DNA of 64,000 nucleotides from Pelotomaculum schinkii (GTDB taxonomy: Bacteria; Bacillota; Desulfotomaculia; Desulfotomaculales; Pelotomaculaceae), in contig NZ_QFGA01000002.1 in NCBI RefSeq assembly GCF_004369205.1, positions 310,001-374,000 on the forward strand, in the 5' to 3' direction. The stretch's first letter is position 1. Every line of letters begins with the position of its first letter. The position numbers and the translations under genes were made by a program. The notes beneath the pieces were generated by a model. That model had not been told where the DNA came from. It did not search any database and worked only from the letters and a program-made list of their open reading frames with translations. Of this stretch, positions 1 to 64,000 are shown piece after piece.

Positions 1-1319
1 ACAAAAATTACCTGAACAGCAGCCTGGTCATGATGATGGGTCTTATAGGTTTTGATAAGCATTTCACCAGAGCCGAGGGCATTTACGTCTGGGACAACAA
101 AGGCAACCGCTACCTTGATTTTCTAGGCGCCTACGGGGCGCTCAACCTGGGCCACAACCACCCGAAAATTATCGACGCCGTCAACCAGGTCAAGGAAGTG
201 CCCAACCTGCTCCAAGCCTCCCTCGGCACCTTGCCGGCGGCCCTGGCCAAAAACCTGGCTTTGGCCGCCCCCGGTGACCTGCGCCGCTCTTTCTTCGGCA
301 ACAGCGGCGCCGAGGCGGTCGAAGGAGCCCTTAAACTGGCGCGCGCCGCCACCGGCCGGACAGCTTTTGTTTACTGTGAAGGCTCTTTCCACGGTAAATC
401 TTTGGGCGCGCTGTCGGTTACCGGCCGTGAAAAATACCAGAAGACCTTTCAGCCTCTCGTGCCTGACTGCCACAGTGTCCCTTTCGGTGACCTCGATGCG
501 CTGGAGAAACAGCTGCGCGACCAAAGCTGCGCTGCCTTTATTGTAGAGCCGATCCAGGGAGAGGGCGGGATCATCATACCGCAGGCAGGCTACCTCTCCG
601 GTGTCAGGCAGATCTGCTCCAGATACGGGACGCTGTTGATTTTTGATGAGATCCAGACCGGCTTTGGCCGTACCGGCGAGATGTTTGCCTGCCAACACGA
701 AGGTGTCGCCCCTGATATTATGTGCATGGCTAAATCACTTGGAGGCGGCATCATGCCTATAGGCGCCTACATCACTACCGATGAAATCTGGAAGAAGGCT
801 TACGGCAGCATGGAAAAAGCCCTGCTGCACACCTCCACTTTCGGGGGCAACACCTGGGCGGCCGCCGCGGGTATCGCAGCCCTGGAAGTAATATACGAGG
901 AAAACCTGCCGGAAAAAGCACGTGTAAACGGCGCCTACCTGCTGCAGGAACTTTGCAAGCTGCAGGAAAAATACCCGCTTTTAAAAGATGTCAGAGGGCG
1001 CGGCCTGATGGCGGGCATTGAATTCAACCAGCCGGGGAGCCTGGCCGGCAAAGCCACCTTCGGACTGGCCAGCAAGCTTTCCGAGGAATACCTGGGCACC
1101 CTGGTAGCGGGCGAACTGATGAACAAGTACCACATCATCACCGCCTATACCCTGAACAATCCCAACGTAATCCGCCTCGAGCCGCCTCTGGGTGTCACCC
1201 GCGAACAGCTTGACACCCTGCTGCAGGCCCTGGATAAGGTCCTGGCTGCCAACAAGGGTTTTTTCAGCATGGCCGCCTCAGGCGCGAAGACCATGCTGAA
1301 GTCATTGATTAAAAAATAA
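1..1319 (+). CDS. Class III aminotransferase (5' end outside window)
   Basis: PLP-dependent fold-type I aminotransferase of the ornithine/putrescine/acetylornithine group; it moves an amino group between an omega-amine or amino acid and a 2-oxo acid in the cytoplasm. The frame is open to the window edge (KNYLNSSLV precedes the ATG at 30) and those residues look like family N-terminus, so the true start lies upstream. Counting from base 30, GHNHP is near residue 42, NSGAEAVEGALKLAR near 90, DEIQTGFGRTG near 205, and the Schiff-base lysine in AKSLGGG is about residue 235. The fold is complete to the C-terminus LIKK. Shortened near-identical copies lie at 4465-4913 and 8330-8607. Substrate cannot be told from sequence; putrescine or 4-aminobutyrate type is a guess. 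Confidence 0.9.
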   Translation, partial: KNYLNSSLVMMMGLIGFDKHFTRAEGIYVWDNKGNRYLDFLGAYGALNLGHNHPKIIDAVNQVKEVPNLLQASLGTLPAALAKNLALAAPGDLRRSFFGNSGAEAVEGALKLARAATGRTAFVYCEGSFHGKSLGALSVTGREKYQKTFQPLVPDCHSVPFGDLDALEKQLRDQSCAAFIVEPIQGEGGIIIPQAGYLSGVRQICSRYGTLLIFDEIQTGFGRTGEMFACQHEGVAPDIMCMAKSLGGGIMPIGAYITTDEIWKKAYGSMEKALLHTSTFGGNTWAAAAGIAALEVIYEENLPEKARVNGAYLLQELCKLQEKYPLLKDVRGRGLMAGIEFNQPGSLAGKATFGLASKLSEEYLGTLVAGELMNKYHIITAYTLNNPNVIRLEPPLGVTREQLDTLLQALDKVLAANKGFFSMAASGAKTMLKSLIKK

Positions 1320-1326
1320 AGGATGC

Positions 1327-1787
1327 ATGCTATTTCTCCTTCAAAAAAGACCAGGCTTCTTTTTAATGCTAATTATGTTAATAACCCTTTGCTTGCCTGC
1401 TTTAGCATCAGCCAATGTATATGTTGGAGGAAAATGGATCCCATCATCAGGCAACATAACCGGTGTAAAAGCTGACATATATACAGCAGCATACGGTGTC
1501 ATATCGTCTGGACATATGACATGTGCATGGCCTATGGTTTGGCAGAATAATTCTATCAACTTACAAACACTGCCTTTAATGCTTTTAGTGATGATACAAA
1601 GAATAACAACAAATATCTATCAAAAGATGGTTTTTTGGAAAAAGCTCCGTGCTATATCGTAAGTTTTAAAGGAATAACTAGAGCTGGCAAAGCACCTGAA
1701 GGGATGCAAGCTCCAATATTCCATGAATATAATGTTGTTATTGATGCTGATTCGGGTGATATTCTATTTAGTCTAGCATACAGATAG
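1327..1787 (+). pseudogene. Small secreted protein, frameshifted
   Basis: Frame one opens with a good signal peptide (basic QKRPG, then a hydrophobic core ending ALASA) and continues with VYVGGKWIPSSG and TCAWPMVWQNN. From about 1558 the sensible reading moves to another frame (LTNTAFNAFSDD to DSGDILFSLAYR, stop at 1785-1787). A frameshift or short deletion near 1548-1560 therefore breaks a protein of about 150 residues. The first 30 bases are shared with the tails of the two aminotransferase copies at 4.9 and 8.6 kb, so the upstream join is recombinant. I do not recognise the family; the signal peptide says it was exported. Confidence 0.5.
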
Positions 1788-1825
1788 AAAATATTATTTG
1801 CTAAAGAAATAAGAATCAACTAGAG

Positions 1826-1862
1826 TAGTGCTGCAGTAATTTTCTGCAGCACTATTTATTTC
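1826..1862 (+). terminator. Rho-independent terminator
   Basis: An 11-bp stem (1826-1836 with 1844-1854), loop TAATTTT, then a T-rich run (TTTATTTCT). It closes the broken secreted-protein gene just upstream. Confidence 0.75.
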
Positions 1863-1921
1863 TATAATGTATGAGTTAAAAGAAAAAGGCCGATTAATAA
1901 CCAGCCCAAGGTAGAAAATGA

Positions 1922-2028
1922 TTACATACCCAATTCAACAGCAGCCTGCCTTACAGCCTCTTCGTCAATATGCTTAAGGCCCTTCTGATAGCCATAGATT
2001 AAACTGGTCGTAGCAAGAATTATTAATC
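1922..2028 (-). pseudogene. C-terminal scrap of an ExeA/TniB-like AAA ATPase
   Basis: On the minus strand a frame of about 34 codons ends at TAA (1922-1924) and reads LIYGYQKGLKHIDEEAVRQA. This resembles the extreme C-terminus of the AAA ATPases that partner Mu-type transposases in two-gene insertion elements. A stop lies just before it in frame, so only the tail survives. The matching transposase scrap lies at 11850-12152. The family call is from memory of the motif. Confidence 0.45.
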
Positions 2029-2029
2029 A

Positions 2030-2211
2030 AACGGGGCCAGCCCCGGCTCACCGTAGAAATAGCTTCTACGGCATTCAGGATGTGGAAGAGGACATAGCAA
2101 TACGTCGCATAGGCTACAGGCGGTCGAGTAGACCCAGCCCTCACGAGCTGAGCCCCTCATAGATCCGTACGTGCCCAATTCAGGATTCCCCCCGCCTACA
2201 CCACAATTTGC
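2030..2211 (-). other. Possible group II intron 3'-end remnant
   Basis: No gene is seen here. The minus strand carries CACGTACGGATCTATGAGGG (about 2155-2174), close to the 3' half of group II intron domain V and what follows it. The matching 5' half of the domain V hairpin is missing. Two small perfect hairpins lie beside it: GGGGC/GCCCC near 2034-2045 and CCGTAGAA/TTCTACGG near 2054-2074. It may be a broken intron end; a covariance-model search would settle it. Confidence 0.3.
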
Positions 2212-2243
2212 CTGAAAAGTACGGAATTGTCCGTACTTTTCAG
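2212..2243. repeat. Perfect 13-bp inverted repeat
   Basis: CTGAAAAGTACGG (2212-2224) and its exact complement (2231-2243) around a 6-base loop. No long T run follows in either direction, so a terminator role is uncertain; it may be an element end next to the intron-like remnant. Confidence 0.5.
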
Positions 2244-2306
2244 CATTTCATACGGAATTTGACATATGATTGTTTCGAATCGCTGCATATTCGAATTCAA
2301 CGTCTC

Positions 2307-2344
2307 AAAGCGGAGGATAAGGTAAATTCCTTATCCTCCGCTTT
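2307..2344 (-). terminator. Terminator hairpin after the anti-sigma gene
   Basis: A perfect 16-bp stem (2307-2322 with 2329-2344) and 6-base loop lie about 50 bases beyond the stop of the DUF4179 gene. The U run is short on the minus strand, but the stem is very strong and the place fits termination of the sigma/anti-sigma operon. Confidence 0.7.
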
Positions 2345-2393
2345 TAAGATTAAGATGTACTTTGAAAATGAGTTTGTGCGTCCCAATGCCTGC

Positions 2394-3413
2394 CTATTCA
2401 ATAGGAATCGTCACATCACCGACTGTTATACTTTCAACGTCATCTACGTTGATAATATTCTCAAAGCGGTAATACAGTTGATTTTGGTAAATCAGGTTGG
2501 CTTCATCGATAAGATAGTAACCAAACGACTTGTTTTTACTATTTACATCATAAGCAATCTGGCTGCCATCTTTGAAATTTACGGTAGGTCGGACACCACT
2601 CATCAGAATATCATCGCCTTTGACAAACGCACATACCGACATCGGTGAGATTACAACCTTGGAAATAGTGTCTTCGCTTCCATTGATGCTCAAAGGCTTG
2701 TTTGCTTCAACTGTTTTGCTGGTATCAACGTAGCTGAATTCCCATTTCAGGTCCCATTCGCCTTCCACAAGCGGTACAAATTCTATATCTGGTGGCGTAG
2801 GCCCTTTCGGGTCTCCGGTGACCTTATAATAACCCAAATCTCCAAAATTAAGTTCAATTTCTCCGTTTTCCAACGGTGCTGTGGCCTGCAAGTGATACAG
2901 TACGGTTCTTTTATTTCCGGTTTGCTCCAAAGTGTCCGCACCATAAACACCGCCGACAGTAGCCTCATCCGTTTTCTTAGGTACCTTTAGGAAACCATGT
3001 TTCCATTGGATATCGTCGTTCAACTCAATATCTTCGGGAACGGTCATTTCATATAACACGTAGACACCAAAGCTGTCTGCAAGCGTCTGCTTTACCGTTA
3101 TGGTGACGCCGTTCTGAGTAACTGTAGCTTCGGGTATATTTACTGCGCCGCTGAGCGTTTCCATTTGTTCTTCACTCGGTTTGAGATACTCTATCAATTT
3201 CTCGTTCCAACCAAGGCTTATAGCAAGCGCGGTTGTCGTGGTGAGAATACAAATCGCAACGACTGCGGCTGTTAAGGATAATCTTTTTGTTGTTCGTTTC
3301 AAAGGTACTGTTCCTCCTTTTCTGCTGTCCAGAATTATTTTCAGCATCTTTTGCTTTTGCGTAGGGCTGGGAGTGATTTCTTTAAAGCAATCGACCAAAT
3401 CATTCTTATTCAT
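2394..3413 (-). CDS. DUF4179-type anti-sigma factor, membrane-bound
   Basis: About 339 residues. A soluble N-terminal part (MNKNDLVDCFKEITPSPTQK) is followed by one membrane segment near residues 45-65 (LSLTAAVVAICILTTTTALA) and a long extracytoplasmic domain ending in DVTIPIE. This is the layout of DUF4179 proteins encoded after ECF sigma factors, which likely hold the sigma factor at the membrane until a signal arrives. I chose the ATG at 3413, which sits 7 bases after a GGAGG and overlaps the sigma stop, over a TTG six codons earlier. What is sensed is unknown. Confidence 0.8.
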   Translation of the reverse strand: MNKNDLVDCFKEITPSPTQKQKMLKIILDSRKGGTVPLKRTTKRLSLTAAVVAICILTTTTALAISLGWNEKLIEYLKPSEEQMETLSGAVNIPEATVTQNGVTITVKQTLADSFGVYVLYEMTVPEDIELNDDIQWKHGFLKVPKKTDEATVGGVYGADTLEQTGNKRTVLYHLQATAPLENGEIELNFGDLGYYKVTGDPKGPTPPDIEFVPLVEGEWDLKWEFSYVDTSKTVEANKPLSINGSEDTISKVVISPMSVCAFVKGDDILMSGVRPTVNFKDGSQIAYDVNSKNKSFGYYLIDEANLIYQNQLYYRFENIINVDDVESITVGDVTIPIE

Positions 3414-3906
3414 CTTCAATATCCTCCTCAAGCAAAAGTTTTAGTTTTTTCTTCGCTGTTCGCAAGCGGGTTCGTAGGGTAGCGTGGTTGATTTTCAACA
3501 TTCCGGCGATTTCTTCCGTCTTATACCCCTCATAATAATGAAGATATACAGGCAATTTGTATTTGTCCTCCAGAGCCGCGATTTTGCTCCAGATGTCGCT
3601 ATGTAAAGTGTCTGGCGAATAAATTTGCTCGGTAATACATTCGGAATCTACCCGCTTGGAGCGCCACCAACCTTTGAGCATATCCTTACAGGTGTTTTGC
3701 GCAGTTACGATAAGCCATGCTTTCATGTGTTCCTCGCTCTCAAATTGAGAGCCCGATGTCATCAGCTTGATGAAAACAGTCTGTGTGGCGTCTTCCGCTT
3801 CTGAGACATTCTTCAGCAGCATTAGAGCAATCCGATAGATGGTATCGACATATCTGTTATAGATATCTTCCATTTCTTCATCCGTACGCAATAAAGAAAT
3901 GCTCAC
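3406..3906 (-). CDS. ECF-type RNA polymerase sigma factor
   Basis: About 166 residues. Region 2 lies in the N-terminal half (DIYNRYVDTIYRIALMLLKN, then EAEDATQTVFIKLM) and region 4 helix-turn-helix at the C-terminus (YKTEEIAGMLKINHATLRTR). It redirects RNA polymerase to a small regulon. The start is a GTG at 3906 with GGAGGT about 7 bases ahead; a TTG five codons upstream overlaps that SD and is unlikely. The stop overlaps the start of the DUF4179 gene by 8 bases, so the two are translationally coupled. Confidence 0.88.
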   Translation of the reverse strand: MSISLLRTDEEMEDIYNRYVDTIYRIALMLLKNVSEAEDATQTVFIKLMTSGSQFESEEHMKAWLIVTAQNTCKDMLKGWWRSKRVDSECITEQIYSPDTLHSDIWSKIAALEDKYKLPVYLHYYEGYKTEEIAGMLKINHATLRTRLRTAKKKLKLLLEEDIEDE

Positions 3907-4059
3907 TGCCCCACCTCCCAAATTGCTTGCTCAATAATAACACGATTGAGAACGTCAAAATGTTTTATGTTTATAAAATTTTAGCCATTTTCTTAACTTT
4001 GAAAGATTATTTTACTATCGGTTAATCGCAACCGTTTACTGCCTTCTGTCTTTTATCAA

Positions 4060-4286
4060 AAATATTACCAGAACTCCTTCTACCCTTCCTGAAAAGAAAC
4101 CGGAAGGAACTCGTGCAATCCCTCCAAGACGGCAAATACCGGCCAAAACCCGTACGCCGGGTAGAAATACCCAAAGAAAACGGGAAAACCAGGAAACTGG
4201 GGATACCCACGGTTTATTCATACTGCACTCTCCTCAAAAAGGTTTTGGGATATGATGGCTACTTAAAACATAGAGCCATAGATTGA
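4060..4286 (+). pseudogene. Group II intron reverse transcriptase, N-terminal fragment
   Basis: The plus-strand frame ending at TGA 4284-4286 reads [20 protein letters not shown] then [16 protein letters not shown]. This is the RT0/RT1 block of group II intron-encoded proteins, where primer-template contacts form. After GIPTV the similarity stops, and the tail ([23 protein letters not shown]) is not the expected continuation, so all catalytic motifs are missing. It is a dead remnant. Confidence 0.7.
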
Positions 4287-4299
4287 ACTCTACCCAGAA

Positions 4300-4464
4300 T
4301 TACGTCCGGGAATGTTTAATCTTTGCAATGTGACCAGAGTTTTTAACCCATTCAGACAAGATTTTCTCAGTTTCGTCGTCTAGTAGGATATTCCATGGCC
4401 AACCAGGGGCCAGATATGCTTCAAAACAATGTTGTCGATAACCCGGTCCCCCTGACACCCCAGG
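4300..4464 (-). other. Unidentified gene tail
   Basis: On the minus strand a frame ends at 4300 with NILLDDETEKILSEWVKNSG and a basic tail. It reads like the end of a real protein, but the upstream part was replaced by the aminotransferase copy at 4465. I do not recognise the family. It could be chance coding. Confidence 0.25.
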
Positions 4465-4913
4465 GTATCGCAGCCCTGGAAGTAATATTCGAGGAAAACC
4501 TGCCGGAAAAAGCACGTGTAAACGGCGCCTACCTGCTGCAGGAACTTCGCAAGCTGCAGGAAAAATACCCGCTTTTAAAAGATGTCAGAGGGCGCGGCCT
4601 GATGGTGGGGATTGAATTCAACCAGCCGGGGAGCCTTGCCGGCAAAGCCACCTTTGGACTGGCCAGCATACTTTCCGAGGAATATCTGGGCACCCTAGTG
4701 GCGGGCGAACTGATGAACAAGTACCACATCATCACCGCCTATACTCTGAACAATCCCAACGTAATCCGCCTGGAGCCGCCTCTGGGTGTCACCCGCGAAC
4801 AGCTTGACACCCTGCTGCAGGCCCTGGATAAGGTCCTGGCTGCCAACAAGGGGTTTTTCAGCATGGCCGCCTCCGGCGCGAAGACCATGCTGAAGTCATT
4901 GATTAAAAAATAA
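4465..4913 (+). pseudogene. Aminotransferase copy 2, C-terminal third only
   Basis: From 4465 the sequence matches the last 150 codons of the aminotransferase at 1-1319 almost exactly (GIAALEVI to LIKK) with a few substitutions (C to R, A to V, K to I). It lacks the PLP lysine and all upstream motifs. The frame is open back to an ATG at 4395 that lies in unrelated DNA. It shares two silent changes with copy 3 (AAGGGG for AAGGGT, TCC for TCA) that copy 1 lacks, so copies 2 and 3 come from one paralogue. Confidence 0.85.
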
Positions 4914-4942
4914 AGGACGCATGCTATTTCTCCTTCAAAAAA

Positions 4943-4974
4943 GACCAGGCTGAGTGAATCTTATCAGCCTGGTC
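4943..4974 (+). terminator. Hairpin after aminotransferase copy 2
   Basis: A perfect 11-bp stem, GACCAGGCTGA with TCAGCCTGGTC, 30 bases after the stop. It recurs after copy 3 (8637-8668); after copy 1 only the left arm remains. There is no strong U run, so termination strength is uncertain. Confidence 0.5.
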
Positions 4975-5180
4975 AACCGGTATAACCCTGTTTCTTCCAA
5001 AAACAAAAGCAAACCAAATAAAAACCACTAAAAAGTTTGATAATGCAAATTGACACTCCGCACGGCTGAAGCCATGGGATTCTTGGGTGATTAAACCGAA
5101 GTGCATTTCTGCTATCGGAGTATGACCCCAAGTTCGCAGGCTGTGCCATCAGCCCGTCCTAGTCCAGTGCATATAGCAGA

Positions 5181-6267
5181 CTAGGCTGACAGACTGTTAC
5201 CATCTGCCACAGTTGCAGAAATGATATTAATCGCGCCTAACCTGTCGCGATGTGTTTTATATCCGCAACCGCATTTGTATTTTCTATCAATAGCTTTATT
5301 GAGTTCTCCACATGCAGGGCATTTCTGGCTGGTGTGTTTTGGGTTAACGTACTCAACCTTAATTCCAGCCAAAACTGCTTTGTACTCTACATATTGAGCT
5401 AATCGATAAAAGCTCCAGGTATGCAAATTCTTTTCGTTTTTACGGCTTGTTCTTGCCTCTGGCGTATGCCGGAAAGTTGTTCCAAGCGGATCGTCGTTAC
5501 ATTGTTTTCTTGAGCAAAACGAACTATCTGCCGGCTTATTTTATGGTCTTGATCTGTCATCCAGCGCTGCTCTTTATCATGCAGTTTCTTGATCGCCTTG
5601 AGTTTCTTTAATTTGCCAAGTTTACGGCGTACTGACCGGTGTTTGCGTTTGATAAACTTGTTTTGTCTACCATTGCCAAAGAATCTCGTTTTGCCATCCT
5701 CCAGGACAGCGACAGCGGGAACTTTCAGGCCCAAATCCACCCCCATAATTTGACTGCCAGCGGCCGTATTTTCTGCCACCTGTACGGCAATTTGAGCTAT
5801 GTACTTGCCGTGATGCGCAGGCTGCCTGGTTTGTTATTCAATAGATTTTTCTGGTAGCCGGTTAAGATAGCTTTCATCTCCATACGTTTTGATTTTCCTT
5901 CGACAAACACTGGAAACGAGAGCACATCTTCTTTTAAAGAATAGTTTTGATTGTTCCAAATAGCCACAGGCTTTTTGAGAACAGGGAGCTTGACTTCTCT
6001 TTGCTCATCGGGTTTTAGTCTGGCGTTAGCCCGGACTGCCTTCTTATATTTCACAAAAACACTCTTGGCGTCTCGAATAGCTTGATTTTTAACAGCGCTG
6101 GGAAGGTCTGCGATCACGTCTTTGCTTGAGTATTTAAGGTTTCTATCCGCCACAGCATAGTCTGATACGATTTGATTGACCAAATAGATATAGTTTTTGG
6201 TTGTTACCATTAGCAATTTAAACTGTTCTTTTGTGGGCTGCAGCTTGACTTTTACAGTTATTTGCAA
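5181..6267 (-). pseudogene. tnpB: TnpB (RNA-guided nuclease family), two frameshifts
   Basis: Three pieces together rebuild one TnpB. The N-terminal piece runs from about 6267 (TTG after GGGGGTGAC) to about 5800. The middle holds RuvC-I GVDLGLKVP and RuvC-II IRLEQLSG. The C-terminal piece holds the zinc finger CPACG with CGCGYKTHRD and the last RuvC Asp (RDRLGAINI). Frame breaks lie near 5805 (LRI to GKYIAQ) and near 5460 (SGIR to RTSRKNEK). TnpB proteins are ancestors of Cas12 and cut DNA with a guide from the element end. The catalytic residues are still present, so decay looks recent. Confidence 0.85.
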
Positions 6268-6668
6268 TTTGTCACCCCCTTGTCTTTTGTTCTGCAATAC
6301 CGTTGGATCGTATCGCTGGATACATTTCCTGCCGTAGAACAGAAAAATGAGCGTGTCCATAGACTGGGCAAATGCTGCAAGTGTTTAAATTCTTGCCGCA
6401 ATCTTCTTGAAGTCACTCCTTTCACTTTTGCCATAATCTCTGAGGGTCTAATAGTCGGTAAGGCGTTTACGAATAGGTGCACATGGTCCGGCATTACTTC
6501 AAGCGCCACAATGATGAGTTCGTGTTCCCGGCATATCTCTTGAAGAAGTTTCCGGAACCTCTGTTCAACCTCTTTGACTAACACCTTTCGCCTATACCGT
6601 GGACAGAAAACAAAATGATAGTTGATTAGAGATACTGTGGTTTGTGTTCTTCTATACTCTTGTCCCAT
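6258..6668 (-). CDS. tnpA: IS200-type Y1 transposase
   Basis: 136 residues, the normal length for TnpA of IS200/IS605. It has the HUH motif in MPDHVHLFV (residues about 60-68), which binds the metal, and a catalytic tyrosine in IQRYCRTKD near the C-terminus. It nicks and joins single-stranded element ends. It starts at the ATG 6668, and its stop overlaps the tnpB start by 10 bases. The frame is intact, so it could still act although its tnpB is broken. The tail after the tyrosine is shorter than in some relatives. Confidence 0.88.
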   Translation of the reverse strand: MGQEYRRTQTTVSLINYHFVFCPRYRRKVLVKEVEQRFRKLLQEICREHELIIVALEVMPDHVHLFVNALPTIRPSEIMAKVKGVTSRRLRQEFKHLQHLPSLWTRSFFCSTAGNVSSDTIQRYCRTKDKGVTNCK

Positions 6669-6845
6669 AATTATATTGTATCACTTAATTAATACTACTG
6701 CAACAGAACGAGGGGGGGCAAATCGGGAGCCGCCTTCATACCACGATTAAAACCGTGGGCTTTCGGCTACGTTTCTGTAAACTGAATAATTATTACGAAT
6801 TTTAAAGGACTTATGAAGTTAACTTTGCATAACCATATTTAATAC

Positions 6846-7526
6846 CTAATTTGAAATAATTGGTTCTATATATTCTAACTTAAGTTTATTTTTTTGTTCA
6901 TCTATCATGTTATTTAATTTTTCCTCAAATTTAGCAGCGCCTGCCGGCGTTGACATCTCTTTTCCTGAAAACCCCCATTCCTGAACTAATTTACTTCTGA
7001 CGCGGGCGGTAGCTAAAGCAGCTTGATATCCTTTTATGGTATCTTCACTCTTCCAATACTCTTCTTCTGTCAGTCCTTGTCCTTCTAGGGTTTCTTCCCA
7101 GCTTTTTGCTGATTCTTCATCTATTTCTATTCCTTCATTTATTGCTTCTTCTTTATCATTTCTTATTCTTGTCATATACTCTAACGTTTCGGCACGATCA
7201 GGATATAAATTCCGCTTTTTAGCTTCAATCAAAATAACTTTTTCATTAAGCACTTTTTCCATTACTTCCTGGGAAGATGGCTCCCTGTCATACAACGCTG
7301 TCAAAAATACCTTTGTTCCATCGAATTCTTGCTTTGTTATTGCCTCTCCATCAAGCTTAGCAATGACTTTGTTCTTGTCAACATCGTTATAAACCTTCTG
7401 ATAGGACAAACCAAAATTTTTCCATTTACTGGTGCTATTATTGGTACCACTGGTCGCTACTGCTATTATCACTAAACTAATTATTAAAATAATCCCAACG
7501 ACAAAATACTTATTTTTCTTTAACAT
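6846..7526 (-). CDS. SurA-N-like membrane-anchored protein
   Basis: 226 residues. A basic start (MLKKNKYF) and one membrane helix at about residues 9-26 suggest a signal anchor, with the rest outside the cell. The core NKVIAKLDGEAITKQEFDG and the helical stretch after it resemble the SurA N-terminal domain of extracytoplasmic chaperones and foldases. No PpiC/parvulin domain follows, so it probably has no isomerase activity. It sits alone between the IS element and the hicB remnant. Function is uncertain. Confidence 0.6.
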   Translation of the reverse strand: MLKKNKYFVVGIILIISLVIIAVATSGTNNSTSKWKNFGLSYQKVYNDVDKNKVIAKLDGEAITKQEFDGTKVFLTALYDREPSSQEVMEKVLNEKVILIEAKKRNLYPDRAETLEYMTRIRNDKEEAINEGIEIDEESAKSWEETLEGQGLTEEEYWKSEDTIKGYQAALATARVRSKLVQEWGFSGKEMSTPAGAAKFEEKLNNMIDEQKNKLKLEYIEPIISN

Positions 7527-7574
7527 AAGAATGCCTTCTTCTTTAATATTAAAATAATAAAGAAACGTGTTTTT

Positions 7575-7970
7575 TTATGATCTTATATTATTTTTACTTT
7601 TGACAGCGTTGAGCGGATGTCCGACCCCGCGAGCAAGCTGGTAGTTAATATATTGATTGAGGCTGACGTTTTCTTCTTTGGCTTTTTCGACAAGTGGCCG
7701 GTGGAGGGACTTGGGCATACGAACCCTTAATTGGCCCGAAAAGTCATCAGCTGTTGGTTCGGGTATAGCTCGCCCCATTTCCAAGCTGGTCTCAATCCAG
7801 CACTTTTTAGCATCATTTATGTTTATAATGGCTTTTTCAGGGGTATCTCCATCAGACATACATCCGGCAAGGAGAGGGATTTCAGCAAACCACCCGCCTC
7901 CTTCTTCATTAGTAAGTTTTCTCATTTTAATTTCATAGTTCAGGTTGAGATAGTAATTTAAGTTTTTCAT
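7575..7970 (-). CDS. hicB: HicB-like antitoxin
   Basis: 131 residues. The N-terminal HicB fold (GGGWFAEIPLLAGCMSDGDT, then PEKAIININDAKKCWIE) is followed by a C-terminal Arc/ribbon-helix-helix DNA-binding part (LRVRMPKSLHRPLVEKAKEE). It would neutralise the HicA mRNA interferase and repress its own operon. Its ATG overlaps the hicA stop as ATGA, the classic arrangement, but hicA is truncated, so this antitoxin is now an orphan. Confidence 0.85.
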   Translation of the reverse strand: MKNLNYYLNLNYEIKMRKLTNEEGGGWFAEIPLLAGCMSDGDTPEKAIININDAKKCWIETSLEMGRAIPEPTADDFSGQLRVRMPKSLHRPLVEKAKEENVSLNQYINYQLARGVGHPLNAVKSKNNIRS

Positions 7971-8128
7971 TCATGCTCACTTCTTTCTCTTAGTCTTTCA
8001 ATTGCCGCTATAGCTTGCTTAACATATATAGCCTTGATGGGCCTGGCTTTAGGGATTGAAAGTAAATCTGGAAGTTCCGGGTGGTGGTAAATGTAATGAC
8101 TGGAGCCTTTGCCGGGTTGTCTACATTT
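7967..8128 (-). pseudogene. hicA: hicA toxin, N-terminus lost
   Basis: The frame ends in TGA at 7967-7969 and reads CRQPGKGSSHYIYHHPELPD then PKARPIKAIYVKQAI. It keeps the catalytic histidine region (GSSHYIY) of HicA, a double-stranded-RNA-binding-fold mRNA interferase. About 20 N-terminal residues are gone: a stop lies just upstream in frame, and foreign DNA (the PIN scrap) joins at about 8125. It is too short for the open-frame cut-off often used. Confidence 0.7.
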
Positions 8129-8328
8129 TAATTAAATTATCATGCGCTACATATCGAAATTCATCTGGGTCTCTGGTATAAAGAGGTAAGCCATAGACCA
8201 TGGCACTGTCAATTTTATACCCATCCTTGTCATGCTCTTGTTCTGTCAGTTCGACCTTAACGATTTTCCGGGCTTCCCTTTTTGTCTCTGCTTTTACTAT
8301 GGCGAGAAATCTTCTTCTCTTCCCTCCG
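8121..8328 (-). pseudogene. Possible PIN-domain (VapC-like) toxin tail
   Basis: The minus-strand frame ends at TAG 8121-8123 and reads DSAMVYGLPLYTRDPDEFRY then VAHDNLIK. This resembles the last strand and helix of PIN-domain nucleases (GLPLYTRDPDEF). The upstream residues (IVKAETKREARKIVKVEL) are not recognised. The rest of the gene was replaced by aminotransferase copy 3 at about 8330. The N-terminal catalytic acids are absent. Confidence 0.4.
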
Positions 8329-8329
8329 A

Positions 8330-8607
8330 GAATTATCGACGCCGTCAACCAGGTCAAGGGAGTGCCCAACCTGCTCCAGGCCTCTACCTTGTCGGCGGCC
8401 CTGGCCAAAAATCTGGCTTTGGCCGCCCCCGGTGACCTGCGCCGCTCTTTCTTCGGCAACAGCGGCGCCGAGGCGGTCGAAGGTGCCCTGAAACAGCTTG
8501 ACACCCTGCTGCAGGCCCTGGATAAGGTCCTGGCTGCCAACAAGGGGTTTTTCAGCATGGCCGCCTCCGGCGCGAAGACCATGCTGAAGTCATTGATTAA
8601 AAAATAA
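8330..8607 (+). pseudogene. Aminotransferase copy 3, internally deleted
   Basis: It keeps about 50 codons of the N-terminal part (IIDAVNQVKGVPNLLQAS to GAEAVEGALK), then joins directly to the last 42 codons (QLDTLLQALDK to LIKK). This skips about 270 codons with the PLP lysine. The join is at AAACAGCTT, where the two parent sites share only a few bases. A further 6-base in-frame gap lies near 8388. The frame stays open, but the product could not be an enzyme. Confidence 0.85.
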
Positions 8608-8636
8608 AGGATGCATGCTATTTCTCCTTCAAAAAA

Positions 8637-8668
8637 GACCAGGTTGAGTGAATCTTATCAGCCTGGTC
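8637..8668 (+). terminator. Hairpin after aminotransferase copy 3
   Basis: Same hairpin as at 4943-4974 with one G-U type change (GACCAGGTTGA with TCAGCCTGGTC). Identity with the copy 2 tail runs on to about 8708. Confidence 0.5.
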
Positions 8669-8708
8669 AACCAGTATAACCCTGTTTCTTCTAAAAACAA
8701 AAGCAATC

Positions 8709-9443
8709 CTAAGGAATCCTGCGCATACTGCTACCCAGTTGGAGCATTTCATCTTCGCCGATATTGCCGTCCATAGAAACAAAAACATCCCCGTCGATCC
8801 AGGTCAGTGAAACAAACTGCTCTTTGTAAATAATTAGCGTTGCTTCCTGTCCATTAATCCTGATTTTCTTTAAAACCGCATCCTCATTGTCAAAAGAAAG
8901 GCCCTGGCTGAAACCCTGGGTGATGTTGGTCTGTTGAACGGTAACCTTACGGTTATCGCTTGCGGCTAATTTTATTGCAACGTCAGTAGAGTCACCAAGT
9001 TTGTCCGCTGTAAAGGAACTTATTTGATATTCGTCCAGATAGTCAATGGGCAAAAGAATCTTAAAAGGTACGGATTGAATCTTTTCCATAATTTCCGGGC
9101 TTAAGCTATTTATGCTGTCATCGGCGGAACTTTGATTCGCATAATCGATACCCACAGTCTGAACTTTTCCAACGATAAATGATTTGAAGAACGCCAAAGA
9201 CTTTGAACTTATCGCTTTAGCCTGCACAGGAAACAATAAACTTAATAAGATCCCGACACCGAATAGAATGGGAATCATTATAGCAACGCTTTTTTGCAAA
9301 TAAAAATAATTTTTTTGCGGAAAATATTTTCTTTTAAACTTAACCCATTCTTCATCCAGATTGATTTCTTTTGAAAGTCCCTCGTTAATGTTCGCCGCTG
9401 CCGCCCGCGCTATAAGATTATCTATTTTGTTTTTGGGGTTCAT
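8709..9443 (-). CDS. Anti-sigma factor with DUF4367-like domain
   Basis: 244 residues. The cytoplasmic N-terminus (about 50 residues) ends in a basic stretch KFKRKYFPQKNYF. One membrane helix follows (VAIMIPILFGVGILLSLLFP, about 53-72), then an extracytoplasmic domain with paired strands ending MLQLGSSMRRIP, typical of DUF4367 proteins. It likely holds the sigma factor encoded just upstream; their frames overlap by 26 bases, so they are co-translated. The signal is unknown. The gene ends right against the tail of aminotransferase copy 3. Confidence 0.75.
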   Translation of the reverse strand: MNPKNKIDNLIARAAAANINEGLSKEINLDEEWVKFKRKYFPQKNYFYLQKSVAIMIPILFGVGILLSLLFPVQAKAISSKSLAFFKSFIVGKVQTVGIDYANQSSADDSINSLSPEIMEKIQSVPFKILLPIDYLDEYQISSFTADKLGDSTDVAIKLAASDNRKVTVQQTNITQGFSQGLSFDNEDAVLKKIRINGQEATLIIYKEQFVSLTWIDGDVFVSMDGNIGEDEMLQLGSSMRRIP

Positions 9444-9999
9444 CGATATCTACACCTCTTTCCTCCAACCCTTCAATAAATCCCCTCTTAATTAATTCTT
9501 TCTTAACCTTGTTCCTGCTCCGGTGCAAAACGGACTTGATTGTTCCTTCTGAAATATTCAATATGGATGATATTTCCTTTATTTTAATTCTTTTGTAATA
9601 ATATAAAACAATTATAGCATAAGAAGGTTCATCTAAGCTCCTTATGATTTGTCGTACCTCTCTGATAATTTCCTCATTCTCGACTATAGTCAGCGGCTCA
9701 TTTTGCATATCCTCAAAGTCAATGACATTATAAGTCACTCTTTTAGCCATGCTCTTGAGCATTTTTAATACATTGTTTCTTGCTATAGCCTTTAACCAGG
9801 ACTCCAGCTTACCCGAATCTTTTAGCTGGTCAAAATTTTTGATAGCCTGAAAAATAGCTTCCTGGGCAGCCTCCTCGGCCATTGCATGATCATCGCAATA
9901 TTTGTAGGCTGTATAGTATGCGGTTTTATAATAATTTTTATAAATAAACTCCGCTATATCATGACGAGTCTCATTTTTACCGAATAATTTAAAACGCAA
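9418..9999 (-). CDS. ECF sigma factor (SigW-like group)
   Basis: 193 residues. Region 2 reads FIYKNYYKTAYYTAYKYC with the DHAMAEEAAQEAIFQAIKNF block; region 4 reads IKIKEISSILNISEGTIKSV. It starts at a TTG (9999) with GGGAGG 8 bases ahead; no ATG fits as well. It is coupled to the anti-sigma gene. The C-terminal tail (GLEERGVDIDEPQKQNR) extends beyond region 4. Confidence 0.88.
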   Translation of the reverse strand: MRFKLFGKNETRHDIAEFIYKNYYKTAYYTAYKYCDDHAMAEEAAQEAIFQAIKNFDQLKDSGKLESWLKAIARNNVLKMLKSMAKRVTYNVIDFEDMQNEPLTIVENEEIIREVRQIIRSLDEPSYAIIVLYYYKRIKIKEISSILNISEGTIKSVLHRSRNKVKKELIKRGFIEGLEERGVDIDEPQKQNR

Positions 10000-10238
10000 G
10001 CAACTCGCCTCCCGTATTAGCTGGTAATAAGTAATAAGTTATAAATTACGACAAGCATTTGAAGAAACCTTTATGTTTATAAAAATATATTACACACGGT
10101 TTCAGGTCCATATTGATGCATATTGGTGAATAATGTCGAACCTCGTCTATCGATTTTCAAAAAATATTGCTATTGATGTGCAACCTTTTTTAATATAAAA
10201 ACTCTACTATATAGAAACAAATCTAAGGAGGACTTTTT
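10000..10238. promoter_or_regulatory. Divergent AT-rich promoter region
   Basis: The gap between the sigma operon (leftward) and the secreted-protein gene (rightward). It holds AACCTTT-like elements at about 10068 and 10183 (GCAACCTTTTTT), reminiscent of ECF -35 boxes. A perfect SD (AAGGAGG) lies ahead of the ATG at 10239. ECF control is an inference. Confidence 0.3.
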
Positions 10239-10550
10239 ATGAGAAGACGCTGTCAACTTATGGTCACAGTTTCAATGTTGCTGTTTTTGCTGACGTCCGG
10301 CCTTGCCGAGGCAAAAAACGGAGGGGCTACTCCACAAGCATTTAATTATTTATCAAAAGCCCAAAGCTTAATGTTTGTTAATGCCAATAACACCATCAGC
10401 GTTAAAGGAGAAACCGGTGCATACACCGACGTTGAAAAAATTGCGGTTACTGTATATCTGGAAAAGTACAACGGCAGCGGTTGGACGGTGGTAAAGAGCT
10501 GGGATAATTGCAATTACGACGATTCAAAAGGCAATATGAATAGGCACTAG
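10239..10550 (+). CDS. Small secreted protein, probably shortened
   Basis: 103 residues with a clean signal peptide (MRRRC, hydrophobic core, SGLAEAK). The mature part reads SVKGETGAYTDVEKIAVTVY and WTVVKSWDNCNYDD, a beta-rich pattern seen in small exported Firmicute proteins. It stops abruptly after GNMNRH just before a strong hairpin, so the C-terminus may be lost. The SD is AAGGAGG, 9 bases before the ATG. No function is assigned. Confidence 0.6.
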   Translation: MRRRCQLMVTVSMLLFLLTSGLAEAKNGGATPQAFNYLSKAQSLMFVNANNTISVKGETGAYTDVEKIAVTVYLEKYNGSGWTVVKSWDNCNYDDSKGNMNRH

Positions 10551-10598
10551 TGAGCAGCAAGGTCCTTCAGGAGCTTGAGGAATTTCGAAAAAAAGGGA

Positions 10599-10646
10599 AA
10601 ACCCTAGCGAAGTGAATCTGGTTGGCTACCATATTCGCTAGGGTTT
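10599..10646. repeat. 13-bp inverted repeat with 22-base loop
   Basis: AAACCCTAGCGAA (10599-10611) pairs exactly with TTCGCTAGGGTTT (10634-10646). It may terminate the upstream gene or be the paired ends of a small element; no U run follows. Apart from this hairpin I see nothing in 10551-10784 but the start signals of the next gene. Confidence 0.55.
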
Positions 10647-10784
10647 AACAAATAACTTCCCGTATAAAGCGAGAGCTGTTTGTATCATAGCATAGTCTTC
10701 GTCTCATGGGAAGGAAAGAAAGGAGAGAAATTTAGTAAGAACTAGCCAGCCAATAATTCTAATTATAAATGGAGGTTAAATTGG

Positions 10785-11453
10785 ATGAAATTTAGTAAGC
10801 TAAGTATTATAATGGTTATGATTGTTATTGTTGGGTTGCTCGTACCCGGAATGGCGTTTGCCAACTCTGCAGAAGTTTCTGAGAAAGACTCCGCGAAAAA
10901 GAATGCAGCTAAACATATAAGTGAATTCTTGTCTGACCGCGATAAGAGCATTTCAGCACTGAATAAAGCGGCTAAAGCTCCAGTAATAGATACTGAAGAG
11001 TATACTTTGAGTAACGGTGACAAAGTTAGAAAAGAATTCCGGAAATTAAAAGTTAATGATAATTTAACAATAGAAAGCACACGAACATATACAATAAGTG
11101 CCACTATGCATACTATCGAAGATTCTTACGGTTTGTTCTGGGGTGGCGTACCCGGTGCTGGCGGCTACATGGTAGCTGTCTATAAATATACACATCCAAC
11201 GATTAACAATCCAAACTCAATGACAACCCAAATTTATGGTGCCTCTGGTCATGTCGAAAATCTTGATACAATGAACTATAGATTTGTAAACGAAGAAGGA
11301 ACGTGGGATACGGGTGAATCATACAATCCTAGCGCTCAAGTAGTTTTTGAAATGGAAATGAGAATTCCCGGAACCATATATTGGCAAGATGTTACTTATA
11401 CAAATTCTTGTAAATTTAACAGTTATGGCGAAGCTTCTTTTAGTTGGTCTTAA
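10785..11453 (+). CDS. Secreted protein of unknown function
   Basis: 222 residues. Signal peptide of about 27 residues (MKFSKLSIIMVMIVIVGLLV, cut after MAFA). A helical charged stretch (AKKNAAKHISEFLSDRDKSI) is followed by a strand-rich domain with WGGVPGAGGYMVAVYKYTH and IYGASGHVENL. GGAGG lies 11 bases ahead of the ATG. I do not recognise a family. It is next to a small membrane protein gene that follows without a gap and may be co-expressed. Confidence 0.7.
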   Translation: MKFSKLSIIMVMIVIVGLLVPGMAFANSAEVSEKDSAKKNAAKHISEFLSDRDKSISALNKAAKAPVIDTEEYTLSNGDKVRKEFRKLKVNDNLTIESTRTYTISATMHTIEDSYGLFWGGVPGAGGYMVAVYKYTHPTINNPNSMTTQIYGASGHVENLDTMNYRFVNEEGTWDTGESYNPSAQVVFEMEMRIPGTIYWQDVTYTNSCKFNSYGEASFSWS

Positions 11454-11483
11454 TTGGTAAGAATAGTAGGGGGAAAATGGCAA

Positions 11484-11699
11484 ATGCTAAATTTAGATGA
11501 CATAAAATTAAAAATTCAGGAATGGCTATCGGTCAATTCTAATTTAATTCAACTAAAAAAACTATTAAACAAAGTTGCCTTTATATTAATCATTGCAGCA
11601 TATCTTCTGCCTCTGCCCGTTTGGCTTTCCGATCTTTTATTTTGGCTAGCTATATCTATTGCCATTTTTCTCACCTATTTAGAATATAAGTTCAAATAG
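11484..11699 (+). CDS. Small membrane protein, two helices
   Basis: 71 residues. After a polar start (MLNLDDIKLKIQEWLSVNSN), two hydrophobic segments (VAFILIIAAYLLPLPVWL and LLFWLAISIAIFLTYL) form a short hairpin in the membrane; it ends EYKFK. I chose the ATG at 11484, which has GGGGG about 10 bases ahead; an earlier TTG touching the previous stop has no SD. It probably works with or accompanies the secreted protein before it. Confidence 0.6.
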   Translation: MLNLDDIKLKIQEWLSVNSNLIQLKKLLNKVAFILIIAAYLLPLPVWLSDLLFWLAISIAIFLTYLEYKFK

Positions 11700-11727
11700 G
11701 TCACTAATAAGTTCTTTGGTTCTAAAA

Positions 11728-11780
11728 GGGCTGTTGCACATGAACGGAGTGTTCGAAGTGCAGTAGCCCTTGTTTTATCA
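11728..11780 (+). terminator. Terminator hairpin
   Basis: AGGGCTGTTGCAC pairs with GTGCAGTAGCCCT across a loop of about 18 bases, with two G-U pairs, and is followed by TGTTTT. It closes the secreted/membrane protein pair. Confidence 0.6.
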
Positions 11781-11849
11781 GAAGGGCAAATAGGGATGTT
11801 TCTTGTATCGGTATCCGGTACCACCTTTCCCGGCTTATCGGGTCTTACC

Positions 11850-12152
11850 CGGCGTTGGTGGGTACATGGTGGAACGGGTGAAACCCCCAAGGCCCGGCTG
11901 GCCGCCAGTAAACGAGAACCCCGCCGCATCTCCGTAACTCAACTGATAGACATCTTCCTCTGGGAAGAAAAACGAAAGGTGGATAAAATGGGTTGTATCA
12001 AAGTGGCAGGCAACATCTACGAGGTGGACCTGGAGTTGGTTGGGCAGACGGTACTCTTGCGCTACGACCCCTTCTACCTCTCTGCTATCCAGGTCTGGTA
12101 TGACAACAAGCGCTATGCTGATGCTGTTCCCTTAAACCTGGTTCGTTCTTAA
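11850..12152 (+). pseudogene. Mu-type transposase, C-terminal fragment
   Basis: The frame reads VHGGTGETPKARL, RRISVTQLIDIFLWEEKRKV, and then the Mu transposase C-terminal barrel GNIYEVDLELVGQTVLLRYD with PFYLSAIQVW. This is the end of a DDE transposase that normally works with an AAA ATPase. The catalytic domain is missing. The stop at 12150 touches the IS3 remnant. An ATG exists at 11796, but the residues before about 11850 do not match. Confidence 0.75.
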
Positions 12153-12801
12153 CCGGCAGCAAAATAAGCATTACAACGTCAAACGCATCCACAGACTTAT
12201 GAGAGCTGCAAATCTCCAGGCAGTTATCCGCCGCAAAAAGAAGACATACATACCTTCTACACCTCAGATAACAGCAGAAAATGTTCTTAACCTTAATTTC
12301 GAAGCAAAACAAATGAATGAAAAATGGCTTACTGATGTTACTGAATTCAAATATGGTAATGGGCAAAAGGCCTATCTTAGTGCAATATTGGATTTGGGAG
12401 ATCGCTCAATTGTGTCTTATGTGCTTGGGCATTGCAATAACAATAATTTGGTTTTTAAAACCTTTGATTTAGCCATTAAATACAACCCGGAAGCAAGTCC
12501 CTTATTTCACAGTGACCACGGCTTCCAATATACAAATACCGCCTTTCGGGCAAAACTTGATCGGGCAGGGTGTACGCAAAGCATGTCCCGAGTTAGCCGA
12601 TGTATTGATAACGGGCCTATGGAAGGATTTTGGGGCACACTGAAATCTGAAATGTATTACTTGAAAAAGTTTCATACATACGATGAACTTGAAAAAGCAA
12701 TTGATGAATATATCCATTTTTACAACTATGAACGGTACCAGGCAAAACTAAACGGCCTGGCTCCGATTGAGTTTCGAAACCAAGCCGTTAATATTGCTTA
12801 G
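12153..12801 (+). pseudogene. IS3-family (IS150 group) OrfB transposase, 5'-truncated
   Basis: The frame opens with QQNKHYNVKRIHRLMRAANL, the HTH_21 region of OrfB, and runs through the whole integrase core: WLTDVTEF (first Asp), FHSDHGFQYT (second Asp) and GPMEGFWGTLKSE (Glu). It ends ALAPIEFRN-like as usual. OrfA and the first part of OrfB are gone, cut at the junction with the Mu-type remnant. An internal ATG at 12199 gives a 200-residue frame that keeps all three catalytic residues. Confidence 0.85.
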
Positions 12802-12818
12802 TGCTTTTAGTTTTTTAT

Positions 12819-12843
12819 TGTCTACTTGACAGGGAGCAGTTCA
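12819..12843 (+). repeat. Right end of the IS3-like element
   Basis: TGTCTACTTGACAGGGAGCA and the following GTTCA, 18 bases after the transposase stop, match the usual right terminal repeat of IS150-type elements (ending GGAGCAGTTCA). The left partner is missing from this window. Confidence 0.55.
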
Positions 12844-12867
12844 ATTTAGCGGGTTTTCAGACAAATT

Positions 12868-12930
12868 ATGGTGTCGGAGGCGGGAGTTGAACCCGTACGG
12901 TTATCAACATCCCTCAAACGTGTCAATTCT
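12868..12930 (-). pseudogene. Degenerate tRNA 3' half (Leu-like)
   Basis: On the minus strand ACGGGTTCAACTCCCGCC is a T-arm, followed by an acceptor strand CTCCGACACCA with an encoded CCA. A GAGGGATGTTGATAACC stretch before it resembles the long variable arm of a class II tRNA. No matching 5' acceptor strand or anticodon arm is found upstream; that DNA is the end of the methyltransferase gene. The T-stem has one A-C mismatch. It is a dead fragment at the edge of the debris region and may be a former integration site. Confidence 0.5.
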
Positions 12931-12941
12931 CTTTGTTTGCG

Positions 12942-14117
12942 CTACCAGACCTGGAGGATGGCGCACTTGAGGTAGTGGGTTTCTGGAGAAGCCGGCAGTG
13001 TCGGGTGGTCTTTGGCCTGCCGGCGCAAATCTACCAGGCGCAGCTGGCGGCCGGCATCTTTTGCTGCTTCCAGGATGACTTCCATAAACTGCTCCTCTCT
13101 CATATGGAAGGAGCAGGAGCAGGTTACCAGGAAACCGCCTGGCGGCAACAGCTTCATGCCCCTCAGGTTGATCTCCTTATAGCCGCGCACAGCACCCCGC
13201 AGGGCCTGCTTGGACTTGGTAAAAGCTGGCGGGTCCAAAATTACCAGGTCAAACCGCTCTCCGGCCTTTTCCAGCGCCCGCAGTTCATCAAAAGCATTAG
13301 CTTCACGGAAACTGCAAACTTCTTCGAAACCGTTCCTGGAAGCATTCCGCCGGGCCACATCCAGGGCCGGGGCGGCAATATCGACGCCAAGCACTTCCCT
13401 GGCGCCGTAAGCGGCGGCATAAACGCTGAAGGTACCGGTATGGCAGAAGCAATCAAGCACTCTTGCCCCTTCAGCCAGGCCGCTTAACGCCATGCGGTTT
13501 TCCCGCTGGTCCAGAAAGTAGCCGGTCTTCTGGCCGCCTGCCAGGTCGACCAGAAAGCCTAACCCGTTCTCATGAATCTCCACCAGTGGCTCAAAAGGGC
13601 CTTTTAGGAAGCCGGTTCTAAGCGGCAGTCCCTCCACTTCCCGCACGGAAACGTCGTTGCGCTCGTATATGCCGGAAGGGGCCAGGAGTTCATCCAAAAT
13701 TTCCACAATCAGGTCCTTGTACCTGTCGATACCCAGGGCCAGTGTTTGCAGCGCCAGGAAATCACCAAATTTATCGACAATAAGCGCCGGCAAAAAATCG
13801 GCCTCGGCAAAAATCAACCGGCAGGCGTCGGTATCACGCACCACCCGCCGCCGGTACTCCAGCGCCGCCTCTATCCGGGCCGCGAAAAACTCGCGGTTAA
13901 TCTCTTCCGAACGGTCACGTGTCAACATGCGCACCAGGATCTTTGAGGCCGGATTGATATACCCGCGTCCAAGAAACTTGCCTTTAGCGTCAATTACCTC
14001 CACGATGTCTCCAGGTAGAAAGCCACCGGAGATTTCATCAACTTCAGTCGAGTAAATCCAGGGATGACCCCCTACCACCCGGTGCTGCCTGTTCCCGGCC
14101 AATTTCACCTCTGCCAA
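12942..14117 (-). CDS. Class I SAM-dependent rRNA (cytosine) methyltransferase, RlmI/YwbD-like
   Basis: About 391 residues. An N-terminal PUA domain (RQHRVVGGHPWIYSTEVDEI, then PGDIVEVIDAKGKFLGRGY), a middle RNA-binding region, and a C-terminal Rossmann methyltransferase with the SAM loop DCFCHTGTFSVYAAAYGA and the motif IV catalytic stretch LDPPAFTKSK. It likely makes 5-methylcytosine in 23S rRNA. TTG 14117 has AGGAG 8 bases ahead; the GTG three codons earlier sits on that SD. It may be the last gene of the mtnP-mtaD run, but 100 bases and a dispersed repeat lie between. Confidence 0.88.
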   Translation of the reverse strand: MAEVKLAGNRQHRVVGGHPWIYSTEVDEISGGFLPGDIVEVIDAKGKFLGRGYINPASKILVRMLTRDRSEEINREFFAARIEAALEYRRRVVRDTDACRLIFAEADFLPALIVDKFGDFLALQTLALGIDRYKDLIVEILDELLAPSGIYERNDVSVREVEGLPLRTGFLKGPFEPLVEIHENGLGFLVDLAGGQKTGYFLDQRENRMALSGLAEGARVLDCFCHTGTFSVYAAAYGAREVLGVDIAAPALDVARRNASRNGFEEVCSFREANAFDELRALEKAGERFDLVILDPPAFTKSKQALRGAVRGYKEINLRGMKLLPPGGFLVTCSCSFHMREEQFMEVILEAAKDAGRQLRLVDLRRQAKDHPTLPASPETHYLKCAILQVW

Positions 14118-14225
14118 ATACTGCACTCCTGTCTTGGAAAACTGTATTTTTCATCTAAACAAACCATGTTTTTCAATTGCAAACTACCCTAAAAATGTAG
14201 GCGCAATTCATTCGCACATTTCATA

Positions 14226-15524
14226 TTACCGGCCCGCCAAACGGAATGCGCTCTCCTGAGCCCGGCTCATAACCTCTTCCTCGTCAATGGTCAGGACCAG
14301 CCTGTCTTCCATGACGACCTCCCCGTTAATGATCACGGTGTCCACGTCAGCCGACTGGGCGGCATAGACCAGGTGCGCAATCAGGTCGTGCTGCGGGTAG
14401 AGGTGAGGGCGCTGGAAGTCGACCAGGATCAAATCGGCCTTCATACCGGGCTTCAACATCCCCACGTCGCCAAGACCCAGCACACGGGCTCCGTTGGACG
14501 TAGCCATTTGCAGGGACTTAAAGGAAGGCATCGCCATCGGGTCGCCGGTGGCGATTTTATGCAGCAGGGACGCTATGCGCATTTCCTCCATCATATCGAG
14601 GTTGTTGTTGCTGGCAGCCCCGTCGGTACCCAGGCCTACTATTGCCCCCGCCTTGAGCAGCTCCGTTACCGGGGCAATACCGCTGGCCAGCTTCATGTTG
14701 CTGGCGGGGCAATGGGCCACACCGACCTTTTTGGCAGCCAGAACGGCAATATCTTCTTGTTTCAGATGAACACAGTGGGCTGCCAGCACCGGCAGGTCAA
14801 AGAGGCCGATTGAATCGAGCAACTGGACGGGTGTCATGCCGTACTTTTCCTCGATTTGCCGGATTTCGTCCTGTGTCTCGGCCACATGGATGTGGATACC
14901 GGCATCATACTTCTCTGCTAATGTCATGACCCTTTTTAAATAATCCGGCGGACAGGTGTAAGGAGCATGCGGCCCAAACATGGTGGTAATCCTGCCGTCG
15001 GCCCTGCCGCTCCAATCTTTCACCAGTTTTACGTTTTCTTCAATAGCCCGTTCGGCAGCGGGTCCGGCCCCCACCATGCCGCGCGCCAGGCAGGCCCTGA
15101 TGCCGCTTTCCTCCACGGCCAGGGCCACTTCGTCCATTTCAAAATACATATCGGCAAAAGTAGTGGTCCCCGACTTGATCATTTCCAGGCAGCACAGCAT
15201 TGCCCCCCAGTAACAATCCTCCGGCTGCAGCTTGGCTTCCAGCGGCCATATTTTCTCGTTAAGCCACTTCATCAACGGCAGGTCGTCGGCGTAGCTGCGC
15301 AGGAGGGTCATAGACGCGTGCGTGTGACAGTTGATAAAACCCGGCATCGCCACCATGCCGCTGCCGTCAATAACGTGCTCGGCTATAAAATTTTTGGGGA
15401 CACATCCTTGAGGTCCCGCTGCTATGATGCTGTCACCCGCGATAGCTACCTCGCCGTTATGAAAAACAGCGTCGTGCTTCTCCATAGTCAACACGGTAGC
15501 GCCTTTTATTAAAATTCTAGCCAT
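14226..15524 (-). CDS. mtaD: 5-methylthioadenosine/S-adenosylhomocysteine deaminase
   Basis: 432 residues, amidohydrolase superfamily. Metal ligands lie in GFINCHTHASMTLLR (about residue 65), PHAPYTCP and HVAET (about 190-225), AHCVHL and LGTDGAASNN (about 305), as in MtaD/SsnA proteins. It deaminates MTA and SAH to the inosine forms. ATG with GGGGGGAG ahead. It starts 18 bases after ahcY, so the two form one transcript. With SAH hydrolase, MTA phosphorylase and MTR-1-P isomerase beside it, the role is removal and reuse of SAM by-products. Confidence 0.9.
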   Translation of the reverse strand: MARILIKGATVLTMEKHDAVFHNGEVAIAGDSIIAAGPQGCVPKNFIAEHVIDGSGMVAMPGFINCHTHASMTLLRSYADDLPLMKWLNEKIWPLEAKLQPEDCYWGAMLCCLEMIKSGTTTFADMYFEMDEVALAVEESGIRACLARGMVGAGPAAERAIEENVKLVKDWSGRADGRITTMFGPHAPYTCPPDYLKRVMTLAEKYDAGIHIHVAETQDEIRQIEEKYGMTPVQLLDSIGLFDLPVLAAHCVHLKQEDIAVLAAKKVGVAHCPASNMKLASGIAPVTELLKAGAIVGLGTDGAASNNNLDMMEEMRIASLLHKIATGDPMAMPSFKSLQMATSNGARVLGLGDVGMLKPGMKADLILVDFQRPHLYPQHDLIAHLVYAAQSADVDTVIINGEVVMEDRLVLTIDEEEVMSRAQESAFRLAGR

Positions 15525-15542
15525 TTTGCTCCCCCCGGTTAC

Positions 15543-16793
15543 TTATTCATGCCACTCTCTCATGTAAGCTTCCTGCTCGCTGGTAAGGCTGTCAATAACT
15601 ACGCCCATCGATTTAAGCTTAAGAGCGGCCACCCGCCGGTCAATCTCCTCCGGTACGTGATACAGCCTCTTCTGGAATTGTTGTGCGTTTTCCACAATAT
15701 ACCTGGCTGAAAGCGCCTGCACGGCAAAGGACATATCCATGATTTCAGCAGGATGCCCGTCACCGGCCGCGAGGTTAACCAGCCTTCCTTCAGCCAGAAG
15801 GTAGATTCTGCGCCCGTCTTTCAGGGTGAACTGCTCGATATTATGGCGAGCCTGACGCTGTTCCACCGCCATGGCTGCCAAATCAGGTTTGTTGATTTCT
15901 ACGTCAAAGTGCCCGGCATTAGCCAGGATGGCCCCATCTTTCATTTTTATGAATTGGCGCTGTGTAAGGACATCCCGGCAGCCTGTAACCGTGATAAAAA
16001 TATCACCCTGGGTGGCGGCCCCATCCTTGTTCATGACCTGGTAGCCGTCCATGCAGGCCTCTATCGCCCGCACCGGGTCAACTTCGCACACAATGACACG
16101 GGCGCCCAGCCCTTTGGCACGCATGGCCACGCCCTTGCCGCACCAGCCATAGCCCATTACTACCGCAGTCTTGCCGGCTACCACCAGGTTGGTAGTCCGC
16201 ATGATCCCGGACCAGACCGACTCTCCGGTACCGTAACGGTTGTCAAACAGGAACTTGCACTGGGCGTTGTTTACCGCGAGCATCGGGAAGAGCAGCTTGC
16301 CCTCGCGATCCAGCGCTTCGAGACGCCGGATGCCGGTGGTGGTTTCCTCGCAACCGCCGGCAACCCCCCCGGCCAGGTCCCTGCGGATCGTATGCAACAG
16401 GCTGACCAGGTCTCCCCCGTCGTCAATGACCACCTGTGGCCGCGTATCAAGAGCCTGCAGCAGGTGGTTATGATACTCCTGGCCGCTGGCGTTATGCCAG
16501 GCGTAAACCTTTATCCCTGCCGCGGCCAGGGCCGCCGCCACGTCGTCCTGGGTGGAAAGCGGGTTGGACCCGGTGACGGTCACTTCCGCCCCGCCGGCCC
16601 GGATAACCTCGGCCAGGTAGGCTGTTTTGGCCTCCAGGTGAATGGACATCGCAACCCGAGCGCCGTCGAAGGGACGGTCCCGCTCAAATTCCTCGCGTAT
16701 ATGGTTCAACACAGGCATGTGGGCTCGCACCCAGTCTATTTTTAATCGCCCGCCAGGAGCGAGCTTAATGTCTTTAATAGCATAATCGGACAA
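15543..16793 (-). CDS. ahcY: Adenosylhomocysteinase
   Basis: 416 residues, the short type without the eukaryotic insertion. It has substrate-domain motifs (SIHLEAKTAYLAEVIRAGGA, NPLSTQDDVAAAL), the NAD site GYGWCGKGVAMRAKGLGARV and the end region DSLTSEQEAYMREWHE. It splits S-adenosylhomocysteine to adenosine and homocysteine, keeping methylation reactions running. The TTG start (16793) has GGAGG upstream. Upstream lies a 180-base gap with two copies of a dispersed palindrome, so its own promoter may be there. Confidence 0.95.
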   Translation of the reverse strand: MSDYAIKDIKLAPGGRLKIDWVRAHMPVLNHIREEFERDRPFDGARVAMSIHLEAKTAYLAEVIRAGGAEVTVTGSNPLSTQDDVAAALAAAGIKVYAWHNASGQEYHNHLLQALDTRPQVVIDDGGDLVSLLHTIRRDLAGGVAGGCEETTTGIRRLEALDREGKLLFPMLAVNNAQCKFLFDNRYGTGESVWSGIMRTTNLVVAGKTAVVMGYGWCGKGVAMRAKGLGARVIVCEVDPVRAIEACMDGYQVMNKDGAATQGDIFITVTGCRDVLTQRQFIKMKDGAILANAGHFDVEINKPDLAAMAVEQRQARHNIEQFTLKDGRRIYLLAEGRLVNLAAGDGHPAEIMDMSFAVQALSARYIVENAQQFQKRLYHVPEEIDRRVAALKLKSMGVVIDSLTSEQEAYMREWHE

Positions 16794-16812
16794 ATCAGTC
16801 TGCCTCCTCTAT

Positions 16813-16960
16813 TGGGATGTGAGACGTGGGACGTGGGACGTGGGTATATCCTGCATTCCTATGAGGTCATGCGCAAATGATTCGCAGCCACATTGGTAGG
16901 AAAAAAAACAGAACATATAATCAGAGCAATTTGCGAATGAATTCGCACCCACATTTTGGG
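16813..16960. repeat. Intergenic repeats: GACGTGG run and two dispersed palindromes
   Basis: GACGTGG is repeated three times (about 16824-16846). A 50-base repeat follows (CTGCATTCC to ATTGGTAGG, 16851-16900), then a second palindrome core TTGCGAATGAATTCGCACCC (16931-16950). Relatives lie at 14201-14216, 18167-18213 and 23463-23511. Confidence 0.65.
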
Positions 16961-16977
16961 GGTTCTTTGGCGTACGT

Positions 16978-18015
16978 TTACCCCTCTACTATTTTTCTGA
17001 TGCTCTCCATGTAGGGCGGGCGAACAATCCCCCGTTCGGTGATGATGGCTGCAACCAGACGGGCCGGTGTAACATCAAAGGCAGGGTTCCAGACCTGCAC
17101 CCCCGTGGGGGCTATTTGTTGTCCGGCCAGGTGGGTTACCTCGGCCATATCCCGTTCTTCAATTGTTATCTCGGAACCCGAGGTCAAGCTCAAGTCTACC
17201 GTGGAAATGGGGGCGGCCACGTAAAATGGGATATTATGCTCTTTGGCCAGGACCGCCAGGCTGTAGGTACCGATTTTATTGGCCACGTCACCGCCGGCGG
17301 TAATGCGGTCCGCGCCCACCAGTACCAGGTCAACCATGCCTTTGGCCATCAAATAGCCGGCCATATTATCCGTGATTACGGTTACCGGGATGCCCTCCTG
17401 GCACATTTCCCAGGCGGTCAGACGGGCGCCCTGCAAAAGGGGCCTGGTCTCACCGGCAAAAACGCTTATATCTTTGCCTTCCTCCCTGGCCGCCCGGATC
17501 ACCCCCAGGGCAGTCCCGTAACCCGCTGTAGCCAGAGCCCCGGCGTTGCAGTGGGTAAGAATGCGGGCCCCTTGTGGTATAAGCTCCCGGCCGTATTTCC
17601 CCATCCTCCTGTTACCGGACTCATCCTCCTGATGAATGGCGTGGGCCTCGTCAAGGACAACTTGCCGAAGTACCGCCGGGTCGTCCGACTGGGCGCCAAC
17701 CAACCTGCGCATGACCCGGTCTACAGCCCAGCACAGGTTAACAGCCGTCGGCCTGGTGGCCGCCAGTTCACCGGCTGCCTCCCGTAATTCTGCTATATAG
17801 GCCTCCCTGGAGCCGGTTTCAATTTTCCCGGCCGCCAACGCCAGACCGTAAGCAGCGGCCGCCCCGATGGCCGGGGCGCCACGCACCGAAAGGTTTTTAA
17901 TCGCTGTAGCCACCTCGTGGTAATCACTGCACCTGAGGTAATTTACCGTGCCGGGGAGGCCGGTCTGATCCAGCAGTTCCAGCAGGCCTTCCTCCAACCA
18001 GCGCATGGTTTCCAA
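16978..18015 (-). CDS. mtnA: S-methyl-5-thioribose-1-phosphate isomerase
   Basis: 345 residues, eIF2B-like fold. NLSVRGAPAIGAAAAYGLAL is near residue 40; the catalytic cysteine is in LTHCNAGALATAGYGTALGV (about 160) and the catalytic aspartate in VGADRITAGGDVANKIGTYS (about 240). It converts the product of MTA phosphorylase to methylthioribulose-1-phosphate (or the 5-deoxy equivalent). The TTG start has GGGGGTGA 6 bases ahead. No mtnB, mtnC or mtnD lies in the window, so the later fate of the product is unknown. Confidence 0.95.
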   Translation of the reverse strand: METMRWLEEGLLELLDQTGLPGTVNYLRCSDYHEVATAIKNLSVRGAPAIGAAAAYGLALAAGKIETGSREAYIAELREAAGELAATRPTAVNLCWAVDRVMRRLVGAQSDDPAVLRQVVLDEAHAIHQEDESGNRRMGKYGRELIPQGARILTHCNAGALATAGYGTALGVIRAAREEGKDISVFAGETRPLLQGARLTAWEMCQEGIPVTVITDNMAGYLMAKGMVDLVLVGADRITAGGDVANKIGTYSLAVLAKEHNIPFYVAAPISTVDLSLTSGSEITIEERDMAEVTHLAGQQIAPTGVQVWNPAFDVTPARLVAAIITERGIVRPPYMESIRKIVEG

Positions 18016-18206
18016 AACTGTTCACCCCCATTATGCTTTACCAAGCTGCTGAAAATGATAGGTTCGTACAAATGGTCGCAGGGTACAGGTGTATCCTGTC
18101 CCCCAACTTGGTTATGAATAAATGATTAGAAGGATGAATACTCAGCGATGTGTTTAAGGGATTATACTGCGTTCCTTTGTGGTCAGGTGCGAATGAATTC
18201 TCTGTA

Positions 18207-18998
18207 CTACCCCAGTTTGACCTGGTCCAGCGCACTATGGCAATCACAGCGGCGATCCGGGTCAAGCCAGTGGATGGCCTGCATTACCAGTTTTCTGATG
18301 TTCTCTCCGTACTGCATCATCACATCTACAACTTCCTGGTGCGTCAGGCGGCTAGGGGATATCCCTGCGGCATAGTTGGTAACCATGGCGATAGTGGCGT
18401 AACACATTTCAGATTCCCTGGCCAGACAGACCTCCGGGACACTGGTCATACCTACCAGGTCGCCACCCAGCAGGCGGTACATTTTTATCTCGGCGGCCGT
18501 CTCAAAACGGGGTCCCTCGCAGCTGACGTAGGTCCCTGACGAGTGCGAGGTAAAGCCCAGGCTGCGTGCGGCATGTGAAAGGATCTCCCGCAGTTCCGGG
18601 CAGTATGGCTCGGTCATGTCAACGTGCACCACCCCGGACATGCCCCCGTCAAAAAAGGTGTGCTGCCGGCATTTGGTAAAATCAAGAAACTGGTCTACAA
18701 AGATAAAGTGACCGGGCTGCATCGCGGGGTTAAGCGACCCCACGGCTCCGGTGGCCAGAATATTCTTGACCCCCAGTTTTTTCAAGGCCGTAATATTGGC
18801 ACGGTAATTAATCAAGTGCGGCGGGACTGAATGGTCTTCATGGTGGCGGTTCATAAAAGCCACCGGTTTACCGCGGTAGTTTCCGATTTTGAGCTGCACT
18901 TCACCGTATGGCGTTCCCACAGTCTCATCTCTAATGTTAGTCATAATATTCGGGTCGTATACTCCCGTTCCGCCAATCACGGCAATTTTTACTTCCAT
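18207..18998 (-). CDS. mtnP: S-methyl-5'-thioadenosine phosphorylase
   Basis: 263 residues, trimeric purine nucleoside phosphorylase family. The phosphate site is GGTGVYDP (residue 9 on), with NRHHEDHSVPPHLINYRANI, SSGTYVSCEGPRFETAAEI and VGMTSVPEVCLARE. It splits MTA (or 5'-deoxyadenosine, SAH-derived inosines in some relatives) with phosphate to adenine and the sugar phosphate that MtnA takes. First gene of the minus-strand salvage run; 190 bases with a dispersed repeat separate it from mtnA. Confidence 0.93.
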   Translation of the reverse strand: MEVKIAVIGGTGVYDPNIMTNIRDETVGTPYGEVQLKIGNYRGKPVAFMNRHHEDHSVPPHLINYRANITALKKLGVKNILATGAVGSLNPAMQPGHFIFVDQFLDFTKCRQHTFFDGGMSGVVHVDMTEPYCPELREILSHAARSLGFTSHSSGTYVSCEGPRFETAAEIKMYRLLGGDLVGMTSVPEVCLARESEMCYATIAMVTNYAAGISPSRLTHQEVVDVMMQYGENIRKLVMQAIHWLDPDRRCDCHSALDQVKLG

Positions 18999-19115
18999 AA
19001 TTATCTAGCCCCCTCTTCGTTGAGTGCAATGAGCAATTTGGATCTTTCTCCTAATATTCGCCTCTTTTGGTTTCTTTTCCTCTTCAGCGTAAAAAATAGG
19101 CAGTGGTTTAATTCA

Positions 19116-19364
19116 TCAGCTGCCGCCCTCCACCTTCAGGAAAGTGAGGCGGTGGTCATAATGACAATTTGGACAGGCAAAAAGGTGGACACAGTGGGCG
19201 CCGTCATCACAGCCGTAACCATCCTGGTAGATGTCCTGAGCCAGATAAGGGCTGTAATCGTCGTAATAATCCTGGATTTTTCCAGCGTCAACCATCTGCC
19301 GGCCGCAATTGGGACAGTTCTTCTCTACTGCGATCAAGCTGTTGCAAACCGGACACACCACCAC
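19116..19364 (-). CDS. Small zinc-ribbon protein
   Basis: About 82 residues with four cysteine pairs or near-pairs: CPVCN, CPNCG, a single C in GYGCDD with AHCVHLFAC, and CPNCHYD. Two zinc knuckles flank an acidic tyrosine-rich middle (YYDDYSPYLAQDIYQDGYG). The GTG at 19364 follows GGGGTGAGC by a few bases; a longer frame back to 19415 has no SD. It is a conserved-looking hypothetical; metal binding is likely and partners are unknown. Confidence 0.55.
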   Translation of the reverse strand: MVVCPVCNSLIAVEKNCPNCGRQMVDAGKIQDYYDDYSPYLAQDIYQDGYGCDDGAHCVHLFACPNCHYDHRLTFLKVEGGS

Positions 19365-19530
19365 AGCGCTCACCCCGAAAGAAAAGTATGTAACTACTAT
19401 ATGCAAATGAATCAACTATGATTTTCAACCACATACTACCGGCAAAAAAAAACATCTACGTACAATGTGTGCCCAGAGCAGGTTTTTATTGTACCCTTTT
19501 AGTTTTTCCCGAAAAGTTTACAATAGTCCG

Positions 19531-19566
19531 TTGACAAATATATCTTAATATCGTAATATATGAATT
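19531..19566 (+). promoter_or_regulatory. Sigma-A promoter with ArsR-type operator
   Basis: TTGACA (19531-19536), 17-base spacer, TAATAT (19554-19559). The spacer and -10 form a loose palindrome (ATATATCTTAATATCGTAAT, then ATATGA), of the size and AT content that ArsR-family repressors bind. It most likely serves self-repression by the regulator that follows. Confidence 0.65.
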
Positions 19567-19588
19567 AACAGATTAATACAAAGGGGTA

Positions 19589-19891
19589 ATGATATTGAAG
19601 GAAATGGAGCCATATATTGAGAAAGCGGAACTGCTCAAAGCGCTGGCCCATCCCACCAGGCTCTGCATTGTCCACGGCCTGCTGGAAAGCGAGTGCAATG
19701 TCAATTACATCATAAGCTGTCTTGAATTACCCCAGTCAACGGTTTCCCAGCAACTCGGTATCCTGCGCAGCAAAGGGATTATTGAAGGCCGCCGCAAGGG
19801 AACTGAGGTATGCTATAAGGTTACCAATGAACTAGCCCGCGAGATTGTAAGATTTTTATTTTTTGATCAAAAACAAGAGGAGGACTCATAA
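19589..19891 (+). CDS. ArsR-family repressor, likely persulfide or thiol sensing
   Basis: 100 residues, winged helix. HPTRLCIVHGLLESE opens the fold, the recognition helix is LPQSTVSQQLGILRSKGI and the wing is EGRRKGTEVCYKV. Four cysteines (LCI, ECN, ISC, EVC) could form a redox pair, as in the SqrR/BigR subgroup; the classic arsenic ligand triad in the recognition helix is not seen. Its stop overlaps the start of the CoA-disulfide reductase gene by one base. Control by persulfide is inferred from the neighbours. Confidence 0.75.
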   Translation: MILKEMEPYIEKAELLKALAHPTRLCIVHGLLESECNVNYIISCLELPQSTVSQQLGILRSKGIIEGRRKGTEVCYKVTNELAREIVRFLFFDQKQEEDS

Positions 19892-21555
19892 TGAATCCCC
19901 AAAAACAAAAGTTACTCATTATCGGCGGTGTAGCCGCGGGTACCAAAGCAGCCGCCAGGGCCAGGCGGGTGGACCCCGACTTGGAGATTACGGTTATAAC
20001 CAAGGACCAACATATTTCTTACGCCGGGTGCGGTCTTCCCTACTATATAGGCGGGGTTATCAGGGAGGAGAAAGAACTGCTGGTCAAACACCCGGAAGAT
20101 TTTCAGGTGGACATGGACATCAAAGTCCTGACCCTTCAGGAAGCCCAAAAAATCCTGCCGGAGGAAAAGCTTGTAATTGTAAAAGATCTTTCCAGCGGTG
20201 AGATCCGGAACATGCCTTATGACAAGCTGCTCCTGGCGACCGGCGCCTATCCCCTTGTTCCGCCGCTGGATGGCAGGGAATTGGGCAATATCTTTACCCT
20301 GCGCACCGTTTCAGACGCTTCTGCCCTCAAGGAAAAGCTGCACGGCAACCCGCGGGAAGCCGTTGTTATCGGCGGAGGGCTGATTGGTTTGGAAGCGGCG
20401 GAAAATCTGGCGCGCCTGGGTATCAAGACTACGGTAATCGAACTGGCCCCCCACGTCCTGCCGCCTTTTGACCGTGACGTGGCCCTGCATGCGGAAAAAC
20501 ACTTGAGAGAAAATGGGGTTGAAATCCTGACCGGGACAGCCGTTAAGAGTTTTACAGATAACGGACAGGGAGAAGTGGGCGCCGTACTGACCAGCGCCGG
20601 CGCCATTAAGGCCGATTTCGCGGTGCTTGCAGTGGGAGTTCGCCCCAACGTGGAACTGGGCCGGCAGTGCGGTATCGCCTTGGGACCGACCGGGGCTATT
20701 GCCGTGAACAAAAAGATGGAGACAAATATTAAAGACATCTACGCCGCCGGTGATTGCGCCGAAAATACCAACCTTATTACGGGGAAACCGGTATGGTACC
20801 CAATGGGGTCCAATGCCAATAAAACCGGCCGTGTAGCCGCCAATAACATAGCAGGTGGCGGCGGGGATACCCTCGAAGGATTTTTGGGAACGGCGGTTGT
20901 TAAACTGTTTGACCTTAACCTGGCCAAGACCGGCCTGTCAGAAAGAGAAGCCAGAGCCATGGACTATGATCTAGAAACCGTCCTGGTTCCGGCCCCCGAC
21001 CGGGCCCACTACTACCCTGGCAGTCGCCAGATAATAACCAAACTCATTGTTGAACGTCAGAACCGCCGCGTCCTCGGCGCTCAGGTTTTTGGCGAGGGCA
21101 CAGTGGATAAACCAATTGATATCCTGGCCACAGCCATCACTTTAGGAGCAACCGTCGACCAGGTGGCAAAGCTGGACCTGGCCTACGCCCCGCCCTTTTC
21201 CACCGCCATGAGTTCAACCATCGTCGCAGCCAACGTGATGATGAATAAACTGCAAGGAAAGTTTAAGGGAACCAATCCCCTGGCCCTGAAGGAAAGGATG
21301 GATGCCGGAGCAATCCTCTTGGATATCAGAACCGAGGAAGAATTCTTCGTCCGCTCCATCCCGGGTTCCATCAATATTCCCCTGGGCCGGCTCATGTCCC
21401 GGCTCGATGAGTTGGACCGCGCCAAGGAGATAATTATTAACTGTAAAGTGGGATTTCGCTCCTACAACACGCTTCTGAAGCTTAAGAAGCTCGGCTTTGA
21501 AAACCTCAGCATCCTGGAAGGCGGGATCAGCGCCTATCCTTTCGAAATTGAATAA
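19891..21555 (+). CDS. CoA-disulfide/persulfide reductase with rhodanese domain
   Basis: 554 residues. An FAD site at the N-terminus (IIGGVAAGTKAAARARR), the single redox cysteine in SYAGCGLPYY (about residue 46), an NAD(P)H site VVIGGGLIGLEAAENLARLG, the second FAD motif DIYAAGDCAE and a C-terminal dimer domain. A rhodanese domain follows from about residue 465, with its active cysteine in INCKVGFRSY. Such fusions reduce CoA persulfide or disulfide with NAD(P)H and handle sulfane sulfur. GAGGAGG lies ahead of the ATG. Second gene of the operon with TusA and DsrE-like proteins. Confidence 0.9.
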   Translation: MNPQKQKLLIIGGVAAGTKAAARARRVDPDLEITVITKDQHISYAGCGLPYYIGGVIREEKELLVKHPEDFQVDMDIKVLTLQEAQKILPEEKLVIVKDLSSGEIRNMPYDKLLLATGAYPLVPPLDGRELGNIFTLRTVSDASALKEKLHGNPREAVVIGGGLIGLEAAENLARLGIKTTVIELAPHVLPPFDRDVALHAEKHLRENGVEILTGTAVKSFTDNGQGEVGAVLTSAGAIKADFAVLAVGVRPNVELGRQCGIALGPTGAIAVNKKMETNIKDIYAAGDCAENTNLITGKPVWYPMGSNANKTGRVAANNIAGGGGDTLEGFLGTAVVKLFDLNLAKTGLSEREARAMDYDLETVLVPAPDRAHYYPGSRQIITKLIVERQNRRVLGAQVFGEGTVDKPIDILATAITLGATVDQVAKLDLAYAPPFSTAMSSTIVAANVMMNKLQGKFKGTNPLALKERMDAGAILLDIRTEEEFFVRSIPGSINIPLGRLMSRLDELDRAKEIIINCKVGFRSYNTLLKLKKLGFENLSILEGGISAYPFEIE

Positions 21556-21568
21556 GGAGGCTTGAAAA

Positions 21569-21802
21569 ATGGCGGAAAAGTTTATCAATTGCAGAGGGCT
21601 GCAGTGCCCGGGACCGATCGTGCGTCTGTTTAAGGAAGCCCAAACCTGTGCCGCTGGGGACATCATGGAAATCGAGGCAACCGACCTCGGTTTTAAAAAA
21701 GACATAGCTGCCTGGTGTAAAAAGACGAAAAACGAGCTGCTCTCCCTTGAAGAAGAGAACGGCGTTATTAAAGCCAGGATCAAAAAAGTTGACCAGTCTT
21801 AG
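21569..21802 (+). CDS. TusA-family sulfur carrier
   Basis: 77 residues, normal length. The active-site cysteine is in CRGLQCPGPIVRL (CPxP-like motif at residues 11-15). It carries sulfur as a protein persulfide between donors such as rhodaneses and acceptors. AAGGAGG precedes the ATG. It sits between the rhodanese-bearing reductase and a DsrE-like protein, the usual relay set for sulfane sulfur transfer. Confidence 0.9.
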   Translation: MAEKFINCRGLQCPGPIVRLFKEAQTCAAGDIMEIEATDLGFKKDIAAWCKKTKNELLSLEEENGVIKARIKKVDQS

Positions 21803-21841
21803 TTCCCCGCTGATGCCTGTTTTTTTGAAAGGGTGGTAACA

Positions 21842-22318
21842 ATGGACAGCAATAAGAAAACAATTATTGTTTTCAGCGGCGACCTGGATAAGGCGATGGC
21901 TTCGCTGATTATTGCCAACGGCGCCGCCGCGATGGGCAATGAAGTGACCATGTTCTTTACCTTCTGGGGCCTCAACATCCTGCGCAGACCGGAAAAGGTC
22001 AGAGCCAGAAAAACCTTCCTGGAAGCCCTCTTCGGCTGGATGATGCCGCGCGGCGCGGGAAAACTTGGCTTATCGAAAATGAATTTCGGCGGCATGGGCG
22101 CCTACATGATGAAAATCATCATGAAACAAAAAAATGTCAGCACCATCCATGAACTTTTAGAATCAGCCAGAGACCTGGGGGTAAGGCTTATCGCCTGCAC
22201 CATGTCCATGGACGTCATGGGGCTGAAAGAAGAGGAACTAATCGACGGCCTTGAGTACGCCGGCGTGGCCACCTACCTTGGCGCAGCCGACGAGGCCGGT
22301 GTTAACCTGTTCATTTAG
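21842..22318 (+). CDS. DsrE/DsrF-like protein (DrsE_2 type)
   Basis: 158 residues. TIIVFSGDLDKAMASLIIAN and GNEVTMFFTFWGLNILRR mark the DsrE-like fold with a hydrophobic, probably membrane-touching stretch. The conserved cysteine is in LIACTMSMDVMGL near residue 120. These proteins accept or store sulfur from TusA. The ATG at 21842 with AGGGTGG 5 bases ahead is preferred to the GTG three codons earlier, which sits in the SD. Last gene of the persulfide operon; it converges on ftsY. Confidence 0.85.
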   Translation: MDSNKKTIIVFSGDLDKAMASLIIANGAAAMGNEVTMFFTFWGLNILRRPEKVRARKTFLEALFGWMMPRGAGKLGLSKMNFGGMGAYMMKIIMKQKNVSTIHELLESARDLGVRLIACTMSMDVMGLKEEELIDGLEYAGVATYLGAADEAGVNLFI

Positions 22319-22500
22319 ACACCTCTGCGGCTGACCCGTCGAGCAGAAGATGAAACTTTTAGCCAATGCGGGTTCTAATGCGCATTCGTTGAAATATTCA
22401 GCGGATGCTTTTTCTTTTTAGCTGCAACGTTACAGTAAGAGCTATAAACCAGGGATTATTGTGTACATCCTTCTCAACAACCCCGTCCCCTTGTCAACCT

Positions 22501-23412
22501 TTAGGAGAAGAGGGCGTCGACGAACTCCACCGGGTTGAATTCCTTCAGGTCGTCGATACCTTCCCCGATACCGATCAGCTTCACCGGGATGCCCAGGGTC
22601 TGCCTGACTGCTATGATGACACCGCCCTTTGAGCTGCCGTCAAGCTTGGTCAGGGCAATGCCGGTTACCCCGGCGGCTTCGCAGAATAGTTTGGCCTGGT
22701 TGATTGCATTTTGGCCGGTGGTGGCATCCAGTACCAGCAGGACCTCGTGGGGGGCGCCGGGCATGTCGCGATCCAGCACGCGGCCAATCTTCTTCAGCTC
22801 CTCCATGAGGTTGCTTTTGGTATGCAGCCTGCCGGCGGTATCGATAATCAACAGATCAGCCTGACGAGCCTTGGCCGCCTGCAAGGAGTCAAAAGCAACC
22901 GCAGCCGGGTCGGAACCCTCCCGGTGCTTAACCAGGTCTATACCGACACGGTCAGCCCACACTTCCAGCTGATCGATAGCTGCGGCGCGGAAAGTGTCGG
23001 CGGCGCCTAGAATAACCTTCTTGCCTTCCGATTTATATAGATAAGCCAGTTTACCGATAGTGGTGGTTTTGCCTACACCGTTTACTCCCACAACCATTAC
23101 TACGGTTGGAGAATCCAAACTGGTATTGAGACGGCCCGGCAGAGAACCAAGCATTTCCCGGATGAGTTCTTTAAGGAGAGGCTTCAACTCGGCAGCGTCC
23201 TCAACCCGCCGTTCCCTGACGGTGCGGCGCAGCCTGTCCACCAGTTCCATAGCAGTAGTGACACCTACATCGGCCTGCACCATCACCTCTTCCAGTTCCT
23301 CGTACAAATCCTCATCAATAGCCTTGCGGAGGTGTACGAGATCGTCGATTTTCTCGACAAAAGAATGGCGGGTTTTGTTCAGGCTATCCTTTAAACGGTT
23401 GAAAAAGCCCAT
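22501..23412 (-). CDS. ftsY: Signal recognition particle receptor FtsY
   Basis: 303 residues: an NG core with almost no acidic A domain. N domain ahead; G domain with GVNGVGKTTTIGKLAYLYKS (G1, about 105), DTFRAAAIDQLEVWADR, DTAGRLH (G3) and TKLDGSSKGG (G4/G5). It docks SRP-ribosome complexes at the membrane. It ends convergent with the persulfide operon. Usually smc lies between rnc and ftsY; here there is only a 95-base gap with a repeat. Confidence 0.95.
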   Translation of the reverse strand: MGFFNRLKDSLNKTRHSFVEKIDDLVHLRKAIDEDLYEELEEVMVQADVGVTTAMELVDRLRRTVRERRVEDAAELKPLLKELIREMLGSLPGRLNTSLDSPTVVMVVGVNGVGKTTTIGKLAYLYKSEGKKVILGAADTFRAAAIDQLEVWADRVGIDLVKHREGSDPAAVAFDSLQAAKARQADLLIIDTAGRLHTKSNLMEELKKIGRVLDRDMPGAPHEVLLVLDATTGQNAINQAKLFCEAAGVTGIALTKLDGSSKGGVIIAVRQTLGIPVKLIGIGEGIDDLKEFNPVEFVDALFS

Positions 23413-23462
23413 GAGCCAAATTGACCTCCCGGATTACTCGATATAGTTCATGCAGATCTAAG

Positions 23463-23511
23463 CTGCATTCCTTTGGAGACTTTGTGCGAATGAATTCGCG
23501 CCTGTATTACC
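23463..23511 (+). repeat. Dispersed palindromic repeat copy
   Basis: CTGCATTCCTTTGGAGACTT then TGTGCGAATGAATTCGCGCC. It matches copies at 16851-16900 and 18167-18213 over about 45 bases and shares the GCGAATGAATTCGC core with others. It fills the rnc-ftsY gap and touches the rnc stop. Confidence 0.65.
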
Positions 23512-24226
23512 TTCCGCTCCTTTTTCTACCCAAGTCAAGTCCGGCCAGGGCAGACTTGGCAGCCTGCTGCTCGGCGTCTTTTTTGGAGCGGCCGCTCCCG
23601 CGGCCGGCCACCTCGCCCTTTAAAAGTACTCCGGCTGTAAAGATCTTATGGTGGTCCGGGCCCTCTTCCTTCAAGATCAGGTATTGGACCTGGCCGCCGC
23701 CGCGCTGCTGGACAAGCTCCTGTAATTCGGTTTTATAATCACGGTCCAGACGCCCTTCGAGGACATCTTGAATAACCGGCGTTAGATATCCTATTGCGGC
23801 GTCGCTGGCCCCGGCCAGCCCCTGGTCCAGGTAAATGGCTCCAAGGAGCGCTTCAAAAGCGTCTGCCAGGATCGAGGGACGCTCCCTGCCGCCGGATCTT
23901 TCCTCTCCCTTACCCATGTAAAGACAGGGACCAAGTTGCAGCTCTACAGCCACCCTGGCCAGGGACGGCTCGCATACCACCGCGGCTCTAAGCTTGGTTA
24001 AATCCCCTTCGTCCAGGTCGGGGTGGTTCCGGTAGAGAAAGTCGCTGATAGCCAGCTCCAGGACGGCGTCGCCCAGAAATTCCAGGCGCTGGTTGTTTTT
24101 GACACCGTTCTGGCGGCTTTCATAGGTGAAAGAACTGTGCGTCAGCGCCTGGACCAGCAGGTCCTCGTCCCGCCAGACTATCCCAAGTTTTTTTTTCAAT
24201 CCGGCCTGGTTATCCTTAACGCCCAT
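23507..24226 (-). CDS. rnc: Ribonuclease III
   Basis: About 239 residues. The signature NQRLEFLGDAVLELAISDFL (about residues 40-60) holds the catalytic acids; the second catalytic Glu is in AFEALLGAIYLDQG. A C-terminal double-stranded RNA-binding domain runs from DYKTELQELVQQ to KKDAEQQAAKSAL. It processes rRNA precursors and mRNAs. The ATG at 24226 (MGVKDNQAGLKKKLGI) is chosen, as earlier codons lie in fabF in another frame; it overlaps the fabF stop by 11 bases, implying coupling. Confidence 0.93.
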   Translation of the reverse strand: MGVKDNQAGLKKKLGIVWRDEDLLVQALTHSSFTYESRQNGVKNNQRLEFLGDAVLELAISDFLYRNHPDLDEGDLTKLRAAVVCEPSLARVAVELQLGPCLYMGKGEERSGGRERPSILADAFEALLGAIYLDQGLAGASDAAIGYLTPVIQDVLEGRLDRDYKTELQELVQQRGGGQVQYLILKEEGPDHHKIFTAGVLLKGEVAGRGSGRSKKDAEQQAAKSALAGLDLGRKRSGR

Positions 24227-25463
24227 ATTCTTTGAAAGCAAGCGTGGCGTTGTGGCCTCCGAAGCCAAAAGAGTTGGAGAGGGCAAAACGCACCTTTGCC
24301 TTTCTGGCCACGTTGGGTACAAAGTCAAGGTCACAGTCCGGGTCAGGCTGCTCGTAGTTAATTGTAGGCGGGATCACACCCCGCTGTATAGCCAGGACGC
24401 AGGCCATGGCCTCCAGCCCGCCGGCGGCGCCCAACAAGTGGCCGGTCATGGATTTGGTCGAGCTAACCGCTATATTGGGAGCATGCTCCCCGAATAATTT
24501 TTTGATGGCCAGAGTTTCCGCTTTATCACCCAGTGGCGTGGAGGTGGCATGCGCATTGATATAATCAACAGACTCAAGCGCCGCGCCCGCGTCCTTGAGG
24601 GCTGCCTTCATCGAATTAACCGCGCCGTTTCCTTCCGGATCGGGGGCGACCATGTGATAAGCGTCACAGGAACTTCCATAACCAACAATTTCAGCGTATA
24701 TCCTGGCGCCCCTCTTGAGGGCGTGCTCAAGGCTCTCCAGAATCAGTATGGCGGCGCCTTCTCCCGCGACAAAACCATCCCTTCGAGCGTCAAATGGACT
24801 GCTGGCCTTCTCCGGTTCTTCATTGCGGCTCGACATGGCTTTCATCGTGCAAAAGCCGGCCATGGCCAGGGGCGTGATAGGCGCTTCCATCCCCCCGGTG
24901 ACCATTACATCAGCATAGCCCCACTGCAGCATTTTGAAGGCGTCTCCAATGGCGTTGCTGCTGGAAGCGCAAGCCGATACGCTGGTAATGTTGGGACCGC
25001 GCAGCCCATAGCTGATCGCCACCTGCCCGGCGCCCATGTTGGAGATAATCATGGGCACAAAAATCGGGCTGACCCGGCTTGGCCCTTTTTCAGCCAGGAC
25101 CCTGGCCTGGTTTTCCAGGGTTTCGATACCACCGATACCGGAACCGAGTATTACCCCGATGCGATCCCTGTCCTCAGTTTCCAGGTCAAGGTTGGCGTCT
25201 TCAATGGCCATACCTGAAGCAGCAACCGCAAACTGGGTAAAGCGGTCCATACGCCTTGCTTCTTTTTTGTCCATATGTTCAGCCGGGTCAAAGTCAATGA
25301 CTTCCCCCGCTATTTGCGTACTAAAATTGGCCGCGTCAAACCTGGTTATCCGTCTGATGCCGGAAACCCCGCCGGTAAGGGACGTCCAGAACTGCTCCAG
25401 ACCTGTTCCCACCGGCGAGATGATTCCCAGGCCGGTAACGACAACCCGTTTTTGCAAAACCAT
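24216..25463 (-). CDS. fabF: 3-oxoacyl-ACP synthase II
   Basis: About 415 residues. Catalytic cysteine in SACASSSNAIGDAF (about 163), histidines in NAHATSTPLGDKAE (about 303) and KSMTGHLLGAAGG (about 340), and a glycine-rich end (FGFGGHNATLAF). It elongates acyl-ACP with malonyl-ACP. ATG 25463 (MVLQKRVVV) is annotated; the TTG two codons later has GAGAGG at a better 8-base distance and could be the true start. A terminator-like hairpin separates it from acpP. Confidence 0.95.
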   Translation of the reverse strand: MVLQKRVVVTGLGIISPVGTGLEQFWTSLTGGVSGIRRITRFDAANFSTQIAGEVIDFDPAEHMDKKEARRMDRFTQFAVAASGMAIEDANLDLETEDRDRIGVILGSGIGGIETLENQARVLAEKGPSRVSPIFVPMIISNMGAGQVAISYGLRGPNITSVSACASSSNAIGDAFKMLQWGYADVMVTGGMEAPITPLAMAGFCTMKAMSSRNEEPEKASSPFDARRDGFVAGEGAAILILESLEHALKRGARIYAEIVGYGSSCDAYHMVAPDPEGNGAVNSMKAALKDAGAALESVDYINAHATSTPLGDKAETLAIKKLFGEHAPNIAVSSTKSMTGHLLGAAGGLEAMACVLAIQRGVIPPTINYEQPDPDCDLDFVPNVARKAKVRFALSNSFGFGGHNATLAFKEYGR

Positions 25464-25473
25464 TACCTCTCTT

Positions 25474-25506
25474 TCAAAAAAGTCCCGTGGTTTCCCCGCG
25501 GGACTT
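25474..25506 (-). terminator. Attenuator-like hairpin between acpP and fabF
   Basis: On the minus strand AAGTCCCG (25499-25506) pairs with CGGGACTT (25480-25487) and is followed by a run of six U. It lies between two genes of one operon, so it probably ends part of the transcripts and keeps acyl carrier protein mRNA above that of fabF, rnc and ftsY. Confidence 0.7.
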
Positions 25507-25523
25507 GAAACTTGCAAAAAAAT

Positions 25524-25754
25524 TTACTGGTGTTCCTGGATATATTTGACTGAATCACCTACCGTACGGATTTTTTCCGCATCCTCATCGGGTATTTCCA
25601 GGTCAAACTCCTCTTCCAGGGCCATAACCAGTTCAACAATGTCCAGCGAGTCGGCGCCCAGGTCATCAACAAAGGATGATTCCATTTTTACTTCTGCTTC
25701 TTCTACCCCTAACTGTTCAATAATAATCGCTTTAACTTTATCAATAATTGCCAT
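25524..25754 (-). CDS. acpP: Acyl carrier protein
   Basis: 76 residues, acidic and helical, with the phosphopantetheine serine in [19 protein letters not shown] (about 37). It carries growing acyl chains in fatty acid synthesis. The ATG at 25754 ([10 protein letters not shown]) stands 10 bases after GGGGGTG; an ATG three codons earlier lies directly against that SD and is rejected. Confidence 0.96.
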
Positions 25755-25798
25755 AATATACATTCACCCCCTTCCGTTACTGTATCCTATTAATCTTT

Positions 25799-26545
25799 TT
25801 ACATACATGTCATGCCGCCGTCCGCGGCAATTGTCTGTCCGGTGATATACGCGGCTGCGTCCGTGGCCAGAAAAACGGCCAACCCCGCAACATCTTCAGG
25901 CTCTCCAAAGCGTTTCATGGGGATCTGGGCCAGCAATTTTTCCGTTACCTTCTCCGGCAGCCCGGCGGTCATTTCCGTGTTAATAAAGCCTGGCGCCACG
26001 GCATTGACGGTGATATTGCGGGAGCAGAGCTCCTTCGCCAGGGCCTTGGTCAAACCCAGGAGACCCGCCTTGGCGGCCGCATAGTTGGCCTGGCCGAAGT
26101 TACCGGTCAACCCGACCACCGAACTGATATTGATAATTCTGCCGTACTGGTTTTTAACCATAGTCCGGGCGGCTGCCCGCGCGCAATTGAACGCGCCTTT
26201 TAAGTTTACGGAGAGGACTGCGTCCCAATCCTCATCCTTCATCCTCAAGACCAGGTTATCACGGTTGATACCGGCATTGTTGACCAGGATGTCTACCCGC
26301 CCGAACTCGTTTTGCGCCGCTTTAATAAGGTCTTCCGCCGCTTCCGGGTCGGCTACATCTGCCTTGAACAGCAAAGCCCTCCGGCCGGCGGCCCTGATTA
26401 AATCAGCCACCTCGGCCGCAGCGGCGTCGTTCCTGGCATAATTAACCACAACATCTGCTCCTGCCTTGGCCATGGCCAGGGCAATAGCCCGTCCGATCCC
26501 CCGGGAAGCGCCCGTAATAATGGCAACTCTGTCGCTAAGAACCAT
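25799..26545 (-). CDS. fabG: 3-oxoacyl-ACP reductase
   Basis: 248 residues, short-chain dehydrogenase. NADPH site TGASRGIGRAIALAM (12-26), NNAGINRDNLV (about 88), catalytic Ser in NISSVVG, Tyr and Lys in YAAAKAGLLGLTKALAKE (about 154) and the FabG end YITGQTIAADGGMTCM. It reduces 3-oxoacyl-ACP. AGGAGG precedes its ATG; it follows fabD after a single base. Confidence 0.96.
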   Translation of the reverse strand: MVLSDRVAIITGASRGIGRAIALAMAKAGADVVVNYARNDAAAAEVADLIRAAGRRALLFKADVADPEAAEDLIKAAQNEFGRVDILVNNAGINRDNLVLRMKDEDWDAVLSVNLKGAFNCARAAARTMVKNQYGRIINISSVVGLTGNFGQANYAAAKAGLLGLTKALAKELCSRNITVNAVAPGFINTEMTAGLPEKVTEKLLAQIPMKRFGEPEDVAGLAVFLATDAAAYITGQTIAADGGMTCM

Positions 26546-26546
26546 T

Positions 26547-27488
26547 TTAGCTAACCTCCTTTGTTAACGCAAGGACTTTTTCCAAAGACGCCAGGTCCTC
26601 CACATTATAAAGCGACGCTTCCCGGCAGGTCTTTTTGATCAAGCCGCTAAGCACCTTTCCAGGACCCACTTCAATAAAAGTTTGAATACCACCGGCAGCC
26701 AGGAGCCTGACGCTTTCCTCCCAGCGGACCGGGTTGTATACCTGTTTGAGCAGGGAGGCTTTGACTTCGGGCCCCGTCCTGACATAATCGGCCGATACGT
26801 TGGCTACCACCGGCATTGACGGATCCGCTATTGCCACCGCGTCTAAATCCTTGGCCAGTTTTTCACCGGCGGGAACCATCAAACTGGAGTGAAAGGGGGC
26901 GCTGACCGGCAACGGTATGATTCGTTTAGCCCCGGCCTCCTTTAACAGAGGGCCGGCCGCCTTGAGTCCGGCCGTGTCTCCGGCAATTACGACCTGTCCC
27001 GGGCAGTTCAGGTTGACAGCTTCAACCACCCCCGCTGTAGACGCCTCACGGCAAACCGCCGCCACCTCTTCACTCGAAAGTCCCATAACCGCAGCCATCC
27101 CGCCCTCTCCCAGCGGAACCGCTTCCTGCATGTACTGCCCCCGTTTGCGCACCAGGCGGACCGCGTCCTCAAAGCTCAGTGAACCGGCCGCCACCAGGGC
27201 GCTGTATTCTCCGAGGCTGTGGCCTGCCGCTGCAACCGGGACCGGTCCTTTGGCCTTCCTGATCACAGCCAGACAGGCGATGCTGGTAGTCAGTACCGCG
27301 GGTTGGGTAATGGCGGTTTTATTCAGTTCCTCTTGCGGTCCCTCGAAGCACAGGCGAGAAAGTGAAAATCCTAACACAGTGTCAGCCTTTTCAAAGACAG
27401 CGGCGGCTTCGGGAAAATGACTGCATAATTCCTTACCCATCCCAACGTACTGGGAGGCCTGTCCGGGAAATACAAAGGCAATTGTCAT
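26547..27488 (-). CDS. fabD: Malonyl-CoA:ACP transacylase
   Basis: 313 residues. FVFPGQASQYVGMG at the N-terminus, the nucleophile serine in GHSLGEYSALVAAGSL (about 92), the arginine site further on (VRKRGQYMQEAVP) and the catalytic histidine in VSAPFHSSLM (about 200). It loads malonyl groups onto ACP. Two bases separate it from fabK. Confidence 0.96.
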   Translation of the reverse strand: MTIAFVFPGQASQYVGMGKELCSHFPEAAAVFEKADTVLGFSLSRLCFEGPQEELNKTAITQPAVLTTSIACLAVIRKAKGPVPVAAAGHSLGEYSALVAAGSLSFEDAVRLVRKRGQYMQEAVPLGEGGMAAVMGLSSEEVAAVCREASTAGVVEAVNLNCPGQVVIAGDTAGLKAAGPLLKEAGAKRIIPLPVSAPFHSSLMVPAGEKLAKDLDAVAIADPSMPVVANVSADYVRTGPEVKASLLKQVYNPVRWEESVRLLAAGGIQTFIEVGPGKVLSGLIKKTCREASLYNVEDLASLEKVLALTKEVS

Positions 27489-27490
27489 GT

Positions 27491-28438
27491 CTATTTCACC
27501 ACCTTGCTATTTAAATGGTCCAGAACCTCAACAGCATGGCTCAAAACTTCCTGCATGATTTCACCGGCCGGCTGCACCCGTTGGACCATGGCGCTGACCT
27601 GGCCGGACATCACCGTCCCGTAGACCACATCGCCCTCAACCATGGCCTGCCTTAAACTGCCGGCGCCAAGCTTTTCAATCTCTTCAACTGGAGCGTTGTT
27701 TTTTTCCATCTCTTCGTATTTTCTCGTAAGTTTATTGCGCAGCGCGCGCACCGGGTGCCCGGTTGAAGCGCCCGAGACAGCAGTATCGCGGTCCTTGGAT
27801 TTAATTACCATTTCCTTCACTTTGGGGTGTACGGTGCACTCCGCTGCGCAGATAAACCTGGTACCCATCTGAACTCCCACGGCGCCCAGAGAGAGGGCCG
27901 CGATCAACCCCCTGCCGTCGTAAACACCTCCGGCGGCAATTACCGGTATATCAACGGCGTCGACCACCTGCGGCACCAAGGCCATGGTAGAGATCTCACC
28001 GATATGGCCGCCTGATTCCATGCCTTCAGCGATTAACGCGTCAACTCCGCTCCGGATGAGCCTTTTGGCTAAAGCCACCGAGGAAACCACCGGGATAACC
28101 TTTGTCCCGACCTTACGCAAAGGCGGCACATATTTACCAGGGTTTCCTGCTCCGGTTGTAACTACAGCCACCGGTTCCGCTTCTAAAAGCTTCATCACTT
28201 CATCTACAAAGGGCGAACGCAGCATCACGTTAACCCCAAACGGCTTGTTGGTCAGCTGCCTGGCCCGGTGAAGCTGGTCTCTAAGCCAGTCCGGAGGAGC
28301 AGCGCCGGAACCGATGATCCCCAGACCACCCGCATCGGACACGGCTGCCGCAAGTTCGGCGGTGGCAACCCAGGCCATACCTCCCTGTATAATAGGATAT
28401 TCTATATTCAGCAAGTCACATAATGCAGTTCGGATCAA
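27491..28438 (-). CDS. fabK: Enoyl-ACP reductase II (flavin)
   Basis: 315 residues, FMN TIM-barrel of the nitronate monooxygenase family. It begins ALCDLLNIEYPIIQGGMAWV and has IIGSGAAPPDWLRDQL, AEGMESGGHIGEISTMALVP and AAGGVYDGRGLIAALSLGAV with GVQMGTRF, as in FabK. It catalyses the last reduction of each elongation cycle. The context inside the fab operon and the absence of fabI here support the assignment. TTG start with GGGAGGG 7 bases ahead. Confidence 0.93.
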   Translation of the reverse strand: MIRTALCDLLNIEYPIIQGGMAWVATAELAAAVSDAGGLGIIGSGAAPPDWLRDQLHRARQLTNKPFGVNVMLRSPFVDEVMKLLEAEPVAVVTTGAGNPGKYVPPLRKVGTKVIPVVSSVALAKRLIRSGVDALIAEGMESGGHIGEISTMALVPQVVDAVDIPVIAAGGVYDGRGLIAALSLGAVGVQMGTRFICAAECTVHPKVKEMVIKSKDRDTAVSGASTGHPVRALRNKLTRKYEEMEKNNAPVEEIEKLGAGSLRQAMVEGDVVYGTVMSGQVSAMVQRVQPAGEIMQEVLSHAVEVLDHLNSKVVK

Positions 28439-28475
28439 GACGAATCCCTCCCCCGTATCAAAGATACTAATTCTT

Positions 28476-29468
28476 TTATGCCGGGCTTCCCCACTTTATC
28501 ACTGTGGCTCCCCAGGTCAAACCAGCCCCGAAACCAACCATAACAATGTGGTCACCCTGCTTGATGCGCCCGTCTTGGACAGCCTCCGTCAAAGCCAGGG
28601 GTATCGAGGCGGTTGAAGTATTGCCATACCGGTCCAGGTTGACCAGCACCTTATCCATGGACAGGTTCAACCTCTTGGCGGCTGATTCTATAATTCTGAT
28701 ATTGGCCTGATGCGGTATAAAATAGTCGATATCCGATCTATTCAGGCCGGCGGCAGCCAGGACTTCCAGAGCTGCTTTACCCATAACCCGCACCGCAAAC
28801 TTGAAGACTTCCTGACCGTCCATATGGATAGTGTGGAGCTTTTGGTCGACTGTTTCCCTGGTGGCCGGCTGCCTTGAACCCCCGGCCGGTACACTCAGAA
28901 GCTGACCTTTGGAGCCGTCGGACCGTAGTGTGAAAGACAATATACCATTACCTGCCGGAACAGGACTTAAGACCACCGCCCCTGCCCCGTCACCAAAAAG
29001 GACACAGGTCTTGCGATCCTCCCAATTGACAATCCTCGATAAACATTCTGCTCCTATAACCAGGACTTTTTTATAAGTACCTGAGGTAATAAACTGGCTG
29101 CCGGTCGCAAGAGCATAAACAAAGCCGGTGCAGCCAGCCGCCAGGTCAAAGGCTGCTGCCTTAACGGCCCCCAAACGGTCCTGCACCAGGCATGCTGTGG
29201 CCGGAAAAATGGTATCAGGGGTATTTGTGGCCACAATAATGAGCCCCAGCTCTTCCGGAGCCACTCCCGCATCCGCCAGGGCGCGTTCACCGGCAATGAC
29301 GGCCAGGTCTGATGTCGCCAGTTCCGGAGAGGCGATGCGCCGTTCTTTTATGCCTGATCTGGTGCGGATCCATTGATCGTTGGTGTCAACCATTTTCTGC
29401 AGTTCGTCGTTGGTAAGAACCCGATCAGGAAGATAAGCTCCTACTCCTATAATACCGGCGTTACACAC
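28476..29468 (-). CDS. fabH: 3-oxoacyl-ACP synthase III
   Basis: 330 residues. GVGAYLPDRVLTND at the start, catalytic cysteine in AAGCTGFVYALA (about 112), histidine in FIPHQANIRI (about 250) and asparagine in RYGNTSTASIPLAL (about 280). It starts fatty acid synthesis from an acyl-CoA and malonyl-ACP. GTG 29468 overlaps the plsX stop by 8 bases and gives the family's normal length; a start eight codons earlier would lie wholly in plsX. Confidence 0.95.
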   Translation of the reverse strand: MCNAGIIGVGAYLPDRVLTNDELQKMVDTNDQWIRTRSGIKERRIASPELATSDLAVIAGERALADAGVAPEELGLIIVATNTPDTIFPATACLVQDRLGAVKAAAFDLAAGCTGFVYALATGSQFITSGTYKKVLVIGAECLSRIVNWEDRKTCVLFGDGAGAVVLSPVPAGNGILSFTLRSDGSKGQLLSVPAGGSRQPATRETVDQKLHTIHMDGQEVFKFAVRVMGKAALEVLAAAGLNRSDIDYFIPHQANIRIIESAAKRLNLSMDKVLVNLDRYGNTSTASIPLALTEAVQDGRIKQGDHIVMVGFGAGLTWGATVIKWGSPA

Positions 29469-30492
29469 TTCTCTTGGCAAGCTTGCTCCCAACTCCTTCG
29501 TTAATTCCTGTTTGCGAGATACTGTCTAAAATCGAATCCACCAGGCGGTTATCCACCGACTCCATGGCCACCCGGATCCCGTTCTTGACGGCCTTAGCCG
29601 TAGAACTCCCATGACAGATAATCGATACGCCGTTCACACCCAACAGCGGCGCTCCGCCGTATTCGGCATAATCGATGCGTTTTTTAAACCTCATTAGGGC
29701 TTTTACGGCCATAACAATCCCTATTTTGGCCAACCAGCTCCTGTTAATTTCCTCTTTCAGCGTGTTATACAGAGCTCCGGCAATTCCTTCCGCCGACTTT
29801 AGAACTACATTGCCGATAAACCCGTCGCACACGACAACATCCACCGTGCCCCGGAAAATGTCCCTGCCTTCGATATTACCGATAAAGTTGATGCCGGCTT
29901 GCTGCAGCAGGGGGTAAGCCGCCAGGGTTAACTCGCTCCCCTTGGTCTCCTCCTCCCCGTTGCTAAGGAGGCCGACACGGGGATTGGCCACACCCAGGAC
30001 TCTTTTGGCGTAAAGATAACCCATCACGCTGAACTGCAAGAGGTTTTGAGGTTTGCAGTCGACATTGGCGCCCGCATCCAACAGGACGGTATAACCTTTT
30101 TCACTGGGGAGCACCCCGGCGATAGCCGGGCGGTCAATTCCTTTAATCCGGCCCAGACCCAATAGGGCCGCCGCCATCGCTGCTCCGGTACTGCCGGCGG
30201 AAACCAGGGCGCCGGCTTCCCCGTCTTTAACCAGTTGGGTAGCCCTTACAATAGAAGAATTTTTTTTACGTCTTACGGCCACCGCGGGATGCTCGCCCAT
30301 ATCTACAACCTCAGGAGCGTGGACGATGCTTATCAACTCGCCGGGGTCAATGCCCCCAAGCTCAACACGGATTCTCTCTTCGTCGCCGACCAGGATTACG
30401 GCCTGCTTATACTCCCTGGCCGCCATTAGGGCTCCCTTTACGATTTCACCCGGGGCGAAATCGCCGCCCATGGCATCCACTGCTATTTTCAC
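29461..30492 (-). CDS. plsX: Phosphate acyltransferase PlsX
   Basis: 343 residues. It begins MKIAVDAMGGDFAPGEIVKG and has VSAGSTGAAMAAALLGLGRI (about 100), LLDAGANVDCKPQNLLQFSV and GFIGNVVLKSAEG. It makes acyl-phosphate from acyl-ACP for phospholipid synthesis. It overlaps fapR by 4 bases (ATGA) and fabH by 8, so it is translationally coupled on both sides. Confidence 0.96.
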   Translation of the reverse strand: MKIAVDAMGGDFAPGEIVKGALMAAREYKQAVILVGDEERIRVELGGIDPGELISIVHAPEVVDMGEHPAVAVRRKKNSSIVRATQLVKDGEAGALVSAGSTGAAMAAALLGLGRIKGIDRPAIAGVLPSEKGYTVLLDAGANVDCKPQNLLQFSVMGYLYAKRVLGVANPRVGLLSNGEEETKGSELTLAAYPLLQQAGINFIGNIEGRDIFRGTVDVVVCDGFIGNVVLKSAEGIAGALYNTLKEEINRSWLAKIGIVMAVKALMRFKKRIDYAEYGGAPLLGVNGVSIICHGSSTAKAVKNGIRVAMESVDNRLVDSILDSISQTGINEGVGSKLAKRSV

Positions 30493-31064
30493 TGCGGCAC
30501 TCCCTCTTCCTGCAGGGCAAACACTAGAAATTTACCTTTAAAAACAATTTCATCCTTGACCTCGGAGGTAACTTTTACCATGTATTTATTGCCTTTTTTT
30601 ATTTTTATAACCGCCTTCGCCAGAATTTTTTCACCACAGTAGACCGGCCGCTTGTAGCTCACCCTGGCTGCTCCGGTTAGCGCCGCCCCTGCGTCAATCA
30701 CCGCGACCGCCAGTGAATTGGCCTGGGCAAAGATGTGATGTCCCCTGGCGACACTGGTCTTGCTGAGGGTCATGGCTGGTGTAACCGGCAGGATCGACAT
30801 GCCACTGTTGCCGATTTCAAGGTCTACCAGGTCTCCCACCAGTTCTCCGCCGGACATGGTCCTGAGCTGCCGTCCTCCTCTGGCCACGTTCTTGACACGT
30901 TCCCGCAACTCCGGAATCTGCAAATCAAACCGGTCCAGCCGTATGGTCTGGACGCTAACTTTGAGAATAGAGGCCAGGTCCTCGTCGGTCAGAAAGGGGT
31001 CTTCCTCCAGATACCTGCTCAACTGGCGCTGCCTGGTGTTTTTATTTAAACTACACTTGGCCAT
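30489..31064 (-). CDS. fapR: Fatty acid and phospholipid regulator FapR
   Basis: 191 residues. An N-terminal helix-turn-helix (FLTDEDLASILKVSVQTIRL) is followed by a linker helix and a hot-dog domain that binds malonyl-CoA (HIFAQANSLAVAVIDAGAAL, then RVSYKRPVYCGEKI). It represses the fab genes until malonyl-CoA rises. The ATG at 31064 follows GAGGGTGAGG. It is the first gene of the operon it controls and has a near-perfect FapR box in front. Confidence 0.95.
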   Translation of the reverse strand: MAKCSLNKNTRQRQLSRYLEEDPFLTDEDLASILKVSVQTIRLDRFDLQIPELRERVKNVARGGRQLRTMSGGELVGDLVDLEIGNSGMSILPVTPAMTLSKTSVARGHHIFAQANSLAVAVIDAGAALTGAARVSYKRPVYCGEKILAKAVIKIKKGNKYMVKVTSEVKDEIVFKGKFLVFALQEEGVPQ

Positions 31065-31099
31065 AACCTCACCCTCATTTACCGCCATCCGGCAAAAAA

Positions 31100-31118
31100 A
31101 TTAGTACCTGGTACCAAG
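31100..31118 (-). promoter_or_regulatory. FapR operator
   Basis: ATTAGTACCTGGTACCAAG is a close match to the FapR box (a TTAGTACC.GGTACTAA palindrome). It lies just downstream of the -10 box, at the expected transcription start, so bound FapR would block the promoter. Confidence 0.88.
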
Positions 31119-31121
31119 AAT

Positions 31122-31150
31122 AGTATAATGTACCTTTTGTTAATTTGCAA
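31122..31150 (-). promoter_or_regulatory. fapR operon promoter
   Basis: On the minus strand: TTGCAA (31150-31145), 17-base spacer, TATACT (31127-31122). It fits sigma-A and is placed just upstream of the FapR box. Confidence 0.7.
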
Positions 31151-31156
31151 GTAAGA

Positions 31157-31194
31157 CAAAAAAAATAAGCTCCGGGTTGATATCCGGGCTTATT
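31157..31194 (-). terminator. Terminator after rpmF
   Basis: AATAAGCCCGG pairs with CCGGAGCTTATT (one bulge) and is followed by a run of seven or more U on the minus strand. It separates the yceD-rpmF unit from the FapR-controlled promoter. Confidence 0.85.
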
Positions 31195-31217
31195 TTAAAA
31201 AATTGAGATATTTTGCT

Positions 31218-31397
31218 TTATTTTGCCGCTACCACTTCTCTGGCTTTATAATACCCGCACTCGGGACACAAGTGGTGGGGCCTGATCAGAGCCCGGCACT
31301 GCGGGCAGCTTACCAAAACCGGCGCTTCAAGCTTCTCATTTGCGGCGCGGCGCTGTCTGCCGCGCTGTTTAGATGATTTCCTTTTTGGAACACCCAT
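31218..31397 (-). CDS. rpmF: 50S ribosomal protein L32
   Basis: 59 residues. It begins MGVPKRKSSKQRGRQRRAAN, is very basic, and has a zinc ribbon with CPQCRALIRPHHLCPECGYY, so it is the C+ zinc-binding form. It follows yceD by 16 bases, the usual bacterial order yceD-rpmF ahead of the plsX/fab genes. Confidence 0.96.
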   Translation of the reverse strand: MGVPKRKSSKQRGRQRRAANEKLEAPVLVSCPQCRALIRPHHLCPECGYYKAREVVAAK

Positions 31398-31413
31398 ACT
31401 TCTACACCTCCAG

Positions 31414-31926
31414 TCATTCGTTCATTCCTTTGAAAATATCGCGCAAAACACTTAAACGGGGGTCAACCTCAGCGCCTGCGCAGCCACATCTTCCCTGGTT
31501 CAGGTTTTGCCCGCAACCCGGGCACAATCCCTGGCATTCCTCGTTACATACCGCTTTCATCGGCAACGACATGATCAGACACTTCAAGACCTCGGGGGTT
31601 ACATCAATTTCATCTCCGCTGAAGGGGATGACTTCCTCTTCTTTGGCCTCTTCAACGGCAGTTGTGTAGATTTCAGAAAAGGGGACTTCAAAAGAATAGC
31701 GAAACGGCTCCAGGCAACGGCTACAGTTTAGCTGAAGCAGCCCGGAGGCAGTTCCCTCCACCATAATCGTCTGGCCTGTGTTGGTTGCATTCAAAACAGC
31801 TTTGACCGGTCCGTCAAAGCTGATTTTTTCACCTGCCATCTCCATGGGGGGCATATCCGCCACTAGTTCGAAAGAAACCGATTCCCCCGGCGACCTCTTT
31901 AGCCTGGCTACGTCCAATTGCAGCAT
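31414..31926 (-). CDS. YceD/DUF177 family protein
   Basis: About 170 residues. A CxxC in LNCSRCLEPFRY (middle) and a second cysteine-rich block CNEECQGLCPGCGQNLNQ near the end, which is typical of DUF177. YceD proteins are linked to 23S rRNA accumulation and are almost always upstream of rpmF, as here. ATG 31926 has GGCGGTG 7 bases ahead. Confidence 0.88.
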   Translation of the reverse strand: MLQLDVARLKRSPGESVSFELVADMPPMEMAGEKISFDGPVKAVLNATNTGQTIMVEGTASGLLQLNCSRCLEPFRYSFEVPFSEIYTTAVEEAKEEEVIPFSGDEIDVTPEVLKCLIMSLPMKAVCNEECQGLCPGCGQNLNQGRCGCAGAEVDPRLSVLRDIFKGMNE

Positions 31927-32009
31927 CGTATCGCACACCGCCATTTCAACACCCAAAATTATATTGATTTAGTATAGTCTTGTCAAGATTTTTCCTGTTC
32001 TATGCGGTT

Positions 32010-32594
32010 TTACGGTGTTCCCGTTTTCACCAGCTTCCGGTCCGGGGAAATAGGACTTCCTGTATCGATGTGGCCGTATAGAGTTTCTACTTCCTTGCCT
32101 TCCACCAGGAATTGCACCTTTGTGATCCCGGGCACTTCGGCCAAAGAGTTGACAACCGAATAAACCAGGGCGATTTCACCGGCAGAGCCTGCGTAATTGC
32201 TGTTTTTGATTTCCTTTGAAAAATCGGCATAAGCTGTCTCCTGTCTAACCGACAGGGAAAGCAGCCTGGTCTCTTCAGGTAAAGTCCTTTGTAACAAATG
32301 GCTCTCCGGTCCCTTGATTAACTCTTTGACCACGGCTTCCCCGATATTATCCCCCTGAACAGCGACCTGCCGTTTTTCAGGCACCAGGCACATGGCCTGT
32401 TCGTCGGAGAAATATAGTACCAGCTCTCTTGTCTCTTCCCCGGCCCCCTGCGAAAGGGGTTCGGGCGTGTTTCCAGCGGGATTTTCCACCTGCTGGTTAA
32501 ATATAGGAGCATAGGCTCCCAACAAAAACGCAGCGGCGCCCAGGCCAACCACCAGCAAAAACAGCTTAATCCAACGGTTTTTGAACTTGGACAA
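32010..32594 (-). CDS. GerMN-domain protein, sporulation/germination type
   Basis: About 194 residues. A basic start and one membrane helix (LFLLVVGLGAAAFLLGAYAP, about 10-30), a Pro/Glu linker, then one GerMN domain (LVLYFSDEQAMCLVPEKRQV, AVVKELIKGPES, VQFLVEGKEVETLYGHIDT). GerM proteins take part in spore septum or cortex work outside the membrane. TTG 32594 has GGGAGGCG 7 bases ahead, preferred to the ATG that overlaps it. Confidence 0.8.
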   Translation of the reverse strand: MSKFKNRWIKLFLLVVGLGAAAFLLGAYAPIFNQQVENPAGNTPEPLSQGAGEETRELVLYFSDEQAMCLVPEKRQVAVQGDNIGEAVVKELIKGPESHLLQRTLPEETRLLSLSVRQETAYADFSKEIKNSNYAGSAGEIALVYSVVNSLAEVPGITKVQFLVEGKEVETLYGHIDTGSPISPDRKLVKTGTP

Positions 32595-32775
32595 AACAAT
32601 CGCCTCCCTCATTATTATTTAAGCCTTTTGTATAAAAATCAAGACTTACTTCATAATTAATTCACATCCCCATTGTATTCACCGGGTTGCCGAGTTGGTT
32701 TGATAGGGTCTAAAATCCAGGTGACCGGCCATATTATTAAGAGAACTCATTTTCAAAAAGACAGCCGGTGAATTC

Positions 32776-34041
32776 ATGGCGAGATTAAATTTAAAGGGTT
32801 TTACAAAGATAGACGACCGGCGGCGGGATATGGTTCGCCTCCTTTGGACTGTCTGTGCTCTGGCCTTTGTAATCAGCATGGCGCTGTACCCGCGGGTGGT
32901 CTTTGACGGGGCGGCTCTCGGTCTGAAAACCTGGTGGAACATTGTTTTCCCCGCCCTCCTGCCCTTTTTTATTGCCTCCGAACTGCTGATGAATTTCGGG
33001 GTGGTGCACTTTATGGGGGTCCTGCTGGAGCCGGTGATGCGACCTCTTTTCAATGTCCCCGGCGCCGGCTCTTTTGTCATGATGGTCGGTTTTTTCTCTG
33101 GTTATCCAATTGGTTCCATGGTCACGGCCAGACTTCGCTCGGAGGGACTATGCACCCGGATCGAGGCAGAGCGGTTGATGTCCTTTACCAACAACTCGAG
33201 CCCGCTGTTTATGCTGGCAGCTGTAGCAATCGGCATGTTCAACAACCCCAAGGTGGGCTTATTGATTGCCGGGGCTCATTACCTTTCCAACCTGACCCTG
33301 GGTTTGGGCTTGCGTTTTTACGGCAGGGACGGCCGGGAGCGCTACCCCGGACCTCCACACAGAGACGGCAGCATTATACGGCATGCCTTCCAGCGTATGC
33401 TTCAGGTACAGCGAGAGGACCGACGCCCCCTCGGTAAAGTCATGGGTGACGCGGTGCGCAGCGCCGTAACCAACCTGCTCAATATCGGCGGCTTTATCAT
33501 TCTTTTCGCCGTAATCATCAGGCTGTTGACCACAGCCGGGGTTATTGACGCTCTGGCCGGTATATTGGGGATGCTGCTGCTGCCGCTTGGGTTCGCGCCC
33601 GGCATATTACCCGCCCTGGGCAGCGGCTTCTTTGAGATGACCATCGGTTCGAAACTGGCCAGCGAGGCGGCCGCCCCTTTGATCCAGCGGGTGACTGCCG
33701 TGGGCATGATCCTGGCCTGGAGCGGCCTTTCCGTCCATGCCCAGGCGGCCAGTATGATTGCCGAGACCGACATCAGGATGAAGCCTTTTATCATGACACG
33801 GTTGGCCCACACCGCCCTGGCCGGCCTGTACACCTACCTGGCCTGCAGCTGGTTTGCGCCGCTGGAAGAAGCAACCGCGCCGGCCATGGCTGCGGCCGGC
33901 GGGTGGCAAGCCCTGGCGCCGTACACCCACGCTAAAATCTTCGGCTTTTTCCTGGCTATCTTAGCAGGGGTGATACTTCTGGCACTGCTGGCACATTTGG
34001 CCGGCAGCCTCCGGTTGTTCTTTTTAAGGCTAAAAAGATGA
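32776..34041 (+). CDS. ylbJ: Sporulation integral membrane protein YlbJ-like
   Basis: 421 residues with about eight membrane segments and two Gate (nucleoside-recognition) domains: WWNIVFPALLPFFIASELLM, FFSGYPIGSMVTARLRSEGL, FTNNSSPLFMLAAVAIGMF, and later LLNIGGFIILFAVIIRLLTT and GLSVHAQAASMIAE. This is the YlbJ/SpoVV pattern; SpoVV moves dipicolinic acid into the forespore. GGTGA precedes the ATG. It is alone on the plus strand, divergent from gerM. Confidence 0.85.
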   Translation: MARLNLKGFTKIDDRRRDMVRLLWTVCALAFVISMALYPRVVFDGAALGLKTWWNIVFPALLPFFIASELLMNFGVVHFMGVLLEPVMRPLFNVPGAGSFVMMVGFFSGYPIGSMVTARLRSEGLCTRIEAERLMSFTNNSSPLFMLAAVAIGMFNNPKVGLLIAGAHYLSNLTLGLGLRFYGRDGRERYPGPPHRDGSIIRHAFQRMLQVQREDRRPLGKVMGDAVRSAVTNLLNIGGFIILFAVIIRLLTTAGVIDALAGILGMLLLPLGFAPGILPALGSGFFEMTIGSKLASEAAAPLIQRVTAVGMILAWSGLSVHAQAASMIAETDIRMKPFIMTRLAHTALAGLYTYLACSWFAPLEEATAPAMAAAGGWQALAPYTHAKIFGFFLAILAGVILLALLAHLAGSLRLFFLRLKR

Positions 34042-34059
34042 ACGGTAACACCATAACAA

Positions 34060-34080
34060 TGGGGACGGTTCTCATTGTAA
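34060..34080 (+). repeat. Short GGGGACGG hairpin
   Basis: ACAAT and ATTGT flank GGGGACGGTTCTC. The GGGGACGG core recurs in the large palindrome at 48111-48162. Confidence 0.4.
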
Positions 34081-34088
34081 CAAACACT

Positions 34089-34857
34089 GTTCTCGAAAAG
34101 GCTTGACTCGCGGGCTTGGGGTTATCCGGAGCGAACGAAGCACCTGGGTGCGTTCCTTAGCGCGTGCATTGCATGCAGTAAAGCTTAAATAGCGCGTAGC
34201 TACCGCATGGCTGTCTGTAGATGCGGTGGATATGATCCCCTCGTTATACAAATGAAGAATTGCGAAGAGAGCGGAGGATAACCCCAAGCCCACTACCCCA
34301 GAGGCTTTTCGAGAACGACAGACCAGAGAACTACCTCTGTTTCACTTATCACAAATACTGTTCTCGAAAAGGCTTAACTGCGGGCTTGGGGTTTTCCGGA
34401 GTGAACGGAGCACCTGGGTGCGTTCCTTAGCGCGTGCGTTGCTTGCAGAAAAGCTTGAATAGCGCGTAGCTACCGGATGGCAGTCTGCAGATGCGTTCGG
34501 CACGACGATCTTGATGCACAAATGGAGAATTGCGAAGAGAGCGGAGGATAACCCCAAGCCCACTACCCCAGAGGCTTTTCGAGAACGGCAGACCAGAGAA
34601 CTACCTCTGTTTCACTTACCACAAACACTGTTCTCGAAAAGGCTTGACTTGCGGGCTTGGGGTTATCCGGAGCGAGCGGAGCACCTGGGTGCGTTCCTTA
34701 GCGCGTGCGTTGCTTGCAGTAAAGCTTAAATAGCGCGTAGCTACCGCATGGCAGTCTGCAGATGCGGTTGGTACGACGATCTTGATGCACAAATGGAGAA
34801 TTGCGAAGAGAGCGGAGGATAACCCCAAGCCCACTACGCATGAGGCTTTTCGAGAAC
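34089..34857. repeat. Three tandem copies of a 271-bp structured repeat
   Basis: Copies at 34089-34316, 34360-34586 and 34630-34857, periods 271 and 270, with a conserved 43-base spacer holding CAGAG/CTCTG. Each copy is bounded by GTTCTCGAAAAG and its complement, then an inner 16-bp pair GGGCTTGGGGTTATCC with GGATAACCCCAAGCCC (one mismatch in copy 2). Inside lie a GAACG..CACC/GGTGCGTTC hairpin and CCGCAT/ATGCGG. Each unit could fold as one RNA or DNA stem with internal arms. A 72-73 codon minus-strand frame is carried by all three but looks like a by-product. No gene lies in 34042-34956. Confidence 0.85.
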
Positions 34858-34956
34858 CAATTATACACTTGTTTTTTAGCGGGATGAATTTAGAGCAGGG
34901 TTAAAGGAAATGCTATTAAAAGTTTGCCAGCTCATCGCATAAAGAAGGTGAATTTT

Positions 34957-37059
34957 ATGGCAGGCCTTGTCAGTTTCTTTAACCCGAAATCGGTCGCCAT
35001 AATCGGCGCGTCCAAGGCTGCTGGTAAGATCGGAAACGTGATTGTTAAAAATATGATCAGCAGTGGTTATACCGGCCCTATTTTTCCCATTAACCCCAAG
35101 GAGCAGGAAATCGAGGGGCTCGCCTGTTACCCGGCGGTGGACAAGACGCCAATGCCGGCCGAGCTCGCGGTCCTTTCCCTGCCGGCGTCCCGCACGCTGG
35201 ATGCAGCCCAGCAGTGCGGCATCAGCGGGGTTAAAAACCTGGTGGTGATCACCGCCGGCTTCAAGGAAACAGGCAAAGAAGGTCTGGAACTGGAGCGCCG
35301 TCTGGTGGAAACCTGCCGCAAATACGAAATGAGGATGACGGGCCCCAACTGTGTCGGATTGATTGATACGCACACCCCGATTAACGCCTCTTTTGCTGCC
35401 GGCTTTCCTCTCAAAGGGGAAATAGCCTTTATCTCTCAGAGCGGCGCCATGGTCCTCTCCATTCTGGACTGGAGCTACCGGGCCGGTCTTGGCTTCAGCA
35501 AGTTTGTCAGCCTGGGTAATAAAGCCGACCTCACCGAGTCCCACTTTATTGAGGACGCCGGACAGGACCCCAACACCAAGGTAATCCTGTGCTACATTGA
35601 GGACGTGGAAAATGGCGCTCATTTTTTGGAGGCAGCCCGGACAGCCAGCCGCAAAAAACCCGTCATCATACTAAAATCAGGAACCAGCCAGGCCGGCGCC
35701 CAGGCAGCCTCCTCCCATACGGGCGCGCTGGCTGGAAGCGACCTGGCCTATGAAACAGCTTTCCGTCAATGTGGTGTTATTCGCGCCAGAAGTATGGCGG
35801 AACTCTTTGACCTGGCCGTGGCCTTTGCCAGCCAGCCGGTACCTTCCGGGGGCAGGGTGGCGGTGGTCACCAACTCCGGAGGTCCCGGGATTATCGCCGC
35901 CGACACCATTGAGCAGAAGAAACTACAGATGGCGCGCTTTACGCAGGAGACGATCGAGCAACTGCGCGGCAACCTGCCCCGGGAATCCAATATTTACAAT
36001 CCGGTTGACGTGTTAGGGGATGCTAAGGCCGACCGTTTCCGCTTCTCCCTTGACAAAGCTCTGTCAGACCCCGGGGTGGACAGCGCTTTGGTACTGGTCT
36101 GCCCGACTGCCGTGACAGAACCGGTAGAGACAGCCAGAGCTCTGGTTGAGATGAGAGCGGCTCACCCTGAAAAGCCCCTGCTTGCGGCCTACATGGGAGG
36201 AGAAAAACTGGCGGAGGGAGTCAAGGTCCTGGAGGAAGCTAAAATACCCTGTTTTACCTTTCCCGAGCCGGCAGTTTCCTCGATCAGCGGCCTGACCGGC
36301 TACGCCCGCACCAGGGAACTGCCCGCCAACGAGCAGGACTTGAGTTACGAGTGTTCCAATTTAAAAAACGTCAAGGCTATCCTTTACGATGTAAGAAAAG
36401 ACAAGCGCCTGGTCCTGCTGGGCAGTGAGGCCGCTGAGGTGGTGGAAGCTTACGGCATTCCCGCCGCTCCGACAACCCTGGCGGCCAGCCCGGGAGAGGC
36501 GGCCGAAAGCGCCGGACGGCTTGGTTACCCGGTAGTCTTAAAAATTGCCTCGCCTGAGATACTGCATAAGAGCGACGTGGGCGGGGTACTCATAGGGCTC
36601 GACTCCCCTGAAAGGGTGCGCGCCGGATTTCTGGAAATCATGAATAATGTCCACCGCTACCTGCCCAACGCTGCCGTTTACGGCGTTGAAGTACAAAAAA
36701 TGATGCCCAAAGGAACCGAGCTGATTATAGGCATGAGCAAGGACATCCAGTTTGGACCTTTAATCGCCTTTGGCCTGGGAGGCATCTATGTAAACCTGTT
36801 AAAAGATGTTTCTTTCCGGCTGGCCAGCGGTCTGAACCGCGGGGAGATCGAAAACATGCTGGCCGAAACAAAGGCCTATACCCTCTTGCGGGGCTACCGC
36901 GGCGAGAAACCGGCCGACATAGAGGCCATTATAGGGATTATCGGGCGTGTGGCCCGGCTTGTTACCGACTTCCCCGAAATAACGGAAATGGACATTAACC
37001 CGGTCTTTGCCTACAACCAGGGCGCATGCGCGCTCGATGTCAAAATTACTGTATCGTGA
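34957..37059 (+). CDS. Acetate-CoA ligase (ADP-forming), fused alpha-beta
   Basis: 700 residues. CoA-binding domain (FFNPKSVAIIGASKAAGKIG), succinyl-CoA-ligase-like domains with the phospho-histidine in SSHTGALAGSDLAY (about 255), and a C-terminal ATP-grasp domain (RLGYPVVLKIASPEILHKSD, then DVGGVLIGL). It makes ATP from acyl-CoA, ADP and phosphate, yielding acetate or a relative, an energy step in fermenting or syntrophic anaerobes. ATG 34957 has AAGGTG ahead; an in-frame ATG at 34924 has none. It is followed by a P-loop/DRTGG gene 10 bases on. Confidence 0.92.
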   Translation: MAGLVSFFNPKSVAIIGASKAAGKIGNVIVKNMISSGYTGPIFPINPKEQEIEGLACYPAVDKTPMPAELAVLSLPASRTLDAAQQCGISGVKNLVVITAGFKETGKEGLELERRLVETCRKYEMRMTGPNCVGLIDTHTPINASFAAGFPLKGEIAFISQSGAMVLSILDWSYRAGLGFSKFVSLGNKADLTESHFIEDAGQDPNTKVILCYIEDVENGAHFLEAARTASRKKPVIILKSGTSQAGAQAASSHTGALAGSDLAYETAFRQCGVIRARSMAELFDLAVAFASQPVPSGGRVAVVTNSGGPGIIAADTIEQKKLQMARFTQETIEQLRGNLPRESNIYNPVDVLGDAKADRFRFSLDKALSDPGVDSALVLVCPTAVTEPVETARALVEMRAAHPEKPLLAAYMGGEKLAEGVKVLEEAKIPCFTFPEPAVSSISGLTGYARTRELPANEQDLSYECSNLKNVKAILYDVRKDKRLVLLGSEAAEVVEAYGIPAAPTTLAASPGEAAESAGRLGYPVVLKIASPEILHKSDVGGVLIGLDSPERVRAGFLEIMNNVHRYLPNAAVYGVEVQKMMPKGTELIIGMSKDIQFGPLIAFGLGGIYVNLLKDVSFRLASGLNRGEIENMLAETKAYTLLRGYRGEKPADIEAIIGIIGRVARLVTDFPEITEMDINPVFAYNQGACALDVKITVS

Positions 37060-37069
37060 GGTGCAAAAG

Positions 37070-38122
37070 GTGAAAAACCTGTTTGTCATGGGAACTGCCG
37101 GAAGCGGCAAAACCAGCGTTGCGCTGGGACTGGCTTTAAAATTCCGCCAGGAAGGATACCGTGTGGGCTATTTCAAACCTGTGGGAAATGCCGTTGGAAC
37201 AGGATCAAAGCTGGACGAAGACGGCCTGCTGATGAAGGAAGTACTCCACATGGAGCAACCTGTTGAGACGATTGTACCCTACCTGGCAGGTCCTGCCTAC
37301 CTTTCCGGCTACAGAAACCCCTGTGAATCGCTCAGGTCCATCCGGCAGGCCTATGAGGCCGTGGCAGAGGATAAGGAACTGGTTATTATCGGGGGGGCAA
37401 GCTTTCCGCACATCATGGGCTGCCTGGGACTGGACGCCGTTAGTCTGGCCCTGGAGTTCAAGGCCGCGCCCCTGTTTACCATCAATATAACGGATGACTT
37501 CAGCATCGACCAGGCTATTTTTATTAACAGTTATTTGGCCTGTAAAGGATTAAATGTCCTGGGCAACATCTTTCACAACGTGCCGCTCCCCCTACTGGCC
37601 AAGACAGAGGGAATCTATCGCCCTATTCTTGCGGAGCGAGGTTTTCAAACCCTGGGCGTCATCCCCCAAAACCAGGAAATGACTGCGCCGACCGTTAAAG
37701 AATACTACGAGGTCCTGGGTGGCGAGATCCTTGCCGCCAGAGAGAAAATGGACCGTGTGGTCGAGGACGTGGTTATCGGAGCCATGTCCATCGAAAGCGC
37801 CCTGGGCTACCTGCGCCGCGCCGCCAATAAAGCTGTCATAACCGGTGGGGACCGTTCGGATGTAGCCCTGGCCGCCCTGGAAACGGACACCTCCGCTCTC
37901 ATACTTACCGGCGGACTATATCCGGACGTGAAAGTGGCGGCAAGGGCTGAGGATAAGGGTGTTCCTGTTATCCTGGTACATTACGACACCTACACAACCA
38001 TTGAGAAGGCGTCCAGTATCACCAGGAAAATCAGGGCCAATGACGAGAGAGCCATTCATACTGCGGTTGACAACATAGAAAAACACGTTGACTGGCGCAA
38101 CGTGCTTAAACTACTGCAATAG
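37070..38122 (+). CDS. P-loop/DRTGG-domain protein, Pta N-terminal-like
   Basis: 350 residues. A P-loop GTAGSGKTSVALGLALKFRQ (about 9-28) begins a BioD-like domain; a DRTGG domain follows (MSIESALGYLRRAANKAVIT, GGDRSDVALAALETDTSALI, LTGG). This is the N-terminal half of long phosphotransacetylases without the catalytic half. Paired with the ADP-forming ligase it may regulate or sense acetyl-CoA flux; that is an inference. GTG 37070 with GAGGTG 6 bases ahead replaces a longer frame that overlaps the ligase. Confidence 0.8.
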   Translation: MKNLFVMGTAGSGKTSVALGLALKFRQEGYRVGYFKPVGNAVGTGSKLDEDGLLMKEVLHMEQPVETIVPYLAGPAYLSGYRNPCESLRSIRQAYEAVAEDKELVIIGGASFPHIMGCLGLDAVSLALEFKAAPLFTINITDDFSIDQAIFINSYLACKGLNVLGNIFHNVPLPLLAKTEGIYRPILAERGFQTLGVIPQNQEMTAPTVKEYYEVLGGEILAAREKMDRVVEDVVIGAMSIESALGYLRRAANKAVITGGDRSDVALAALETDTSALILTGGLYPDVKVAARAEDKGVPVILVHYDTYTTIEKASSITRKIRANDERAIHTAVDNIEKHVDWRNVLKLLQ

Positions 38123-38126
38123 GCTG

Positions 38127-38573
38127 CTACTTCATTGACCTCAGTTCAGTGCGGCCCTGCTCAATCTGGCTCGAAAGCTTGTCAAGACTTTCCATAAGAT
38201 TAGTCAGGACATCGTCGGCATATCTGCGTGCTCCCTCGCGCAGTTCCCTGGCATTGTCTTCAGCCCTGGCCACGATTTCATCCGCCATGTCCTTGGCTTT
38301 ACGTGCTACCTCGCTTTCGTCAGCCTGTTTTTCAACTTGCTTCTGAGCGTCTTCCAGGAGGCGCATCGCTTCCTTCTGGGAATCATTCATAACCTTTTCC
38401 CGTTCCTGGATAATCCACTTCGCCTGTCTAATTTCCTCGGGAATGGTAGTCCTGATACGGTCTAAAAGGTCCAGTATCCGGTCCTCATTTACCATTACTT
38501 TCCTGGTTAACGGAATCTTACCACTGGTTTCAATAAGCTCTTCAAGTTCATTAAGGGCGCTCAGCAGGTCCAC
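38127..38573 (-). CDS. Coiled-coil protein of unknown role
   Basis: 148 residues, almost wholly helical and highly charged. A short N-terminal part (LLSALNELEELIETSGKIPL) precedes a long coiled coil (IPEEIRQAKWIIQEREKVMN to MESLDKLSSQIEQ). It resembles ATP synthase subunit b/H-like coiled coils and DivIVA-like helices, with no clear family motif. Relatives often sit beside coaD in this group of bacteria (from memory). The GTG start is 18 bases past the coaD stop. Confidence 0.6.
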   Translation of the reverse strand: MDLLSALNELEELIETSGKIPLTRKVMVNEDRILDLLDRIRTTIPEEIRQAKWIIQEREKVMNDSQKEAMRLLEDAQKQVEKQADESEVARKAKDMADEIVARAEDNARELREGARRYADDVLTNLMESLDKLSSQIEQGRTELRSMK

Positions 38574-38590
38574 AGCGGTTATATCCCTCC

Positions 38591-39082
38591 TTAGTCCTCA
38601 TGGCAACGTTTAAACTTTTCTCTTAATTTCTCCTCCACTAATGGCGGCACCAAGCTCCGCAGGGAACCTCCAAATGAGGCTACCTCCTTAACTGTAGTGG
38701 AGCTGATGAAAGAATACTCTGCCTTGGTCATCAAAAAGACTGTTTCTATGTGGCAGGCCAGTTTTTGATTGGTAAGGGCCATTCTGAATTCGTTTTCAAA
38801 ATCCGAAACCACCCGCAAGCCCCGGATAATAGCTTTTGCTTTGCACTCAATGGCGGCATCAACAGTAAGGCCTGAAAACGCCTTCACTTCTATGTTGGGA
38901 TAGTTAGAGAGAACACCCTGCAGTAGTTGAATCCGCTCTTCAATCGAAAACAGCGGATTTTTACCCGGGTTGTAGGAAACTGCAACAATCAGCTTGTCAA
39001 AGATCAGAGCAGCTCTACCTATAATGTCCAGGTGGCCGTAGGTCACCGGATCAAAACTTCCCGGGCAAATTGCGGTTCGCAT
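38591..39082 (-). CDS. coaD: Phosphopantetheine adenylyltransferase
   Basis: 163 residues. PGSFDPVTYGHLDIIGRA with the T/HxGH nucleotide motif (about 8-19) and the end motif SFISSTTVKEVASFGG. It makes dephospho-CoA, the fourth step of CoA synthesis. It follows rsmD by 22 bases, the usual rsmD-coaD order. Confidence 0.96.
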   Translation of the reverse strand: MRTAICPGSFDPVTYGHLDIIGRAALIFDKLIVAVSYNPGKNPLFSIEERIQLLQGVLSNYPNIEVKAFSGLTVDAAIECKAKAIIRGLRVVSDFENEFRMALTNQKLACHIETVFLMTKAEYSFISSTTVKEVASFGGSLRSLVPPLVEEKLREKFKRCHED

Positions 39083-39104
39083 ACGTTATCACCCCGGTGT
39101 TTCA

Positions 39105-39647
39105 TTATCTGCGAAAAAAAGAGAGTATAGTATCACCGTACTTTTCAGCGCGTAGGAGCCTCAAACCGTCCACAGACTGCGGCAGGCAGTCCCTCTTACT
39201 GCTTTCAACAATAACCATGCCCCCCGGTTTTAGCAGGTGGTACCGGTCGATATCAGCCAGTGTGACTGCTTCCAGGCTTTTCAAGTAGGGCGGGTCCAGG
39301 AAAACAAGGTCGAAAGCTTGTCCTTCTCGTGCTAACAGGTGCAACGCCTCGGTCACTTTGGCGGTAATAAGTCGAGCGCTTGGTTCCAAGCCGCAAGCTT
39401 TAAGGTTTTCTTTGATTATGGCGGCGTGTCGATGATTTGCTTCGACAAAGACGGCCACGCTCGCGCCGCGGCTCAGCGCCTCGATGCCGATGCTCCCGGA
39501 TCCCGCAAAAAGGTCCAGAAAACAACAACCCGGTACATGCTCGCGAAGGATATTAAAGAGCGCCTCTTTTACCCGGTCAGCTGTTGGCCGCACTGTCAAT
39601 CCGCCTGGAACTTTGAGTTTCCGGTTCCTGGCTGACCCGGATATCAC
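39105..39647 (-). CDS. rsmD: 16S rRNA (guanine966-N2)-methyltransferase
   Basis: About 180 residues. KLKVPGGLTVRPTADRVKEA near the start, the SAM site FLDLFAGSGSIGIEALSRGA and the catalytic DPPY in FLDPPYLKS. It methylates 16S rRNA. The start is unclear: GTG 39647 (MISGSARNRKL) is given, but an ATT three codons earlier has GGAAGGG at a better distance and would match the family's MLRVISG. The ATG at 39692 lies in a TATAAT and is rejected. Confidence 0.9.
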   Translation of the reverse strand: MISGSARNRKLKVPGGLTVRPTADRVKEALFNILREHVPGCCFLDLFAGSGSIGIEALSRGASVAVFVEANHRHAAIIKENLKACGLEPSARLITAKVTEALHLLAREGQAFDLVFLDPPYLKSLEAVTLADIDRYHLLKPGGMVIVESSKRDCLPQSVDGLRLLRAEKYGDTILSFFRR

Positions 39648-39805
39648 ACGTAAAATACAGATCCCTTCCTTTAATCCATAATTATAGCACAATTATAGAG
39701 GAAAATCGATTTAATTAGGAATTTCATTGAAACATTAGGACATTTGCATATTCCTGCCTCTCCAGGATAACCTATTGTTGGTTGTAATTAAAGGGAGGTG
39801 ACACA

Positions 39806-40789
39806 TTGAACCTTGATTTTTATAAGTCTAACAACATAAACGTTGATCTGGCCGTAGAAGCGCGCGATATTGTCAGGGGGCAGATTGGCCAGGAGATCCC
39901 CGGAGTCGTCGTCGACAGGGAGAAATACAGTAACACCACGGTGACGACTGTAAAGATTGTCGAGGATTACGCTGAGCAGATCATGGGCAAACCCAGGGGC
40001 AATTATATTACCATAGAAGCCCCGGCTCTCCGGGACAACAGCCGCGAAGCTCATCAAGAAGTGGCTGATGTCCTGGCCAAAAAACTTTCGTCGATGATAA
40101 ATCTGCCGGAAAACGCCAATATTCTCCTGGTAGGGCTGGGCAACTGGCAGGCTACGCCAGACTCGCTGGGGCCAAAAGTCATTGAACACAGTATGGTCAC
40201 CCGGCACATGTACAACTATGCCCCCGAGGAAATCAAACCGGGTATGCGCTCCGTCAGCGCCATTTCCCCGGGCGTGCTGGGTATCACCGGCATCGAAACC
40301 GCCGAAATAATCAAGGGAGTAGTTGAAAAAATCCGGCCGGAACTGATAATCGTGGTAGATGCCCTGGCGGCCGGCAGTGTCGATCGGATTGCCACAACCA
40401 TCCAGATCACCGACACAGGGGTGAGCCCCGGTTCCGGCATCGGCAACAAGCGCACAGGTATCAACAAAGACACCATGGGTGTCCCCGTCATCGCCATCGG
40501 CATTCCAACGGTTGTCAACGCGGCGATCATCGCTCAGGTTACCCTGGAACACTTTTTGGAGCAGATTCAAAACAACCAGGCGCTTGTTCAGCTTTCCCAG
40601 AACCTCAACCCGGGTTTAATGCAGCAGGCTATCAGCCAGGTTTTAGCCCCGTTTGGCGGCAACCTGACAGTGACTCCCAAGGAAATTGACTCGCTTATCG
40701 CCAGCACCTCCAAGACTGTCGCCGGCGGTATTTCCATGGCCCTGCACCCCGCCATTGGCGCGGAAGAATATACTATGTACCTGAACTGA
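39806..40789 (+). CDS. gpr: Germination protease GPR
   Basis: 327 residues, A25 peptidase. It begins with a short propeptide and the conserved VDLAVEARD block, then VGLGNWQATPDSLGPKVIEH and SVSAISPGVLGITGIETAEI, ALAAGSVDRIATTIQITDTG and GVSPGSGIGNKR. It degrades small acid-soluble spore proteins at germination and activates itself by trimming the N-terminus. The TTG start has GGGAGGTG 5 bases ahead. It is a firm sign of endospore formation. Confidence 0.95.
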   Translation: MNLDFYKSNNINVDLAVEARDIVRGQIGQEIPGVVVDREKYSNTTVTTVKIVEDYAEQIMGKPRGNYITIEAPALRDNSREAHQEVADVLAKKLSSMINLPENANILLVGLGNWQATPDSLGPKVIEHSMVTRHMYNYAPEEIKPGMRSVSAISPGVLGITGIETAEIIKGVVEKIRPELIIVVDALAAGSVDRIATTIQITDTGVSPGSGIGNKRTGINKDTMGVPVIAIGIPTVVNAAIIAQVTLEHFLEQIQNNQALVQLSQNLNPGLMQQAISQVLAPFGGNLTVTPKEIDSLIASTSKTVAGGISMALHPAIGAEEYTMYLN

Positions 40790-40799
40790 TATGAAAGAC

Positions 40800-40826
40800 G
40801 GCAGGCGGAAATCTTTTTCCGCCTGC
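40800..40826. terminator. Convergent hairpin after gpr
   Basis: GGCAGGCGGAAA with TTTCCGCCTGCC, an 11- to 12-bp stem just after the gpr stop. There is no long U run on either side. Confidence 0.6.
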
Positions 40827-40943
40827 CCACTATAAGATTGGAGTGGATTGACAAGCAATCTTTAAAACGAACCCGTTTTTTGATTCTACCTCCTTAAATA
40901 CCAGCAAATATAGTATGATTCACCGCAAGCAAAGTTATGCCGG

Positions 40944-41399
40944 TTATTTCAACTCCAAAAGCTCGCGGAGTAATTCATCGGTTAATTCTTCCTCTGAATA
41001 TAAAGGTATTCCATTCGCGCCAAGCATTGCTGCAGTTACTCCCTTTCCTTCCTTAATTACGTGGCTGAAGCTGCCGTCATAAATTTTATGCGCGCCACAT
41101 GACGGGCTTCTTTCTTTCAATATGGCAGCCTTAACTGGAAAAATCTCAGTAAGATATAAGCTTTGTTCAGCTCCTTTTATAAATTGGCTGGTTACCTCCT
41201 CACCCATACTATTTATCGCTTTTGAGCCGTCAATTATTTCTACCGGCGGCCTCGGAGTGGCAAGTCCACCCAATTGTTCCGGGCAGAACGGCAAATACTT
41301 CCCCAGGTGGCTGTATTTCATTAATAAGTCATTTTTATTGGTAAAAGTGCCGTCGTACTTCGCATGCATACCCAGCAGGCAGGAGCTGACCATAATCAA
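40944..41399 (-). CDS. DUF523 family protein (YbbK-like)
   Basis: 151 residues. CLLGMHAKYDG near the start, FCPEQLGGLATPRPPVEI in the middle and KERSPSCGAHKIYDG, the three cysteine motifs of DUF523. In some bacteria the domain is fused to DUF1722. A sulfur-handling or tRNA-thiolation link has been suggested for relatives; the exact role is unknown. A single-gene unit on the minus strand. Confidence 0.85.
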   Translation of the reverse strand: MIMVSSCLLGMHAKYDGTFTNKNDLLMKYSHLGKYLPFCPEQLGGLATPRPPVEIIDGSKAINSMGEEVTSQFIKGAEQSLYLTEIFPVKAAILKERSPSCGAHKIYDGSFSHVIKEGKGVTAAMLGANGIPLYSEEELTDELLRELLELK

Positions 41400-41429
41400 T
41401 TTGTGATTCTCCTTTCTTTTAATGGCAAG

Positions 41430-41482
41430 GGCAGCCCGGGGACAAGCAACCGGGCATCAAGCCGCTTGTTTTTATTTTTTCC
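41430..41482 (+). terminator. Terminator-like double hairpin without an obvious gene
   Basis: GCCCGG/CCGGGC with a 9-base loop, then AAGC/GCTT followed by TTTTTATTTTTT on the plus strand. No plus-strand gene precedes it (the DUF523 gene is on the other strand). The rest of 41400-41694 shows only the start signals of the BMP lipoprotein gene. Confidence 0.5.
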
Positions 41483-41694
41483 ACTATAACTTAATTAAGG
41501 CAGTTACACAATCTAAGGAAGGGATTGTCACGGGAGGATTTTTGGAAATGATTTTATTCATATAACTTTTTCCCATGCAGGAGGATTTTTTCGAATTATA
41601 TTTAATTAACTCTTTGTTTTGTTTTTTAACTTTACATATATACGGAATAAAGGAGGATAGTCTGCACTTATTAACAAAGGAAGGGGAGTTTTTT

Positions 41695-42804
41695 TTGAAA
41701 ATTGTAAAATTAACACTTCTGACAGCCATTCTCGCGTTGGCTCTACTGGCCGCCGGCTGTGGAAGCAAAGAGACACCAAAAGGAGCGGCCCCGTCTGCCG
41801 ACGCTGAGAAAATCAAGGTGGCCTTCGTGTACGTCGGGCCCGTAGGCGATGAGGGATTCTCATACGCCCATGATCAGGGGCGTCAATACCTGGAAAAGGA
41901 AATGTCCAACGTCGTCACAACCAAAGTTGAATCTGTCGCGGAAGGAGCCGACGCCGAGCGCGTCATCACCCAACTCGCCCAGGAAAACAAGATAGTGTTT
42001 GCCACCAGCTTTGGCTACATGGACAGCGTGATCAAGGTGGCCGAGAAGTTCCCCAATGTGGTGTTCATGCATTGCTCCGGTTACAAGACAGCCCCTAACG
42101 CAGGCACCTATTTCGGACGCATGTACCAGGCCCGGTACTTAAGCGGTATAGTGGCCGGCAAGATGACCAAAACTAACACCATCGGCTACGTGGCCGCTTA
42201 CCCGATTCCGGAAGTAATCCGCGGCATCGACGCTTTTACCCTCGGCGTCCGCTCGGTCAACCCGAACGCCAAAGTTAAGGTAATGTGGACCATGACCTGG
42301 TATGACCCGCCCAAAGAAAAAGACGCCGCAGTGGTGTTATTGGACGGCAACGCCGACATCATTGCCCAGCATCAGGATACACCCAGCCCGCAGCAGGCGG
42401 CTGCTGAACGCGGCAAATACAGTATCGGCTACAACAGCGACATGAGCAAGGTCTCGCCCAATACCGTGCTGACATCGGCAGTTTGGAACTGGGGTCCCTA
42501 TTATGTCAACACCGTCAAGCAAGTCCAGGCCGGCACATGGAAAAATGACCAGTACTGGGGTCCAATTTCAGATAATATCGTAGGTCTGGCTCCCTACGGC
42601 CCGGCGGTTCCCGATGATGTAAAACAAGCGGTCGAAGCAAAGAAACAAGAGCTTTTGAGCGGCAAGTTCGACGTATTCACCGGACCGATCAAAGACCAAC
42701 AGGGAACTGTCAAAGTGGCCGAAGGTCAGAAAATGAGTGATGCAGATATGCTGCAACTGAACTGGTTTGTCGAAGGTGTGGAAGGAACCATTCCCGCCCA
42801 GTAA
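41695..42804 (+). CDS. BMP-family lipoprotein, nucleoside-binding
   Basis: 369 residues. Lipoprotein signal with lipobox LLAAGC (Cys about 21). The mature BMP/PnrA fold has AFVYVGPVGDEGFSYAHDQG, ITQLAQENKIVFATSFGYMD and GKMTKTNTIGYVAAYPIPEV. It captures purine nucleosides or a similar ligand for the ABC transporter encoded next. TTG 41695 has GGAAGGGGAG ahead and gives a normal signal; the ATG at 41575 would add 40 unrelated residues. Confidence 0.92.
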   Translation: MKIVKLTLLTAILALALLAAGCGSKETPKGAAPSADAEKIKVAFVYVGPVGDEGFSYAHDQGRQYLEKEMSNVVTTKVESVAEGADAERVITQLAQENKIVFATSFGYMDSVIKVAEKFPNVVFMHCSGYKTAPNAGTYFGRMYQARYLSGIVAGKMTKTNTIGYVAAYPIPEVIRGIDAFTLGVRSVNPNAKVKVMWTMTWYDPPKEKDAAVVLLDGNADIIAQHQDTPSPQQAAAERGKYSIGYNSDMSKVSPNTVLTSAVWNWGPYYVNTVKQVQAGTWKNDQYWGPISDNIVGLAPYGPAVPDDVKQAVEAKKQELLSGKFDVFTGPIKDQQGTVKVAEGQKMSDADMLQLNWFVEGVEGTIPAQ

Positions 42805-42832
42805 CAGCAAGCTTTTTGTAATAAGCAGCGGC

Positions 42833-42854
42833 CCGCCGGCTTATCTGCCGGCGG
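42833..42854 (+). terminator. Intercistronic GC-rich hairpin
   Basis: CCGCCGGC with GCCGGCGG, a perfect 8-bp stem and 6-base loop, in the 75-base gap between the binding protein and the ATPase gene. It likely stabilises or partly ends the upstream mRNA so the binding protein is made in excess. Confidence 0.6.
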
Positions 42855-42879
42855 ACCTTTCAATTTTGACGGAGGTTTT

Positions 42880-44412
42880 ATGGCAAAGACTTTACTGGTG
42901 GAAATGAAGGGCATTACCAAACGGTTTCCCGGTGTGACGGCCAACCGGAACGTGCATTTACAGTTGTTCCAAGGGGAGATCCACGCCCTCCTGGGGGAAA
43001 ACGGCTCGGGCAAGAGTACCCTGATGAGTGTGTTAAGCGGCCTGTACAGGCCGGATGAAGGAGAAATCTACATCCGTGGGGAAAAGGTGAATTTTCTTTC
43101 GCCGCGGGATGCGATAAATGCAGGCATCGGCATGGTCCACCAGCATTTCCGCCTGGTGGAACCCTTTACAGTAGCGGAAAACGTTGCCCTCGGCTCCAGG
43201 GAAACACCGTTTAAGCTGAAAATGAAGGGGTTGGAAGTACAGATCAGGCAGCTCTCCGCCGATTTCGGCCTGAGCGTGGACCCGGCGGCGCCGGTATGGC
43301 GTCTTTCCCTGGGCGAACTGCAGCGGGTGGAGATCATCAAAATGCTCTATCGACAGACCAACGTATTGATCCTGGACGAGCCCACGGCAGTACTTACACC
43401 GGGAGAAGTCAAGGATCTTTTTACGATTCTGAAAAAAATTGCCGCGAGCGGCAAGGCTGTTGTGGTGATCACCCACAAGCTCAGCGAAGTAATGACGGTG
43501 GCGGACCGGGTGACGGTGCTGCGTGACGGTGTCGTGGCCGGGACGGCGTTGCAGGAAGAAATATCTGAAAGCAACCTGGCTGCCCTGATGATTGGGCGGG
43601 AAATGCCGCAGCCGGCGGCTAAAACAGCGGTTGCGGCGGGACGAACCGTACTGGAACTAAAAGACATGCATGTCCGGGGAGAAGGTGGCAGCGAAGCCCT
43701 GGCAGGTGTCAATATTGCCGTACGGGAAGGGGAAATCCTCGGTATCGCCGGGGTGGCCGGCAACGGGCAAAAAGAACTGGCCGAAGCAGTCACCGGGCTG
43801 CGCCGTATCAGCGGGGGCAGCATTTTTCTCGGTGATGAGGACGTAACCGGGCTCCCGGTCCGGCAGCGGATCGACCGGGGTATCGGCTATGTGCCGGAAG
43901 ACCGCCTCGGCACCGGACTTGTGCCGGGCCTAAGCGCCACCGACAACATGATCCTCAAAAATTACCGGAAACCGGGCAGCAACCGGGGCTTCTTCATTCG
44001 CCACAGCGATGTACAGAAACAAACCGGGGATTTAATCAAAAAGTTTTCTGTCCGGCTGGCCGACCCCGCCCTGCCGGTCCGTTTTCTTTCCGGCGGCAAT
44101 CTGCAACGTTTGCTGCTGGCCCGTGAAATTTCAAGCCAACCGCGTCTATTGGTTGCCGTCTACCCGGTGCGGGGACTTGATATCGCGGCGACCGAGGCGA
44201 TCCACAGCCTGCTGTTCGACCTCCGTGCAACGGGCGCGGCGGTACTCCTGATATCTGACGACCTGGAAGAAATTTTCAAAATGTCCGACCGTATTGCCGT
44301 TCTATACCGCGGCCGGGTCCAGTCTGTATTCCCAAATACCGGTGATACCGATATGGAAATCCTTGGCCGGCTCATGACCGGCGCAGCACAAAGAGAGGAA
44401 GAGGTATCATGA
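42880..44412 (+). CDS. ABC transporter ATPase, nucleoside (BMP) type
   Basis: 510 residues, two ABC domains as in sugar and nucleoside importers. First domain: Walker A LLGENGSGKST (about 40), signature RLSLGELQRVEIIKML, Walker B VLILDEPTAVLTP. Second domain: degenerate P-loop IAGVAGNGQKELAE, signature FLSGGNLQRLLLAREI and an altered Walker B LLVAVYPVRGLDIAA, which is usual for this subfamily. It powers uptake through the two permeases that follow; its stop overlaps the first permease by 4 bases. Confidence 0.93.
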   Translation: MAKTLLVEMKGITKRFPGVTANRNVHLQLFQGEIHALLGENGSGKSTLMSVLSGLYRPDEGEIYIRGEKVNFLSPRDAINAGIGMVHQHFRLVEPFTVAENVALGSRETPFKLKMKGLEVQIRQLSADFGLSVDPAAPVWRLSLGELQRVEIIKMLYRQTNVLILDEPTAVLTPGEVKDLFTILKKIAASGKAVVVITHKLSEVMTVADRVTVLRDGVVAGTALQEEISESNLAALMIGREMPQPAAKTAVAAGRTVLELKDMHVRGEGGSEALAGVNIAVREGEILGIAGVAGNGQKELAEAVTGLRRISGGSIFLGDEDVTGLPVRQRIDRGIGYVPEDRLGTGLVPGLSATDNMILKNYRKPGSNRGFFIRHSDVQKQTGDLIKKFSVRLADPALPVRFLSGGNLQRLLLAREISSQPRLLVAVYPVRGLDIAATEAIHSLLFDLRATGAAVLLISDDLEEIFKMSDRIAVLYRGRVQSVFPNTGDTDMEILGRLMTGAAQREEEVS

Positions 44413-45500
44413 GTGTCAAACCGGCGCTGCGGCTGGAAAAAAGGCTGGAAACGTCCAGATCGGCGGCTTTCCTGGTACCGGTCGTTTCAGTAGTTCTGGC
44501 GCTCTTTACCGGGGCGCTGTTCTTCTGGTTCTCCGGTAAAAACCCGGCTGTCGTTTACAGCTCAATGTTCTATGGAGCCTTCGGCTCTGCCTACGGACTT
44601 TCCGAGACAGTGGTCAAGGCGATCCCGCTGTCCCTGTGCGGACTGGGTATTGCCCTGGCCTTCCGTATGCAGCTTTGGAATATCGGGGGCGAGGGTCAGT
44701 TTTATATGGGGGCTATGGCTGCCACCTGGGTAGCCCTCTTTCACCCCCAGCTGCCGGGCTGGATTATGCTCCCGGCCATGTTCCTGGCCGGTTTTATCGC
44801 CGGAGGTTTATGGGGCCTGCTGCCGGCTGTGCCGAGGGCCTACCAGGGAGTGAACGAAACCATAACCACCCTCATGCTCAATTACATAGCCATCTTCTGG
44901 GTGGACTACCTGGTGCACGGCCCGTGGCGGGACCCGGCAGGTTTTAATTTCCCCTTGACGGCGCAGTTTGTCCCGTCGGCAATCCTGCCTGCCTTTGGAA
45001 CGACCAGGATTCACGCCGGACTGATCTTTACCATAGCAGCCGCGCTGGTGATGTACCTGGTCATGCGGAACACGCGCACAGGCTTTGAGATAAAAGTGAT
45101 CGGCGAAAGCCAGAGCGCCGCCCGTTATGCCGGTATAAGTCTGGAAAAGAATATCCTGCTGGTGATGCTGTTCAGCGGCGCCCTCTGCGGCCTGGCCGGC
45201 ATGGCGGAGGTCTCCGGTATCGCAGGCCGCCTGCAGGAGGGCTTGAGCCCCGGGTACGGCTATACGGCCATTATCGTGGCCTGGCTTTCTCGTTTGAACC
45301 CCCTGGCCCTGCCTGTAGTCGCCTTTATGTTCGGTGGGCTGCAGGTGGGCGGCTACTCCGTTCAGACCAGCGGCGTGCCGGCTACCACCGTCTCCATGCT
45401 CCAGGGACTGCTGCTGTTTTTTGTGCTGGGAGGAGAGTTGTTTTACCGCTATCGTTTGTCCTGGCGGAGTAAGTCTATCAAGGAGGGAGCCAACTCATGA
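44409..45500 (+). CDS. ABC transporter permease 1, nucleoside type
   Basis: 363 residues with about 8-9 membrane segments of the BPD_transp_2 family: LCGLGIALAFRMQLWNIGGE with GQFYMG, QGVNETITTLMLNYIAIFWV, RYAGISLEKNILLVMLFSGA, and a final hydrophobic segment. It forms half of the channel for the substrate delivered by the BMP lipoprotein. It overlaps both neighbours by 4 bases. Confidence 0.92.
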   Translation: MSVKPALRLEKRLETSRSAAFLVPVVSVVLALFTGALFFWFSGKNPAVVYSSMFYGAFGSAYGLSETVVKAIPLSLCGLGIALAFRMQLWNIGGEGQFYMGAMAATWVALFHPQLPGWIMLPAMFLAGFIAGGLWGLLPAVPRAYQGVNETITTLMLNYIAIFWVDYLVHGPWRDPAGFNFPLTAQFVPSAILPAFGTTRIHAGLIFTIAAALVMYLVMRNTRTGFEIKVIGESQSAARYAGISLEKNILLVMLFSGALCGLAGMAEVSGIAGRLQEGLSPGYGYTAIIVAWLSRLNPLALPVVAFMFGGLQVGGYSVQTSGVPATTVSMLQGLLLFFVLGGELFYRYRLSWRSKSIKEGANS

Positions 45501-46429
45501 CCAACGATCTGCTCATCGCTATACTGGCGACCTCAGTAATGGTTGGAACACCGATTCTGTTCGCTTCACTCGGGGAAATACTTACAGAGCGGGCCGGGAT
45601 TTTGAACCTGGGCGTGGAGGGGGTTATGCTGGTCGGCGCAGTTAGCGGTTTTGCCGTAGCCCTGTTCAGCCACAACCCCTGGCTGGGGGTGACCGGGGCC
45701 ATGCTGGCCGGCGGCGCCCTGGCCCTGGCGCACGCTGTTCTCTGCGTCACCCTAAAGGCGAACCAGGTTGTGAGCGGGCTGGCCCTGGCTCTATTTGGCG
45801 CGGGTTTAAGCGGCTATCTGGGCAAGTCTCTGGTCGGCATCCCCCTCCCGGTAAAAATAGCAGCCTCCAAAGTCCCCCTGCTTGGCGACATCCCCTTTTT
45901 GGGGCCGGTGTTTTTTCAGCAGGACGGGATGGTTTATCTGGGCTACCTGATCGCTCCGGCCCTGTGGTACCTGCTCTTTCGGACCAGAACAGGCCTCTCT
46001 GTCCGCGCGGTGGGCGAAAACCCGGGCGCGGCCGACGCGCTCGGCATCAGCGTTTCCCTCACCCGTTACGCCTGCACCATAGCGGGCGGGATGTTGGCCG
46101 GCGCCGGAGGCGCCTATCTTTCCCTGGCCTACGCCCCGGCCTGGCTGGAGAACATGACGGCGGGGCGCGGCTGGATTGCCATAGCCCTGGTTATTTTTGC
46201 CGCCTGGAACCCGCTTTACGCCCTGGCCGGCGCCTACCTGTTCGGCGGCATCGACGCGCTTTCCCTGCGATTGCAGGCGATGAACGTGACGGTTTCCCCG
46301 TTCTTCTTGAGAATGCTGCCTTACCTTTTTACTTTACTGGTACTGGTGCTGGTCACCAGAAAGTCAACCCGCCACCGCTTCGGCGCACCCAAGGCCCTTG
46401 GACTGCCCTACGAACGGGAAGAGCGGTGA
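45497..46429 (+). CDS. ABC transporter permease 2, nucleoside type
   Basis: 310 residues, the second BPD_transp_2 permease: FASLGEILTERAGILNLGVE with GVMLVGAV near the start, SVRAVGENPGAADALGISVS, and GRGWIAIALVIFAAWNPLYA. It ends the four-gene importer. A small basic ORF follows within 5 bases. Confidence 0.93.
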   Translation: MTNDLLIAILATSVMVGTPILFASLGEILTERAGILNLGVEGVMLVGAVSGFAVALFSHNPWLGVTGAMLAGGALALAHAVLCVTLKANQVVSGLALALFGAGLSGYLGKSLVGIPLPVKIAASKVPLLGDIPFLGPVFFQQDGMVYLGYLIAPALWYLLFRTRTGLSVRAVGENPGAADALGISVSLTRYACTIAGGMLAGAGGAYLSLAYAPAWLENMTAGRGWIAIALVIFAAWNPLYALAGAYLFGGIDALSLRLQAMNVTVSPFFLRMLPYLFTLLVLVLVTRKSTRHRFGAPKALGLPYEREER

Positions 46430-46433
46430 TGAT

Positions 46434-46562
46434 GTGAAGAAAGCAGGAAAAAAAATTCTTTCCGGCGCGCGCGGAGTATGGCTGCGTAAGCCGGAAACCA
46501 AAATCAAAGAAAGCGCGAAAATTTACAAACGCAAAGGACGCAGGCGCCAGGAGCAACATTAA
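46434..46562 (+). CDS. Small basic protein, 42 residues
   Basis: The GTG start gives MKKAGKKILSGARGVWLRKP then ETKIKESAKIYKRKGRRRQE, extremely basic. The core PxTK.KESAK.YKRK resembles short basic proteins seen in other Firmicutes (from memory; role unknown). It begins 5 bases after the permease stop with GGTGATG just ahead, so it may be co-translated. RNA binding is a guess. Confidence 0.5.
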   Translation: MKKAGKKILSGARGVWLRKPETKIKESAKIYKRKGRRRQEQH

Positions 46563-46599
46563 GAAGAAATTCAAAAGCACATCGCGGGAATGGTTCTTA

Positions 46600-47967
46600 T
46601 TAACCGATAATAATATGCTCCTTCACATAATGAAAACTATCTTCAGGCCGCCGGGTGCGGAATAAGAGCAGCAAGGAAATGAGACCGATACGGCCAATCA
46701 GCATGACGGCAATGATGATGGCCTTCCCCGCTTTGGAAAGTTCGCCGGTGATACCCATGGAAAGACCGGTTGTGCCGAACGCGGAACAAACCTCAAAAAT
46801 AATTTCTGTGGTTGAGAAGTTTTCAATAGCCGCCAGAGCGACTACAGAGACAAAAATGAGGATCACCGCCAAAAAGAACACCAGCAGCGCCTTCACAATA
46901 TCTTCCTGGTAAAGTTCCCGTTGGAACACTTTAACATGATTGCTTCCTTCCAGATAAGCTTTTAGGCTAAGCAACAGCACAGCAAAGGTTGTGGTGCGAA
47001 TGCCGCCGCCACAGCTGCTGGGAGAAGCGCCGATAAACATCAGCAGGGATAAAAACAACAGTGTTGACGAACTGAAAATATTCATATCAATGGAACTGAA
47101 ACCGCCATTTCGCGTGGTTAGTGATTGAAAAAGCGCCACCGCTATTTTTTGGCTCCACGGCATTCCAGCCAGAGTGCTTGAATATTCGGAAAGCAATATA
47201 AAGAAAAACCCGGCAATAACCAGAATGCCAAAGGTGATCGTAGTAATTTTTGTGTAAAGAGAAAACCGCAGCTTTCTTTGCTTGCGCCAGGAGAGGAGGT
47301 TGGAATAAGACTCCAGAAGCACCGGAAAACCTATGGCGCCGGCCAGAAGTAAAGTACCGATGACACCCTTCACAATATAATCCTGTTGAAAATCCAAAAG
47401 ACTGTTGCCGAACAGGTCAAATCCGGCATTTGTAAAACCGGATATTCCGTGAAACACTCCCATGCCCAGCGCGCTTAAAAAGGGCGCCTGGTAATTATAT
47501 ATAAAATGGATGGTCAAAATCAGCGCGCCCAATAATTCAAACAGGATGGCTACCTTTAAAATAAACAGGATTAGTTTGACCATTCCCTGCAGGGATATCT
47601 GGTTTTGATCAGCCCTGATCATCAGGCGTTCCCGGAGACGGATCTGGTTGCCCCGCATAACGAAAAACAGAGTTCCCATAGACATGATACCGATGCCTCC
47701 AAACTGGATTAAAAAAGCCAGTATGGTTCGTCCGGCCAGGCTAAAGGTGTCCCTCGTTACGACAGTGGTAAGTCCCGTTACGCTGATCGCGCTGGTAGCT
47801 GTAAAAAGGGCGTCAATAAACTCAAGTTTAACCCCCGGCTGTAGTGCGAAGGGACTGCTGAGCAGAACCGACCCGAGAAAGGCAAAAAGCAGATACCCCA
47901 GCACAATAAACTGTATTGGCGTGAGGATTTTTTTCTGATTCAAAGGAACAGGCCTGATCTTCTCCAA
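46600..47967 (-). CDS. Potassium transporter membrane subunit, KtrB/TrkH family
   Basis: About 455 residues with four repeated M1-P-M2 units. Selectivity-filter-like loops: SAISVTGLTTV, HGISGFTNAGFD, LTTRNGGFSSID and SAFGTTGLSMG. Also GASPSSCGGGIRTTTFAVLL and a C-terminal HYVKEHIIIG. It takes up K+ with a cytoplasmic KtrA/TrkA partner, which is not in this window. TTG 47967 has GGGAG 8 bases ahead; the longer frame back to 48054 has no SD. Confidence 0.9.
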   Translation of the reverse strand: MEKIRPVPLNQKKILTPIQFIVLGYLLFAFLGSVLLSSPFALQPGVKLEFIDALFTATSAISVTGLTTVVTRDTFSLAGRTILAFLIQFGGIGIMSMGTLFFVMRGNQIRLRERLMIRADQNQISLQGMVKLILFILKVAILFELLGALILTIHFIYNYQAPFLSALGMGVFHGISGFTNAGFDLFGNSLLDFQQDYIVKGVIGTLLLAGAIGFPVLLESYSNLLSWRKQRKLRFSLYTKITTITFGILVIAGFFFILLSEYSSTLAGMPWSQKIAVALFQSLTTRNGGFSSIDMNIFSSSTLLFLSLLMFIGASPSSCGGGIRTTTFAVLLLSLKAYLEGSNHVKVFQRELYQEDIVKALLVFFLAVILIFVSVVALAAIENFSTTEIIFEVCSAFGTTGLSMGITGELSKAGKAIIIAVMLIGRIGLISLLLLFRTRRPEDSFHYVKEHIIIG

Positions 47968-48110
47968 GTCATGCACTCCCTGAAAATCAAAATTTGGACA
48001 AGATGTTCTGCCCAAAATAATATTATAGTGGAAAAGTAAATAAATACAACTCAAAATTTATTCTTTCCGGCGACATAATGACTATACGATGAGTATGGCA
48101 TAAGCTGTCA

Positions 48111-48162
48111 CGGGGACGGCCCCTTTGACAGACTGGTAGTGACGTCAAAGGAGCCGTCCCCG
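48111..48162. repeat. REP-like large palindrome
   Basis: CGGGGACGGC (48111-48120) pairs with GCCGTCCCCG (48153-48162), and CTTTGAC (48123-48129) with GTCAAAG (48144-48150), around a 14-base loop. It lies between the ends and starts of two minus-strand genes. It is like the GGGGACGG-containing repeats scattered in related genomes (recollection). Confidence 0.65.
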
Positions 48163-48210
48163 CAATAACTCCAAAGTACACGGATCAGGAACGAGGCTTT
48201 ACACTTTAAA

Positions 48211-50043
48211 TTAACTGCTGTACTTTCGTTTTCTGAATTTCCAGGCAAACAATAATCCGAGTAAAATAACAGCTGCACTGACCGAAATATAGCCTATTTG
48301 CACAGGAGACATTTGATTGCTTGTGCCCCTGTTACCAAATGGATTCATCCCTTCATTGCCGGGCGCGGCGCCGGGGCGGGCATTGGCTCTGCCGGGCTGC
48401 TGCATACCGGCAGGCATATTTTTCATTCTCTCAATCCTGTCATCGTCCAGGCCCAATTCTTTTAGCCGGGCAATCTGTTCAGCTGAAAGCTCGCCATTCT
48501 CTGTTTCCTGCATAATTTTCATTATCTCAGCCATATTCTCTTGATTCTGCATATTTCTGTCGCCGGGGGGGCCGCCGCTATTAGCAGGTTGAGGCTCTCT
48601 ATTGTTGTTTTGCTCAGCAGGGATACCCTGGTTATTATTCCGGCCCTCACCGCCCGGCATGCCACCCGCGCCGTTACCTCTCATACCGCCGCCCATACCT
48701 CCAAGCGCGCTCAAATCAATACCGGCAGTTGTGGTATTTTGCTTAGAAGTATTGTCTACTTGCTGCGATGAGGTCGCAGGCAGAGTTCCCGCCAACTGCG
48801 CTGTAATACTTGCGGCGCGCTGACTGGCAAACTCCAGGAAAACAGGAAGTGTGTTTTCATACTGCTCGTAGGTGTAAAAAGCAGTCGCGTCGTTTTTGAC
48901 ATAGTCGCTAATCAGCGCGTCTACCTTTTGCACATTATTTTCGAATACCCCGCTGTCAAAATAACTTGAAACAACTTCACTTAAATATTTATGGTAAAGC
49001 TCCTTATACTCCGGCACTTCAAGCAGCTTTCCGATAAGAGGGCGCTCACTTAGACTACTTGTAACAGGTGTATCTATAGGGTGATGAATCGCCGCTTCCG
49101 CATTATTTATCTCGTGGCCTGCGAAAGCCAGGTTGAAATCCCATGGCAAAATCGTAAATACACCGTTTTCCTCGTACAAATAATAATTATGCTTCATATT
49201 CCCCGTATAGCTGTCAAAGTTGACCAGATAGGTATTGACCGCGAAATATCGCAGGATCGAATCAACGTCTAAATATTGTTCAAGGTCGGTACCATTATTC
49301 AGGTTATATATCATCTTTATTACCTTGTCGAAATCGCTGTCGGTAACATCATAGGCGGCATTGTTTCTAATTCCTGAATAGTTTGAGGCGCTTTCACCGG
49401 TCCATTTAAGGTCTGCGCCCGAGCCTTCCGGACGATATAGGCAGCCGTCTAAACTGCCGTAATTTCTCTCAACAAAGCTCTCCTCCATCACTTCAACGGC
49501 GAGGTACAGCCCCCACGGTTCGCCGTTTACCGTTATGTTGGCATAAGCATATTTGGGCGTAACAACCCCCATTGAATCAAACAGGTCATAAGCGATATAT
49601 TCCTTCATATAGGTTTTATCCATGATGATATTGTTTAACGCCAGTTTATTTAAGCCAAAACAGGTTTGCCCCGCAATGTAGGTGTCAAACTCGATTTTGA
49701 AGCTGTATCGATCAGTGTTTTCGTTTCCGGCAACCGTCCTTAAGCTTGAATTCCCTTTGGGCCTGATACCGGCATTGTAAAAGGTGGCGCCGTTTACAGT
49801 TATATCACAGCTGCGATATTCCTCCCTGGTTGCGTTTTCAAGGATCCAGTCAAAATCCTCTTGTTTAATGTCAATGTTGATTTGTGTTACCTCGTCTTTG
49901 TTAAATACCTTGCTGACGTATTCGGGCTCAGTGGCAGCAGAAGTACTGAGCATGCCGGGGAAAAGGATTAAAGCGGTTGTAAACATAACAGCAATTACCA
50001 TAGCAATTGCAATTATCAAGTTTATGCGCTTGCCTTCTATCAT
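48211..50043 (-). CDS. CotH-like kinase-fold protein, membrane-anchored
   Basis: 610 residues. Signal anchor at 8-28; CotH kinase domain at about 50-400 (YNAGIRPKGNSSLRTVAGNE, KLALNNIIMDKTYMKEYIAY, NVGEPWGLYLAVE-like ANITVNGEPWGLYLAVEVME, GNMKHNYYLYEENGVFTILP with WDFNLAFAG). A low-complexity Gly/Asn/Pro linker (450-580) leads to a C-terminal membrane helix (IGYISVSAAVILLGLLFAWK). CotH proteins phosphorylate secreted or coat proteins. It is the third gene after a VTC polymerase and DUF4956, a recurring trio. Confidence 0.88.
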   Translation of the reverse strand: MIEGKRINLIIAIAMVIAVMFTTALILFPGMLSTSAATEPEYVSKVFNKDEVTQINIDIKQEDFDWILENATREEYRSCDITVNGATFYNAGIRPKGNSSLRTVAGNENTDRYSFKIEFDTYIAGQTCFGLNKLALNNIIMDKTYMKEYIAYDLFDSMGVVTPKYAYANITVNGEPWGLYLAVEVMEESFVERNYGSLDGCLYRPEGSGADLKWTGESASNYSGIRNNAAYDVTDSDFDKVIKMIYNLNNGTDLEQYLDVDSILRYFAVNTYLVNFDSYTGNMKHNYYLYEENGVFTILPWDFNLAFAGHEINNAEAAIHHPIDTPVTSSLSERPLIGKLLEVPEYKELYHKYLSEVVSSYFDSGVFENNVQKVDALISDYVKNDATAFYTYEQYENTLPVFLEFASQRAASITAQLAGTLPATSSQQVDNTSKQNTTTAGIDLSALGGMGGGMRGNGAGGMPGGEGRNNNQGIPAEQNNNREPQPANSGGPPGDRNMQNQENMAEIMKIMQETENGELSAEQIARLKELGLDDDRIERMKNMPAGMQQPGRANARPGAAPGNEGMNPFGNRGTSNQMSPVQIGYISVSAAVILLGLLFAWKFRKRKYSS

Positions 50044-50057
50044 TGTTTACACCACCA

Positions 50058-50750
50058 TTAAGACATGTATTCTCCGTTGTAGCTTACCAGCACAGCATTA
50101 TTAACCCCTGCGATACGGCTGATTTCGTTTACAAATTTCGTGGACATATCTTTTAGCCTTATTTCAACAGTCAGCTCAACACCGCTGCCGGCGGCTACCG
50201 TCTTTGATTTCACGACATGTTTCTTAACGCTTTTCACTATATAGTCCATTGCGTCCTTTTCACTCTCATCACCGTCACATCTAATCACCAGTATATAAGG
50301 GTTATCCGTACTCTTTTTGTTCACAAACAAAACCATTATTACCCCGATGAACAATGAGCCAAATACAGCAAGTGGGATTAACCCGGCGCCTAAAACAATG
50401 CCCGCGCTGATTGCCCAGAATAAAAAGGCGATATCAATCGGTTCTTTGATAGCCGAACGAAATCTTACAATAGACAACGCGCCGACCATACCAAGAGAGA
50501 GAATAACATTGGAGCTGATCGCCATGATGATCAGTGTTGTTATAAGCGTCAAGGAAAGGAGGGAAACACCAAAGCTTGCCGAATACATAACACCCCTGAA
50601 GGTCTTTTTATATACTAAAAAAATAAAAAGCCCCAACGCAAAAGCAAGACCAAGCGCTATTACCGCGTCCAACATCGAAAACGATGTAACCTTATCCAAA
50701 ATATTTGACTTGAAGATGTCGTTAAAATTCAATTGATCAATACCGTTCAC
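50058..50750 (-). CDS. DUF4956 membrane protein
   Basis: 230 residues. Four membrane segments in the first 150 residues (LDAVIALGLAFALGLFIFLV, FGVSLLSLTLITTLIIMAIS, VRFRSAIKEPIDIAFLFWAI and GLIPLAVFGSLFIGVIMVLF) and a cytoplasmic C-terminal domain with alternating strands ending VLVSYNGEYMS. The SIVRFRSAIKEP motif is typical. It lies between the VTC polymerase gene (23-base gap) and cotH (14-base gap). Function unknown; it may guide polyphosphate across or along the membrane. Confidence 0.85.
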   Translation of the reverse strand: MNGIDQLNFNDIFKSNILDKVTSFSMLDAVIALGLAFALGLFIFLVYKKTFRGVMYSASFGVSLLSLTLITTLIIMAISSNVILSLGMVGALSIVRFRSAIKEPIDIAFLFWAISAGIVLGAGLIPLAVFGSLFIGVIMVLFVNKKSTDNPYILVIRCDGDESEKDAMDYIVKSVKKHVVKSKTVAAGSGVELTVEIRLKDMSTKFVNEISRIAGVNNAVLVSYNGEYMS

Positions 50751-50773
50751 TTAATTTACCTCCGTTTTCTTAG

Positions 50774-51460
50774 CTAGCCGTAGATGCGGCAGGCCGCATA
50801 CTTTGAAATTGCCGTATTGCGCCGCTCGTTTGTCTGAATTATATCCCTGATCAACTCAGGCAAAAACGCATCGAACTTTACCTCTAAAATGATTTGACCG
50901 CTTGCGGTTATATTCATGGTCGGCAGGTTCGGATTGAAAAAATCCTTGGAAACCAAACCACTTTTCAATTTGCTGTCAATAGTTATTCTCACGTTGCCAG
51001 GCTCATAGATATATGCTTCTCTGAAATAATCAACAACGGTTTTAGGCTGCATGAGTTGATATTGCATCTTGGCATACAGCTCCTGCAGCAGTTTATTGCC
51101 GGAAGCGATAAGCCACTCGATATCGCCTTCCAGCAGCCTTTCACATTGTTCCCGGGTAACTCTTGCCGCGGCCTTTGAACACAGGCTGTTTGTCTTACTT
51201 TTCTTCTCCAGCTTGATGAATGAAGGGTCGTCATTATAAAACCTTATTCTGAATTTTTCACGATGGTTGATCCCGTTGATTTTTTCCATGAGCGCTTTGT
51301 TATCAGGATTGTCAAAATACAGGCTCCGGATCTTATATGTCCCGTCACTCCCGGCAAATCTGTCCAGCTTTGCAATATGTTTTAACCTGCTTTTTATGGT
51401 GAAATAATCAGAAATATTGATATAATGTTTTAACTCGTGCCTGAATTTTTGTTTTTTCAT
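50774..51460 (-). CDS. VTC-domain polyphosphate polymerase
   Basis: 228 residues. It begins FRHELKHYINISDYFTIKSR, then RSLYFDNPDNKALMEKINGI with REKFRIRFYNDDPSFIKLEKKSK, and VVDYFREAYIYEPGNVRITI. These basic and acidic strands line the tunnel of VTC4-like enzymes that make polyphosphate from ATP. ATG 51460 has AGAGGTGA ahead; the ATG eleven codons upstream is rejected. First gene of the VTC-DUF4956-cotH operon. Confidence 0.88.
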   Translation of the reverse strand: MKKQKFRHELKHYINISDYFTIKSRLKHIAKLDRFAGSDGTYKIRSLYFDNPDNKALMEKINGINHREKFRIRFYNDDPSFIKLEKKSKTNSLCSKAAARVTREQCERLLEGDIEWLIASGNKLLQELYAKMQYQLMQPKTVVDYFREAYIYEPGNVRITIDSKLKSGLVSKDFFNPNLPTMNITASGQIILEVKFDAFLPELIRDIIQTNERRNTAISKYAACRIYG

Positions 51461-51499
51461 AATGTCACCTCTATTTTTTTGCTTTAAATTCATGCTGTC

Positions 51500-51537
51500 A
51501 TTATAAGTTATGCATCTTAATGTTAACTGAGTGTTAA
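51500..51537 (-). promoter_or_regulatory. PhoP-like direct repeat and promoter of the VTC operon
   Basis: On the minus strand TTAACACTCAGTTAACA (51537-51521) is an exact TTAACA-N5-TTAACA pair, the B. subtilis PhoP box form, with the 11-base period of OmpR-type regulators. TATAAT (51505-51500) follows 15 bases later. This suggests induction by phosphate state, which suits a polyphosphate operon. Confidence 0.6.
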
Positions 51538-51566
51538 CTTAAAGCAGACTTAAAATTGAAATTAAA

Positions 51567-51606
51567 AAAATACCCCCTCCAAAGAGATCTCCGGGACGAG
51601 GGGTAT
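51567..51606 (-). terminator. Terminator after the SDR gene
   Basis: On the minus strand ATACCCCTC pairs with GAGGGGGTAT and is followed by TTTTTTT. It lies 60 bases past the SDR stop. A sister hairpin lies at 54599-54636. Confidence 0.85.
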
Positions 51607-51662
51607 AAAGCATTTTTTTATAATCTCTAATGAACCGTATAAATCAGGAGATGTCCACTTGA

Positions 51663-52529
51663 CTAACTCCGGAAGGATACCGGACCAAGCGGTGGATTTT
51701 GTCCCTGGATAATGTTTTCCATGCGCTTTCTGACCAGCTCATTGAACTCAGGGTGAGTAAGGATGTAAAACCTTTCTTCCTTAATTGCGGCAAAAACGGC
51801 ATCAGCCACCTCGTCAGGAGACAACACCTTAAATCCATTTCTCACCAGGTAATTCCACGCGGCCTCTTCCGACCCGGAACTCATGGGCTTTGCAGCGGGA
51901 TTGCCCTGGTATTCCAACGGCAGATTTCGTGAGGAACTGAGAATTCTTGTCTTAACAAAACCCGGACAAAGAACAGAAGCTTTTATTTTGGCCCCCTTTT
52001 CTGCCAGCGACCGGTAAAGATGCTCGGACAGCGCCACCACCGCATGCTTGGTGACATGATAGGCCGCGCCCGGGTGGTAGGGTAAAAGTCCCGCGGTAGA
52101 AGCTGTGTTGACAACATGGCATTCGGTATCCTGGGCAAGCATCACCGGGATGAATACCCGGAGCCCATGGATAATTCCCCAGAGGTTTACGCCTACAACC
52201 CATTCCCAGTCGGTCTGGCTGTTTTCCCAAATAGAACCTTCCATGCCGCTAACTCCGGCATTGTTACAAAGCAGATGACACGCCCCAAAGGCTTCGACCG
52301 TCTTCTTAGCCAAAGCTTCGACCTGATGCAGCATTGAAACATCCGTCAACACCGGCAAAACTGTCCCGCCCATAGCTGAGAGCTCTTTTTCAGCCCGGTC
52401 CAAAGCAGCTTGTTCCACATCAGCAAGCACTACCCGCATGCCCTCCTGTATACAGCGTTTGGCCATGCCCAGTCCAATGCCGCTGGCAGCACCCGTGATG
52501 ACAGCAACTTTATCCTTGAACTCTTTCAT
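51663..52529 (-). CDS. Short-chain dehydrogenase/reductase
   Basis: 288 residues. NAD(P) site TGAASGIGLGMAKRCIQEGM (12-31), LADVEQAALDRAEKEL, NNAGVSG (about 90), catalytic Ser in TASTAGLL and Tyr-Lys in YHVTKHAVVALSEHLYRSL (about 157). The longer C-terminus is typical of classical SDRs acting on small alcohols or ketones. Substrate unknown. A monocistronic unit with its own terminator. Confidence 0.88.
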   Translation of the reverse strand: MKEFKDKVAVITGAASGIGLGMAKRCIQEGMRVVLADVEQAALDRAEKELSAMGGTVLPVLTDVSMLHQVEALAKKTVEAFGACHLLCNNAGVSGMEGSIWENSQTDWEWVVGVNLWGIIHGLRVFIPVMLAQDTECHVVNTASTAGLLPYHPGAAYHVTKHAVVALSEHLYRSLAEKGAKIKASVLCPGFVKTRILSSSRNLPLEYQGNPAAKPMSSGSEEAAWNYLVRNGFKVLSPDEVADAVFAAIKEERFYILTHPEFNELVRKRMENIIQGQNPPLGPVSFRS

Positions 52530-52625
52530 GGTTGCCCCCCTACCCGTTAAAAATTCTCTAGCCTATATATCTAAAAGATAACCGGGATGGAAGGTAAAAT
52601 CTTGAGGTTTTTTACAGCAATTCAT

Positions 52626-53480
52626 TCAAAGCACCGGTACGTACAAATAAAATTTCCCGGTTTGCGCGTAATCCTCCGGAAATAGTTCAAACATATCAAT
52701 CCCGGCGCCAACATTGATTTCAAGTCCTGTTGCATCGAGCCATTTATATAAATCTTTCATCACCGTATGAAAAATTAATCCCATTTTCCCGGGATACTTA
52801 AATACTGCATACTTGGACGCGGGAATACTCCGATCCGCCAACCCGGACCTGTCTCCCCAATACTCTTCCGCTGCTATACCGACGAAACAATAAATGCGGG
52901 ACGGATCGCCGCGGTCGGCCCGGACGACGCTGAACAGCCGCCCCGCAGTGCCTCGGATAATGAATTCTTCTTTAAAACTAATCACCATACGAAACACTTC
53001 TGTCACTTCGTTTACGTCCTCCGGATGAAAAAGAACATCCTTTCCCAATAACTTTATCTCTTTGAGCTCCCGGCAAAAGTAATCAATAACAACGTCCTTT
53101 TTGACATTTCTAAAGTCCCGCTCAAGGACATCGATCCTATCCATCAAAGGAACAGAGACATTTTCTTTCCTATAGCGGTTTGGGGTAACGTGAAACATTT
53201 TGAGGAAGTTCCGGGTAAACTGTTCATGAGAGTTGAAACCATACCGGAAGGCAATGTCTACTACTTTATAGTCGGTATTCTTCAAAGCTATGGCAGCTTC
53301 CGACAGCTTTCGGCCAAGAACGTATGATTTAACTGTCTGATTGGTCACGGCCCGGAAGATACGATAAAAATGCATGGGTGATATATAATACATGGCCGAG
53401 AGTTCCTTCAAGCAAAGCTTCCGGTGCAAATTAGCCTCTATATATTGTATGGCGTCATTGATCATTCCAATGTAATGCAT
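52626..53480 (-). CDS. AraC-family regulator with GyrI-like effector domain
   Basis: 284 residues. The two AraC helix-turn-helices are at the N-terminus (LCLKELSAMYYISPMHFYRI and VDIAFRYGFNSHEQFTRNFL with KMFHVTPNRYR). The C-terminal half (about 125-284) looks like a GyrI/Rob-type small-molecule domain ending FELFPEDYAQTGKFYLYVPV. It may control the neighbouring SDR gene, 97 bases downstream on the same strand. The ligand is unknown. Confidence 0.87.
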   Translation of the reverse strand: MHYIGMINDAIQYIEANLHRKLCLKELSAMYYISPMHFYRIFRAVTNQTVKSYVLGRKLSEAAIALKNTDYKVVDIAFRYGFNSHEQFTRNFLKMFHVTPNRYRKENVSVPLMDRIDVLERDFRNVKKDVVIDYFCRELKEIKLLGKDVLFHPEDVNEVTEVFRMVISFKEEFIIRGTAGRLFSVVRADRGDPSRIYCFVGIAAEEYWGDRSGLADRSIPASKYAVFKYPGKMGLIFHTVMKDLYKWLDATGLEINVGAGIDMFELFPEDYAQTGKFYLYVPVL

Positions 53481-53618
53481 GGAATTGCCTCACCCTTAAC
53501 AATGAACCTGCTGCTATGGTTCTTTCTCCATAAACTCCCCCACATCCTTCCAGCGCCCCATTATAGGGGAACGCTTCGAAAAAATATAAAGAAGCAGATG
53601 CTTTGCCCGTGACGCTGT

Positions 53619-54437
53619 TTAGCTATATAACTTCTGGTATTGAATTTTAGCAGCCTGCAACTGCGGGTTGCCCCGATCACATTTCAGGCTTAATAAGGGA
53701 CAGTGTTTATCACAGGCTGTACAAAACATATTACCAAGATAATCCGATAAACTGACAGTTACTGCCGTACCGGCTTGCGTGTCCTGTAAAATTGTGTAAT
53801 CCTGATCATAGACCCCACTATTTTTGCTGGAATCAATTCTTCTTGTGGTGATTGTATCCTGTGATGAACCTTTTGGCGGTACGGTATTTTGGGCCACCTC
53901 ATCCGAACTGGGCATGATTTGAGAATACAATACGACCAAAAGCAGCGCTGCTGCTCCGAGGGTTTCGATTGTTCTCCTTATCTTACCGCCTTCAAAAGCT
54001 GCAGATGTTCTGCGTACAGATACCAGAATATAACGCCAATGCACTGCAAGATGGATTGCCAAGAGTCCCGCGCAGGCATAAGAAACCCATTTATGTACGG
54101 CAACAAGTATATGATTGTTGCCATTTGCTCCAAAGTTAAAAATCACTTGTGAAATGAGAATCCCGGTAATTATAATGGCGCTGATACCAATTAACAATGC
54201 TGCATTCAAGATGTACATCAGCTTGGCCTTTTTCTTGAAACCTGGGTTAAACAGGTTTTTCGTGACGTTTTTAACCCATGACCAGTTAAATATGATATGG
54301 ATCATAAATAGGACAAAGATCAACAGACCTGCAATTTCATGGAACACAAGTCCTGTACCAAAGGCATCAAGCAATATAACAAACAAAACAATCATGACGA
54401 TATCGAGAGCTAATTTTAATGGAGTCTTACTGTTCAT
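53619..54437 (-). CDS. DUF4405 cytochrome-b-like membrane protein with Cys-rich tail
   Basis: 272 residues. Four or five membrane segments with spaced histidines (FHEIAGLLIFVLFMIHIIFN, ILVAVHKWVSYACAGLLAIH and LAVHW) as in DUF4405 and di-heme cytochrome b folds. A long extracytoplasmic tail follows, ending FCTACDKHCPLLSLKCDRG with four cysteines that could bind a metal or cluster. It probably carries electrons at the membrane. Its upstream block resembles that of the VTC gene. Confidence 0.75.
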   Translation of the reverse strand: MNSKTPLKLALDIVMIVLFVILLDAFGTGLVFHEIAGLLIFVLFMIHIIFNWSWVKNVTKNLFNPGFKKKAKLMYILNAALLIGISAIIITGILISQVIFNFGANGNNHILVAVHKWVSYACAGLLAIHLAVHWRYILVSVRRTSAAFEGGKIRRTIETLGAAALLLVVLYSQIMPSSDEVAQNTVPPKGSSQDTITTRRIDSSKNSGVYDQDYTILQDTQAGTAVTVSLSDYLGNMFCTACDKHCPLLSLKCDRGNPQLQAAKIQYQKLYS

Positions 54438-54492
54438 CTTAATATAGTTCCTTTCAAGGTCAATTTTTATTAGAGAAATATGCTGATGTTGT

Positions 54493-54537
54493 ATTATGGA
54501 TTATGCATTATGCATATTAAAACCGACTGAGTGCCAA
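54493..54537 (-). promoter_or_regulatory. Upstream block like that of the VTC operon
   Basis: On the minus strand TTGGCACTCAGTCGGTT (54537-54521) matches the VTC PhoP-like repeat including the CTCAG spacer, but both half-sites are worn. A CATAAT (54498-54493) could be the -10. It is probably a related or decayed response-regulator site. Confidence 0.4.
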
Positions 54538-54598
54538 CTGAAAAAACACTTAAAATCTTACATGAAATTAATTCCAACAAAACAGTACAGACGAATAA

Positions 54599-54636
54599 AT
54601 ACCCCCTCTTGAGAGATTCTAAGACGAGGGGGTATA
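54599..54636 (+). promoter_or_regulatory. Hairpin holding the SD of the small membrane protein gene
   Basis: ATACCCCCTC pairs with GAGGGGGTAT over 10 bp with a 17-base loop. The right arm is also the only SD for the TTG at 54641 (7-base spacing), so folding would hide the ribosome site. It is a close relative of the terminator at 51567-51606. Confidence 0.5.
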
Positions 54637-54640
54637 AAAA

Positions 54641-54811
54641 TTGATACTTGATTATAAGAAAAATTTGGGCGCCTTTGACAGGATAATCCGGACTGCTATC
54701 GGTTTTTACACGCTCTGGTTGGTTTTATCCGGCACGGTAACCGGATGGTGGGCAGTTGCGGCTTTTCTTTTTGCCATGTTTAATTTTATTGAGGCAGCTT
54801 TAGCATACTGA
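54641..54811 (+). CDS. DUF2892/YgaP-type small membrane protein
   Basis: 56 residues from a TTG: MILDYKKNLGAFDRIIRTAI then a membrane hairpin (GFYTLWLVLSGTVTGWWAVA and AFLFAMFNFIEAALAY). The NLGAFDRIIR start is the mark of DUF2892 proteins, often found with rhodanese domains; here it is alone. The SD lies in the arm of a hairpin. The next 280 bases hold a possible TATAAT near 54989 and no gene. Confidence 0.65.
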   Translation: MILDYKKNLGAFDRIIRTAIGFYTLWLVLSGTVTGWWAVAAFLFAMFNFIEAALAY

Positions 54812-55095
54812 ATTGTCTATGACCTGATGGGTTGGTCAACCCGGAAACATAAGGTGGCATAGTTAAGCCCGCTTTTTAGCTTGGCTGCAACACACCGGCT
54901 TTGCATTAAGAAAGACGGCGCATGCAGGCGCTGCCGAAGTTTGTCAAGGTTGTCAAAAGAACCGTTCCAGTGACGCTTAAAACAGGGTATAATGCTAATT
55001 AGTGGGAATAAATACTTAGCCATGCTTTTCCACGCACCAACAGAGAATGAAAATCAGCAGTATTTTAATGATTTGAAATGAAGGGAGACAATGCT

Positions 55096-55602
55096 GTGGA
55101 GGCAATCTTAAACAGGCGCAGTATCCGGAAATACACGGACCAGGCAATTCCTGAAGAACTCATTACCGAACTTTTGGAAGCGGGCATGTGCGCCCCGTCA
55201 GCTGGAAACGAACGCCCCTGGCACTTTGTTGTCATTACGGAACGCAACCTGCTAAACGGCATCACTGAAATTCATACACATGCTCAAATGCTGAAGCAGG
55301 CGCCCGTGGCGATTATCGTCTGCGCGGACCGAACATGTGATAAGTATCCCGGTTCGAGCTACATGGTTCAAGACTGTGCGGCGGCGACGGAAAACATCCT
55401 GCTGGCTGCCCGGGACAAGGGCTTAGGAGCATGCTGGCTCGGAGTATACCCCAGAGACGATCGCATGAAAGGTTTGACCCGGTTATTGGGGCTGCCGGAA
55501 CATGTGATTCCAGTTTCGGCGATTGCGCTCGGCTTTCCGGCTGAGGTAAAGAGCGCCGGCTCACGCTACGATGCTGCCAGGGTACACCGCAATCACTGGT
55601 AA
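55096..55602 (+). CDS. Nitroreductase-family flavoprotein
   Basis: 168 residues. The FMN-binding start ILNRRSIRKYTDQAIPEEL, then MCAPSAGNERPWHFVVITER, DCAAATENILLAARDKGLGA with CWLGVYP, and a family-like end. It reduces nitro groups, quinones or flavins with NAD(P)H. GTG 55096 has GGGAG 8 bases ahead; the ATG six codons earlier lies in the SD. A metallo-beta-lactamase scrap follows in the same frame right after the stop. Confidence 0.9.
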   Translation: MEAILNRRSIRKYTDQAIPEELITELLEAGMCAPSAGNERPWHFVVITERNLLNGITEIHTHAQMLKQAPVAIIVCADRTCDKYPGSSYMVQDCAAATENILLAARDKGLGACWLGVYPRDDRMKGLTRLLGLPEHVIPVSAIALGFPAEVKSAGSRYDAARVHRNHW

Positions 55603-55776
55603 GACATTCAGGCCGAAATTGTTTATGGGGAGATGGATGGAAATGAAAACGACCTGGCAATTCAACCACTCAAAAAGCTCACCCGGTACGATATTGCGGC
55701 AGTGATCTGCTGTCATGGCGGCTTAAATAGGGATAACCCGGACCAGCGCATTGCTGAATTGGCCCCGCATGAGTAA
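55603..55776 (+). pseudogene. Metallo-beta-lactamase-fold hydrolase, C-terminal scrap
   Basis: The frame runs straight on from the nitroreductase stop and reads LAIQPLKKLTRYDIAAVICC then HGGLNRDNPDQRIAELA. This is the last helix and strand of MBL-fold hydrolases (the HGG holds a metal ligand). It has no start and no HxHxDH motif. It is a leftover of a deleted gene. Confidence 0.6.
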
Positions 55777-55962
55777 GTAAGCTTTGAAGCCTTACTGTCA
55801 CGGCAATGGTTTTATGAACCCGATTATGTTAATATATTTTCATAACGCAGCCGAAAGCATAATCTACGGCTGCTTTTGATTGTCCGGGTGTTAAAAGGAC
55901 GGTTGGCTGCAGAGCTGATAGTTTAAGCAATTTCATTAATTTATTGACTCGGGAGGAATATA

Positions 55963-56040
55963 ATGGTATATACTTTAGATAAAAGTTTCACTTATACGGC
56001 ATTTGCCGGTTACAACAGCTACCAATGGGAGGCGCCATAA
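55963..56040 (+). CDS. 25-residue leader peptide before the dGTPase
   Basis: ATG with GGGAGG 6 bases ahead encodes MVYTLDKSFTYTAFAGYNSY then QWEAP. Its stop is 5 bases before ATG 56046 of the next gene, and it overlaps the alternative ATG 56025. It is rich in Tyr (5 of 25) and could be a leader whose translation sets that of the dGTPase. It may also be chance. Confidence 0.4.
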   Translation: MVYTLDKSFTYTAFAGYNSYQWEAP

Positions 56041-56045
56041 AAAAG

Positions 56046-58457
56046 ATGTGTGTATACAGCAAGTTTTGGGTTGAATGGGAGAAAAAGAACCTTGCCCCTT
56101 ATGCCGTGCATAGCGATGACCCCTGGTATACAGAGCGGTTTAACAGTGATTCTCCGGAGCATCATTTGGACCGGCATGGCAGCCGCAGCCGGTATAGAAC
56201 CCCCTTTGAGATAGATAAGGATAGAATAACCAACAGCACGGCATTCCGGAGGCTTGAATACAAGACCCAGGTGTTTGTCACACATGAAGGCGATAATTAC
56301 CGGACACGCCTGACACACTCCCTGGAAGTATCGGAAATCGCCAGACATATAGCCAGGTCCCTGCGGCTGAATGAGCACCTCGTTGAAGCAATTGCGCTGG
56401 GGCACGATCTTGGACACGCTCCCTATGGCCACGAAGCGGAAAAGGCAATAAATAACTGGCTCAAAAATAGCGACGAAAAATTCAACCAGAATTACTGCTT
56501 TTGTCATAATTATCATTCTGTTGAAAATGTGGATTACCTGGAGCCTGGATATGACTGGGACAGAAGGACTGACGCCGAACGTTTCGGCTGGGGCATTAAT
56601 CTTACAAAAGGCGTTCGTGAAGGTCTTCTTACCCACACCGGTATGGGCTTTAGAGGACACATTCACCGCAATTCAACCTTCGATGAAAACTTTGAAGCAG
56701 CCGTTCAACAAATGATGAAAGATAAAAATGATCTGGGACTGTTTTTCCCTGGTTCACTTGAAGCACAAGTTGTCCGAATATCCGATGACTTGGCGCAAAG
56801 GATCCACGATCTGGAGGATGGACTGAGATCGAGAATTCTTAATAAGAACAATATAGGCGCCGTTATTAAAGAATACTTTGATGCGCTTTTATCAAAAAAA
56901 ATATTTGAATATGATGAAACGAATACTTATTTAGAGCATCATTTAAAGCAGGGAAGTATCCGCGTTCCAAAGATTTTTATTCACCAAATAGTGGAGATGA
57001 TAGGTAAGAGTGATAAAAACCTGCCTGCCTATTTCAACTATGAAAATAAAGAAATTGTTGAGCAAATGCAAAATGAGATAAACAGAAAATACAAAGAGGA
57101 TGAAGAATACAGAAACAAATTTGAACTTGCTGCAAACCTTGCATTTGTCCTGCATATGTGGCGAAGTGAAGAATACTTGAACGCAATGAAAGAAGAAGAT
57201 CAATGGCTATCAAAATGCAGAATACTAAAATATTTGGAGCTGCTGCTAGGCATTATCGATAATGTTAAAAGCGATGATAATAAAAAAGCTGATAATAAAA
57301 AACAGGAACTGCCTTCATATATTTATATTGCATTTCTCCGGGGCCTGTTGCTTGCCAACATTATTGAGCATTCTTATTGGCGTATACAGATGGCTTTGGA
57401 TGCCGGGTACCAGTCAACGAATTATTACGACATCAGTAAAGAGATTCGGGAACATATTAATGACCAGACAGCAGAAAACCAAGTTAAACCAGAAAACCAG
57501 GTAAATGAAAAAATATTTGTTATCATTGCAGTTGTTGACGGGATCATAATTACTGAAGGGGACTTTTTTGATTATGAAGCAAGGCCTAATGAGCTCCACT
57601 GCTTCAAGTTTCAAGGCGAAAACGGGGAAGCAAATCGTCAATTCAGGAAATTCATGAATGAATCATACAAAGAAATCCTGGAAACTAACGGCGCGAATCT
57701 CCCTGTTTTGGTGAAAAATTATGCCGAAGAATACCGGAAGCTCAGCAAAGTCATTTGGCTCAACAAATTCGAAGATCCGGAAATAACGGAGTATGTTAAA
57801 CTCGTTTTTGACGATAATGACAAAGATAAAGATACAGGAGAATGGATTCCATTAAAACAAATAAAAATTTACTTCACCGGATATAAAGAGATATGTCCCG
57901 GTGTCAGGACAGGAAATTGCAAATACATAAATTACCCTATTCAAGGATGTACCGGCAGCTGTACTTTTCGTAAAAAGGGCAGGTACCCGGACATAAACAG
58001 GGTCATAATTTATGACAACTATGCAGCTTCCCTTGACTATCGCCTTAAGAAGCTGATACGTGAAAGACTGCACAACGGATACCGTATTGCCAGGATGAAT
58101 TATATGGGAAACAAAATAATTACGGCGCTGCTCGAGCTATATTATAAAAATCCCAGACTTATGCACGAAAGAGTCTGGTCAAGGCTACGGGCATATAAAC
58201 CGCTCGGCGAAGACGCTGTAACTAACGAGATTGACAATTATATTAAAAAATCAATTGTAGAGCGCGAGAAGGAACCTTTGCCGGAGACGGTTTTTGATGC
58301 ATTAAAGACATGTGAAGCAAATATACTTTGCCTAATCAGAAGGATTATCGAGCACATCGCCGGTATGACCGACAGGTTCATCACCAACGAATATAACAGG
58401 TTGAATGAAGCCGGCCGTGAGGTAGAGCATCACGATGAAACATATTTCTTCTCATAA
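56046..58457 (+). CDS. Large dGTPase-like HD-domain protein
   Basis: About 803 residues, far above the 330-500 of usual dGTPases. The HD core is in the first 280 residues: FRRLEYKTQVF, TRLTHSLEVSEIARHIARSL (metal His), GHDLGHAPYGHEAE (HD pair), VEN, and AQVVRISDDLAQRIHDLEDG. A helical insert of about 340 residues follows, with a cysteine group C-x7-C-x10-C-x3-C near residues 620-645 (CPGVRTGNC, then GCTGSC). The dGTPase C-terminal helices return (YRIARMNYMGNKIITALLEL, PRLMHERVWSRL). It likely removes triphosphate from dGTP or related nucleotides. ATG 56025 is an alternative start. Confidence 0.8.
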   Translation: MCVYSKFWVEWEKKNLAPYAVHSDDPWYTERFNSDSPEHHLDRHGSRSRYRTPFEIDKDRITNSTAFRRLEYKTQVFVTHEGDNYRTRLTHSLEVSEIARHIARSLRLNEHLVEAIALGHDLGHAPYGHEAEKAINNWLKNSDEKFNQNYCFCHNYHSVENVDYLEPGYDWDRRTDAERFGWGINLTKGVREGLLTHTGMGFRGHIHRNSTFDENFEAAVQQMMKDKNDLGLFFPGSLEAQVVRISDDLAQRIHDLEDGLRSRILNKNNIGAVIKEYFDALLSKKIFEYDETNTYLEHHLKQGSIRVPKIFIHQIVEMIGKSDKNLPAYFNYENKEIVEQMQNEINRKYKEDEEYRNKFELAANLAFVLHMWRSEEYLNAMKEEDQWLSKCRILKYLELLLGIIDNVKSDDNKKADNKKQELPSYIYIAFLRGLLLANIIEHSYWRIQMALDAGYQSTNYYDISKEIREHINDQTAENQVKPENQVNEKIFVIIAVVDGIIITEGDFFDYEARPNELHCFKFQGENGEANRQFRKFMNESYKEILETNGANLPVLVKNYAEEYRKLSKVIWLNKFEDPEITEYVKLVFDDNDKDKDTGEWIPLKQIKIYFTGYKEICPGVRTGNCKYINYPIQGCTGSCTFRKKGRYPDINRVIIYDNYAASLDYRLKKLIRERLHNGYRIARMNYMGNKIITALLELYYKNPRLMHERVWSRLRAYKPLGEDAVTNEIDNYIKKSIVEREKEPLPETVFDALKTCEANILCLIRRIIEHIAGMTDRFITNEYNRLNEAGREVEHHDETYFFS

Positions 58458-58589
58458 GTTATTTGACTTCGATTGAGATTGACAGCAGACATTATTATCA
58501 CCTTCCTGCTTTGGTCTTGCTGTTATCATATCCCGTCAACCAAAATCCTTCAGTAACATTGTCACAGATAGGCAATATTTATAATGATA

Positions 58590-58750
58590 CGTCAGGGTTT
58601 GTCCGGCCGGAGCTTTACTGCAGCATGGTTGTGACGCGCCAACTGTCGATCATGAAAAATGTATAATGTGCGGAAAGTGCGTGATATGGCCCGATGAAGG
58701 CGATCCAAGAGGCTTGAGGCAAGCCGTAGTCTTATACGCAGGTATCAAAG
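58590..58750 (+). pseudogene. 4Fe-4S ferredoxin-like scrap
   Basis: After a TGA the frame reads VRVCPAGALLQHGCDAPTVD then HEKCIMCGKCVIWPDEG. The CPAGA and KCIMCGKC pieces are like one 4Fe-4S motif (C-x2-C-x2-C) with a distant partner. There is no start and no clear end, and a terminator-like hairpin lies at 58755. No other gene is seen in 58458-59001. Confidence 0.35.
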
Positions 58751-58754
58751 ATAT

Positions 58755-58782
58755 AGCCGCCCATTGGCGGCTTATTTATTTC
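58755..58782 (+). terminator. Terminator hairpin
   Basis: AGCCGCC with GGCGGCT, a 4-base loop, then TATTTATTT. Confidence 0.6.
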
Positions 58783-59001
58783 ACGTGTGTTTTAGACTTA
58801 TTCGGCCATTGGATTGTCCCCCCAGGACAACGCTCGTCCGGTAGAGCACTATTTCCGTGCTGTGGTATCGTCAAACAGGTCATATTCACAAATTTTGCTA
58901 ATAGGCTAATAATAAGCCCCTGCCAGGATGCAACCAAGATAATTCGTCAGAAAAGCGAATTTTTTAATGTACAGGGGGTAGTGGAAAAGGAGGAGAGATT
59001 G

Positions 59002-59325
59002 GTGCCTTTTGAAAAAAATTTTATCCTTATTTTCTTTACTGCCATGGGTGTATTGCTCGGCGCTGCACTGGTTGGCTCCCTGGCGGCGGTGATGGTGCGG
59101 GAGCCGCCGCTCGGCGTCATGCTCAGGCTGGCCAGAGAAATGAAGATATGGGCAGTGGTGGCGGCTATCGGTGGAACCTTTTCAACCATAGAGATTTTGG
59201 AGTCGGGTGTCTTTAGAGGTGAAATTATAGCGGTAATCAAGCAACTCTTTTACATCGTAAGCGCCATGGCAGGAACCCATTTAGGTTACTTGATCGTCCT
59301 GGCAATAGCCGGAGAAGGGAAATGA
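59002..59325 (+). CDS. ytrH: YtrH-like sporulation membrane protein
   Basis: 107 residues with three membrane segments (ILIFFTAMGVLLGAALVGSL, AVVAAIGGTFSTIEILESGV, IVSAMAGTHLGYLIVLAIAG), matching YtrH, a mother-cell protein needed for efficient sporulation. GTG 59002 has AAGGAGG 8 bases ahead. The longer frame back to 58666 runs through remnant DNA. Its stop overlaps ytrI by 4 bases. Confidence 0.82.
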   Translation: MPFEKNFILIFFTAMGVLLGAALVGSLAAVMVREPPLGVMLRLAREMKIWAVVAAIGGTFSTIEILESGVFRGEIIAVIKQLFYIVSAMAGTHLGYLIVLAIAGEGK

Positions 59326-59837
59326 AAAATCAGGCTATCCGTTTGATGGCGCTATTTTTCCTGGGTATGGTGGCAGGAGGCGTGCTTGTAACCGTTACTC
59401 TAGGTGGGCAGGTAGACGAAATAACACATAATAATCAACTTCTCAGCCAGCAGCTGGAACTTTGCCGGGATGAGTTGAATCAATTAAAGAAAAGTCTGGG
59501 AGAAAAAGAGAAAAAAGTGGTAACCGGCATTGAGCCTCACATCTCAATTCTTGGTGAGAATATGGCCAGGCTTGAAGAAAAAAACACCATCCTGGTCCTG
59601 GAAAAACAGGTACGGCAGTGGCTGGAGCCGGTCAAGGGACAAGAGGTAGACAAACTGAACTATTCACTTGTCCCTCAGATTATAGATAATCGAGCAGTCG
59701 AATTTGAAGGCGCCAATTATCAATTAAAAGTACAGCTGGTTGTAATCGACACAAATATAATCATATACGTGGAAGCCAAAAAAGAAAAACTAACCCGGCC
59801 GGTAAATCAACCCTCCGAACCTGATGCGGAGTTTTGA
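59322..59837 (+). CDS. ytrI: YtrI-like sporulation membrane protein
   Basis: 171 residues. One N-terminal membrane helix (LMALFFLGMVAGGVLVTVTL), a coiled coil (QQLELCRDELNQLKKSLGEK) and a C-terminal domain with strands (YQLKVQLVVIDTNIIIYVEA), the YtrI layout. The pairing with ytrH and 4-base overlap support the name. Confidence 0.8.
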   Translation: MKNQAIRLMALFFLGMVAGGVLVTVTLGGQVDEITHNNQLLSQQLELCRDELNQLKKSLGEKEKKVVTGIEPHISILGENMARLEEKNTILVLEKQVRQWLEPVKGQEVDKLNYSLVPQIIDNRAVEFEGANYQLKVQLVVIDTNIIIYVEAKKEKLTRPVNQPSEPDAEF

Positions 59838-59935
59838 GAACCAGTTTGGTGACTCCTGGAAAAGCAATAAACAGTGATAAGAATGAAGAAACGTGGGGAT
59901 AATGGTTCTTAATTGCTTAAAAAAAGGTGTTCATC

Positions 59936-60454
59936 TTGGAATTCATCAAATCCCTGCTGGAAACGATCGTTGCTTATAATCATATACTGATCGCCCTATT
60001 CGGCGGTGTTTTAACCTGGTCGCTTTTCAGGGCCAGTGATTTATGTAAAGACAGAAAGTTTAAGGAGATCATCTTGCTTCAGTTTTTAAACGAGACGCAT
60101 TGCATGGAAGATAAGGACTTATTCATTGATAGCGACCGTTGGGTCTTTAGAGTGGGCTTAAACAACCTGGAAATAATGCTGCGCAATAATTTTTTTAGCC
60201 CGGTTAGACATGAAAAGCTGATATATGAAATAATGGAGCTTTACCGCTGGATAGTGAACCATGACGAAGCCGCAAAAATAAACAACCTGGCCTTGCTCGT
60301 CAATGGAGAAACCCCGGTGCGGGAAATGGTTTTATTCTACAGCACAGAGGTGAGAAGGAGGATTTTAACGGTCAGGGAGTTAATCAAACACTATTACCCC
60401 AAAATAGCTGAAGAACACGAAAAGATCGTCAAAACAAAGCCCCGGTCACGTTGA
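59936..60454 (+). CDS. Membrane-anchored protein of unknown role
   Basis: 172 residues. A hydrophobic segment (AYNHILIALFGGVLTWSLFR, about 15-34), then a soluble helical part (DSDRWVFRVGLNNLEIMLRN, IYEIMELYRWIVNHDEAAKI) and a basic end. TTG 59936 has GGTG 6 bases ahead. I do not recognise a family. It follows ytrI by 98 bases and may belong to the same unit. Confidence 0.6.
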   Translation: MEFIKSLLETIVAYNHILIALFGGVLTWSLFRASDLCKDRKFKEIILLQFLNETHCMEDKDLFIDSDRWVFRVGLNNLEIMLRNNFFSPVRHEKLIYEIMELYRWIVNHDEAAKINNLALLVNGETPVREMVLFYSTEVRRRILTVRELIKHYYPKIAEEHEKIVKTKPRSR

Positions 60455-60467
60455 TGCCGGGGCAATT
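60445..60467 (+). terminator. Hairpin overlapping the gene end
   Basis: GCCCCGG with its mirror CCGGGGC across the stop codon of the preceding gene. It probably ends that transcript, though the U run is weak. Confidence 0.5.
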
Positions 60468-60522
60468 GCATACCTGCCGGAAACATTTTGCTAAGTCTCC
60501 TGTTACTGTTAATAAGAATGAA

Positions 60523-60555
60523 TTGACAAAATACCATAGGGGGGTATACTATAAT
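60523..60555 (+). promoter_or_regulatory. csoR-copA promoter and CsoR operator
   Basis: TTGACA (60523-60528), 16-base spacer, TATACT (60545-60550). The spacer holds ATACCATAGGGGGGTAT (60531-60547), an ATACC/GGTAT palindrome with a G tract as in CsoR sites. CsoR would leave when it binds Cu(I). Confidence 0.75.
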
Positions 60556-60599
60556 TTTGCGGGACCTTGCCATACTATTTCACTAAAGGTGGTGTCTAC

Positions 60600-60932
60600 A
60601 TGGACGAGGCCAAAGTCCCCTGCCCTGCTTGTCATGAGAGTCCGGGAAACAGCGAACGGCGCAGCCATCATAGCGAAAAAACCATCCGCGAACTTGTCAG
60701 CAGGATGAACCGGATTGAGGGACAAGTGCGCGGCATCAGGGGCATGATCGAGCGGCATGTATACTGCGATGATATTTTGAACCAGATTTCCTCTGCCCAG
60801 TCGGCTTTGCATGGAGTAGCCAGGCTATTACTGGAAAAGCATATGAAATCCTGCGTTGCAGAACAGCTTCAGGCCGGTGATGAACAAGTGGTAGATGAAG
60901 TTCTAAAAACTATCTTCAAACTGATAAAATAG
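60600..60932 (+). CDS. csoR: Copper-sensing repressor CsoR
   Basis: 110 residues. The all-helical DUF156 fold begins ELVSRMNRIEGQVRGIRGMI; the Cu(I) ligands are C in VYCDDILNQISS and the H and C of EKHMKSC, the complete Cys-His-Cys set. An N-terminal extension adds CPACHESPGNSERRSHH, with extra cysteines. ATG 60600 has AAGGTGGT 6 bases ahead. It controls the copper ATPase gene that follows. Confidence 0.9.
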   Translation: MDEAKVPCPACHESPGNSERRSHHSEKTIRELVSRMNRIEGQVRGIRGMIERHVYCDDILNQISSAQSALHGVARLLLEKHMKSCVAEQLQAGDEQVVDEVLKTIFKLIK

Positions 60933-61032
60933 GACGGCTGCATATTTTATCTGCTTTTTCGTTGAGATAGAGCAAAAACTAAGGTGATTGAGGTAACGGC
61001 CAAATTTTCGATCATGGTGTGGAGGTGATACG

Positions 61033-64000
61033 ATGGCTAATACTGAAGAAACTGTGGCTTTGGCGCAGGTAAAACTCCCCGTTTATGGTATGACTTGTGA
61101 ACATTGTGTACGGCGGGTTGTCAAAGCTTTGGAGAAGCTTCCTGGTGTGGCTGACGTTCAGGTGTCTTTGGCAGACGCCAAGGCGACTTTTCACTTTGCT
61201 CCGGAGCAGCTTGACCTGTCAGCAGTACGGGAAGCGATTGAAAAAGCGGGTTATTCGACCGACATCCCCCTTCCCGCGACAGGCCAGGAAGAAATCACGA
61301 TCCCTGTTTACGGCATGACCTGCGAGCACTGTGTACGGCGGGTGACCAAAGCGCTTGAGAAATTACCGGGTGTGGAAAATATCCGGGTTTCTTTGGCTGA
61401 CAGCAAAGCTCTATTTGATTTTGACAGAAATCAGGTTAGTACGGAAGACATAACCCAGGCGATTGAAGAAGCCGGATATTCGACCAGGCCTGCTCCAGTA
61501 GAAGCGGCAGCGGAACAACCCCCACCAGAAGCAGCCGGGCTGCCTGACCCATTGATACTTCCTGAGACTGTCAGTGACAATCCTTCAATTGACCCGGGCG
61601 ACCATGCTCAAAAAAAGCAGTTTAAAGTTCGCGGCATGACCTGTGCCAACTGTGCCTTAACAATAGAAAAAGGCGTGGGCAAGATGAAGGGGGTGAAATC
61701 TGCAGCGGTTAATTTTGCTTCAGAAAAGTTAACGCTGGAATTAGACCCCTCTGTTGTCTCACAAGAGGATATTTTGGCCAAGATTAAAGACCTGGGCTAT
61801 GGGGCCCAAAGTGAGGATAGTGAAGGCGGCAAACAGCAATTTAAAGTAAGCGGGATGACCTGCGCCAATTGTGCCTTGACCATCGAGAAGAAACTAAAAA
61901 GTACTCCCGGTGTACACATGGCTGCAGTAAACTTTGCCAATGAGACGGTGACTGTAGAATTTGATCCCCAAACATTAACTTTAAATGATGTCTTTGAACA
62001 GGTCAGGGACGCCGGCTATATTCCCCTGAAGAACAAGGACGAAGACCCGGACGATCGCAGTGCGATCATAGAGCGCAACTGGCTCATTTTCAGTGTGATC
62101 CTATCTGTGCCTATTATGCCGCTCATGTTTCTCCCCATGTCGAGGCCCACAATGTATACGATCCTCACCCTGGCCACCATTGTGCAGTTTACGGCGGGCT
62201 GGACCTTTTATCGCGGCGCTTACCACGCCTTGAAAAATCGCTCGGCAAATATGGATGTCCTGGTTGCCATGGGGATTACAGCCGCTTACGGGTATAGTCT
62301 GATGACGACTTTGCACATGTTCTTTCCCAACCTTTTCTTCGAAGGGCCAAATTTCTTTGACACGTCGGCTTTGCTGATTACCTTTGTGCGTTTCGGGAAA
62401 TATTTGGAGGCTAAAGCAAAGGGCCGCGCCGGTCAGGCGTTAAAACGGCTGTTGGAGTTACAGGCCGATAAAGCGCGCCTGCTGATAAACGGCGAAGAAA
62501 AGGAAGTAGCCGCGGCTGATCTAAAAACCGGCGACGTTGTAATTGTTAAACCCGGTGAAAGAATACCGGTTGACGGCGAGATTATAGAAGGACAAGCCAG
62601 CATCGACGAGTCCATGCTGACCGGGGAGTCCATTCCCGTTGACAAGGGAGCCGGGGATCCTGTCATCGGGGCTACCATTAACCGTTCCGGCAGCATTAAA
62701 GTGCAAACTGCCAAAACAGGCAAAGACACGGTGCTTTCCGGGATTATCAAAATGGTGGAGGACGCCCAGGGGGTTAAACCGCCAATCCAGCGCTTGGCCG
62801 ACACGATCTCCAATTATTTCGTTCCCGCAGTGGTAACCCTGGCCCTGATCACTTTCCTGATCTGGTATTTTGCCCTGCACAGTACCTTTGTTTTCGCCTT
62901 TACAGCAGCGATTGCCGTGTTGGTCATCGCCTGTCCCTGCGCGTTGGGGCTGGCGACTCCGACGGCCATCATGGTCGGCAGCGGCGTCGGCCTTAACCGC
63001 GGCCTTCTCTTTAAATCCGCAGCGGTGCTGGAAGCCATCTCCAGCTTACAGGCCATCGGTTTTGACAAGACCGGGACACTCACAAAAGGTACTCCTGAGG
63101 TTACGGATATCATTGCGGTTAATCCCTTCAAAGAAAAAGGCCTCTTACAAATAGCGGCAGCCGGAGAAAACCCCTCCATCCATCCCCTGGCTCAAGCGGT
63201 CACAAGTCGCGCCAGGAAAGAAGAAGTAGAAATCTTGGAAGTGAAGGATTATCAAGAGGAGAGCGGTTACGGGATAGCCTGCTCTTACCAGGGGCAGCCT
63301 TTGCTTATAGGCAATATCAAGCACATGCGGAAACACGGGATAGATGTAAGCGCTGTCGAAGAGGAATACACGCGCCTGGCGCAAGAAGGAAAGACGACGA
63401 TGTTTGTCTCTCTTGACGGCCGCGCTATCGGGTTGATTGCCTTGGCCGACGTCCTTAAAGAGAGCGCCAGGGAAGCGATCAAACGCCTGCACGGACTGGG
63501 CCTTAAGACTTTCATGATCACCGGGGATAATAAGAAGGTGGCCCATGTAGTCGGGCAGGAGGCCGGTATTGATGAGATTGCCGCCGAGGTCCTGCCCCAG
63601 GATAAGATCAATACCGTGAAAAAATATCAGGAACAAGGGCTCAAAGTGGCCATGGTCGGCGATGGCATTAACGATGCCCCCGCCCTGGCTAAAGCCGATA
63701 TCGGGATCGCCATCGGGTCAGGCACCGACGTGGCCAAGGAAACAGGCGATGTTATTTTGGTGCGCAATGACCTCCTTGATGTGGAAAGGGCGATCCGCTT
63801 AGGCAGGAAAACCTTAAATAAAATCAAACAAAACCTCTTCTGGGCTTTGATTTACAACGTGATTGGCATTCCTGTGGCAGCCGGCGTCCTTTATCCCATA
63901 ACCGGAAAACTCCTGCCGCCGGAATGGGCCGGGCTGGCGATGGCCTTTTCCTCTGTATCCGTGGTGACCAATTCCCTGCTCCTTAGCGGATACGGCAAGA
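61033..64000 (+). CDS. copA: Copper-exporting P-type ATPase CopA (3' end outside window)
   Basis: At least 989 codons, open at the window edge. Four metal-binding domains: two with [10 protein letters not shown] (about residues 16-80 and 93-155), a Pro/Glu linker, and two with [13 protein letters not shown] (about 199-265 and 273-340). Then membrane helices, the phosphatase loop with LTGES, the CPC ion motif in [19 protein letters not shown] with the phosphorylated Asp, and the GDGINDAP hinge near 63660. It pumps Cu(I) out. GGAGGTG precedes the ATG. The last hydrophobic helices are cut off. Confidence 0.95.

Follow-up and report, generated by a model that had tools for sequence, protein, structure and literature searches.

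The window analysed here is a stretch of 64,000 nucleotides from Pelotomaculum schinkii, within which four same-strand genes, recognised from open reading frame coordinates and Pfam assignments, encode an ArsR-family repressor, a CoA-disulfide/persulfide reductase-rhodanese (CoADR-rhodanese), TusA and DsrE2, bearing out the four-gene operon that an initial annotation of the sequence had proposed. The features of the region are as follows.

19531..19536, + strand: -35 element TTGACA (consensus scan; conserved offset in other arsR loci)
19542..19573, + strand: predicted 32-bp ArsR operator (best match to covariance model R1 scored in the genome; motif upstream of arsR elsewhere)
19554..19559, + strand: -10 element TAATAT, within the operator (consensus scan; conserved in other arsR loci)
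19589..19891, + strand: arsR-family repressor gene, 100 aa (Pfam HTH_5, PF01022; 93-locus alignment; AF2 model)
19891..21555, + strand: CoADR-rhodanese fusion gene (Pfam Pyr_redox_2 and Rhodanese; nearest structures 6pfz, 3icr, 8a56 and 3nta)
21569..21802, + strand: tusA-like sulfur carrier gene (Pfam TusA, PF01206; 1.6e-20, 73.2 bits)
21833..22318, + strand: dsrE2-like sulfur carrier gene (Pfam DrsE_2; 3.1e-67, 225.8 bits)
22382..22408, + strand: terminator-like hairpin with a T-rich tail, 3' of the last gene (consensus scan; 12 pairs, 5 of them G-C)

The end of arsR overlaps the start of the reductase gene (TAATG). The arsR gene may begin at TTG 19595 instead of ATG 19589, because a G run lies only 2 nt upstream of that ATG, and ATG 21842 is a likelier start for dsrE2 than 21833. 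The terminator call is a weak one, since 11 such hairpins were found against 7.2 +/- 2.6 expected. The reductase has Pyr_redox_2, dimerisation and rhodanese domains with a cysteine at both active-site places, Cys47 in SYAGCGLPYY and Cys518 in NCKVGFR, which we take to be the active-site cysteines of the two halves; its score of 426.8 bits against the NCBIfam CoA-disulfide reductase model TIGR03385 is under the cut-off of 578.8, and this model therefore does not fix its substrate. TusA membership follows from the Pfam match and a CPGP motif of the CPxP type containing Cys13, with a score of 37.3 bits against NCBIfam PRK00299, below the cut-off of 78. DsrE2 has a single cysteine, Cys122 in ACTMSMD, and is assigned by Pfam DrsE_2, its 103.4 bits against NCBIfam NF047629 being short of the cut-off of 210. 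No match to DsrA above cut-off was found in the operon's own genome.

Promoter and predicted operator across arsR loci

The promoter had been described as perfect, with a 17-bp spacer and an overlapping AT-rich palindrome. The TTGACA element and the 17-bp spacer hold, but TAATAT agrees with the -10 consensus at only 4/6 positions, for a total of 10/12; the site is nonetheless the best of 11 promoter-like sites, with 4.4 +/- 2.4 expected in shuffles. The palindrome taken alone pairs at only 8/16 positions and was dropped as stand-alone evidence, and it is the comparison across loci that upholds an operator here. This covers most of the promoter spacer, the -10 element and 14 bp beyond it, and scores 22.6 bits with a matrix from which its genus was left out, whereas no score above 14.1 was reached when the sequence upstream of the window arsR was put through 2000 dinucleotide shuffles. 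It is also the highest R1 site found genome-wide, at 25.1 bits, among the 150 of 3054 first-look candidates that were scored.

The loci used for comparison include those of a contig scan with two peptide patterns, of which the best 80 of at least 587 stretches (from at least 575 relatives) were kept; 13 loci whose arsR DNA duplicated that of a locus already included had been removed before the 93 distinct arsR loci were counted. The hosts are, judging by their names, presumably anaerobes for the most part. A CoADR gene lies directly 3' of arsR at 40/93 loci, arsR is last, behind the CoADR gene, at 14, and it follows a DsrE-like gene at 6; at the other 33 it stands alone, without linked sulfur genes, and the idea that arsR always adjoins the reductase is thus false. 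The CoADR gene is linked at 54/93 loci, 53 of them with a rhodanese match, and CoADR, rhodanese, TusA and DsrE2 form a single ORF at 26/93, with a Pfam check on two further fusions. One neighbour cluster of 12 loci is an ABC ATPase of unassigned substrate, neighbour clusters having been named by eye only. An arsR-CoADR read-through fusion, considered because of a TAG inside some genome matches, was discarded, the TAG being the ordinary arsR stop in L011 and L013.

The operator motif (score at least 12.5; shuffle control maximum 12.4) is present directly 5' of arsR at 65/93 loci; the scoring matrix had itself been trained on these arsR-upstream sites, and the window was rechecked without itself and its genus mate. 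The 65 include 39 of the 40 arsR-first loci and 26 of the 33 lone arsR loci, no strong operator being found at the remaining 7. Two of the six DsrE-like loci (L055 and L059) have no strong operator, L132 has too short an upstream sequence for operator scoring, and L088 has a strong site between arsR and CoADR. Over the 93 loci 209 of 2.01 million positions score at least 14, genuine and overlapping sites included. Among the 65 motif-bearing arsR loci, 52 have the exact TAATAT at the corresponding operator place, and 21 have a -35 element with at least 5/6 letters at -11 from the operator.

The 14 arsR-last loci, which lie outside the matrix, served as a held-out set: none has the operator before arsR, but in all 14 it stands where the first gene begins, 1.8 to 2.8 kb further upstream. 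This held-out result is that of the matrix scan alone, since R1 was built from 40 of 54 sites, including 10 of the 14 arsR-last sites, and genome matches of R1 to those 10 arise by construction. At L103 the first gene's longest reading frame begins upstream of the operator site. Judged by sequence conservation, the comparison across loci reveals a genuine operator at the arsR promoter of the window, and supports the proposal that ArsR controls the operon through it.

Second operator sites and the proposed regulon

In the genome searches with R1, between 63 and 150 first-look candidates were scored in each genome, and one search considered matches with E <=0.002 only, so that weaker second sites will have been missed; we interpreted only sites of at least 20 bits, none of them part of R1, and judged arsR linkage by contig coordinates. 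Of 11 second sites found, 10 adjoin CoADR, rhodanese, thioredoxin or membrane 4Fe-4S genes. The membrane 4Fe-4S proteins account for five (three clearly NapH-like, one short NapH-like and one with a Fer4_5 match only), thioredoxin for two in two genomes, CoADR fusions for two, where arsR was found on another contig, and rhodanese with CoADR for one; for the last, G114:C6 (27.7 bits), no target is evident, and it counts as a miss. Some lone-arsR genomes, such as G031 and G045, have CoADR homologues without a strong operator match. The predicted operator thus overlaps the promoter, shifts with the target genes when their order changes, and marks other redox genes too.

Gene order, fusions and regulon agree with the coupling of the enzymes in one unit that the initial annotation had envisaged. 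Its description of the operon as self-contained fails: one of the 11 second sites, equal in score to the first, lies elsewhere in the window's own genome (C1:928940-928967), adjoining a DUF2284 protein, and other genomes have arsR apart from the genes that it probably controls.

The ArsR cysteines and what they may sense

The AF2 model of the window ArsR (pLDDT 90.3) is a winged helix, and fold comparison (VIA Z: HlyU 16.3, SqrR 15.8, BigR 15.1) places it within the ArsR winged-helix fold. Its cysteines are C26, C36, C44 and C75, in keeping with the several cysteines noted initially, and the expected lack of the usual arsenic ligands is borne out, since there is no CxC; an arsenic-type ArsR was rejected on this ground. 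C26 falls within alpha2, C36 where alpha3 starts and C44 where it ends. In the locus alignment C26 is present in 93/93 proteins, a conservation partly selected because one scan pattern contains it, and C36 and C44, which are in neither pattern, are each present in 91/93. Among 26 orthologues collected by whole-protein homology the counts are 26, 25 and 24, and at the 33 lone loci they are 33, 32 and 31, about equal to the linked loci, which speaks against the sulfane-sulfur reading. In L137 C36 is replaced by serine with operator and reductase kept, and C36 is therefore not indispensable there. A search at E 1e-40 found no CoADR-rhodanese in either of the two genomes in which C44 is arginine, apart from a 32-33% match that lacks the rhodanese part; one of these genomes is 79% complete.

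We consider it probable on balance that the operon is an auto-regulated sulfane-sulfur operon of Clostridia and their relatives, in which ArsR would be a thiol switch released by persulfide or polysulfide. The window ArsR is best read as a thiol switch that represses a sulfane-sulfur regulon, the ArsR-family equivalent of CstR-CoAPR. Persulfide is a plausible inducer, given the content of the target genes and the CstR-CoAPR precedent in Enterococcus faecalis (PMC9405070).

It is unlikely, though it deserves serious attention, that ArsR instead senses disulfide or peroxide stress (H2O2, CoA disulfide or oxidised thioredoxin), the operon restoring thiols while TusA, DsrE2 and rhodanese handle sulfur freed as a side product. 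Against this, the targets found most often are carriers of sulfane sulfur (TusA, DsrE2 and rhodanese), fused to the reductase at 26/93 loci, the hosts are presumably largely anaerobes, and inspection by eye of the genes around the second sites revealed no peroxidase or catalase. The operator does stand at thioredoxin genes in two genomes, and RexT of Nostoc, an ArsR-family H2O2 sensor that likewise has reactive cysteines at alpha3, controls a thiol-redox gene, thioredoxin (PMC8960804). CoADR is NADH-dependent, and RexT-like peroxide sensors adjoin NADH oxidoreductases (PMC10509353, section 4). RexT, however, has the vicinal pair Cys40-Cys41, and no vicinal Cys-Cys occurs in any of the 93 ArsR proteins here.

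It is improbable that ArsR senses a metal or metalloid, with C26, C36 and C44 binding Cu(I), As(III), Cd or Zn through their thiolates and the sulfur genes responding to sulfur stress brought on by metal. Such a role would suit the ArsR/SmtB family, the three conserved thiols, and the sole NCBIfam model above cut-off for the window ArsR, a general metalloregulator subfamily model with 81.8 bits against a cut-off of 55. In L205 the gene at the operator is followed by one for a heavy-metal/copper P-type ATPase, with 662.9 and 622.5 bits against cut-offs of 346 and 397, and in L059 arsR is followed by a gene for a CDF cation transporter, with 149.4 bits against 82. An ArsC-family gene is 1.4 kb before the L206 site, and the DUF2284 protein at the own-genome second site is similar, at scores under the cut-off, to the DUF2284 portions of MbdU and an ArsM fusion. 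The P-type ATPase and the CDF transporter led us to give the persulfide reading less weight and this alternative more. These two metal transporters nevertheless stand against a CoADR gene at 54/93 loci, the Pfam assignments for the window operon include neither a metal transporter nor an ars gene, and CxC in alpha3 occurs in 0/93 proteins, the single CxC overall being at the C75 position in L055.

It is very improbable that the repressor has no direct signal, expression being fixed by its amount or oligomeric state and its cysteines being structural: cysteines and operator do persist at lone arsR loci (operator at 26/33) and C36S is tolerated in L137, but three cysteines are conserved across the group where BigR has Met, Phe and Gln, and C44 is altered in the two genomes in which no CoADR-rhodanese was found.

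If persulfide or polysulfide is the signal, a reduced ArsR dimer would occupy the spacer and -10 element and block transcription. Accumulating low-molecular-weight persulfides (e.g. CoA or cysteine persulfide) or polysulfide would then react with cysteines among C26, C36 and C44 and bridge them by a disulfide or polysulfide around alpha2/alpha3, adjoining the DNA-binding helix-turn-helix, and the repressor would leave the DNA. The reductase would convert CoA persulfide and NADH to CoA and H2S, and rhodanese, TusA and DsrE2 would pass on sulfane sulfur. Strict anaerobes live with sulfide, and with the operator, cysteine set and enzyme set defined here a candidate sensor of Clostridia and Paenibacillus is open to direct testing. 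That a NapH-like Fe-S protein recurs among the targets hints that the handling of sulfane sulfur may involve a redox step at the membrane; none is described in the literature covered by our searches, in which NapH was not a search term.

Comparison with known systems

Described repressors that sense reactive sulfur species (RSS) are, in the sources available to us, mainly from proteobacteria, Staphylococcus and Enterococcus, and our literature search, with most subscription journals outside its scope, found no description of this ArsR group; the passages covered of a Nautilia paper mention CoADR and ArsR in separate contexts. SqrR, BigR, HlyU, YgaV and sHdrR (SSN cluster 4 of PMC10509353) share the ArsR fold with the window protein, BigR being its best single-sequence PDB match, and a link to sulfurtransferase or rhodanese genes is common to both groups. 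Persulfide sensors of the SqrR/BigR type, however, have a cysteine pair in alpha2 and alpha5 (section 4 of that paper), whereas the window ArsR has C26, C36 and C44 and no cysteine after residue 75. Its residue at the BigR Cys42 position, 29, is His (Cys in 1/93), cysteines beyond residue 80 occur in 3/93 proteins, the window ArsR not among them, and it scores 67 bits against the NCBIfam BigR model NF040642 (cut-off 155). We therefore reject membership of this type, and the window ArsR cannot use the bridge of the known persulfide-sensing ArsRs because their cysteine pair is missing. A third cysteine, Cys63, has been reported in sHdrR and in an ArsR-type protein from Hathewaya, a Gram-positive (PMC12423496); counted from Cys50 without an alignment, it would fall near window residue 42, not at C36 or C44. 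The nearest solved ArsR by profile (2.8e-23) is PagR of Bacillus anthracis (2zkz), which has no cysteine at the places aligned with C26, C36 and C44; the window protein scores 60 bits against the NCBIfam PagR model (cut-off 170).

Among enzymes, the NADH-dependent persulfide reductases or CoADR-RHD proteins (3nta; 3icr of B. anthracis; 6pfz of Archaeoglobus) match the window reductase over the full length of both domains; unlike them, it shares its operon with TusA and DsrE2 as proteins of their own, and in 26/93 loci all four parts make one protein. It is also a homologue of the CoA-persulfide reductase 8a56.

A functional parallel may be CstR, a persulfide sensor of another family that represses CoAPR in Enterococcus faecalis and is likewise a thiol-sensing repressor over CoADR-rhodanese and sulfurtransferases (PMC9405070); the window operon adds TusA and DsrE2. 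CstR is an all-helical CsoR-family tetramer with a dithiol of C31 and C60 or C62, whereas the window repressor, with its HTH_5 domain and winged-helix model in place of the CsoR-family helical fold, belongs to the unrelated ArsR family. We tentatively propose, at a little under even confidence, that C26, C36 and C44 form a third, hitherto undescribed thiol-switch layout in the ArsR family, sensing sulfane sulfur in anaerobic Bacillota and governing persulfide reductase, sulfur carriers, thioredoxin and a NapH-like membrane 4Fe-4S protein, as an ArsR analogue of the CsoR-fold CstR of Enterococcus and Staphylococcus. If this is true, repressor control of CoA-persulfide reductase evolved in two unrelated folds.

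The operon and its promoter

The operon occupies a single strand at 19589-22318 of the window. Its genes, and one divergent neighbour outside it, are as follows.

19116-19415 (-): 99-aa Cys-rich protein with several CxxC, divergent from arsR; matched by neither Pfam nor NCBIfam models at E 0.001
19589-19891: arsR (HTH_5), overlapping the next gene at TAATG
19891-21555: CoADR-rhodanese (Pyr_redox_2 + Rhodanese; reductase Cys47, rhodanese Cys518), 13 bp from the next gene
21569-21802: tusA (TusA; Cys13 in CPGP), 30 or 39 bp from the next gene
21833-22318: dsrE2 (DrsE_2; Cys122)

The shared strand, the overlap and short gaps, and the Pfam assignments bear out the ArsR, CoADR-rhodanese, TusA and DsrE-like operon of the initial annotation, and the cysteines listed are those that we take to be expected for the chemistry of each protein. 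The nearest named relative among the matches listed is a Pelotomaculum MAG (L060; 96% ArsR identity), and no own-genome match to DsrA lies above the model cut-off. Homologues of arsR were drawn from 60 genomes including the own genome (26 orthologues at 92.9 bits or more, the next best at 56.9) and from 84,980 species, each represented by a single genome (the best 80 of at least 587 stretches), and pooling both, with the second set represented by those best 80, gave 93 distinct loci. Reductase, rhodanese, TusA and DsrE2 are encoded in a single open reading frame in 26 of the 93, which argues that the four activities would function as a single relay.

The window promoter (TTGACA, 17 bp spacer, TAATAT) had been described as perfect; the 17 bp spacer is as claimed, but the match to consensus is 10/12. 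A 32-bp motif, which we regard as the operator, recurs 5' of arsR (consensus aTcnntATATCgTAATATtatAATATAataAT) and scores at least 12.5 in 65/93, the control maximum being 12.4 in 20 shuffles of each upstream region of at least 60 bases. TAATAT within the motif is the -10 in 52 of these 65 loci, and a -35 with at least five of six letters falls exactly at the window's offset in 21. As for the palindrome said to overlap the promoter, the -10 lies within the motif, and palindromy averages 9.5/16 pairs, above the 5.9 of shuffled 32-mers, with near-perfect examples (15/16) at loci L084 and L130. Because of the operator's position, repression is likely to be by occlusion.

Operator position in rearranged loci

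In 14 of the 93 loci arsR comes last in the module, and in none of these is the motif directly 5' of arsR; all 14 carry it 1.8-2.8 kb upstream at the first gene's start (23.1-34.2 bits, using a matrix trained with these loci held out). The best orientation is reversed in L136, and in L103 the longest reading frame of the first gene starts 5' of the site. A DsrE-like gene lies 5' of arsR in six further loci, with the operator before it in L046, L075 and L083 and not found there in L055 and L059, L132 having no upstream sequence. The motif precedes arsR in 26/33 lone arsR loci, and L088 has a strong site between arsR and CoADR. Together these placements indicate that the predicted operator tracks the operon promoter rather than the arsR gene.

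The DsrE2-like genes directly 5' of arsR in L046, L055, L059, L075 and L083 are distant (32-37% identical). In Desulfofundulus-like genomes (L041, L043, L164, L169) arsR adjoins the same phosphorylase gene as in the window (MTAP there) and is followed by two short genes, not CoADR, those of L041 having no Pfam match. At L050, L052, L054 and similar lone loci, arsR with its operator adjoins a MurJ gene (Pfam-checked in L050 only).

Second sites and the putative regulon

Of the 150 candidates scored in the own genome, two score above 20 bits: the site at the operon, with 25.1, and a second at C1:928940-928967 (25.0; 20.7 on the opposite strand). The latter (region L152:5611-6642, C1 about 928550-929580) lies between divergent genes, one for a short NapH-like 4Fe-4S protein (101 aa) that scores 40 bits against the NapH model, whose cut-off is 213, the other for a DUF2284 metal-binding protein. 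Searches of 25 relatives, 113 class members (overlapping the 25) and 39 genomes reached through loci yielded ten further sites of at least 20 bits.

L153:6041, L154:5971, L197:1428: NapH-like membrane 4Fe-4S genes after an operator (60-68 bits, under the model cut-off)
L205:4082: membrane 4Fe-4S gene after an operator, encoding 193 aa with a Fer4_5 match only

Other sites precede thioredoxins (L202, L208), a four-domain CoADR fusion in genomes where the arsR found is on another contig (L206, L207), and, in L203, a rhodanese gene with CoADR that lies 5' of the arsR operon; that in L201 has no evident target.

Putative sensor cysteines and the probable inducer

Only four Cys columns are common among the 93 loci: C26 (93, a count partly selected, as one search pattern contains it), C36 (91), C44 (91) and C75 (38). 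In the 26 orthologues, whose retrieval did not involve this pattern, C26 is present in 26, C36 in 25 and C44 in 24. In an AF2 model C26 belongs to alpha2 and C36 immediately precedes alpha3, with C44 at the end of that helix; C75, a variable column probably outside the switch, falls in the wing. L051 (C36R) has neither operator nor linked module; CoADR-rhodanese was not found in the genomes of L044 and L045 (both C44R); L137 (C36S) keeps both operator and reductase.

The operon parts and the concept of an RSS-sensing ArsR are already known; no report of this clostridial group's cysteine layout, operator or regulon was found in the literature covered, which excludes most subscription journals. 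From the target set and the precedent of CstR-CoAPR in E. faecalis (PMC9405070), we infer that the inducer is a persulfide. The main rival is a peroxide or disulfide sensor, since thioredoxin is among the operator targets and RexT acts in this way (PMC8960804). Metal sensing ranks second, a metal side to the regulator being possible given the copper-type P-type ATPase that follows the L205 target gene (L205:4682-6883) and the CDF cation transporter after arsR in L059 (5285-6313). The alpha2/alpha5 Cys pair, the published hallmark of persulfide-sensing ArsRs, is absent here, and in BigR the places of C26, C36 and C44 are taken by Met, Phe and Gln.

Follow-up and report, generated by a model that had tools for sequence, protein, structure and literature searches.

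The three tandem units located between ylbJ and the acetate--CoA ligase gene of Pelotomaculum schinkii are probably copies of a MITE-like mobile element, non-autonomous and without a protein of its own, the conserved core of which, judged from sequence, would fold as RNA or single-stranded DNA. The original prediction had proposed either a structured RNA or a new mobile element; both parts find support, combined in one element that is mobile and carries a structured core, while their being alternatives does not. The finding is more than a local curiosity, as the array is one site of a widespread repeat family. Because the shape of the core, and not its letters, is kept across distant bacteria, we regard these sequences not as a plain repeat but as a family of structured, mobile repeats that encode no protein and have apparently not been described before.

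The tandem array and its dispersed copies

In the window, that is, the whole stretch of 64,000 nucleotides that was analysed, TRF detected a 270-base period of 2.9 copies with 91% matches at 34080-34857, and a repeat search resolved three head-to-tail units of a 228-base core plus a 43-base spacer, with copy spacings of 270 and 271 (Table 1). The tandem layout with nested inverted repeats is thus real, 43 nt separate the units at both junctions as had been claimed, and the predicted position between the two genes is confirmed by the protein-family matches of the neighbours. In the outer inverted pair (GTTCTCGAAAAGGCT/AGGCTTTTCGAGAAC, 15 nt, 93%), the terminal 12 positions pair perfectly, and in the inner one (GGGCTTGGGGTTATCC/GGATAACCCCAAGCCC) 16/16 positions are paired in units 1 and 3 and 15/16 in unit 2, in agreement with the 12-bp and 15-16-bp pairs first described. 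The core of unit 1 scored 201.3 bits against covariance model R1, which covers the inner 174 positions and was built from the window's genus, Pelotomaculum, and one further MAG; the cores of units 2 and 3 also matched this model. Spacer 1 is similar to a REP-like GAGAACCGTCCCC sequence that lies between or beside units at other sites. No tRNA was found within the 64-kb window. An IS200/IS605-family transposase gene is present on the minus strand of the window at 6291-6638 (NF033573, 145.8 bits).

Table 1. Features of the array and its neighbours (window coordinates)
Feature	Position	Strand	Remarks
YlbJ sporulation protein gene, upstream	32776..34041	+	TIGR02871, above cut-off
REP-like TGGGGACGGTTCTC... 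sequence immediately 5' of unit 1	34060..34088	+	
Unit 1 core, 228 nt	34089..34316	+	outer arms 34089-34100/34305-34316; inner arms 34112-34127/34276-34291
Spacer 1, 43 nt	34317..34359	+	short hairpin CAGAGAACTACCTCTG at 34324-34339
Unit 2 core, 227 nt	34360..34586	+	outer arms 34360-34371/34575-34586; inner arms 34382-34397/34546-34561 (15/16 paired)
Spacer 2, 43 nt	34587..34629	+	
Unit 3 core, 228 nt	34630..34857	+	outer arms 34630-34641/34846-34857; inner arms 34653-34668/34817-34832
Acetate--CoA ligase gene (alpha domain), downstream	34924..37059	+	TIGR02717, above cut-off; start may be 34960

Folding of a single unit, which the original prediction had recommended, gave -100.1 kcal/mol (z = -6.2), and none of 200 shuffled sequences was equally stable. 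The complementary strand also had a z of -6.2, so the folding energy alone cannot pick the strand. Among the three units, variable positions numbered 0/24 in the outer stem and 1/32 in the inner stem as against 29/172 elsewhere; the claim of little change in the stems therefore holds for the two closing stems. A protein-coding reading was rejected: a minus-strand frame of 72-73 amino acids is present in all three window units, yet it is intact in just 11 of 30 copies, indicating that no protein is encoded.

The suggested search for further copies yielded 58 matching stretches in the 4.4-Mb P. schinkii genome, corresponding to about 40 separate copies of the 228-base core dispersed over four contigs, with more in relatives. 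Long copies of the core are 81-94% identical, and several sites hold two tandem copies. Alignment of the copies with their flanks revealed that the core is common to them, while the flanks are of at least two types. The long type carries CACCTGTCTCAAGAATATTG 5' of the core and CAGTTAACAATGACC... 3' of it, its ends being the halves of a GTGCGAAT/ATTCGCAC palindrome; the second type consists of REP-like GGGGACGG sequences and includes the window array. REP-like sequences adjoin many copies of the core. Four dispersed copies (L031, L033, L034 and L036) share the same extra segment of about 150 bases in place of part of the 5' interior, which suggests that this chimeric variant has itself spread, and deletion forms reduced to the arms were also observed (L034, L038). 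Separately, TGTAGGTGCGAATTCA and near variants occur about 100 times genome-wide (for example, at 16938-16953 of the window) as the arms of a different REP-like palindrome, which often neighbours the element.

Matching sites, ends and distribution

We searched for 19 flanks of element copies in the congeners G001 and G002. Many matching sites there were without the element, and alignment showed that the whole element segment was absent at sites such as L003/L114, L006/L103, L008/L110, L009/L093, L018/L094 and L020/L099; at empty sites in fast-evolving intergenic DNA, the exact ends are unreadable. Element copies were retained at two matching sites in Pelotomaculum species. When L007 of P. schinkii was compared with L053 of G001, the central part of the element was found to be inverted between the species with the same outer flank, reflecting either an in-place inversion or an independent insertion.

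At two matching sites, two units in P. schinkii correspond to one in a congener (L011-L012/L057 and L013-L023/L054). The window's own site is also an array in G001, and the two of its spacers that can be read have one and the same sequence, unlike those of the window, a pattern that fits local duplication and homogenisation. These observations agree with the unequal crossing or local amplification initially suggested for the array, in which one copy and its REP-like spacer would have been duplicated locally and then homogenised. The other initial suggestion, a dedicated tandem RNA gene, is unsupported, since the array represents just one site among many to which copies have dispersed, and no promoter-like site was found at it.

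Target duplications were examined in one relative, G074, whose copies end in TGATTTAACTGCAAAAAC-type inverted repeats. A duplication of at least 4 bases was present in 8 of 13 copies, compared with 1.7 in shuffled pairings, and none of 5000 shuffles gave so high a value; the duplications span 4-6 bases. The terminal inverted repeats together with the target duplications indicate that the element has transposed in G074. As in MITEs, the element lacks coding capacity and has terminal inverted repeats and target-site duplications, the last of these being a feature of the G074 copies. No transposase gene was found between matching ends in G074 among the 100 end sites listed of 121, and a 1.9-kb pair of end sites that had been a candidate autonomous element proved to be two distinct copies flanking ordinary genes. 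A serine recombinase next to a partial copy (L052/L058) was likewise discarded because it lies in the neighbouring gene, outside the element. The two contigs look identical over the compared stretch though assigned to different genera (G020 and G003); the recombinase is inserted in an L,D-transpeptidase-like gene, and the G020 sequence is possibly mis-binned. In the P. schinkii genome, a RAYT-like gene (L120) is flanked by GGGACGGTTCT repeats, a motif also present in the REP-like sequence before unit 1, and no core flanks it; at this locus, the element is not the repeat that flanks the RAYT gene, as it would be in a REP/BIME system.

Of 113 genomes of the class, 18 had full-length matches to R1, with E values down to about 1e-17 in another family within the order. 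Copies often number 10-20 or more per relative genome, the richest genome having at least 24, which is the limit of candidates scored per genome. The relatives with the element include Pelotomaculum terephthalicicum and unclassified Desulfotomaculaceae MAGs, and tandem copies occur in relatives too (L161 in G100 and L199 in G041). A second covariance model was applied to a sample of 398 genomes of the phylum, where its matches were confined to the own genome and two others, both of one further order, with 10 and 7 copies; few candidates were scored per genome in this run, so weak members may have been missed. Shared neighbouring genes were considered between distant genomes, but in one case the copy in the same gap was in opposite orientation and in the other the copy lay in a different gap, so that these are probably independent insertions. 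Except for common ABC proteins, no recurrent protein family was detected among the neighbours of copies, nor was a recurrent nuclease gene. Searches of phage records, plasmid records and viral contigs gave no match, and a phage or plasmid origin was rejected.

The 4227 Rfam families gave no match to the array or the element even at permissive thresholds, none anywhere in the window at gathering scores, and none over the element at 14 representative loci (0/14); a few sub-threshold matches (mir-9242, a tmRNA-like stretch and P1) fall outside the elements. In the literature on these bacteria or on such repeats, as far as it was covered, no description was found, an absence that counts as weak evidence given this partial coverage. 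Two kinds of additional hairpin were noted in relatives. In G109, terminator-like hairpins with the same stem flank one copy on both sides (L204, L206), the stem differing between copies; either insertion duplicated a terminator or the element targets terminators. In L134 (G066), L208 (G104) and L228 and L230 (G074), the interior holds an inserted GGGGACACACCTC...GGTATGTCCCC-type hairpin, as if another repeat targets the element.

Pairing, conserved interior and orientation

The original prediction had proposed a test for covariation, and compensatory changes were found. In the cross-lineage alignment A4, 94.4% of cells in the closing stem and an internal GCNC/GNGC helix were paired, compared with 74.2% in shuffles, and the covariation score was 0.462 as against 0.150 (sd 0.012) in shuffles and 0.047-0.085 in slid controls. 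Many two-sided changes were seen in the closing stem and one internal helix, and the latter flips from C-G to G-C between lineages. Because the fitting of A4 relied on R1, a model that included part of the stem from the start, an alignment-free test of the arms was added: own 5'/3' pairs had a mean of -27.1 kcal/mol compared with -15.3 kcal/mol for cross-lineage pairs, and the own partner ranked first in 15 of 22 cases. Two-sided pair changes were also present in within-lineage MAFFT alignments that were not fitted to the model (6 in the own genus, 3 in G104, 7 in G074 and 5 in one family). In addition, the interior blocks UAGCNCGU, GGGCGUA and AAUUGCG are conserved; interior motifs are kept across families, while the outer ends differ between lineages. 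The cross-lineage compensatory changes expected of a structured RNA are therefore present, to be read with the fitting of A4 and with palindrome correction in mind: repair of imperfect palindromes by template switching could, without any selection, give rise to matching arms, although the internal helix and the conserved blocks of the interior are not easily accounted for in this way.

Stem mismatches on the plus strand showed an excess of G.T over A.C (68:36; p = 0.002 if cells were independent, which they are not). Among copies between co-directional genes in G100, G104 and G074, 32 lie along transcription and 6 against it (binomial p = 2.4e-5), whereas the window's genus is without orientation bias (12:11). 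Genes were called by simple ORF length in these counts, so single orientation assignments may be wrong. Many of the G100, G104 and G074 copies lie inside apparent operons, such as ftsW/murG, fusA/tuf and hemA/hemC, gene names that were assigned by eye to the translated neighbours. The G.T excess and the orientation bias favour the plus strand as the strand that would be folded in mRNA.

Interpretation and comparison with known repeats

We propose an element of about 230 nt, larger with its outer arms, whose conserved core measures about 175 nt. In it, a long closing stem would enclose unpaired motifs that are conserved and one or more additional helices with support. Copies would have spread by transposition, for which the inverted repeats and duplications speak directly in one relative and the empty sites speak in P. 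schinkii, with the mobilising enzyme presumably supplied in trans. The plus strand in operons is probably carried within mRNA, as the orientation bias in relatives suggests, and the fold may be kept for mobility, for protein binding or for making intercistronic insertion tolerable. It is possible, though rather doubtful, that a deeply conserved structured RNA is the mobile unit itself, borne by terminal repeats that differ among lineages and acting in host mRNAs in a processing, insulating or catalytic role, as a counterpart of SINE-like RNA elements.

Several other explanations were weighed. A plain MITE, in which template-switch (quasipalindrome) correction and recent amplification maintain the perfect long palindrome and no RNA is under selection, would account for the inverted repeats and target duplications of G074, for the arms-only deletion derivatives and for the equal folding of both strands. 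This is unlikely, given that an interior conserved across families with differing outer ends is the opposite of the pattern that importance of the ends alone would produce, that the internal helix flips between C-G and G-C, and that the G.T over A.C counts and the orientations are asymmetric between strands. According to the original prediction, a plain MITE would be left if target duplications occurred with neither compensatory changes nor a transcript; the duplications are present, in G074, but compensatory changes were found. Conserved structure and the copies retained at two matching Pelotomaculum sites could also point to a family of trans-acting small-RNA genes, with the array as a repeated RNA gene, but many matching sites are empty in sister species, the window array has no promoter-like site, and copy number ranges from a handful to about 40, all of which make this reading very improbable.

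The remaining two explanations concern the mode of movement. BIMEs form tandem arrays, as the element does, and REP-like sequences adjoin many of its copies, the array spacer being similar to the GAGAACCGTCCCC REP-like motif; with a RAYT-like gene flanked by GGGACGGTTCT repeats in the genome and an IS200-family gene in the window, one has to consider a REP/BIME-type element that a hairpin-recognising IS200/RAYT-type tyrosine transposase would mobilise as single-stranded DNA. We hold it to be quite improbable, because the core of about 175 nt is unrelated to the neighbouring REPs, the RAYT-like gene has no flanking core, and the G074 copies have target duplications, whereas classical IS200/IS605 elements are not known to leave any. 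There is only a slight chance of a retroelement or ribozyme-bearing element moving through its RNA, in the manner of an intron or SINE: the conserved interior and the orientation along transcription in some lineages would suit it, but no Rfam intron or ribozyme matched, and in G074 the inverted repeats with their target duplications speak for transposition as DNA. The mobile element with a structured core remains our preferred reading.

Among known systems, HEARO and similar structured RNAs of Rfam are multi-copy and may exist without their own protein in each copy. The present element is likewise multi-copy, structured and without its own protein, but it differs from such mobility-linked RNAs in matching none of the 4227 Rfam families and in having no recurrent linked nuclease gene. 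It resembles REP/BIME systems with RAYT in the REP-like sequences beside many copies and in its mosaic and tandem arrangement; REPs, however, are 20-40 bp long (PMC3733652), whereas the core is far longer than, and unrelated to, the described REPs, and target duplications occur in G074. In the Bacillus cereus group, BCR repeats are 100-400 bp long and mobile-like, with bcr1 averaging 39 copies per strain (PMC6542083) and having a predicted conserved fold (PMC2267715), so that the element is like bcr1 in size, copy number and predicted fold. BCRs are confined to a single species group and associated with TTTAT motifs (PMC6542083), whereas the element spans the class and one further order, a distinction drawn from descriptions and not from sequence.

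Bacterial MITEs and ERIC/RUP/BOX-type repeats share with the element a short, non-coding, intergenic, multi-copy nature, inverted-repeat ends and target duplications, the last being seen for the element in G074. Folded transcripts have been predicted for BOX, RUP and SPRITE, and some BOX/RUP repeats are co-transcribed (PMC3049150). Unlike in these repeats, it is the interior of the element, and not its ends, that has been kept across families and orders and shows covariation between lineages. As many copies occur per genome and Rfam lacks the family, it may explain unannotated intergenic sequence in the class. Bacterial MITE-like repeats are usually regarded as transposon leftovers that keep only their ends. 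The element reverses this picture, its interior fold persisting over class-level distances as the ends change, and with many copies of the relatives inside apparent operons, a working RNA in such repeats becomes testable.
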